Source of the DNA: a virus | Length of the DNA stretch: 23,817 nucleotides | IMG/VR virus record: IMGVR_UViG_3300045964_000112 | Coordinates: 1 to 23,817 of that record | Strand: one strand, 5' to 3' | Shown: positions 1-23,817 of the stretch, one piece after another | Layout: each line of letters starts with the position of its first letter | Numbering within the stretch: the stretch's first letter is position 1 | Position numbers and translations under genes: made by a program | The notes under the pieces: model-generated | What the model was told of the DNA's origin: nothing | What the model saw: only the letters and a program-made list of their open reading frames with translations | Databases searched by the model: none

Positions 1-608
1 GATCGCGCTTCCATCCGCACCGGCACAATGATGTCGGTCGCGGCGCGGCACGCGTTCTCGACGAGCGGGCCCAGTGAGGGTTGGCAATCGAGCACGATCC
101 AGTCGAAGCACGCGAGTTCGGGCGCCAGGGCGTGCTGCAGGTAGTAGCCGCGGTCGGTCGCCGACGCGAGCCACTGCGCGTGGCGCTCGAGCCGCAACGA
201 ACTCGGGACCATCACGAGCCCCGGTACCTGGGTGTCGCGCGCGACGGCCCCGACGCTGCGCGGCGAGTCGGTGAACAGGTCGGCGGTGCCGAGCTCGTGG
301 TATGTGACGTCGGCGGCGATGAGCCCGCGCGTCGCGCACCCCTGCGGGTCTAGGTCGACGAGCAGCACGCGGTGGCCCAGGTCGCGCGCCAGGCCGGCGG
401 CGAGCACGATCGCTGTCGTCGTCTTACCCACGCCGCCCTTGTGCGCGGCGATCGCCACGACCCGTGCTGACCCCTGGTCGTGCGGGCGATCGTCGCCGAC
501 AACCGGTTGCAACCGGTTTGTCGGGGCGCTCGGGCCGACGCCCAGCGCCGCGACCGCTCGCGACGCGGCCACGCCGCGGCGCATAAATGCCTCTCCCTCA
601 TCTTCCAT
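1..608 (-). CDS. parA: ParA/Soj-type partition ATPase, 3' end outside window
   Basis: The reading frame runs off the left edge; about 202 codons are visible. Walker A KGGVGKTTT is at residues 57-65, the A'-type VDLDPQG at 84-90 and a Walker-B-like stretch DWIVLDCQPSLG at about 159-170, the order expected for deviant-Walker ParA/MinD ATPases, which move or segregate DNA with a ParB-type partner. The ATG at 608 was chosen because AAGGAGG (620-614) lies 5 nt upstream; an in-frame ATG at 584 has a weaker site. A roughly 50-residue extension precedes the ATPase domain, and its DNA carries an 18-bp palindrome. The usual DCPPSLG is DCQPSLG here. It is the last visible gene of the leftward early operon; a ParB partner, if any, lies outside the window. 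Family assignment is secure; a role in plasmid-like maintenance is inference. Confidence 0.93.
   Translation of the reverse strand, partial: MEDEGEAFMRRGVAASRAVAALGVGPSAPTNRLQPVVGDDRPHDQGSARVVAIAAHKGGVGKTTTAIVLAAGLARDLGHRVLLVDLDPQGCATRGLIAADVTYHELGTADLFTDSPRSVGAVARDTQVPGLVMVPSSLRLERHAQWLASATDRGYYLQHALAPELACFDWIVLDCQPSLGPLVENACRAATDIIVPVRMEAR
501..518. repeat. 18-bp perfect palindrome in parA 5' coding region
   Basis: AACCGGTTGCAACCGGTT is its own reverse complement, and the flanking GAC/GTC extends it with one bulged base (498-522). Its half, TTGCAACCGGTTTG (507-520), recurs exactly upstream of the gene. Palindromes close to parA genes often serve as operator or centromere; that role is inferred here. 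Confidence 0.7.
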
Positions 609-631
609 GCGGTCCTCCTTTGACTGACTCC

Positions 632-650
632 GTTTGCAACCGGTTTGCAC
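632..650. promoter_or_regulatory. Candidate ParA operator or centromere half-repeat
   Basis: Positions 634-647 repeat TTGCAACCGGTTTG exactly as found at 507-520 inside parA. This copy sits about 12 nt upstream of the parA Shine-Dalgarno sequence, in the 155-bp gap between parA and the preceding gene, a natural place for autoregulation or partition-complex binding. No -10/-35 pair is convincing nearby. Confidence 0.45.
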
Positions 651-763
651 TGCGGTGTTCGCCGTGGAACGTCGGGACGGACGCGACCGCTCCTACACGC
701 AATCGCCGCCGACGGCGCGCGCCGCCGGTCAGCCTTGCCGGCCGCGTCCCCTCCCGAACCCCC

Positions 764-1000
764 TCACGACGCCGGCGGCACCCAGGTCGCCAGCGTCACG
801 TACTCGCGCCGCACATGCGGCTTGTGCCACGCCTGGCGCGCCTGCCGCGCGCGTTCGTCGTCGGCGGTCCACGGGGTCGGCCACTCGGCGATCGCCTCGC
901 CGACGGCATTCAGCGTGGCGTGGCGGCCGTCGTGGCCGCGAGGCCGCGTGCAGACCAGCGGGTCGGCGCCGTCGATCGGTTTCACGGCCCCGCAGGTCAC
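764..1000 (-). CDS. Small phage protein with Cys/His metal-site motif
   Basis: 78 residues. Cysteines at positions 3 and 17 and the VCTRPRGHDGRH stretch (about 16-27) resemble a small Cys/His metal-binding signature met in short uncharacterised phage proteins, followed by a Trp/Pro segment and a charged helix. The GTG start at 1000 overlaps the TGA of the upstream gene (GTGA) and has GAGGAG 5 nt before it. It belongs to the leftward early operon. A role cannot be assigned; zinc binding is inferred. Confidence 0.65.
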   Translation of the reverse strand: MTCGAVKPIDGADPLVCTRPRGHDGRHATLNAVGEAIAEWPTPWTADDERARQARQAWHKPHVRREYVTLATWVPPAS

Positions 1001-1395
1001 GGCCGCTCCTCGAGTACCTCGCGCACCACGCCGAGCAGGAACACGAACGACAGGCGCTTCTCGGTCGCCGCCGCCAGCACGGCGCCCGCGGTGAGGCCGC
1101 GGGCCGAGAGCTCCTCGAGCTCGATGCGGAGCCTGGCGCGCTCGGCGGCGCGCGGCGGCGCGAGCGGCTCCACGTCGCGCAGCGCCGCGAGCTCGGCCTC
1201 GATCGAGCGCACGGTCACCACCACCAGGTCGTAGGCGGCCTGCGCCTCGGCCTCGGCCACGGTCGCCGCCTCGAGGTCACCACCGAGCTCGGCGCGCAGC
1301 TTCGGCAGGTCGGTCGGGTCACGCGTGTGGCGCCGCTGCAAATGGCGCTTGAGCGTGTCGCCGATCGCCGCCAGCATGTGCGGCGACTCGGTCAC
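997..1395 (-). CDS. Helical early phage protein, unknown function
   Basis: 132 residues, almost entirely Ala/Glu/Leu/Arg-rich helix, with likely coiled-coil stretches at about 40-75 and 80-105 and a more hydrophobic C-terminal helix. No catalytic motif was recognised. The GTG at 1395 overlaps the stop of the upstream gene by 4 nt (GTGA), and its own stop overlaps the next start the same way, so translation is probably coupled. The frame stays open upstream but that part looks like an Arg-rich shadow, so the coupled GTG is preferred. Confidence 0.65.
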   Translation of the reverse strand: MTESPHMLAAIGDTLKRHLQRRHTRDPTDLPKLRAELGGDLEAATVAEAEAQAAYDLVVVTVRSIEAELAALRDVEPLAPPRAAERARLRIELEELSARGLTAGAVLAAATEKRLSFVFLLGVVREVLEERP

Positions 1396-1646
1396 GCGTA
1401 CACCAGCGGCAGCATCGGCTCCTCGCCGCGCGCGTCGGCGAGCAGCGCGCTCGTCCGATGCACCTGGTGCAGGCAGTGCTCCTCGAACACCGGGTTGAAC
1501 GCGTCGATCGCGGCGCTCCAGGCTGTGAACGCTTCGAGACTCAGATGGCCAGCCAGGAGCTCGGCGCGCACGATCAGGGCGTGCTGGTGTTCGATGCGCG
1601 GGAGCTCGGGACAGGCCTGGCACGGCGTGCGCTCGTTGAGTGTCAT
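1392..1646 (-). CDS. Small early phage protein with CxxC and HCLHQVH motifs
   Basis: 84 residues. CQAC lies near the N-terminus (9-12) and EHCLHQVH at about 56-63, which together could form a metal site between two helices; this is inference. The ATG at 1646 overlaps the TGA of the preceding gene (ATGA) and follows a G-rich ribosome site (GAGGGGG). No family recognised. The same frame is open to 2327, but the stretch between is out of frame with a better-looking gene. Confidence 0.62.
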   Translation of the reverse strand: MTLNERTPCQACPELPRIEHQHALIVRAELLAGHLSLEAFTAWSAAIDAFNPVFEEHCLHQVHRTSALLADARGEEPMLPLVYA

Positions 1647-1951
1647 GGTTCCCCCTCGCCGGCGGGCAGCAACCGATCGGCGTTCCACTCGCCGGCCTTC
1701 AGGCGCGGCACGGCGTGCTCGTAGAGCGTCTGGTTCGTCTGCGGGTTGACGATGAAGCCGAGAAACTCCTGCTCGAAGACGGCAATGCCGGCGGCGACCG
1801 ATTCGATCTTGGCGCGCACCACCAGGTAGAGCGCGCGCCAGCGTTGCCGCTCGGCCTGCGCGCCGAGCTTCTCGGTGCGCTGCGTCTTGGCCTTCGGCAG
1901 CACGAAGCGGATCTGAAGCCCCTTCCACCGGAACTCGACGCGATCGGCCAC
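1643..1951 (-). CDS. Early phage protein, possibly the 3' part of a frameshifted gene
   Basis: 102 residues beginning at a GTG. The composition looks genuine: mixed aromatic and hydrophobic residues, a long helix at about 30-65 and an ordered tail with FLGFIVNPQTNQTLYEHAV. No family recognised. The start has a poor ribosome site, and the upstream gene has no stop before entering this region. Removing one base from the G5 run at 1956-1960 would join the two into a protein of about 228 residues. The stop overlaps the next gene's ATG. It is either a separate gene or the C-terminal half of that protein. Confidence 0.62.
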   Translation of the reverse strand: MADRVEFRWKGLQIRFVLPKAKTQRTEKLGAQAERQRWRALYLVVRAKIESVAAGIAVFEQEFLGFIVNPQTNQTLYEHAVPRLKAGEWNADRLLPAGEGEP

Positions 1952-1955
1952 TGTG

Positions 1956-2327
1956 CCCCCGACGCGCGACGGCGGCGGCCGCTGCCTCGACCTCGGTGAG
2001 GGCGTCGTCGAGGTCGTGTTTGATCTGGCGCAGTAACTCGACCCGTTCGCGCGCCGGCCGCGCGTCGAAGGCCGGCGTGCCGACGAACATGGTGCAGAGG
2101 CGATCGCGCCGGCCGGCGCGCTCGTACAGTTGAATGGCGAACAACACCAGGTCGCGCCGCGCGCGGGTGTTGGGGCCGACGCCCGCGTCCGTCAGATGAT
2201 CGATGAGGGCGTTGTCGAGTCCCTCGCCCCGCATGACGAACCCGGCCAACTCCGTGTTGGCATCCCCGCGGCGCGTGCTACCATGCGCCACGCGCGCGCT
2301 CCCTTCGCGCCGCACCTTACCTGCCAT
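1956..2327 (-). CDS. Early phage protein without its own stop codon
   Basis: About 124 codons up to the G5 run, from an ATG at 2327 with GGAGGTG upstream. The sequence is helical (DNALIDHLTDAGV, RARRDLVLFAIQLYERAG, RQIKHDLDDALTEVEAAAAAV) and looks like a real folded protein. In this frame there is no stop until 1392, and beyond 1956 the translation becomes Arg/Ala-rich shadow while the neighbouring frame holds a plausible protein. The end given here is the change point, not a stop codon. Function unknown. Confidence 0.55.
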
Positions 2328-2359
2328 CGATCCACCTCCAGACCTTTACATAAGATCAG

Positions 2360-2809
2360 CTATGCGATCTCGCGCACTTTCCACAGAAACGCGCGCTGTT
2401 TCGCTGCCAAGCGTTTGACATCTTTCGCGCCACTTCTAATTGCGGTTTCGCCTTCTCCCACAATTTCATCCAACCGCTTTCGCCGCGCCCACGAGATGTT
2501 GCGCGGCCGTTCGATCGTCAGGTTGCACGGCACGCACCGGATCTCGCACCGCGCGAGTTCGCGTTCAATCGCGGCCGGATGGGCGCCGCGGCGCACGAGG
2601 CGGCAGATCGGGACGTTTGAACGCCAGCCGCGAAACTCCGGCCGATGCGTGAACCGGAGCTCGCGATCGGCCACCGTCGCCCCGCACTGCACACACAATC
2701 CAGCGGCGAGCTGCCTCTCGACGAAATCCTTCGCGCGCGCGGTACCATCAATCGCGCGCGTCGGCTGGGGCCAGAGCTCGCCGAACAACGGCACTTGCTC
2801 TGGTTCCAC
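2360..2809 (-). CDS. HNH-like zinc protein, catalytic motif degenerate
   Basis: 149 residues. The layout CVQC (39-42), FTHR (53-56) and ELARCEIRCVPCN (84-96) follows the treble-clef HNH pattern, in which two Cys pairs bind zinc and DH...N...H residues cleave DNA. Here the usual D-H is T-H, and the histidine that normally follows the last Cys (CxxCH) is Asn, so nuclease activity is doubtful. The C-terminal 50 residues are a basic helix. The GTG at 2809 follows GAGGGG at suitable distance. It could be an inactive DNA-binding derivative of a homing-type or phage HNH protein. Confidence 0.7.
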   Translation of the reverse strand: MEPEQVPLFGELWPQPTRAIDGTARAKDFVERQLAAGLCVQCGATVADRELRFTHRPEFRGWRSNVPICRLVRRGAHPAAIERELARCEIRCVPCNLTIERPRNISWARRKRLDEIVGEGETAIRSGAKDVKRLAAKQRAFLWKVREIA

Positions 2810-2886
2810 CTGGCCCCCTCTTCACAGCGGCAAGGTTCCCGACGCGCGCGCTTGCCCGACGTCCCGACGACGTAGTGCCCGACCGA

Positions 2887-3216
2887 TCAGGCCGGCGGTG
2901 CCCGTTCCACTGTCCCGTGTCGCATCGCCAGCCGGCGCGCGTGCACGAGCGCGGCCTCGACCTCCATTAGTTGTGTCCGGTGGTACGTGGCCTGGCGCTC
3001 GTAGAACGCGATGAACACCGCGATCGCTGCCTGCGGCGTCTCGCCAAAGTGTTGGGCGTACTCGGCGTGCGAGTACCGATTGACTTGGGGGTAGCGGGTG
3101 CCGCGCATTGTCGTCGCGTGGTGCTCGGTGAAACTCACGCGGTACTCGTCCACTGTTGTGCCGTCGTGTGAGACGCGCCACGCCGTGGTCCAGGTCGCGG
3201 GCGTGTAGCGGCTCAC
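2887..3216 (-). CDS. Hypothetical early phage protein
   Basis: 109 residues. The first half is probably beta-rich (TTAWRVSHDGTTVDEYRVSF); the second half is a long helix (TPQAAIAVFIAFYERQATY onward). No motif recognised. The GTG start overlaps the TGA of the initiator gene (GTGA), and a GGTGAG sequence lies just upstream, so it is probably translated by coupling to the initiator. A neighbouring frame in the same place reads as an Arg-rich shadow. Confidence 0.65.
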   Translation of the reverse strand: MSRYTPATWTTAWRVSHDGTTVDEYRVSFTEHHATTMRGTRYPQVNRYSHAEYAQHFGETPQAAIAVFIAFYERQATYHRTQLMEVEAALVHARRLAMRHGTVERAPPA

Positions 3217-4091
3217 CGCTCACCGTCCCGGCGGTCCCGGCGCAGTTCCGGATGTTTCAACAGGTACCACTCGCGGGCACAGGCGCCGGGGATGTACCGA
3301 AGGTACTCGGCGCTGCGCAGGCGAAGCTCGCGGCAGCGCGCCTTGGTCGCGTGTTCGTGATCGGCCTCGGTCTCGAGCTGGGCGCCGCCGTTGAGCGCAC
3401 ACTGCACCGCTGGGGGTTGCTCCAGCACCCACCGCGCCACGCCGGCGATCTTCCAATAGGCAACGTTGTAGCGTCGTTCACGCGCCCGCTTCGCTGCTTC
3501 CATCGGGTGGGGGGTGTCGATCCCCAGGCCCGGCAAGCGTTGACTCACAGGTCGGCGGGGAGGGTCGGCTGCGTCAGCAGCATTCTTTAAGAGATCATTA
3601 AGAGGAGATACAGAAGGAGATCTATGTGATCCCTGGATCACACCCCCTGCGATCCCTGGATCGCACCCCCTGCGATCTCCGACGGGTGTGATCCCAGGAT
3701 CACACCCGTCGCGAAATCGCGCTCGCACGGCCCGGCGCGGCGGCCACGCCGCCATGTTCTTCGCCGTGAGACTCGGATCGATCGCCTGCGCCTCGACCAG
3801 CGCGCGCGCGATCGCCCGCTCGAGGGTGATCACGAATCGGTTGCGGCGTCCGAGCCGGTGGTCCACACCGAGCCGCTGGATAGCCTCTTTCCCTTCCAGG
3901 TCCGCAATCACGACTTGGATGTAGCGGCGCGCGAGGCCGAGCTCGCGCGCGATCTTGCTGACCGACGGGTAGGCATAGCCGTACCGTCCGTCCCAGGCGT
4001 CGACGATCCGCTTCATCACGTCGCGTTGGGTCGGCGTGTCCCAGACGTTGACCATCGTGTCGAAGCGCACCTGGTGATCGTTCCGCGGCAT
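3213..4091 (-). CDS. Phage replication initiator with winged helix, gene contains origin
   Basis: 292 residues. Residues 20-95 contain a winged helix-turn-helix (YAYPSVSKIARELGLARRYI, then a wing ending RNRFVITLE), as in lambda-O-like replication proteins and RepA-N-type initiators that bind iterons. Residues 127-157 are a low-complexity linker because the DNA encodes palindromic iterons, and 160-172 correspond to an AT-rich stretch. The C-terminal 100 residues form a second, Cys/Tyr-containing helical domain that may recruit helicase machinery. The ATG at 4091 directly follows the preceding gene's TGA; a GTG at 4109 in the same frame would add six residues. No helicase or loader gene is visible nearby. 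Confidence 0.75.
   Translation of the reverse strand: MPRNDHQVRFDTMVNVWDTPTQRDVMKRIVDAWDGRYGYAYPSVSKIARELGLARRYIQVVIADLEGKEAIQRLGVDHRLGRRNRFVITLERAIARALVEAQAIDPSLTAKNMAAWPPRRAVRARFRDGCDPGITPVGDRRGCDPGIAGGVIQGSHRSPSVSPLNDLLKNAADAADPPRRPVSQRLPGLGIDTPHPMEAAKRARERRYNVAYWKIAGVARWVLEQPPAVQCALNGGAQLETEADHEHATKARCRELRLRSAEYLRYIPGACAREWYLLKHPELRRDRRDGER
3581..3711. other. Putative phage replication origin: palindromic iterons plus AT-rich stretch
   Basis: Three dyad elements lie within the initiator gene: TGTGATCCCTGGATCACA (3625-3642), TGCGATCCCTGGATCGCA (3648-3665) and a 32-bp palindrome with 15-bp arms and a CA centre (3680-3711) whose core is TGTGATCCCAGGATCACA (3687-3704). A half-site TGCGATC lies at 3671-3677. 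Immediately left, 3581-3625 is about two-thirds A/T in an otherwise GC-rich region, with repeated GAGAT. This mirrors lambda, where iterons and an unwinding element lie inside gene O. The origin function is inferred. Confidence 0.72.
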
Positions 4092-4092
4092 T

Positions 4093-4434
4093 TCACATGC
4101 GCCCGTCACGCCGGCGGCAGGCGCAGGCCTGCACAGGGTCGTGGCACTGCGGACAGAGGCCGCTCGCCTCGAGGCGTGGGAGAGTGATCGGCGCCGAGCG
4201 CCGTTGCGACCCGCGCCACGCGGTCTGTGGACGACGCGCCGGCCGCGCCCCTGGGAGTCGCGGCGCGCGTGTGTTGGGTGTCGACGGCGGTCGTGTCTGA
4301 GACGTCTGAGACTTATCGGTCGTCGGGGTTGGCGGCTGGCGCAACTCGTTTCGAAGGTCCGCGATCTCCTGCACGAGGCGCTTGGCGATCTCCTCCAGGC
4401 GAGAAAGGCGACGGTCGGCGTCGGCGCGATTCAT
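4093..4434 (-). CDS. Coiled-coil early protein with C-terminal Cys cluster
   Basis: 113 residues: a heptad-like coiled coil (about 5-33, RRLSRLEEIAKRLVQEIADL), a Pro/Thr/Arg-rich disordered linker (34-88) and a tail CPQCHDPVQACAC (94-106) that could bind zinc. The linker includes SQTSQT, encoded by two tandem GTCTGAGAC units (plus strand). The ATG at 4434 overlaps the exonuclease TGA (ATGA). Its position between exonuclease and initiator suggests a role in recombination or replication, but no family is recognised. Confidence 0.66.
   Translation of the reverse strand: MNRADADRRLSRLEEIAKRLVQEIADLRNELRQPPTPTTDKSQTSQTRPPSTPNTRAPRLPGARPARRPQTAWRGSQRRSAPITLPRLEASGLCPQCHDPVQACACRRRDGRM
4295..4312. 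repeat. Tandem GTCTGAGAC 9-mers
   Basis: Two perfect copies of GTCTGAGAC in tandem, inside the linker-coding part of the coiled-coil gene. Related 9-mers recur in an intergenic position at 10203-10229. Confidence 0.8.
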
Positions 4435-5264
4435 GCGGCCCTCCGCATCGGCGACAACCCGCCCCGCCCTTCGAGAATGCGCGCACCGGCGGCGTGAACC
4501 TCGCGCGCGAGCACGAGATCGGCCGTTTGGTAGTAGGCGGCGATCGCCGTGACCGGCGCGAGCTCGGCGCAGAAGGCGCGAATCAGCCCGTCGTACCACG
4601 CGATGTGCCGCTCGTCGCGCACGACGCGCAGGACGTGGAGCCGCTGACTCGCCGGCAGGCGATCGTCGAAGCTGACAAAGTCGCACCACGACGCGTTGGT
4701 CAACCAGAGCGCGTGCGTGATCTGCGCGCGGTAGTCACGCGGGATGCACTTGTGGCCCAGGCCGTAGGCGAGGTGGGCCAGGGTGTTGGGCGCTTTCACT
4801 TCGACGACGCCGTCGAACTCGCCGACGTGGCCGTCGAGCGAGGCACCGGCCGGCAGTGTCGGGTGCGCCACAAAGCCGGTGCTCTGCACGGTGTAGCCGG
4901 CGCGCGCCGCGTAGGCCTCGAGGGCTGGTGCCTCGAGGAGACGGCCGCGGCGCATCGCGCCGCTCTCGAAGCGTGAGCCGTGCGGACGGCCGGTGAGGGA
5001 CTCGCGTACCAGTTGCCACAGGTAGTCGCGACGCGCGGTGGACTGAAAGAGCCCCAGCCGCTTGCGCGGCAGGAGGAAGTAGGCGCCCGTCCCGGTCACC
5101 CGGCCGACACGCAGGTCCTGCCACGCCGCCGAACGTTGCGCGACGTGATGGACGATGGGCGGCGGTTGCAGGGTGAGGGGGGCTGGGCCGTCGAAGTCGA
5201 AGCGGAGCGTGCGATCGGTCAGGCTATACGCCAGGGAACTGACGACGTCGGGCAGTGGGGGCAT
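4431..5264 (-). CDS. YqaJ/lambda-type phage recombination exonuclease
   Basis: 277 residues. The order QRSAAWQDLRVGRVTGT (43-59), GRLLEAPALEAYA (107-119), ASLDG (141-145) and EVKAPN (155-160) is that of the PD-(D/E)XK fold in YqaJ-type viral recombinases, with E111, D144, E155 and K157 as likely catalytic residues and RAQITHALWLT following. The enzyme resects double-stranded ends to give 3' single strands for annealing during phage recombination. The ATG at 5264 has AGGAGG about 12 nt upstream, somewhat far. No RecT/Bet-type annealing protein is recognised among its neighbours. The family call is confident. Confidence 0.88.
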   Translation of the reverse strand: MPPLPDVVSSLAYSLTDRTLRFDFDGPAPLTLQPPPIVHHVAQRSAAWQDLRVGRVTGTGAYFLLPRKRLGLFQSTARRDYLWQLVRESLTGRPHGSRFESGAMRRGRLLEAPALEAYAARAGYTVQSTGFVAHPTLPAGASLDGHVGEFDGVVEVKAPNTLAHLAYGLGHKCIPRDYRAQITHALWLTNASWCDFVSFDDRLPASQRLHVLRVVRDERHIAWYDGLIRAFCAELAPVTAIAAYYQTADLVLAREVHAAGARILEGRGGLSPMRRAA

Positions 5265-5294
5265 GATGCGGTGGAACCTCCTGTGGTCCTAAAG

Positions 5295-5316
5295 GACGCG
5301 GGTTGCAGTCCGCGTC
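5295..5316. other. Short inverted repeat between early genes
   Basis: GACGCGG and CCGCGTC form a 7-bp stem with an 8-nt loop in the 94-bp gap between the excisionase-like gene and the exonuclease. There is no T tract on either strand, so it is not an obvious intrinsic terminator; it might be a mild attenuator or RNA-stability element. Confidence 0.35.
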
Positions 5317-5358
5317 ACGGGTCAACGAACGAACCGACGACTAGCGCCCGTCAGACGC

Positions 5359-5607
5359 CTAGCGCCGCCATCGATACCGGTCTTCGCGCGCCGCGCGTCG
5401 CCCGTCTTGCTCGATCTCTTGAAGGGACGGGATCGACGTCGAGGCAGGCACGGCGCGCAATAAGTCCTCTTCCCAGACGAGCACGCGGTTCGAACCCGGA
5501 AGACTCCGGTTCGGAATGCCGTGCCGAATGCGAAACTCACGGAACGCCTTCGCACTCGGCAACTTGAGCAGCGCTGCCGCTTCCGTCGCCGTCAACGCCG
5601 GTTTCAT
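5359..5607 (-). CDS. Small HTH protein, excisionase/AlpA-like
   Basis: 82 residues. The N-terminal 50 follow the MerR/excisionase-type winged helix: LTATEAAALLKLPSAKAFRE, a turn, then RVLVWEEDLLRAV where the wing and following helix are expected. The rest is a charged tail. Such proteins bend DNA as recombination directionality factors or act as small regulators. The ATG overlaps the stop of the Cro-like gene (ATGA), so the two are co-translated from the early promoter. Placement away from int does not exclude an Xis role. Function is inferred from fold only. Confidence 0.6.
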   Translation of the reverse strand: MKPALTATEAAALLKLPSAKAFREFRIRHGIPNRSLPGSNRVLVWEEDLLRAVPASTSIPSLQEIEQDGRRAAREDRYRWRR

Positions 5608-5843
5608 GATGCGAGTCGCGCGACAGACAACAGGTAGCGACGCGGTGAGTACCCGAGCGCTCGCGACAACTTGTCGGCGGTGCGCTCGGTTTGTGTGTCA
5701 CCCCTCAAAAAGCGGCTGACGGTCATGTCCGACACCTTTGCCGCGCGGGCCAGGTCAGTCGGGAGCCAACCCTTGAGCGCCATATCGGCCACGATGCGGA
5801 CGGTGTCGTAACGGGGCTTCGGTCGGATTCCCGGTGTTTCCAT
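5604..5843 (-). CDS. Xre-family HTH regulator, Cro-like
   Basis: 79 residues. Helix-turn-helix at about 28-48 (TDLARAAKVSDMTVSRFLRG), followed by ERTADKLSRALGYSPRRYL, typical of small Xre/Cro DNA-binding proteins. It is the first gene of the leftward early operon and is divergent from the repressor at 5939, as Cro is from CI. The ATG at 5843 has no ribosome site but lies 2 nt beyond the predicted transcription start, so the message is probably leaderless. A Cro role is inferred from position. Confidence 0.8.
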   Translation of the reverse strand: METPGIRPKPRYDTVRIVADMALKGWLPTDLARAAKVSDMTVSRFLRGDTQTERTADKLSRALGYSPRRYLLSVARLAS

Positions 5844-5901
5844 ATGCAGACAAAATAGATCGCGCGTTGCTACTCGTCAACAACATTTTTTACCGGTGTT
5901 T
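5831..5901. promoter_or_regulatory. Candidate repressor operators: two CCGGTGTTT copies flanking the promoter
   Basis: CCGGTGTTT occurs at 5831-5839 (first codons of the Cro-like gene) and 5893-5901, on either side of the early promoter. Such bracketing fits binding by one of the two Xre proteins. The second copy is part of AACA...TGTT symmetry (5882-5900). Function is inferred. Confidence 0.4.
5852..5880 (-). promoter_or_regulatory. Strong sigma70-type early leftward promoter
   Basis: On the minus strand TTGACG (5880-5875) and TATTTT (5857-5852) are separated by exactly 17 bp. Transcription should start near 5845, giving a 2-nt leader before the ATG at 5843. It would drive the whole leftward early operon. 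Confidence 0.72.
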
Positions 5902-5938
5902 ATCAAAAGCAACGACACGCGATTACGCTGGTGATGCA

Positions 5939-6358
5939 GTGAAGCCGACTCTTCGCGCTCCAGCATTCGGCCGATGGCTGAAAGCGCGACGTGGGAAGAA
6001 GAGCCTTGAGGCGGTGGCGAGTCGCGTCCGTACACGGCTCGCCCGTCACGGCGTCAAGTTCAACCGATCACATTTGCAAAGAATCGAGAAGCAGGGGCTG
6101 GTGCCACATGCCGTTGTGCTCTACGAACTTGCGCGTGTGCACGGCGTCAGCGCCGGTGACGTGATCGATCGCATCGCGAACGAGTTGGGACTGACTGCGC
6201 AGACTCCGCGATTGCCCGAACAGCCGCCGCCGAGCGATGAAGCGCTGCACCTGGCGCACTGGTTCGACGACCAAGCGGAGGATCGGCGCCGCGCTATTCT
6301 CTCGACACTGAACGTGCCGGAGGCACGACCGCTACGACGTGCGTCTCCCCCTCGGTAG
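5939..6358 (+). CDS. Xre-family phage repressor-like protein
   Basis: 139 residues from the GTG at 5939, preceded by GGTGAT. The helix-turn-helix is spread over residues 8-85: FGRWLKARRGKKSLEAVASR, an insertion, NRSHLQRIEKQG and VVLYELARVHGVSAGDVIDRI. The C-terminal 40 residues carry an acidic helix (SDEALHLAHWFDDQAEDRRR) that may mediate oligomerisation. There is no LexA-like peptidase domain, so induction by RecA-stimulated self-cleavage is not expected. Divergent arrangement with the Cro-like gene suggests it is the lysogeny repressor. The frame is open upstream to 5834, but that part overlaps the early promoter and lacks protein-like sequence. Confidence 0.75.
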   Translation: MKPTLRAPAFGRWLKARRGKKSLEAVASRVRTRLARHGVKFNRSHLQRIEKQGLVPHAVVLYELARVHGVSAGDVIDRIANELGLTAQTPRLPEQPPPSDEALHLAHWFDDQAEDRRRAILSTLNVPEARPLRRASPPR

Positions 6359-6390
6359 CGTCCGCCGCCAAACGATCGATGGGCGGACGC
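6358..6390. terminator. Hairpin just after the repressor gene
   Basis: GCGTCCGCC (6358-6366) and GGCGGACGC (6382-6390) form a perfect 9-bp GC-rich stem with a 15-nt loop, beginning on the last base of the repressor stop. No T tract follows, so it could be a weak terminator or an mRNA 3' stabiliser. The remaining sequence up to 6652 shows no convincing gene or promoter. Confidence 0.5.
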
Positions 6391-6652
6391 GTCGTGCGAC
6401 TTAGTGAGTACGTCCCGTTCTGGACTCGATGCACGTGCGAGTTGGCGCGTCTCCGCTGTGACACGCGCGACTGCCCCGTGCGGCGGCCGACCGCGTAGTT
6501 AACCCGGTTTCGACAGAACAGAATCACGGTCAAGCCAGACTTCACGTCGAGGGATGCGCGCGGCTTCGCAGCGTGACGTGGATGCCGGATTTGCACTGAC
6601 GAGGGGGTGCTGAGCGGTGCCAGGTGGTCCAGTCCGCCTAAAAGGGGGCGCA

Positions 6653-6949
6653 ATGCTGCGTGTGATTCTGACGTGGGTCGGCGTCCAGATCGCCTACCTC
6701 GTGCTGCAGGGAGTCGTAGGGTGGCTCGTCACCAGACCACGGCCGTCGCTGCTGCTTGTCGCCGGCGTGATCAATGCGGTCACCCTCTCCTGTCTCTTCG
6801 CCATCGCTGACGAACTGCGCGCCAGCGAGATCACCGTGTCCAGCCTCGTGTACGTCGGCCTCTTGGGGTACTTAACCGTGAGAGCTCTGGTGCTCGGATG
6901 GTTCGCACTGGTGGCGATCCGCGGCGCGGAGCCTGACACGGGTCACTGA
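6653..6949 (+). CDS. Small membrane protein with three predicted helices
   Basis: 98 residues starting MLRVILTW, with AGGGGG before the ATG. Hydrophobic segments at about 3-26, 31-52 and 61-90 give two or three membrane spans with short polar loops and few charges. An in-frame GTG at 6617 would add 12 residues but is weaker. It lies in the lysogeny region between repressor and integration cassette, a usual place for superinfection-exclusion or lysogenic-conversion genes; that role is a guess from position. No family recognised. Confidence 0.68.
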   Translation: MLRVILTWVGVQIAYLVLQGVVGWLVTRPRPSLLLVAGVINAVTLSCLFAIADELRASEITVSSLVYVGLLGYLTVRALVLGWFALVAIRGAEPDTGH

Positions 6950-6992
6950 AACAAACGGGTTCCGAACGGAGACGCGGCCCTTGATCCCCGAC

Positions 6993-7022
6993 TTAGCACG
7001 TATATACGTATGTGGTATATAC
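6993..7022 (+). promoter_or_regulatory. Promoter with palindromic GTATATAC operators for the BrnT-remnant cassette
   Basis: TTAGCA (6993-6998) and TATATA (7016-7021) are 17 bp apart. ACGTATATACGT (6998-7009) is a perfect 12-bp palindrome, and its core GTATATAC (7000-7007) recurs at 7015-7022 over the -10. Two dyads spaced 15 bp apart over a promoter suit autoregulation by a ribbon-helix-helix antitoxin. Transcription would start near 7028, at most a few bases before the GTG at 7030. Confidence 0.6.
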
Positions 7023-7029
7023 TGAAGTC

Positions 7030-7110
7030 GTGGTGTTCGAATGGGACGCCCGAAAGGCGGCCCGCACCGCGCCCTTTAGAAAGTTGGTATCGGCGACGAG
7101 GGCATTATGA
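7030..7110 (+). pseudogene. brnT: Remnant of a BrnT toxin gene, first 26 codons
   Basis: The 26-residue reading begins V-V-F-E-W-D-A-R-K-A-A, closely matching the conserved start of BrnT ribonuclease toxins (family pattern xFEWDxxKAxxN). It then loses resemblance (RTAPFRKLVSATRAL) and stops, whereas BrnT is normally about 90 residues, so the catalytic part is absent. The stop overlaps the ATG of the next small gene (ATGA). It could now act only as a leader peptide for translational coupling. Identification rests on a short motif plus the BrnA-like gene downstream. Confidence 0.6.
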
Positions 7111-7283
7111 CGGACAAGGAACGGGAGATTGTGCGCCTGCTGTACGACTTGGAACTCGAGTTGTTTCACGAGCAGGGTGAGGCCATTGCCGGCCTCCGGC
7201 GGGCGCTGGAATCCACCCAGCGCTCGCACGAGATCTTGGGCCGCCTGCTCAAGGCGACGGGTGAGCTGATGGGAGTGAGTTGA
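7107..7283 (+). CDS. 58-residue helical protein replacing the toxin body
   Basis: 58 residues (MTDKEREIVRLLYDLELELF at the start), predicted to be two amphipathic helices or a coiled coil with dense Leu/Glu/Arg heptads. The ATG overlaps the BrnT-remnant stop, and GAGG lies just upstream. It occupies the position where the rest of a toxin would be, 9 bp ahead of the BrnA-like antitoxin gene. No family recognised; it might be a new partner of the antitoxin or an unrelated insertion. Confidence 0.6.
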   Translation: MTDKEREIVRLLYDLELELFHEQGEAIAGLRRALESTQRSHEILGRLLKATGELMGVS

Positions 7284-7292
7284 CGTACCGCC

Positions 7293-7829
7293 ATGAAGAA
7301 ACGATCCGCATCGTCTCGGTCCGGCGGGCGCGTGATTCGGAAAAAACGCGCTATCACCAAGCGCGCACCGGCCCTCTCCGTTGAAGAATTTGATCGCCTG
7401 GCCGACCTGCCGGCCGACGATCCCGCCGGCGACTTGACGCCGCACCTGGACTGGTCGAAGGCGCGGCGGCCCGCGCGAGCCGCCAAGAACGCGCGGTCTA
7501 CCATCGTGCGCCATCGTCTGACGTCCACTAGGCTCGCGCGGCAGGCCGCCTTGCAGCCGATCCCGCACGTCCCCGACGCGGCGATCGACTTCTCAGACAT
7601 CCCAGAGGCCACGCGCGAACAACTCGCGCAGTTCCGCCGCGCGTCCCTCGGGCGGCCGCCGATCGGATCGGCCACGCGCCAGGCGATCTCTATCCGTCTC
7701 GATCCGGCAGTTCTCCGCGAGTTGCGCGCCGAAGCGACGCGGCGCGGTGTGGGCTATCAGACCTTGCTGAATGATGTGCTCGCGGGTGCGGTTCTCCGTT
7801 TCCGCCAGGACCGAAAAGCGCACCGATGA
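7293..7829 (+). CDS. brnA: Composite antitoxin: CopG-antitoxin-like N-terminus, BrnA-like C-terminus
   Basis: 178 residues, about twice the usual BrnA size. Residues 28-58 (SVEEFDRLADLPADDPAGDL, then LDWSKARRP) resemble the acidic N-terminal toxin-binding region of CopG-type antitoxins. Residues 92-170 follow BrnA: AIDFSDIPEATREQ, then AISIRLDPAVLRELRAEA and GVGYQTLLNDVLAGAVL, a ribbon-helix-helix DNA-binding domain. It is predicted to bind DNA as a dimer and repress the cassette promoter. No intact toxin gene lies next to it. Its TGA overlaps the integrase ATG, so int expression is coupled to it. The BrnA-like call is good; the fusion reading is moderately sure. Confidence 0.75.
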   Translation: MKKRSASSRSGGRVIRKKRAITKRAPALSVEEFDRLADLPADDPAGDLTPHLDWSKARRPARAAKNARSTIVRHRLTSTRLARQAALQPIPHVPDAAIDFSDIPEATREQLAQFRRASLGRPPIGSATRQAISIRLDPAVLRELRAEATRRGVGYQTLLNDVLAGAVLRFRQDRKAHR

Positions 7830-9082
7830 CCACGACGGGTCCCGGCCGCGAGGTCCTGGTTGCCCCCAACATCTATCGCGCCATTGGGCAGGGCACCGCC
7901 GATCAGCCGCTCGGACGCTGGCGTGTGTACGTGCGTCGCGACGGCCGCAAGCGAACGAAACGCTTCCCGAAGGACTACACACTCGGGCACGTGCAGACGT
8001 GGATCGACGGCTATAACCAGGAGACGCAAGACCTGCGCGCCGCGCGCGGCCTCAGCGACGCGGAGTACGCCCGCACGTTTCCCGCCGACGTCGACACGTA
8101 TCTCGCGCTGAAACAGGTGAAGGCGATGCCGAGTTTTCGCTCGCGCGAGATTCAGTTGACGAAGTGCGCGACGCGGTTTCGCCGGCGATGCCGTCCCGAC
8201 ATCACCACAAAGGACCTCAACGAGCTCCTCCAGGGCTTCATCGACCGTGGCTACTCCGGGTCCTATGTCAACAAGATCCGCAACGCGCTGATGTCCCTCT
8301 GGACGCGGCTCGATGGGCGCAGCGCCCCGAACCCGGTGAAGGACACCAAGCTCTATCCCGAAGCGCCCATCGAAGCGCGCGGCGCCTCCTACGACATCCT
8401 CCGCAAGATTCTCGCGGCGGTGCCGGATCGCAGCCGACCGATCAAAGGCGTGAAGGGCTCGCGCGACCGCGGCTCGGTGTCGAAGGCGCGACTCGAGGTG
8501 TTGGTGTGGACGGGGATGGACCCGGCGGAGTTGCGGCGGATGGGTCCAGAGAACGTCAACCTGGCGGAACGCTGGTACACGGTGCCGCACCGCCGGAAGG
8601 GCACCCCGACGCGCTTTCCTGAGCCCCTCGTGCGCAAGCCGATGACCGACGAGTCACAGGCCGCGTTCGAACGGTGGGTCGCCTTCAACGATTGGGGGGT
8701 GGCCTTCAGCACCGACGCGCTGCGACACACCTGGCAGCGCGCCGTCACGAAGGTCGAACGGAACCTGCGCAAGACGCGTCGCGACACGCGCCTCTCGCTG
8801 GCACGCATTCGACGACTGAAGGACATCCGCCACTCGTTCGGCACCGAGCTCTCGATCCAGACGGAGGGCAACCTGGGCCTGGTGGGCGAGATGCTCGGGC
8901 ACCGCGACAAGCGGACCACGCGCCGCTATCAGATCGGCGCCGTGCCCGTGGTGCTCGCCGCGGCGATGGCGAAGTTCGAAACGGCGACGAAGAAGACGCG
9001 GAAGACGAGAGGACGGGGTACCAACGCCCAGAAAGGGTACCGGTACCCCCCACACGTTTCGCCCCGTCATCGACCGACGTAG
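7826..9082 (+). CDS. int: Phage tyrosine integrase with atypical catalytic residues
   Basis: 418 residues. N-terminal arm-binding region 25-75, SAM-like core-binding domain about 90-165, catalytic domain about 180-390. In the expected box pattern R-K-H-R-H-Y the protein shows D232 (TGMDPAEL) in place of the first Arg, K258 (RRKGT), K332 in place of the first His (LKDIRH), R335, H359 (MLGHR) and Y368 (RRYQ). Thus the nucleophile, second Arg and second His are kept, but two positions differ. It likely integrates the phage at the tRNA-Arg site immediately downstream. The ATG overlaps the antitoxin stop (ATGA). The Lys/Arg-rich C-terminus overlaps GGTACC repeats that may be arm sites. Confidence 0.9.
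   Translation: MTTTGPGREVLVAPNIYRAIGQGTADQPLGRWRVYVRRDGRKRTKRFPKDYTLGHVQTWIDGYNQETQDLRAARGLSDAEYARTFPADVDTYLALKQVKAMPSFRSREIQLTKCATRFRRRCRPDITTKDLNELLQGFIDRGYSGSYVNKIRNALMSLWTRLDGRSAPNPVKDTKLYPEAPIEARGASYDILRKILAAVPDRSRPIKGVKGSRDRGSVSKARLEVLVWTGMDPAELRRMGPENVNLAERWYTVPHRRKGTPTRFPEPLVRKPMTDESQAAFERWVAFNDWGVAFSTDALRHTWQRAVTKVERNLRKTRRDTRLSLARIRRLKDIRHSFGTELSIQTEGNLGLVGEMLGHRDKRTTRRYQIGAVPVVLAAAMAKFETATKKTRKTRGRGTNAQKGYRYPPHVSPRHRPT
9015..9051. repeat. Clustered GGGTACC elements, left of att core
   Basis: GGGGTACC (9015-9022), GGGTACC (9035-9041) and GGTACCCCCC (9042-9051) lie at the end of int. The last is the exact reverse complement of GGGGGGTACC at 9234-9243 on the other side of the att core. 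They may be integrase arm-type binding sites. Confidence 0.45.
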
Positions 9083-9151
9083 CCCAACGCCACCCGTCGC
9101 GTGAGCGGCCGGTTTTCGAGGGGATTCCGGCGGGAAGTGCGAGGTTTTGAC

Positions 9152-9198
9152 TGGCGCGCCCGGCAGGATTCGAACCTGCGGCCTTTGGCTCCGGAGGC
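9152..9198 (-). other. attP: attP core: 3' half of a tRNA-Arg(CCG) gene
   Basis: On the minus strand the segment ends in CCA (9154-9152), preceded by discriminator G, acceptor 3' strand CGGGCGC, a perfect T arm (GCAGG, TTCGAAT, CCTGC), a 5-nt variable region, and an anticodon loop CTCCGGA with anticodon CCG (9194-9192). Beyond 9198 the match fails: the distal anticodon-stem pairs, D arm and 5' acceptor strand are missing, so it is not a functional tRNA. Integrases of this family often use tRNA 3' halves, so that recombination rebuilds the host tRNA. Lying between int and the lysis module, with phage genes on both sides, it is read as attP. Confidence 0.85.
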
Positions 9199-9233
9199 GG
9201 CAGAACAGCACCGGTTTGTTCGCGATTTGTGGT

Positions 9234-9254
9234 GGGGGGTACCAGGGGGATACC
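9234..9254. repeat. GGGGGGTACC and GGGGGATACC elements, right of att core
   Basis: GGGGGGTACC (9234-9243) is followed after one base by the near-copy GGGGGATACC (9245-9254). They face the reverse-oriented GGTACCCCCC at 9042-9051 across the tRNA fragment, as candidate integrase arm sites. Confidence 0.45.
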
Positions 9255-9561
9255 GTCGCGGCCGCACTTTCGCCCCCTCGGGTGGGGTCCGATGTAACGA
9301 CCTCGGGTGCTCGCGCTAGTCTTTCACTCTCCGAACGATACAGGGGACGTGGAGGCAGGAACGCGCGACCCGAACGGAGCGGAGCATCACGCCGCACCGA
9401 CAGGGCGCGTTCCTGGTCGAACGCCAACGGCTGCAACCGGGAACGCTCCCGCAAGTCGGACCAGCTGGTCCCAATGTCGCGAACGGATCGGCGTTACCGA
9501 CTCACGAGGAGCACCCGTCCGTGGACGCCCCCCTCCGTGACCATTCTAGCAAGCGCTGCGA
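9255..9561. other. Non-coding stretch between attP and the late module
   Basis: No reading frame here looks like a protein; a plus-strand frame through it starts in the antisense of the tRNA fragment and is spurious. The one clear structure is an inverted repeat, GCGTTCCTGG (9407-9416) with CCGGGAACGC (9437-9446), a 10-bp stem with one G-T pair and a 20-nt loop. It may hold the terminator of the late operon or an accessory attP element, but no T tract is present. Confidence 0.5.
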
Positions 9562-9963
9562 CTAGCGCGTGCTGGTGCCGCCCGGCGCACTGCGATCGGC
9601 CGCCGTGGTCGTCGTGTTGCGCGCCCCGCCCGACTGCGCCGCCTGGGTGAGCATCGACGCCATCCCGTGCGACGAGAACTGCTCCGTCATTTGGCCGAGC
9701 CATTCGTCGCGCGCCGACCCCTTAAACGTCGAGCTCACGTTCTGCAGCGCCGGAATGATCGCCGGGTTCTCACTGAGCACGCGCGCCGGCAGGCGCAGGT
9801 CGAGCCGGCCGTTTCCCTTGTAGTTGCCGAGCGTCCGGTTCCACTCGGTGGCGTCCTCGCCGCGCAGCAGCGTCCCGATGTGCTCGAGCGCGCTCCGCAC
9901 TCGCGTGTCCGTCGCGTGGTCGCCGTCGACGTGCATGGTCAGGTACCAGTTGGTGTCGGGCAT
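9562..9963 (-). CDS. Hypothetical late phage protein
   Basis: 133 residues from the ATG at 9963, with a strong ribosome site (GGGAGGGAG). N-terminal NWYLTMHVDGDHATDTRV is probably beta-strand followed by helix; the middle (RLDLRLPARVLSENPAIIPA) is ordered, and the last 30 residues are Thr/Ser/Gly-rich and disordered. No family recognised. It is the last gene of the leftward late operon before the attachment region, so it might be an accessory lysis or virion protein. Confidence 0.68.
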   Translation of the reverse strand: MPDTNWYLTMHVDGDHATDTRVRSALEHIGTLLRGEDATEWNRTLGNYKGNGRLDLRLPARVLSENPAIIPALQNVSSTFKGSARDEWLGQMTEQFSSHGMASMLTQAAQSGGARNTTTTAADRSAPGGTSTR

Positions 9964-9989
9964 AGAGCTCTCCCTCCCAACCGGGCATC

Positions 9990-10193
9990 TTACGACGAGG
10001 AGGCCGACCGACGGGCCGCGACGAGGCGGTGCCCCGCTCGGGCGCGTGCCCGCCGGCCGGATAGTACGCTCCCCCTGACCAGGCGCGTGGGCGCATCGTA
10101 GCCCAACGCCCGCCGGGTCGCACGCCGGTCCGGCAACGGGTCCAGGTGATCGGAATAGCTCGCCGGGTCGGCGTTCTCGAGGTCATCCAGCAT
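9990..10193 (-). CDS. Small late protein, tentative
   Basis: 67 residues, MLDDLENADPASYSDHLDPL at the start, then a basic Arg/Ala/Ser-rich second half. It fits neatly between the endolysin stop (41 bp upstream) and the next start (26 bp downstream), which favours it over a longer Arg-rich frame in the same place. The ribosome site is poor, and no family is recognised. It could be non-coding. Confidence 0.42.
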   Translation of the reverse strand: MLDDLENADPASYSDHLDPLPDRRATRRALGYDAPTRLVRGSVLSGRRARARAGHRLVAARRSASSS

Positions 10194-10202
10194 GGCAGGG
10201 GT

Positions 10203-10229
10203 GTCGCAGACGTCTGCGACGTCTCAGAC
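10203..10229. repeat. Three tandem GTC(N3)GAC 9-mers between late genes
   Basis: GTCGCAGAC, GTCTGCGAC and GTCTCAGAC follow each other without a gap; the first two make an 18-bp perfect palindrome. They lie right after the endolysin stop and belong to the same 9-mer family as 4295-4312. Confidence 0.75.
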
Positions 10230-10234
10230 AGGGG

Positions 10235-10714
10235 TCAGTAGCGGGACCAGGCGCTCGCATACGAGCTCGCCCACTTCGCGCGCCGCGGGCGGCCCGGTTT
10301 CCACGCCGCTTCGTACTGCTGCCAGCCCAGGTCGGCATCGTTGCGCGGCGGGAGCGGGAAGGGGAGCGTCCAGAGCGTGAGGCGCGCACACGCCGCGGCC
10401 AGCACGTCGTGGTGCTCGAGCAGCGCGTGAATGCCGCGGGCGTCGAGCGCGGGGTAGTGCAGCGCCTGGACGACGCGCCGGAGCGCCGGCCCGGTCGTCG
10501 GCCGCTGGAGCAGGTCGGTGATCGCGATGAGCTCGAACTGCCAGTAGCCGCGCGCCGGCCCGTCGCCGTGCTGGCGGCGCGCCAGGAAGTCGGACTCTTG
10601 CAGCCCGATCGCCAGGACCAGCGCGCGCGCAGCGTCACTGTCGGTGTCGGGCGCCAGCAGTGAGAAGGCGGCCGGCAGGGTATAGCGCGCGTGGTAGTCG
10701 AGGCCGGCGCTCAC
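10235..10714 (-). CDS. Lysozyme-like/transglycosylase-like endolysin
   Basis: 159 residues. LVLAIGLQESDF (32-43), then RRQHGDGPARGYWQFE (46-61), follows the pattern of phage muramidase-like proteins in which the Glu of the QES motif (E40) is the general acid and the GYWQFE strand lines the active site. It would cleave peptidoglycan at the end of infection. No signal peptide, so release would depend on the neighbouring membrane protein. The GTG at 10714 overlaps the stop of that gene (GTGA), with GAGG upstream. A virion-associated transglycosylase is the alternative, but the lysis-cassette position favours endolysin. Confidence 0.78.
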   Translation of the reverse strand: MSAGLDYHARYTLPAAFSLLAPDTDSDAARALVLAIGLQESDFLARRQHGDGPARGYWQFELIAITDLLQRPTTGPALRRVVQALHYPALDARGIHALLEHHDVLAAACARLTLWTLPFPLPPRNDADLGWQQYEAAWKPGRPRRAKWASSYASAWSRY

Positions 10715-11046
10715 TCGGCCTCGTCGCAGAAGGCGCGGGCGCGCGAGCCTTCCTCGGTCACGCCGTAGCAGATGCCCTTGAGCCGCTGGCTCTGTTGCGC
10801 GATCGCCGCGGCGGTCGCCGCGTCCGCTTTCTCCATGGCCGCCTGGTGCGCGTCGACCTTGCGCTCGAGCGCCTCGAGTAAGCGCGTGTAGTTGCCGGCG
10901 AAGGAGTAGAGCAGGAAGAGAAACGCCCCCGCCACGATCGTGGGGAACAACCCGTGGCGCCAAATCAGACCGAGCAGCGCCGCGACCCGCGGGTCCGAAG
11001 GAGACGACGGACCCCACGACGATGCTGGGGCGGGCTGCTCGGCCAT
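10711..11046 (-). CDS. Single-span membrane protein, holin- or spanin-like
   Basis: 111 residues from the ATG at 11046. A Pro/Ser-rich head (1-20) precedes a hydrophobic span (about 33-50, FPTIVAGAFLFLLYSFAG), then a coiled-coil region (55-90, ERKVDAHQAAMEKADAATAA) and a tail with two Cys (about 93 and 107). One N-terminal span followed by helix resembles inner-membrane spanins or class III-type holins, and the gene is coupled to the endolysin. A GTG at 11133 in frame would add 29 residues but they are Arg/Ala-rich with no ribosome site. Exact role is uncertain. Confidence 0.68.
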   Translation of the reverse strand: MAEQPAPASSWGPSSPSDPRVAALLGLIWRHGLFPTIVAGAFLFLLYSFAGNYTRLLEALERKVDAHQAAMEKADAATAAAIAQQSQRLKGICYGVTEEGSRARAFCDEAE

Positions 11047-11143
11047 GATCTCATCGTCGGCCGTCGCGGCGATCGCCGCAGCGCACAGGTGCCCCCGACG
11101 CAAATCGTCGCGCAGCCGCGCGCAGGGCGCCACTAATACCGCG

Positions 11144-13840
11144 TTAGCTCACGAGGCCGAAGACGAACCGCTCGACACTCGACCCGCCGCCGCCGCCGCC
11201 GCCGCTCGCGCCGGCGCTCGAGGGCAGGCCGCCGTGCCAGTACTGCACCGAGCCGTCGCCCCCGCCCGTCCACGTATCGACGAACACGTTGCCGGCGACC
11301 CCGTTGCAATCGACGACGACCTCGAGCACGCAGTCGTCGGTCACCGCGGGGGTCACACCGGCGAGCGTTTCCCAGACGCCGCTCGACGAGGCGTGCGTGT
11401 CGAGCACGACGTCGGCCGTGATGCCCGCGGCGTGGTTCGCCTTGAGCACCAGGCGCGGGGCATCGCCGGCGTAGCTGCCGTCCGTCTGCACCTTGACGCT
11501 GACGCTGGCGGTCGCGCCGCTGGCGACCCCCACCAGGTAGCCGCGGCCAGGGCGGAACGCGCCGCTCTCGAGCCGCATCGGATAGGTCGTGGCGACCGCC
11601 GGCGTCAGCTTCAGCGCGGGGCTCACATCGACCGTCGACGTCTCGCGCGCGAGCGCGCCGAGCGGCGTCAGGTAATGATGCACGCCGGCGCTGCCGTCCT
11701 TCCGCATCATCGCCAGGTAGCTGCTCCACGCGGAGGTGGTCGTGCCCATCCCCGGCACCGTCGCATCGATCTCGGTGCCGCTGGCGAGCGTGGCCGCGCC
11801 CAGGTCCAGCGCGTAGAGGTACCCCTGCGTGAAGTCAATGTCGGCGGTACTGTGCGCGACGTAAATGCCGGTCGCCACGCCGAGCTCGGTGACGCTCGCG
11901 CGCAACAGGCTCTGGATCGAGAGCACGATGCCGTAGGGTTGCCCGAAGGTGCTATCCCCGGCGCAGCGCAGCGTGCCGAGAATCACGATCGGGTCGCCGC
12001 TCGCCGCGCCGTTGATCCAGTTGATCCCGCCGGTGACGTTGCCGAAGCACTGGACGTCCCCGGTGAACACCAGCCCCTGCATGGAATTGCCGAAGAGCAC
12101 GCCGTTGGTGTTGTTGCGCCACGACGTGACGCCGGCGATCCGCAGGTTGCGCGTGGCCGTGCCGTCGGCAAGGTAGAGCCCGGTCGCTTGGCTGGCGTGG
12201 ATGACGAACGGGCCGTAGGTCTGCAGGTTGTAGTTGACGACGGTGGCGCCGTTGAGGATCACCCCGTAGTAGCAACTCGAGACGCGCACCGCGCCGATGG
12301 CGACCGCCGACCCGCCGACGACGTCGAGCCCGTTGTTGCTCGACCCCGTCGAGCCGCCGAGAATCACCAGGTCGCTCACCGCGATCGTGCCCGACGTGCT
12401 CGGGGCCGCGGCGAACTCGACCGCGGGGAGGCCGGTCCCGCCGCCGGCGGCGTGGTTATAGAAGACGCACGAGGTGAGCGCGATCGTCCCTGACGTGAGA
12501 ACGTTCGTGGCCCGCACACAGCGCACGTCACTGTCGCTGCCGCTGCAAGACTCGAGGGCGAGCGCGCCGGTGGTCAACTCCACCTGGAGCGCGCTGCCGG
12601 GGGTCGCGCCGCCGAGCGCCTTGAACCAGGTCCAGGCGCAATCAACCGACGCGGCCCCGTGCAGCTCGATCCACGCCTGCGTGGTGGACGTGACCGAGCG
12701 GATCTGCACGTTGCGGGTGAGCAGCACCACTTCCGCCTGCACCAGTGACGACGCGCTGCCGCCGTGCGCGTGGGTCGTGGCGCCGTGCGCGAGCGAACTC
12801 GCGCCGGCATCCCCGGTGAGCGTGACCTTCTCGCGCTGGCCTGGCGTGCGCGTGGTCGAGGCAATCCCAATCTCGTCGCCGCTCAACCAGCCGGTGTCGT
12901 CCTGCACCGTCGCCGACGTCGCGCCCGCCGACTGGTCGGCGGTGAGCAGCGTCCAGACGACGTTCTTGCCCGACGTGCGCGACTGGCCCTCGGCGGTGAC
13001 GATGCCGCCGCTTTTGACGAGCAGGCCGAAGTCGTTATCCGCCGCACAGTCGAACTCGAGCACCGCCGTGGCGCTCCGCGGGATGGGCGTGGCCGCGGTC
13101 CCGATCGCGAGCGTGCCGTTGCGATAGACGCTCAGGTGTCCACTCAGGCGCAGCACGTAGTTGGTCGAGGCGGTCGTCCCGTAGGTGAGCGTGCCGCGCG
13201 TCGAGATGTCGAGCGCCGCGGTGTACTGGTTCGTCGAGGCGCTGCCGTAGTCGGTGGCACTCGTCGAGTCCATCGTGACCGTGCGCGTGGCGGTCGTCGC
13301 CGGCGAGCTCGCGCCGTCGAAGACCCCGACGATGTGCAGGTCGTCGCCGGCGGCCGGCGCCGCCGTGGTGGTGGTCACCAGCATCCGCTGCCAGTTGTTC
13401 GCGGTGCCATTGGTCGCCAGCGATACCGCGGTGGTGGTGGCCGAGAGCGTGGCGCGAATCACGTAGCTGTCGGTGCCGTTGGGGGTCTGCGTGCTGGCGA
13501 ACTTGAGATAGAGCCAGCCGCCCTCGCTGTCGGTGCCGGTCGACGACACGGGCAGGTCGCTGACGTTCACGGTGACGCTCTTGACGTTCGTCGCGGTCGT
13601 ACTGTTGCGGAGGTGGACCGTCAGCGTGTTGGTGGGCGAGCCGCTCGCGCGGTTCGCGACCCGCACACACACGCCCTGCAGCGCGGTGGCCGCGGGGACA
13701 AAGGCCGCCGAATCCAGGTTGCCGGTGGTGAGCGCGGTGGCGCCCGTCGACGTGGAAATCAGCCGCGACGTCGCCTCGATGGTGCCCCAGGTGGCCGCGG
13801 CGGTCAGGTTGCCATCGGCAACCGAAACGAGGTCGGCCAT
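11144..13840 (-). CDS. Tail spike with G8/beta-helix regions
   Basis: 898 residues, very rich in Ser, Thr, Gly and Ala with few Lys. Residues 1-200 form beta-rich, probably virion-attachment modules. Residues about 230-380 resemble the G8/CEMIP-type region (SGHLSVYRNGTLAIG, then LVKSGGIVTAEG, TGWLSGDEIGIAS and VVLLTRNVQIRS). Residues about 385-690 read as a parallel beta-helix with repeated short strands and NGVLFGN/TGIYVAH-type turns, a fold common in polysaccharide-degrading spikes. Residues 730-860 look like a terminal jelly-roll, and a poly-Gly run precedes the C-terminus. The ATG overlaps the fibre gene stop (TAATG). A receptor-polysaccharide role is inferred. Confidence 0.75.
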   Translation of the reverse strand: MADLVSVADGNLTAAATWGTIEATSRLISTSTGATALTTGNLDSAAFVPAATALQGVCVRVANRASGSPTNTLTVHLRNSTTATNVKSVTVNVSDLPVSSTGTDSEGGWLYLKFASTQTPNGTDSYVIRATLSATTTAVSLATNGTANNWQRMLVTTTTAAPAAGDDLHIVGVFDGASSPATTATRTVTMDSTSATDYGSASTNQYTAALDISTRGTLTYGTTASTNYVLRLSGHLSVYRNGTLAIGTAATPIPRSATAVLEFDCAADNDFGLLVKSGGIVTAEGQSRTSGKNVVWTLLTADQSAGATSATVQDDTGWLSGDEIGIASTTRTPGQREKVTLTGDAGASSLAHGATTHAHGGSASSLVQAEVVLLTRNVQIRSVTSTTQAWIELHGAASVDCAWTWFKALGGATPGSALQVELTTGALALESCSGSDSDVRCVRATNVLTSGTIALTSCVFYNHAAGGGTGLPAVEFAAAPSTSGTIAVSDLVILGGSTGSSNNGLDVVGGSAVAIGAVRVSSCYYGVILNGATVVNYNLQTYGPFVIHASQATGLYLADGTATRNLRIAGVTSWRNNTNGVLFGNSMQGLVFTGDVQCFGNVTGGINWINGAASGDPIVILGTLRCAGDSTFGQPYGIVLSIQSLLRASVTELGVATGIYVAHSTADIDFTQGYLYALDLGAATLASGTEIDATVPGMGTTTSAWSSYLAMMRKDGSAGVHHYLTPLGALARETSTVDVSPALKLTPAVATTYPMRLESGAFRPGRGYLVGVASGATASVSVKVQTDGSYAGDAPRLVLKANHAAGITADVVLDTHASSSGVWETLAGVTPAVTDDCVLEVVVDCNGVAGNVFVDTWTGGGDGSVQYWHGGLPSSAGASGGGGGGGSSVERFVFGLVS
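11181..11203. repeat. CCG-type microsatellite in the spike gene
   Basis: A run of (CCG)n units encodes about seven consecutive glycines near the spike C-terminus. Slippage there could change linker length in units of one residue. Confidence 0.6.
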
Positions 13841-15411
13841 TACCAGGTCACCTCGAGCACCAGGTAGGCGCGCGTGAGCGAGGTGATCGAATCGACGGTG
13901 ATGCCGAACACGTCGCCGGCGCTGAACGACGTCGTCCAGCCCGTGAGCGTCGAGCTCGAGGCCTGCACGCCGCTACTGAGCGTCGGCTTGGCGCTCGCCG
14001 TGATCGTGTCGGCGATCGTCGGCGGGTAGTTCGGCGCCGTGTCCTTCCAGATGTCGAAGACGATCGAGCCGGTCGTGATGCTCGGATCGGCCGAGAACAC
14101 CCACCACTTGGTGATGGTCCCGGCGCGCGGCATCGGCGCGCTCACGCCCTTGAAGCCGGTCGTGATGGCGGCGGCGCCGGCGCCGTCGATCTGAAAGAGC
14201 AGCGTACTGGTGCCCGCGCCCCCGGCCGGCGCCGCCCAGGTACCGTCGCCGCGCAGGAAGTGTGCGGTGTTGTTATCGAGTTTCGGGAGCAGCCCGTGCG
14301 CCGACGTCGAGGCATTGAGCGTCGTGACGTCGGTCGGCGCCGCGAGCTCGTCGAGCCGGATCGGATCGGCGCCGCCGCTCTTGTGCCGGCTCGCGTGGAT
14401 GAGCGGCGCGTAGCGCGCGTCGGCCTCGGCCTCGGTGATACCGCCAGGCGCCGACGTCGACGCCCCGACCTGGAGGGAGACGTTGTCGATGTAGAACCCG
14501 ATCGCGCCGCCGAAGTCCTCGACCTGGATCTGCGTGGCGGTCGTGCCGAGCGGAATCGCAAACGCGGAGACGGGGATCGCGACCTGCTGGTAGGCGGTCG
14601 TGACGGTGGAATCGAACCCGTAGGTGCCGGTGCGCCGGATCTGCACCGTGGCGCCGACGAGCGTCCCGCTCGCGCGGAACGAGACGAGCAGCCCGCGACT
14701 GGTGTTCCAGGCGCCCTTGCTGCGAATGAAGAAGACCAGGGCGTCGTAGTCGTTGGGCTCGATCGAGCCACTGCCAATCGTGCCGCGCGCGTAGACGCCG
14801 GCGGCGACGTTGGTGCCCTCGATCGTTTTCGTCCCCGTGTGCGGGTTGGTCGTCGAGTTGACGTTGAGGGACGCGCCGCTCGCGGTCCAGTTCCATTCCG
14901 TCGGGGCGCCGGCGTTGTCGGTGTAGAGCGTGACCGTGGTCGCGCCGGCCGGCGCCGTGGCGCCCGCCGGGACCGAGACGATCGCGAGCTTGACGTAGCT
15001 CGCCGGGTCGACGGTCGGCTCGCTGGCGGCGGCCGCGGCGGTGCCCGTCACCTTGTCGACCGTGCCCGTGGTGTCGAGCACAATCACGTCGATGCGCGGG
15101 TCGCTCGGGTCGGCGGCGTCGAGCGTGATCGTTTGCTCGGCGCTGTCGTAGCGCGTGCCGTTGATCTGATAACTCGCGGCGCTCACGCGGAACGTGAACC
15201 CCGACTCCCACACGACCTGGCCGCCGCTAATCAGGAACGTGTTGAACGTCGACCCAGAGCTCGGCGGCGGCGTCGTCCCGCTCGCGGTGAGCGTGCCATC
15301 GAGTTCGAGGCCGTCGCCGATCGGCACGACCTTGACGCGGCCGGCGCTGTCGGTCACCAGGACGCCGTTGGGCCGCGCGCCGCCCTGAATCGCGATCGCC
15401 CGACTACTCAC
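13840..15411 (-). CDS. Tail fibre protein with carbohydrate-binding-like module
   Basis: 523 residues from the GTG at 15411, which overlaps the stop of the giant gene. Residues 1-150 resemble a fibre base domain (FNTFLISGGQVVWESG, then RIDVIVLDTTG). Residues about 165-315 look like a jelly-roll sugar-binding module (ending GAIGFYIDNVSLQ). At 334-348 is HASRHKSGGADPI, a motif frequent in phage tail fibres, and near 385 LRGDGTWAAP, a common fibre repeat. A beta domain of about 130 residues ends the protein. It lies between the giant virion protein and the spike, as expected of an adsorption module. The frame is open further upstream, but that part is a shadow of the giant gene. Confidence 0.8.
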   Translation of the reverse strand: MSSRAIAIQGGARPNGVLVTDSAGRVKVVPIGDGLELDGTLTASGTTPPPSSGSTFNTFLISGGQVVWESGFTFRVSAASYQINGTRYDSAEQTITLDAADPSDPRIDVIVLDTTGTVDKVTGTAAAAASEPTVDPASYVKLAIVSVPAGATAPAGATTVTLYTDNAGAPTEWNWTASGASLNVNSTTNPHTGTKTIEGTNVAAGVYARGTIGSGSIEPNDYDALVFFIRSKGAWNTSRGLLVSFRASGTLVGATVQIRRTGTYGFDSTVTTAYQQVAIPVSAFAIPLGTTATQIQVEDFGGAIGFYIDNVSLQVGASTSAPGGITEAEADARYAPLIHASRHKSGGADPIRLDELAAPTDVTTLNASTSAHGLLPKLDNNTAHFLRGDGTWAAPAGGAGTSTLLFQIDGAGAAAITTGFKGVSAPMPRAGTITKWWVFSADPSITTGSIVFDIWKDTAPNYPPTIADTITASAKPTLSSGVQASSSTLTGWTTSFSAGDVFGITVDSITSLTRAYLVLEVTW

Positions 15412-18400
15412 CGTCGTAGCCCTCGCGGTCGTAGCCGAACGCCATCGCGCGCAGCAGGCCGATCTCGAGCTCGCCCTCGGACCACGCCTTGTACGAGCGC
15501 CAGGCGCGCAGCGCCGCGCCGGTCGGCAGTTGCAGGAACGCGCCGCCGATCGAGACGCCGCCGGCGCCCGCTTCGCCCAGGACCGCCATGTAGTCCTCGT
15601 CGTTCCAGGCGCCGACCACACGCTTGGCCGTGTCGCCGAAGGTCGCGATCGGGCGCGTGCCTGGCGGGCCTTCGTAGCCGAAGACGCTGCCGGCCGCCTG
15701 CCAGCCGTCACGCACGAACAAGGTGGTGCCGGCCATCGCCATGCCCACCTCGAAGAGGAACCGCTCGTCGTCGTCGTCGTCGCCCAGGTCGCCGCGCGTG
15801 CCCTCACGCACGAGCGTGATGATGGCGGGGCCAACCAAGAAGAGGAACGCGAACTGCGCCGCGAGCTCGCCGCTCGCTTTCAGCTTCGAGCCGCCCGTGC
15901 CGACGTCGCGTCGGCTCTTGTGCATCTGCTCGGTCCACAGGTTGTAGGTCGCGAGCATCGGCCCGAAGAACGTGGTGAACAGTTTCTGGAACTCGTCGCC
16001 GCGGAGCACCTCGGCCTGGTAGGCCGACTCGCCAGAGGCCTGCGTGTCGCGCACGACCTGGTTGCCGATCGCGATCGCCGTCGCCTCGTCCTTGCCCTGC
16101 TTGAGCGCCTGGTCGCGCGCGGCCGTGTAGGCGACCGCGTCGACCAGCGACTGCATCTTGGTAATCATCGCGAAGAACCCGCGCTGGGCGTGGGCGTAGG
16201 TGACCCGGTCGCGGAACACCTTGCGCGTGATCGCGTCCATGCCGATCTCGAACTGGCCCTGGTGTAACCCGACGCGCTGCGCGAACTCGTGAATCTCGCG
16301 GTTGATCGTTTGCGGCCGCGTCCGCATGAAACTCGACTCGGCGCGGATCTGTTTCAGGCGACTCTGGCCGCCGAGCACGCGCAGCGCCGCGGCGAGTGTG
16401 CGCACCGGGCCGACGCGCGCCATCACGTTGCCCAGGCCGGCGACCTGGAGCAGCGGCGTGACGAAGTTGAGGCCCAGGCCGACGACCTGCGAGCCGCGCC
16501 GCATCGTGTTGACGAACCCGGAAATGTCTTTGTATTCCTGGTGCTCGCCGACCGCGATATAGCGGAGGCTTTTGCGAATCGTCTCGAGCGGCTTGTCGCC
16601 ATGCACGGCGTGGATCGCCTTCGCGAGCTCGCCGCGCGGGTTGAGGATCCGGCCGACGTCAATGATCGCTTCGTGCATCGCAATCGCGTGAATGACGTCG
16701 TTCAGGTGTTCGGGAATCACGCCGAAGTCGAGCCGCACCGCGCGCGACACGTTGCCCTCGGCGCGCTGCTTCTCATGCCCGCGGCGCACGGTCGTCGCCA
16801 TGTACGCGGTGTTCTGGTGCAGGAGGCCGACGCCGGCGTCCTCATGCGCCGCGGCGATCGGGCTCGAGGCCGCCTCGAACTTGATGGGGAAGTAGCCGCC
16901 GCGCAGCGTGCGGGGGGTGCCGCCGACGTTGACGGTGAAGGGCTCGGCCTCGACCTTGTCGGCCGCGGACCCCTGGATCCGTTTCATCTTCTTGGCCGTC
17001 TCGTCCCAATAGCTGTCGATGTGGACCCACACCCCTTCGACCCAGTCCCAGTCGCGGGCGTCGAGCGACTCGAGGATCGCCGTGTAGGTCGGCTCGCCCC
17101 AGCCGTGGCCGTCGCGCATCCGCTGTTTGTTCGTCGCGTTGCCGGAATTGAGCGCGACCATGAGGCGCGCCATCTTCGAGAGGCGCAGCCCGGTACCTGG
17201 CACGAGCGCGAGCGCCTGCATCGAGAGCTGCTCGCCGCCGGTGTAGTGCGTATTGAGGTGGTCGACGAAGAAGGTCGTCGCCGTGCCCATCATCGCCGCT
17301 TTGGTTTCGAGCGCCTCGTTCAGCGGCCGCATGAGGTACTGCCAGAGCGGCCCGTGCGAATAGCCGTCCATCTCGAAGATGAGCGACGAGAGCGTGCGGT
17401 GCCCCAGCACCCAGCCTTTCCGTTTGCGGTTGCGCTGCTCCTCGGTGCGCCGCGGCTCGAGGACGACGCCGCGCGGCCGCGGGCCGACCTGTTCGACGTG
17501 CGTGGCGAGGTCGCCCTGGAGCGCCTCGAGGTCACGCGTCGCCTGCGCGGTGAGCAGCTTGTCCTTCAGCCGTCCCAGGTGGACGAGCGCCTTCACGCCG
17601 TCGCCGACGCCGTCGAGCTCCTCGACGGTGAGCTCGCGCCAGTGGATCCGCCGCGCGTCGTCCTTCACCTCGTCGGGGATGTGGTCGGTCGGCACGCCCT
17701 GCTGCGCGAGCTCCTCGAGATAGGCGCGGAGGGACTGCCGGCGCGAGAGGTCTTTGTTCGAGACGCGCCGGAACTCGTACCGCTCGAGCACCTGGTCGAT
17801 CTGGTCGAGCACGCCGGCCTTGCCCAGGCGGCCGCGCAGACGTGACGACGTGTCGAGTTGCCGCATCTGCCGCTCGATGCGCTCGCCCCGATCGACGGCC
17901 TCGAACGCCGCGCGCGCGAGCTCGAGGGCGAAGAGCTCCTGGCGCTTCGCGGCGATCGCGCCGGCGCGGTCGTTCTTGCCCCAGGCCTCGAAGGCCTGGT
18001 GACTCGCGCGCGCCGCGGCCGCCCGGTACTGGGCGGGGTGCAGGTCGCGCACGCGCGTCTTCGCGACGGCCTGCTGCGCGGCCAGGCGCGTGACCCTCGG
18101 GTTGGGAATCGCCGCGGCCGCCATGTTCTTGGTCAACATGGCGAGCTCGGCGGAAATGACCTTGCGCCGCTGGTCGGTCACCGCGGCCTTCGCCGCGTCG
18201 GCCAGCGAGAACTTGTCGAGCATCTGCGTGCCGTGCCGCTCGAGCATCCGCTTATCCGTCTCCGCGGCGATGACGGCGTTGAGCGCCGGCGTCACGACGA
18301 GCGCCTCGAGCAACGTCTCCGCGTCGGGGAAGCCGGTGAGCGTAGCGACGATGGCGGGGTCGCTGCCGCCGGCGCGCGTGTAGAGATACGGCCGGGGGAG

Positions 18401-21400
18401 GCGGTCGAGCATCTCGCGCCCGAACTGCTGGACGATCGCGTCCTTCGAGAGCTTGATGGGTGTGCCGTCACTGAACGACGGGTCAGTCCCGTCGGGCAGC
18501 TTGCCCGTGCGGATCACACTCTGTGCGACAAACGCCGGCTGGGCGTTGAACTCGCCCCGCACCTCGCGTTCGACGAGCTCGCGTTTGGCTTTCCAGTCGG
18601 CCGCCTGAGTCTTGCGCCAGTCGGCCATCACGACCGCGTTGAGCGCCTCGCGCGCTTCCTCGCTCGCCTGGCGCATCGCGGCCTCATGCGCCGCGAACTC
18701 GAGCTCACTCACACCGGCTGTGGCCGCGTTCGAGAAGAGCGGCTTGAACGACCGCTCGCGCTGGGCGGCCGCGATCGCCTCCTCGCTCGCGAACAGCCGG
18801 TCCATGACGCCGCGCACGTCCTCGGGCACGTCGATGCCGCGCCCGGTGAGCGTGCGGTAGACGGCGACGAGCCAACTGCGGAACTTGGAGAACAGCGACT
18901 GGAGCTCGGGCGTCGGCGCCTGGCCCTGGTGCAAATACTCGACGAAGGCCTCGGCCCACGTCTCATGCATCCGGCGTGCGTCGTCGGTCACCTCGAGTGC
19001 CTGGAACTCCTCGAGCGTGCCCGTGAAGCCGATGAACGCGAGCGCCGTCGCTGCATCTGCACGCAGCGCGTGGCCCTCGGGCACCGACACCGCATCCTCG
19101 ACGAGCTCCTCGAGGAACAGGTGCGCGCTCTCATGCAGGAAGGTCGAGAGGTTCGCCTGGCCGGCGATGAGTCGAATAGTCCGTGAGTACTTGTTGAAGC
19201 CGCCGCGGAGGATGCCGCCCTCGTCGCCGCCGGCCGTGTCGGCGTGAGAGAACTCACCGGTGCGGCGTTCGCTCTTCGACGGGCGCACGAGCGTTCCGGC
19301 GATCGCGCCGTCGTAGTAGCGCGCGGAGCCGTTCGTGATGAAGCCGTGGCGGGCGTAGAAGCGCGCGAGCGCGCCTTTCTTGCGTGGCGCCGGCGCCGCG
19401 TCGAGCGACACCGCGAGGTTGTGCGCGTCAGCCCACGCGAGCAGCTGCTCGAGCATGGCGCTGCCGATGCCGTCGTTCTGGCGTGACTGCGGCACCGCGA
19501 TCGAATCGAGCGACAGGTCGCCGCCCTGGCTGATGTGCGCCTCGAGGAAGACGCCGCCGCCGGCGTTGTCGCGGATCTGCTGTGTGAGGGTGTCGAGCTC
19601 CTCGTTGAGCGCGTCACGCTCGGCACCTGTCGGCCACGCGCGTGGCGCGCGCTCGCGTTGTTCGAACTCGCCGCGGCGTGCGTTGAACGCGCGGATCGCT
19701 TCGACTAAACTGTCTACGGATCCAGCGGATGTAGGTCGGGGAGCGGCGGTGCCCTGCCTAGTGGGTGCGTGGTGATCGTCACCGTGCACGGGCGCTGGGT
19801 CCGGCGTGATGACTGGCTCGTCGGGTCGGGTGGCAGGTCCTGCGACGTCTTCCGCCGACGCGGCCGGAGCGGTCCCCACAAAGGACGATGGGTCAGTCGC
19901 ACGCTCCACTTCGATCGCCTCGATTGCGTAGAGGCGGTCGCCGAGCTCGGGTTGCTGCCCGGGCCCCACTTCTTTGGCTGTGATTCTGACCAGACGCACG
20001 AAGCCGTCGCGCACGCGCAACGGCGCATAGAAGCGGTGGAACGCGACGATGGTGTTGTCGGTCGCCTGCCGTGCAGGCGCTGACTCCGCTGGGTTCAGAA
20101 TCGCGCGCTCGAAGAGCTGGTCGATGTTGGCCACGGCGAGAAAGTGATCAGCCCGCGTCGACGACCGCTCGACCACCTTCGGATCGTCGAGCATCTTGTT
20201 GATGCCGTCCCGGGTGAGCGTGGCGCGACGGCCCGAGGGGACGTTAATGAGCGACTTCCCTTGAAGGGTCCTGGCGGCCGCACGCGCCTCGGCCTTGGTC
20301 GACGCGGAGCGACGTGTCGCCTCTCCGAGATGCCAGAACTCGCGCTGTTCGAACTCGCCGCGCTTGGCGCGCGCGCGGGCCTTGGCGGCCTTTAGCTTTT
20401 CGCGCGCGGCTTTCTGCTGCGCGCGCTTGCGCGCCGCGGCGCCGTCGCGTCGGCGCTGACGGACCTCGTCGAGCCGGCGGGCGCTGCGGAGGAGCGCCGG
20501 CGTGACACGATGCGGGCCACGCGATCCCGTTCCGCCTGCTGCCGCGCGATCAGAATCGCGTCGGCGTCGGCGAGCATCTGATCGCGCAAAGACCCTGAGC
20601 TCTTCGCCATAGCCTGCTGCCTCCAGCAACGAGCGGACGTCCGCGTCCGCGGTGAACAAAGTCGCGAAATCCGGCACGCTGGCGATCGCCTCGTCGGTCA
20701 GTTTCCCCGATTTCAGGAACGCTTCGGCGCTGAGGCCCTCGGCCTCCGAGAGCTCATACAAAGTCTTTGCCCAGGACCACACCGTCTCCTGCACGTTGGC
20801 CGCGGTCCACGGCTCGCCGGTCCGGCGCGTGAGCGTCTTCGCAACGCGGCGCACCTTCGCACTAAAGGCGAGATAGCCCGGGGTCTTGCCCGGGTCGGTG
20901 CCGGCGACGTTGCGCGCGCCGCTGCCGAGTACGCCCTCCTCGAGCGCGGCGAAGGTGACCATCCACGAATCGGTCGTGACTTCGTGGACGTAGCCCCACA
21001 GGTTCATCGCGAAGCTGTGAACCTTCGGCCCAGAGAGCACGATGCGGAGCGGGTCCTCGGTGGCGAGCGCGGTGACCGCGTTGTTGCGCCACGAATCCAG
21101 CATGGAGGCCTCGTCGCGTTGGCCCGACATGCTGCGCGCCAGGAGCGCGAGGATCGCCTCGCGGTCGGTGGGACGCCCGGCCTCGAGCCAGTGCTTCCAC
21201 ATGCGGAGCGTGTTCGCGAGGTTGGTTTCGACCTCGGTGCGCGGCGAGAGCGCCGCCAGCAGCGCCGAGAAGCGCACGCTGTCGACCATCCCGAACATGG
21301 CACGGATCGCGGTGGTCGATCGCCCGTACCAGCCTTTCTTGGCGCGGCCGGCGACCGCGACCGCCTCCCAATCCGCGTCACGCGGAATCTCGAGGAACCT

Positions 21401-23817
21401 GTCGACGAGCGCCTGCGCGGTGTCGGCGCGGAGCTTGGCCTGCTCGGCGGGCGTCAGGTGCGGTGCGAGGACTTCGAACCCGTCGGGCGTGTTGCGCTCG
21501 TCGAGCTGGAAGAACTCGCCGCCGTCCTTGTAGATGCCAGCCTGCTGCAGCGGTGACTCGCCGCTCTTCATGCCGCGCGCGAGCTCGGCGTCCCGCGCTT
21601 CCACTTCGGCGAGCGCCGCCGCGTTCACCTCGAAGACGTAGACGGGCGTGGTCGCCTGGCCTTGTGCCCAGGCCGCGGCTGCGCGGTGGTGCCCGTCCAT
21701 CAGGTAGACCTGGCCCTGGTAGCGCACGCCGATCGCGGGCGGGTGAGTCGTCTGCGCGCCGTCGTCAGTCGTCTGCCGCTTCTGCTCGACGATCGCGCGC
21801 ACGACACTCGGCTGCGTGGCGACGAGCTGCGCAACGGGGACCTGCTCGATCGTGGGCCGCTGCGCGAGCGACTGCGCCGCCTGATACAGCTGCTCGGCAC
21901 GGCGTGTGTCGATGCGCGGGAACGGCACCGGCATCACGTCGACGACGTCGCGCTGCTCGAGCTCGTCGCCGAAGTGAATGTCGTCGACGCTGCCCTCGCC
22001 AGTGTCGACGGAATCGGGGGCCTCGTCCTCGGTGTGTTCGCGTAGCGACGGGTCGCCGATCCACAGGCCGCGCTCCCACCACTTCTCACTGATGTCGACA
22101 TCGAGCTCCTCGTGGAGCTCCTGCGTGCCGGGGAGCACATCGTCGGCGGTAGTGCCGCCGGCGGTGTCGGGCCGGCTCGCAACGTTGACCGCTTCGATGA
22201 GCACGTTCAGGTCGTCCTGCAGCCAGGCGTACCCGTCCTCCTGCATCAGCGAGCGGGTCAGGTCGTCCCAGGTGCGGCCGTCGGTACGGACCACGCTCTT
22301 GACGCCGTTGACGTCGTAGTGCGTCTCGCCGTTGACCGTGCGACCGCGGACGCCGTCGATCAGGTCGGTGACGCCGCCCTGGTCGGTGCGAATGCCGCCG
22401 TAGCCGGCGATCGCCGAGAGCAGGGTGCGCGGGTCGTCTTCCGCCTCGCGCTGCGCGGCGACGTTCTCGGCGCGCAGGCGCATCCGGTAGCGGAGCTCCT
22501 CGGCGAGCAGGGCGCCGTCGACCGCGGGGTCGAGCGCCGTCGCGGCGTCGACGACGTGCGTGACGATTGCTTCGGTGTGGGCCGTCTCGCGGGTCTGGCG
22601 CGCCTCGCGCGTTTCGCCCTCGACGCCGCGCGACGGGGGAATGTCGTTGGCGCGCGCGGCGGCCTGCGGGGTGGCGGCGCGCGCCACGATGGGCCGGCCT
22701 TGGGTGTCGGTGATGGTGAAGGCGAACGGCCGCGAGCGATAGAGCTCGAGTGGGTCGACGCCGCGCGCCTGGGCGCGGGTCACCTCGCGCGTGGCGATGT
22801 AGCGCGCGAACGTCTTGGCGAGTTGCGGCGACTCGCCGGCGCTGACCATCTTCTCGAGCACGTCGGCCGCGATCTGCACCGCCGGCGTGTCGGCCTCGCT
22901 CACCGTCTTGCTCTGGTCGGCGAGCGCCTCGACCTCGCGCTCGAGCGCGGCGGCCTCGGCCTGCGACTCGCGGACGTTCTGCTGTTCTGGAGAAAGCCGG
23001 AACTCGTTCTGGAAGAACTGGAAATGTTTGCCCTCGGCGGCGCCGGCAATCTTGGTGACGAAGGTGGCGAAGGGGACTGGCAGGTTCGGGAGCTCCTGCT
23101 GCCGCGCCTCGGCCAGGGCATTCGGGTTGCCGGTGAGCTCCGCGGCGACGACGTCGGGCTGGAGGCCTTCGTGTTGCCAGTACTCGGTGAACGTCTCGAT
23201 CGGCAGGTAGACGGTGTCGACGCCGTTGGCGGTGCCGGCCTGCGCGAGAATCTCGCCGGCGGCCTGCTCCGAGCGTTGCGCGACCTTGCTCGCGGCGACC
23301 GACGCGGCGAGCGCCTGCATGGCTTGCTGGCGCTGCTCGGCGATCGCGACCAGGCGTTCGTGGGCGCGGTGGCCCACGGTGGCGTGGACGCCGCCGGCGA
23401 CGGTGCCGCCGACGAGCCCGCCGAGCAGGCCTTCCTCGAGCATGTCGAGCGCGGTCTGCTTCGCATCGAACGCCTGGCCGGTCGTCGCGGTGGTGGTGAC
23501 GTCGGCGATCGCTTTCTGGAGCGCCTCGGTGATCGCTTCCGCGCGCATCTCCTTGACGCCTTCCTTGAGCGTGCCGGTGAGCCAGGTCGATCGGACCGGC
23601 TGCACCAGGGCTTTCGCGACGACGCGCTCGGCGACCTCGTGGCCCAGCACGCCGGCGAGGCGCTTGCCGATCCCGAAGGGCACCTTCGTGTCGAGCGCGG
23701 CGATCGCCGAGCCGCCCAGGAACGCGCCCAGGCCAATCTCGGCCTCGGGGTCGACCGCGCGAATGTCGGCGACCACTTCGCCGTAGCCGAGCGTGAAGCC
23801 GGGGATCGCGCCGATGA
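15404..23817 (-). CDS. Giant phage polyvalent protein, 5' end outside window
   Basis: The frame is open to the right edge; residues below are counted from the GTG at 23776. Regions in order: Gly/Ala-rich membrane-active-like segments (1-130); a conserved polyvalent N-terminal module (180-270, VDTVYLPIETFTEYW, then NEFRLSPEQQNVRE); ParB/Srx-like domain with DGHHR at 694-698; HhH-GPD-like region 765-1010 (LSGPKV near 914, TTDSW 934-938); Lys/Arg/Ala helix 1070-1135; LPD/barnase-EndoU-like region 1145-1290; GNAT acetyltransferase about 1400-1490 (QNDGIGSAML near 1432); HESAH metallopeptidase motif 1548-1552; long helical region; and an LPD38-like C-terminal region from about 2100, with a late hydrophobic segment near 2640. 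Motifs of the type GEF(F/E)Q precede several domains. Such proteins are thought to enter the host with the DNA. Individual enzyme activities are inferred. Confidence 0.82.
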   Translation of the reverse strand, partial: IGAIPGFTLGYGEVVADIRAVDPEAEIGLGAFLGGSAIAALDTKVPFGIGKRLAGVLGHEVAERVVAKALVQPVRSTWLTGTLKEGVKEMRAEAITEALQKAIADVTTTATTGQAFDAKQTALDMLEEGLLGGLVGGTVAGGVHATVGHRAHERLVAIAEQRQQAMQALAASVAASKVAQRSEQAAGEILAQAGTANGVDTVYLPIETFTEYWQHEGLQPDVVAAELTGNPNALAEARQQELPNLPVPFATFVTKIAGAAEGKHFQFFQNEFRLSPEQQNVRESQAEAAALEREVEALADQSKTVSEADTPAVQIAADVLEKMVSAGESPQLAKTFARYIATREVTRAQARGVDPLELYRSRPFAFTITDTQGRPIVARAATPQAAARANDIPPSRGVEGETREARQTRETAHTEAIVTHVVDAATALDPAVDGALLAEELRYRMRLRAENVAAQREAEDDPRTLLSAIAGYGGIRTDQGGVTDLIDGVRGRTVNGETHYDVNGVKSVVRTDGRTWDDLTRSLMQEDGYAWLQDDLNVLIEAVNVASRPDTAGGTTADDVLPGTQELHEELDVDISEKWWERGLWIGDPSLREHTEDEAPDSVDTGEGSVDDIHFGDELEQRDVVDVMPVPFPRIDTRRAEQLYQAAQSLAQRPTIEQVPVAQLVATQPSVVRAIVEQKRQTTDDGAQTTHPPAIGVRYQGQVYLMDGHHRAAAAWAQGQATTPVYVFEVNAAALAEVEARDAELARGMKSGESPLQQAGIYKDGGEFFQLDERNTPDGFEVLAPHLTPAEQAKLRADTAQALVDRFLEIPRDADWEAVAVAGRAKKGWYGRSTTAIRAMFGMVDSVRFSALLAALSPRTEVETNLANTLRMWKHWLEAGRPTDREAILALLARSMSGQRDEASMLDSWRNNAVTALATEDPLRIVLSGPKVHSFAMNLWGYVHEVTTDSWMVTFAALEEGVLGSGARNVAGTDPGKTPGYLAFSAKVRRVAKTLTRRTGEPWTAANVQETVWSWAKTLYELSEAEGLSAEAFLKSGKLTDEAIASVPDFATLFTADADVRSLLEAAGYGEELRVFARSDARRRRRDSDRAAAGGTGSRGPHRVTPALLRSARRLDEVRQRRRDGAAARKRAQQKAAREKLKAAKARARAKRGEFEQREFWHLGEATRRSASTKAEARAAARTLQGKSLINVPSGRRATLTRDGINKMLDDPKVVERSSTRADHFLAVANIDQLFERAILNPAESAPARQATDNTIVAFHRFYAPLRVRDGFVRLVRITAKEVGPGQQPELGDRLYAIEAIEVERATDPSSFVGTAPAASAEDVAGPATRPDEPVITPDPAPVHGDDHHAPTRQGTAAPRPTSAGSVDSLVEAIRAFNARRGEFEQRERAPRAWPTGAERDALNEELDTLTQQIRDNAGGGVFLEAHISQGGDLSLDSIAVPQSRQNDGIGSAMLEQLLAWADAHNLAVSLDAAPAPRKKGALARFYARHGFITNGSARYYDGAIAGTLVRPSKSERRTGEFSHADTAGGDEGGILRGGFNKYSRTIRLIAGQANLSTFLHESAHLFLEELVEDAVSVPEGHALRADAATALAFIGFTGTLEEFQALEVTDDARRMHETWAEAFVEYLHQGQAPTPELQSLFSKFRSWLVAVYRTLTGRGIDVPEDVRGVMDRLFASEEAIAAAQRERSFKPLFSNAATAGVSELEFAAHEAAMRQASEEAREALNAVVMADWRKTQAADWKAKRELVEREVRGEFNAQPAFVAQSVIRTGKLPDGTDPSFSDGTPIKLSKDAIVQQFGREMLDRLPRPYLYTRAGGSDPAIVATLTGFPDAETLLEALVVTPALNAVIAAETDKRMLERHGTQMLDKFSLADAAKAAVTDQRRKVISAELAMLTKNMAAAAIPNPRVTRLAAQQAVAKTRVRDLHPAQYRAAAARASHQAFEAWGKNDRAGAIAAKRQELFALELARAAFEAVDRGERIERQMRQLDTSSRLRGRLGKAGVLDQIDQVLERYEFRRVSNKDLSRRQSLRAYLEELAQQGVPTDHIPDEVKDDARRIHWRELTVEELDGVGDGVKALVHLGRLKDKLLTAQATRDLEALQGDLATHVEQVGPRPRGVVLEPRRTEEQRNRKRKGWVLGHRTLSSLIFEMDGYSHGPLWQYLMRPLNEALETKAAMMGTATTFFVDHLNTHYTGGEQLSMQALALVPGTGLRLSKMARLMVALNSGNATNKQRMRDGHGWGEPTYTAILESLDARDWDWVEGVWVHIDSYWDETAKKMKRIQGSAADKVEAEPFTVNVGGTPRTLRGGYFPIKFEAASSPIAAAHEDAGVGLLHQNTAYMATTVRRGHEKQRAEGNVSRAVRLDFGVIPEHLNDVIHAIAMHEAIIDVGRILNPRGELAKAIHAVHGDKPLETIRKSLRYIAVGEHQEYKDISGFVNTMRRGSQVVGLGLNFVTPLLQVAGLGNVMARVGPVRTLAAALRVLGGQSRLKQIRAESSFMRTRPQTINREIHEFAQRVGLHQGQFEIGMDAITRKVFRDRVTYAHAQRGFFAMITKMQSLVDAVAYTAARDQALKQGKDEATAIAIGNQVVRDTQASGESAYQAEVLRGDEFQKLFTTFFGPMLATYNLWTEQMHKSRRDVGTGGSKLKASGELAAQFAFLFLVGPAIITLVREGTRGDLGDDDDDERFLFEVGMAMAGTTLFVRDGWQAAGSVFGYEGPPGTRPIATFGDTAKRVVGAWNDEDYMAVLGEAGAGGVSIGGAFLQLPTGAALRAWRSYKAWSEGELEIGLLRAMAFGYDREGYDGE

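Follow-up and report, generated by a model that had tools for sequence, protein, structure and literature searches.

Intragenic origins and the locus studied

In phage lambda and the Stx phages, the initiator gene O has its iterons, which are imperfect inverted repeats, in its middle part, with an A/T-rich tract beside them, and the two extra iterons of the Stx O gene correspond to 13 extra residues in a protein that is merely longer (PMC7466680). A comparable layout was described for the RepA_N plasmid pSK41, in which the N-terminal winged helix-turn-helix (wHTH) domain of the initiator binds repeats placed centrally in its own gene and the origin-encoded linker is dispensable as protein (PMC5703833). 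In the hybrid Rep of pPR9, an HTH_36-like N-terminus and its origin replaced those of pSK41 as a block before the pSK41 C-terminus, and the resulting mini-replicon works (PMC5703833). For the mycobacteriophage RepA replicons, an HTH initiator gene with 171 bp of upstream sequence suffices for replication, and the authors suspect that the origin lies in the gene or just before it, as in lambda (PMC7157519). The literature on lambda, Stx, pSK41 and pPR9 thus supports an intragenic-origin architecture in relatives of the locus described here. The layout was already known, and our data indicate that it is common among phages with differing site sequences.

The window analysed (23,817 bases) is the complete IMG/VR entry IMGVR_UViG_3300045964_000112, and it is probably a fragment of a larger phage genome. 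It contains an array of three dyads within a replication initiator gene, which we consider, with a probability of about 0.8, to be a phage replication origin embedded in its own initiator gene in the manner of lambda O. The first-pass annotation had proposed such a lambda-O-like origin, and this is the best reading, supported by the comparisons given below, with origin function assigned as a candidate role.

The dyad array, its gene and its neighbourhood

The initiator ORF is located on the complementary strand at 3213–4109 and encodes 298 amino acids from a GTG start, with an in-frame ATG at residue 7. Profile searches matched it to phrog_391 ('replication initiation O-like', E 4.8e-5) and phrog_270 ('replication initiation protein', E 2.3e-4), and to PF13730 (HTH_36) with an E value of 2.3e-4, under Pfam's cut-off; HTH_36 is matched by 13 of 14 aligned relatives. 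The AlphaFold model, built on 14 aligned sequences, and its Foldseek matches, which are wHTH regulators, agree with HTH_36 in the relatives in placing a winged-helix DNA-binding domain at residues 21–108 (3786–4049, complementary strand). This domain was modelled confidently, with pLDDT of about 70–97 (about 90 over most of residues 21–80) and lower values at the wing and the C-terminal helix. The following linker (residues 109–167; 3609–3785, complementary strand), with pLDDT under 50, is probably disordered, and its coding segment contains all the dyads; in the C-terminal third, helices were modelled with low to moderate confidence. The initial assignment of the dyads to the linker-coding part of a winged-helix gene is right according to Pfam, PHROG and AlphaFold.

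The three palindromes reported at the outset are all present, and each is centred on GATCC-N2-GGATC. Dyad A, the first in gene direction (3680–3711, core 3687–3704), is 32 bp long with 15-bp arms and a 2-bp spacer (CGACGGGTGTGATCC-CA-GGATCACACCCGTCG), and it is followed by dyad B (3648–3665; TGCGATCC-CT-GGATCGCA) and dyad C (3625–3642; TGTGATCC-CT-GGATCACA). A degenerate half-site, TGCGATC, is found at 3670–3676, at a distance of 22 bp from the corresponding half of dyad B. The dyads had been called near-perfect and contrasted with the lambda iterons, but all three are perfect and the contrast fails: the lambda iteron is itself an imperfect 19-bp inverted repeat (PMC7466680), so that the dyads differ from it in degree only.

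With up to one mismatch, the core occurs five times in the window, against a mean of 0.89 in shuffled sequences, and none of 100 shuffles reached five; the three exact matches all lie in the array at 3625–3711. The nine perfect dyads with arms of at least 8 bp found in the window are an ordinary number (2–12 in shuffles); what is unusual is the presence of three dyads within 87 nt that share one core, one of them with 15-bp arms. With the protein kept fixed and codons drawn anew according to the codon usage of the phage, a single trial of 5000 gave three or more dyads with arms of at least 8 bp, and a single one of 5000 gave an arm of at least 15 bp. This arm-length test is significant; the shared-dyad statistic for the same gene is not (p 0.11), because it uses 6-bp arms and ignores arm length.

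The copies are also read differently. The copies at gene positions 405 and 444 (dyads A and B) are in frame 0 and both encode GCDPGI, whereas the copy at 467 (dyad C) is in frame 2 and encodes GVIQGS; the likeness is thus in the DNA and not in the peptide. The annotation had based selection on DNA symmetry on compensating changes, and the T/C and A/G pairs that distinguish dyads C and B are real, but they are not the strongest argument. Judged from the sequences, a stronger case for selection at the DNA level is the use of two frames for the same DNA in this gene, and of several frames in other phages.

A putative A/T-rich unwinding element (3582–3625) abuts the dyads on the C-terminal-coding side. 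As noted in the annotation, about two-thirds of it is A/T: it has 68% A+T against a window mean of 31%, a value that none of the other 44-nt segments of the contig equals. Matches in this stretch to the E. coli oriC-type 13-mers (GATCTNTTNTTTT) are at chance level and no DnaA boxes were found near the dyads, so the locus shows neither of the components of an oriC/DnaA-type origin. In the GC-skew analysis suggested earlier, the minimum falls about where it would be expected (2965 for the raw curve, 4112 after detrending). The excursion is slight, however, the third-position skew is noise and the window is a fragment; we rejected the skew as origin evidence, too weak to help here.

By likeness to ori-lambda, the N-terminal winged helix would bind each dyad as a dimer and the occupied array would bend the DNA, the A/T-rich stretch at 3582–3625 would melt next to the bound array, and the C-terminal domain may recruit a host or phage helicase. 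Since a linker accepts almost any residues, DNA sites can be held there with the protein unharmed.

Perfect dyads also suit dimeric HTH repressors, and the array lies within the early leftward operon. This cluster, on the complementary strand, is headed by a Cro/CI-type HTH gene (5604–5843; PF01381, E 9e-7), with a promoter-like site from the promoter scan just upstream of it (5880–5852), and continues with a YqaJ/lambda-Exo-like recombinase gene upstream of the initiator (4431–5264; PF09588, E 2e-16; phrog_149, E 7e-31) and then the initiator itself. The dyads might accordingly be sites at which the initiator or another phage regulator controls transcription of the early operon, rather than an origin. 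We consider this unlikely, because the dyads are 0.4–0.5 kb inside the gene and not at a promoter, the core is absent from the rest of the window, including the Cro/repressor intergenic region, the A/T-rich maximum adjoins the array, and arrays with other half-sites occupy the equivalent place in unrelated initiators. The position in an early operon behind the immunity switch is that of lambda-O-type origins. Two further features of the window were observed: a gene for a BrnA-like antitoxin at 7293–7829 (PF14384, E 1.7e-11), immediately preceding the integrase gene, and a single ORF of 2,790 codons at 15404–23776, about one third of the contig, which by inspection seems to encode a giant multi-domain phage protein.

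The half-site TGTGATC raised the alternative of a host reader, either a CRP-like regulator or a Dam/SeqA-type system acting on the GATC sites, nine of which fall in the 131 bp at 3581–3711 out of 178 in the 23.8 kb. The spacing in CRP sites is N6 between TGTGA and TCACA. TGTGATC...GATCACA resembles such a site with a wider spacer, N8 instead of N6, and dyad B has TGCGA. Equivalent arrays built on GGTGACAC, GGAAC, GGGACA or CGGCA have neither GATC nor the CRP half-site and, together with the lack of DnaA boxes near the dyads, they make a host reader very improbable.

Another possibility is that the array acts as a strand-specific hairpin (a single-strand initiation site, an attenuator or an RNA structure) and not as protein-binding dyads. 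The 131-nt strand does fold far better than its shuffles (z -7.0), and the DNA hairpin of dyad A alone reaches -16.6 kcal/mol (z -7.2). Good folding is, however, expected of any dyad array, nearby terminator-like matches are weak, and the spacers of 0 to 7 and the direct-repeat iterons of other members give no comparable hairpins, which leaves this reading with hardly any likelihood.

Dyad arrays and possible modularity in other initiators

To cover other viruses, we made two scans of 2.9 million viral contigs (IMG/VR) with DNA motifs only, leaving protein information unused. The scan for tandem GATCC-N2-GGATC revealed nine loci, five of which are mid-gene in the linker of a wHTH initiator: a contig with the same gene, L047, L063, L065 and L066. 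The L047 dyads (TAGTGATCCCAGGATCACTA) are also in different frames (LVIPGSL, SDPGITT). Tandem GACAC-N2-GTGTC was found at 88 loci, including 14 arrays of perfect dyads of at least 16 bp, and 11 of these 14 (about eight distinct) lie in linkers of HTH proteins. With GTACC-N2-GGTAC as control core there were two arrays, both outside HTH initiator genes. A loose-core scan lacking the perfect-dyad filter was uninformative, since it recovered mostly dispersed genomic repeats and G/C-rich microrepeats. Dispersed palindromic repeats of the GGACTTGATCCGNGGATC type were observed in and between genes of alphaproteobacterial genomes (L084, L116, L117, L132, L178, L179). Separately, L210 has a pair of GTGGACACCCGTGTCCAC dyads (2994–3054) in the part of a gene that encodes the C-terminal half of a protein of 549 aa. 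By inspection this protein does not belong to the HTH_36 initiators, and the pair may be an origin in a replication gene of a different type.

We also assembled a protein-first set of ORFs, picked by protein similarity or with one of two profiles (HTH_36, PHROG 391), and submitted it to a synonymous-permutation test for repeated dyads. At p<=0.03, repeated dyads were detected in 11 of 52 ORFs, three of the 11 being close relatives, and were clustered after the wHTH; among neighbouring control ORFs, 3 of 59 reached this level, with dyads scattered over the gene. Many HTH_36 ORFs, non-initiators included, showed no significant dyads in this test. Half-sites vary by phage and include TGTGATCC, GCGGATCC, GGTGACAC, AGGACAC, GGGACA, GGAAC, CGGCACA and GGCGGG, with spacers from 0 to 7. 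There are five copies of GGAAC-N4-GTTCC in L314, four TGGTGAACCCAGTTCACCA-like copies in L298 and seven copies in L331. Some initiators have direct iterons at the dyad position instead, among them eleven Arthrobacter phage proteins with GGGGTG, several of which are annotated 'replication initiation protein'.

A second DNA repeat, GAACCGTC or GAACCATC, was observed right after the iterons in Arthrobacter phages (L353–L361, L364, L365) and in L335–L338, L067, L292, L298 and L343. Its copies, often two to four, are spaced by about 11 bp and lie in varied frames (peptide RTVLEPSLNRPSEP), irrespective of the iteron half-site, and control genes rarely have it (six matches on the forward strand in 45.7 kb). 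It may serve these genes as a common element for unwinding or single-strand binding.

In the collections searched, we found one contig with an identical copy of the initiator gene and no diverged close relative, and in phage records no relative above weak wHTH similarity. Since 3213–4109 has no diverged relative, conservation of the DNA could be examined only in other initiators, and there the alignment check proposed in the annotation was favourable. In L335/L337/L338, none of 42 half-site positions changed against 15.2% in the rest of the gene (Fisher p 0.0012), while 3 of 12 spacer positions did; in L225/L257/L262, the corresponding values were 0 of 44 and 9.5% (p 0.014).

These results bear on a reading without DNA function, in which a GCDPGI-type peptide was duplicated in tandem or a mobile palindrome entered the linker. 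The copies are alike, linkers accept insertions, and the GATCC-N2-GGATC core is also a dispersed repeat in bacterial genomes. The differing frames show that peptide identity is not what is kept, the half-sites are frozen in related initiators where spacers and the rest of the gene change, and the strict dyad arrays of viral contigs concentrate in initiator linkers. We therefore regard a neutral or protein-level repeat as highly unlikely.

A Mantel test on 19 initiators showed a weakly positive correlation between wHTH identity and half-site similarity (rho 0.19, p 0.025), which is only suggestive because part of the set was chosen by half-site. One C-terminal domain, with 33–49% identity, follows a number of winged helices whose half-sites differ, and also unrelated N-termini (L346–L352), suggesting that the DNA-binding domain and the origin travel together. 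This domain (FWxxYPrKxgK...NQERWTDEP) was observed with varied N-terminal DNA-binding domains in L335, L339, L340, L343, L344 and L346–L352, and the N-terminus of L346 looks like ribbon-helix-helix. The varied N-terminal domains before it point to modular swapping. Tentatively, and with somewhat less than even odds, the HTH_36-type phage initiators as a class may carry a portable cassette, in which a winged helix is followed by a linker with its own dyads, and which is combined with exchangeable C-terminal domains. If this is true, the genes of thousands of uncharacterised wHTH proteins could themselves disclose the binding specificity of these proteins, giving a recognition code from sequence alone.

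For this uncultured phage, the 131-bp segment is an experimentally tractable origin candidate. More generally, many HTH_36 phage initiators, mostly annotated as mere HTH proteins, appear to store binding sites in their own linker, which would make origins findable from sequence and would make the family a natural data set for winged-helix recognition, comparing half-site with recognition helix.

Comparison with known systems

The RepA_N plasmids differ from the window initiator in their PF06970 wHTH, their DnaG-binding C-terminus, their TGTC-N5-GACA repeats and in being plasmids and not phages. A RepA_N replicon was rejected for the window, as its initiator matches HTH_36 and has no PF06970 match. 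In the pUSA03 rep gene (L367:101–1060), we found four repeats with a 23-bp spacing that between them use all three frames; A/T-rich repeats come after them. Pfam assigns this Rep (record L367) to RepA_N (E 2.5e-32), and it serves here as a RepA_N example only; in PMC5703833, pUSA03 is placed among the plasmids with the pPR9-type hybrid initiator. The pPR9 Rep linker likewise has repeats and then A/T-rich repeats, with a weak HTH_36 match (E 0.006), but its repeats are direct and in a single frame. In the mycobacteriophage RepA replicons, the authors found no repeated motifs in the regions that they inspected (PMC7157519).

The other HTH_36 phage initiators (L047, L063, L065, L066, L225, L298, L314, L331, L335 and others) share with the window initiator dyads right after the wHTH in differing frames, and differ in that each has its own half-site and spacer, with varied C-terminal domains.

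Compared with lambda/Stx ori-lambda, the dyads here are perfect with a 2-bp spacer, number three plus a half-site and not four or six, and have another half-site, and kinship of the proteins is remote (phrog_391). No lambda-P-like loader or helicase gene was found after the initiator in the window with Pfam and PHROG profiles; the downstream ORFs at 2887–3216 and 2360–2809 have no such match, the latter being HNH-like. As the contig is a fragment, the absent loader gene lowers the case for an O/P module and not for a locus that works like ori-lambda. The window initiator and ori-lambda are alike in having an initiator gene with mid-gene inverted-repeat iterons and an adjoining A/T-rich tract, and the locus shows the lambda-O-type arrangement of an N-terminal DNA-binding domain, inverted-repeat iterons in the linker and an A/T tract on the C-terminal-coding side.

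What the first reader, a model, noticed from the sequence alone, without database searches (positions are those of the whole stretch)
15404..23817. Virion-type giant protein combining at least six enzyme-like or binding modules
One frame of more than 8.4 kb holds ParB-like, HhH-GPD-like, nuclease-like, GNAT and HExxH peptidase regions, plus an LPD38-like C-terminus. Polyvalent proteins are known, but this combination would deliver a set of host-takeover or DNA-protection activities together with the genome, directly upstream of the adsorption genes.
Basis: partly seen in the sequence, partly recalled or inferred. Interest (0 to 1): 0.7.

Follow-up and report, generated by a model that had tools for sequence, protein, structure and literature searches.

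The report
Phage giant protein with cut-tagged cargo
A short-tailed phage carries a 3,053-residue protein that strings several enzyme modules together between short, repeated amino-acid tags; across many related phages the type of tag matches the type of built-in protein-cutting domain, which suggests that the phage packs its tools as one chain and cuts them apart, an idea that can now be tested directly.

Summary
The frame is real: window 15404-23815 (-), open at the window edge; a near-identical contig gives the full protein, 3,053 aa. It is the orthologue of Bbp10 of Bordetella phage BPP-1, in the same place (tail tube genes, internal virion genes, giant, tail fibre). Layout: conserved N region, a 1.1-kaa cargo slot, then a conserved HExxH zincin plus C-terminal core. 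Slot modules: ParB-like (weak profile), HhH-GPD glycosylase fold (AF2, Z 10.9, catalytic Lys/Asp invariant), LPD3, GNAT. LPD38 is not supported.

What appears new is a tag, [LFY]-x-Q (here ELEQ, EFFQ, EFEQ, EFEQ), at module boundaries. It marks the pre-zincin junction in 45/51 non-redundant relatives (25% expected) and is twofold enriched in homology-masked slots. In an independent set recruited by an ART module, Q tags go with this zincin (34 vs 0 S tags), while S tags (IRFS) go with a different, HExxxH zincin (20 vs 0 Q tags). Tag type follows the carrier, not the ART's ancestry. Most likely the zincin cuts its own chain at Q tags. Cleavage, packaging and injection are inferred, not shown.

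The parts
15404..23815 (-). Giant polyvalent protein (Bbp10 orthologue), residues 251-3053 of 3053; the 5' end lies outside the window
22646..23815 (-). Conserved N-terminal region, part inside the window (full-length residues 251-640; LPD22 at 59-144 lies outside the window)
19256..22645 (-). Variable cargo slot (residues 641-1770)
21953..21964 (-). Q tag 1, ELEQ (residues 868-871), before the ParB-like module
   Evidence: L005 lacks the ParB module between tag 1 and tag 2
21566..21940 (-). ParB-like module (residues 876-1000; DGHHR at 957-961, window 21683-21697)
   Evidence: below the Pfam cut-off
21506..21517 (-). Q tag 2, EFFQ (residues 1017-1020), before the HhH-GPD module
20531..21478 (-). 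HhH-GPD DNA-glycosylase-fold module (residues 1030-1345; DUF7178); Lys1181 (21023-21025) and Asp1199 (20969-20971) invariant
20345..20356 (-). Q tag 3, EFEQ (residues 1404-1407), before LPD3
19961..20299 (-). LPD3 domain (residues 1423-1535), activity unknown
19658..19669 (-). Q tag 4, EFEQ (residues 1633-1636), before GNAT
   Evidence: DNA 23 of 24 nt identical to that of tag 3
19310..19633 (-). GNAT acetyltransferase module (residues 1645-1752)
19244..19255 (-). Junction before the zincin, EFSH (residues 1771-1774): the exceptional junction without Q
   Evidence: pLDDT under 50 over its first 18 residues
18686..19204 (-). Zincin-like metallopeptidase domain (residues 1788-1960; HESAH 1811-1815 = 19121-19135; invariant Glu1868)
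15407..18685 (-). Conserved C-terminal core (residues 1961-3053), phrog_9880; no Pfam domain

Best explanation
The gene makes an internal virion protein of a BPP-1-like podovirus that enters the host with the DNA. The conserved N-terminal region and C-terminal core are the delivery backbone. Between them is a slot filled with exchangeable effector modules: here ParB-like, HhH-GPD glycosylase, LPD3 and GNAT. Short unstructured tags of the form [LFY]-x-Q mark the module boundaries. The zincin at the start of the core recognises these tags and cuts its own chain, in the particle or after entry, so that each module is released as a separate protein. Shown here: the architecture, the tags and their enrichment, and the match between tag class and zincin clade. 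Inferred: packaging, injection, cleavage, the exact scissile bond, and the target of each module.
For: (1) Orthology and gene order: tail proteins, internal proteins, giant, tail fibre; further isolate phages fetched show the same layout. (2) HExxH and a downstream Glu invariant; the Bbp10 region was classed as CLCA_X, sister to the self-cleaving CLCA metalloproteases (PMC3650047). (3) [LFY].Q in 45/51 pre-zincin junctions that share no sequence upstream, 25% in control windows. (4) In homology-masked slots without that junction, [LFY][FYNDE]Q 50 vs 24.3 expected, 0/300 shuffles; versions ending in E, K or N and the reversed version not enriched; Q the most enriched of 20 third residues; L-x-Q top of all gapped pairs. 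(5) Independent ART-recruited set: window-type zincin (Zq) 34 Q / 0 S; HExxxH zincin 0 Q / 20 S (Fisher 2e-16 and 2e-7); nine Zq proteins without a detectable backbone are all Q. (6) Tags agree within a protein in 33/44 pairs vs 0.34 between proteins (0/5000 permutations), though ART copies are no more alike within (0.18) than between (0.19). (7) ARTs 81% identical carry ILFQ in a Zq protein and IRFS in a non-Zq protein; the tag needs 31 changes on the ART tree, 37.8 if shuffled. (8) HhH module: 12/16 Zq vs 6/18 non-Zq (P 0.018). (9) BPP-1: single PBECR1 module (643-729) lies between FDQ606 and FYQ766. (10) BPP-1 capsid proteins uncleaved (PMC3863775); the annotated 'protease' Bbp18 has no Pfam domain.
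Against: No cleavage product, proteomics or infection data. The zincin model matched no solved peptidase (best Z 4.8). This protein's own pre-zincin junction lacks Q (EFSH). N4 virion RNA polymerase, with a zincin, is packaged unprocessed (cited in PMC5512222). Both tag classes were defined after looking at data, and the HExxxH model was seeded within the same set. The test written down beforehand on a second ART family supported Q with Zq (6/8 vs 14/57, P 0.008) but had only one HExxxH protein, so Zq-versus-HExxxH was not decided (P 0.33). Homology breakpoints by BLAST gave tag enrichment only at module ends, not starts. With starred branches only, the ART tree forces just 4 tag switches and 2 independent pairs.
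Confidence: 0.6

Rival explanations
1. The tags are recombination seams. Short conserved linkers let modules be swapped between giant genes by homologous exchange; the protein stays in one piece.
For: Tags 3 and 4 are 23 of 24 nt identical in DNA. L005 lacks the ParB module cleanly between tags 1 and 2.
Against: Does not explain why the tag class follows the zincin clade in phages that share ART modules, why near-identical ARTs switch tag with carrier, or why Q stays fixed while the middle residue varies.
Confidence: 0.18
2. The tags are docking, packaging or spacing motifs, or lineage habits of two groups of giant proteins; the zincin is a host-directed effector or structural remnant and nothing is cut.
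For: N4 virion RNA polymerase is packaged uncleaved although its zincin region is needed for packaging (PMC5512222). All conserved-backbone proteins found in the ART set are of the Q class.
Against: Nine Zq proteins with no detectable backbone are also all Q. HExxH is invariant in all relatives. The related CLCA zincins cut themselves (PMC3650047).
Confidence: 0.17
3. Another protease (host or phage) cuts at the tags, as the prohead proteases of giant phages do at SxE or AxE motifs in ejection proteins.
For: Precedent in phiKZ and SPN3US (PMC5694885).
Against: BPP-1 capsid proteins are not cleaved and no protease domain was found in Bbp18 or its Jess A counterpart. A trans protease would not predict the match to the zincin clade on the same chain.
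Confidence: 0.05

Closest known systems
Bbp10 of Bordetella phage BPP-1 (phrog_9880)
   Same: Same gene order; conserved N region (LPD22), zincin and C-terminal core; about 31% identity over 1,195 residues; Q motifs flank its cargo module.
   Different: 2,052 aa with one cargo module (PBECR1); the window protein is 3,053 aa with four others.
Phage-type polyvalent proteins (Iyer et al. 2017, PMC5512222)
   Same: Several unrelated activities in one chain, a zincin hub, LPD domains, next to virion genes; processing by the zincin was predicted there.
   Different: The word 'linker' does not occur in that paper and none of the passages read names a cleavage site; the tag and its match to the zincin clade are added here.
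phiKZ gp175 / SPN3US gp245 prohead protease processing of ejection proteins (PMC5694885)
   Same: Short motif ending in one fixed residue marks cuts in proteins that enter the host.
   Different: A separate prohead protease does the cutting; here it would be a zincin on the same chain, with tags between effector modules.
CLCA / CLCA_X metalloproteases (PMC3650047)
   Same: The Bbp10 zincin was a seed of CLCA_X; CLCA proteins self-cleave.
   Different: No repeated cleavage tags or exchangeable cargo in the passages read.

Membership tests
Phage polyvalent protein | Two or more unrelated activities in one chain | tested here: met
   LPD3, GNAT, HhH-GPD fold, HExxH domain, weak ParB
Phage polyvalent protein | Encoded among late virion genes | tested here: met
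Phage polyvalent protein | Enters the host with the DNA | not testable with these tools
   Needs virion and infection proteomics
Bbp10 family (phrog_9880) | Homologous zincin plus C-terminal core | tested here: met
   E 4e-260; alignment of 16 members
Bbp10 family (phrog_9880) | Homologous N-terminal region with LPD22 | tested here: met
   LPD22 E 1.2e-11 here and 3.5e-25 in Bbp10
HhH-GPD DNA glycosylase | HhH-GPD fold | tested here: met
   Top seven structural matches are HhH-GPD glycosylases, Z 10.9 to 6.7; Foldseek E only 0.27
HhH-GPD DNA glycosylase | Catalytic Lys and Asp about 18 residues apart | tested here: met
   Lys1181 and Asp1199 invariant in 45 sequences; the assignment as the catalytic pair rests on own knowledge of the family
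HhH-GPD DNA glycosylase | Base excision activity | not testable with these tools
   Needs an assay; a phage base-modifying transferase (8z2n) also matched weakly (Z 5.5)
Zincin metallopeptidase (CLCA_X) | HExxH plus downstream acidic residue | tested here: met
   HExxH and Glu1868 invariant
Zincin metallopeptidase (CLCA_X) | Asp at HExxHxxxD | tested here: inconclusive
   Glu stands there in this protein and in Bbp10, itself a CLCA_X seed
Zincin metallopeptidase (CLCA_X) | Zincin fold | tested here: inconclusive
   No match above Z 4.8
ParB/Srx DNase | Profile match above cut-off | tested here: not met
   ParBc_2 19.0 bits, cut-off 23.6; DGHHR motif present, so called ParB-like only
LPD38 | Profile match in the C-terminus | tested here: inconclusive
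   No hit at E<=1 in 16 cores; none by direct search, but its control did not ring

The most novel reading that the evidence does not exclude
Polyvalent proteins of phages carry a two-class cleavage code: [LFY]-x-Q tags cut by HExxH zincins and [IL]-[RT]-x-S tags cut by HExxxH zincins. Effector modules that move between phages are re-tagged to suit the zincin of their new carrier, so that modules work as plug-in cargo released by self-cleavage.
Probability: 0.4. Interest if true: 0.85.

Novelty: new variant of a known kind. Interest (0 to 1): 0.7.

Why it matters
That zincins process polyvalent proteins was proposed in 2017 without a site. A short tag that can be read from sequence, in two classes matched to two zincin clades, makes it testable with a peptide assay or virion proteomics. 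If true, cutting at tags would split hundreds of unannotated giant phage proteins into separate effectors with known borders, and could show how phages acquire and release new counter-defence modules.

Tried and rejected
LPD38 C-terminus: no support. A prohead protease as the cutter: first idea; set aside because BPP-1 capsid proteins are uncleaved and the annotated 'proteases' have no protease domain. BLAST breakpoints as an independent map of module borders: too fuzzy, enrichment at ends only. Raw enrichment in the N-terminal conserved region: discarded, because those positions are homologous, hence the homology mask. A first zincin-versus-tag table mixed in zincin-recruited proteins; repeated on the ART-recruited set only. 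First regular expression at the junction wrongly counted GFIQF inside the zincin; corrected. Zincin fold by structure search: no match, which shows nothing either way. ParB, zincin and HhH-GPD profiles against PDB sequences: no informative hit. DNA search for close phages: only a tRNA-Arg stretch. ParB alignment scan: two loci only.

Full report
1. The observation. The minus-strand frame 15404-23815 has 2,803 codons without a stop and runs off the window. The window is a whole 23.8-kb viral record. A near-identical contig (L004; one residue differs) gives the complete protein, 3,053 aa. An 81% identical orthologue (L005) has 2,952 aa. In a genome of about 70% G+C long open frames also occur on the other strand, but homology settles the coding strand here: phrog_9880 matches at E 4e-260.

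2. What it is. tblastn finds 42 phage records, led by Caulobacter phages and BPP-1 Bbp10. In L004 the order is tail proteins phrog_394 and phrog_376, a small internal-type gene, an endolysin-family internal protein, the giant, as in BPP-1 bbp14-13-12-11-10; a virion-structural-type gene follows in the window. Part of the N-terminal region resembles virion structural proteins of LUZ24-like Pseudomonas phages. The protein is therefore very probably an internal virion protein; this is inference from homology and position.

3. Anatomy. A 580-residue conserved N-terminal region occurs in 85 of the frames searched; a C-terminal core of about 1,280 residues starts with a zincin-like HExxH domain. Everything between them varies in length from almost nothing to about 2,000 residues. 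In the window protein this slot holds a ParB-like segment (weak), an HhH-GPD module, LPD3 and GNAT. For the HhH-GPD module 45 sequences gave an AF2 model of pLDDT 92.6; its seven best structural matches are 8-oxoguanine and related glycosylases, Z 10.9 downwards, and the expected catalytic Lys/Asp pair is invariant. Foldseek alone was not significant. HExxH and Glu1868 are invariant, but the zincin model matched no known peptidase.

4. The tag. ELEQ, EFFQ, EFEQ and EFEQ stand before the four modules. L005 lacks the ParB module exactly between the first two. Directly before the zincin, in proteins that share no sequence upstream, [LFY].Q is present in 45 of 51, against 25% of control windows; the narrower [LFY][FYNDERKHW]Q in 41 of 51, against 13%. 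The window protein is an exception there (EFSH). After masking homologous stretches and leaving out that junction, [LFY][FYNDE]Q occurs 50 times against 24.3 expected; close control patterns are not enriched. The core shows no enrichment. BPP-1 Bbp10 has one module, PBECR1, between FDQ606 and FYQ766.

5. Tag class and zincin clade. ART modules were used to recruit 149 loci without reference to the zincin. After the ART's conserved end the third residue is Q (ILFQ, ILNQ) or S (IRFS, ITKS) in most cases. With hidden Markov models for the two zincin types, 91 non-redundant proteins fall as follows: window-type HExxH zincin, 34 Q and 0 S; HExxxH zincin, 0 Q and 20 S; neither, 10 Q (several cut off by contig ends) and 27 S. 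Of the 34, nine have no detectable backbone and all are Q. Several tags in one protein agree far more often than tags of different proteins, although the ART copies are not more alike. ART ancestry hardly predicts tag class (31 changes against 37.8 shuffled); ARTs 81% identical carry different tags in different carriers. S tags also recur at other places in S-class proteins. The HhH-GPD module gives the same trend (12/16 vs 6/18, P 0.018). A prediction written down beforehand for a second ART family held for Q with the HExxH zincin (6/8 vs 14/57, P 0.008) but could not compare the two zincins, because only one HExxxH protein turned up.

6. Mechanism. The simplest reading is self-processing: the zincin cuts its own chain at the tags. 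It fits the 2017 proposal that zincins split polyvalent proteins into units (PMC5512222), for which no site was found in the passages read; the relation of the Bbp10 zincin to self-cleaving CLCA proteases (PMC3650047); uncleaved BPP-1 capsid proteins (PMC3863775); and a disordered junction (pLDDT under 50). Steps shown: architecture, tags, co-variation. Steps inferred: packaging, entry, cutting, module targets. Against it: no experiment, no solved-fold match, the exceptional EFSH junction, uncleaved N4 RNA polymerase, classes defined after looking, and few strongly supported independent switches on the ART tree.

7. Known or new. The protein is a larger member of the Bbp10 family, with a cargo set different from that of Bbp10. 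Four literature searches found no description of the tag; the library holds open-licence papers only. Known relatives in function are the SxE/AxE sites of giant-phage prohead proteases (PMC5694885), cut by a different enzyme. I rate it a new variant of a known kind, with the tag-zincin match as the part worth testing.

Noticed in passing
window 9151-9193: 43-bp match (90.7%) to tRNA-Arg genes, 69 bp beyond the end of a tyrosine integrase gene (7826-9082, +); probably the phage attachment site.
   Followed up: no
window 7293-7829 (+): BrnA/CopG-type antitoxin (E 1.7e-11) directly before the integrase; no partner toxin was looked for.
   Followed up: no
window 4431-5264 (-): YqaJ-like viral recombinase domain (E 2.2e-16).
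   Followed up: no
L305-L315 and similar loci: The HhH-GPD module also occurs in phage proteins of only about 550 residues, without a giant backbone or zincin; possibly a free DNA glycosylase or base-modifying enzyme.
   Followed up: partly
L111, L119, L130, L144: Giant proteins with S-class tags such as RSADR, RSTGR, RSPER repeated several times, coherent within each protein.
   Followed up: partly
L006 (BPP-1) 9635-10324; L007 (Jess A) 6810-7574: Genes annotated 'protease' have no Pfam domain and look like acidic scaffold proteins; the annotation is doubtful.
   Followed up: partly
L018 (Limnohabitans phage DC33): The record's taxonomy says Inoviridae, but it carries a giant gene of the podovirus type described here.
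   Followed up: no
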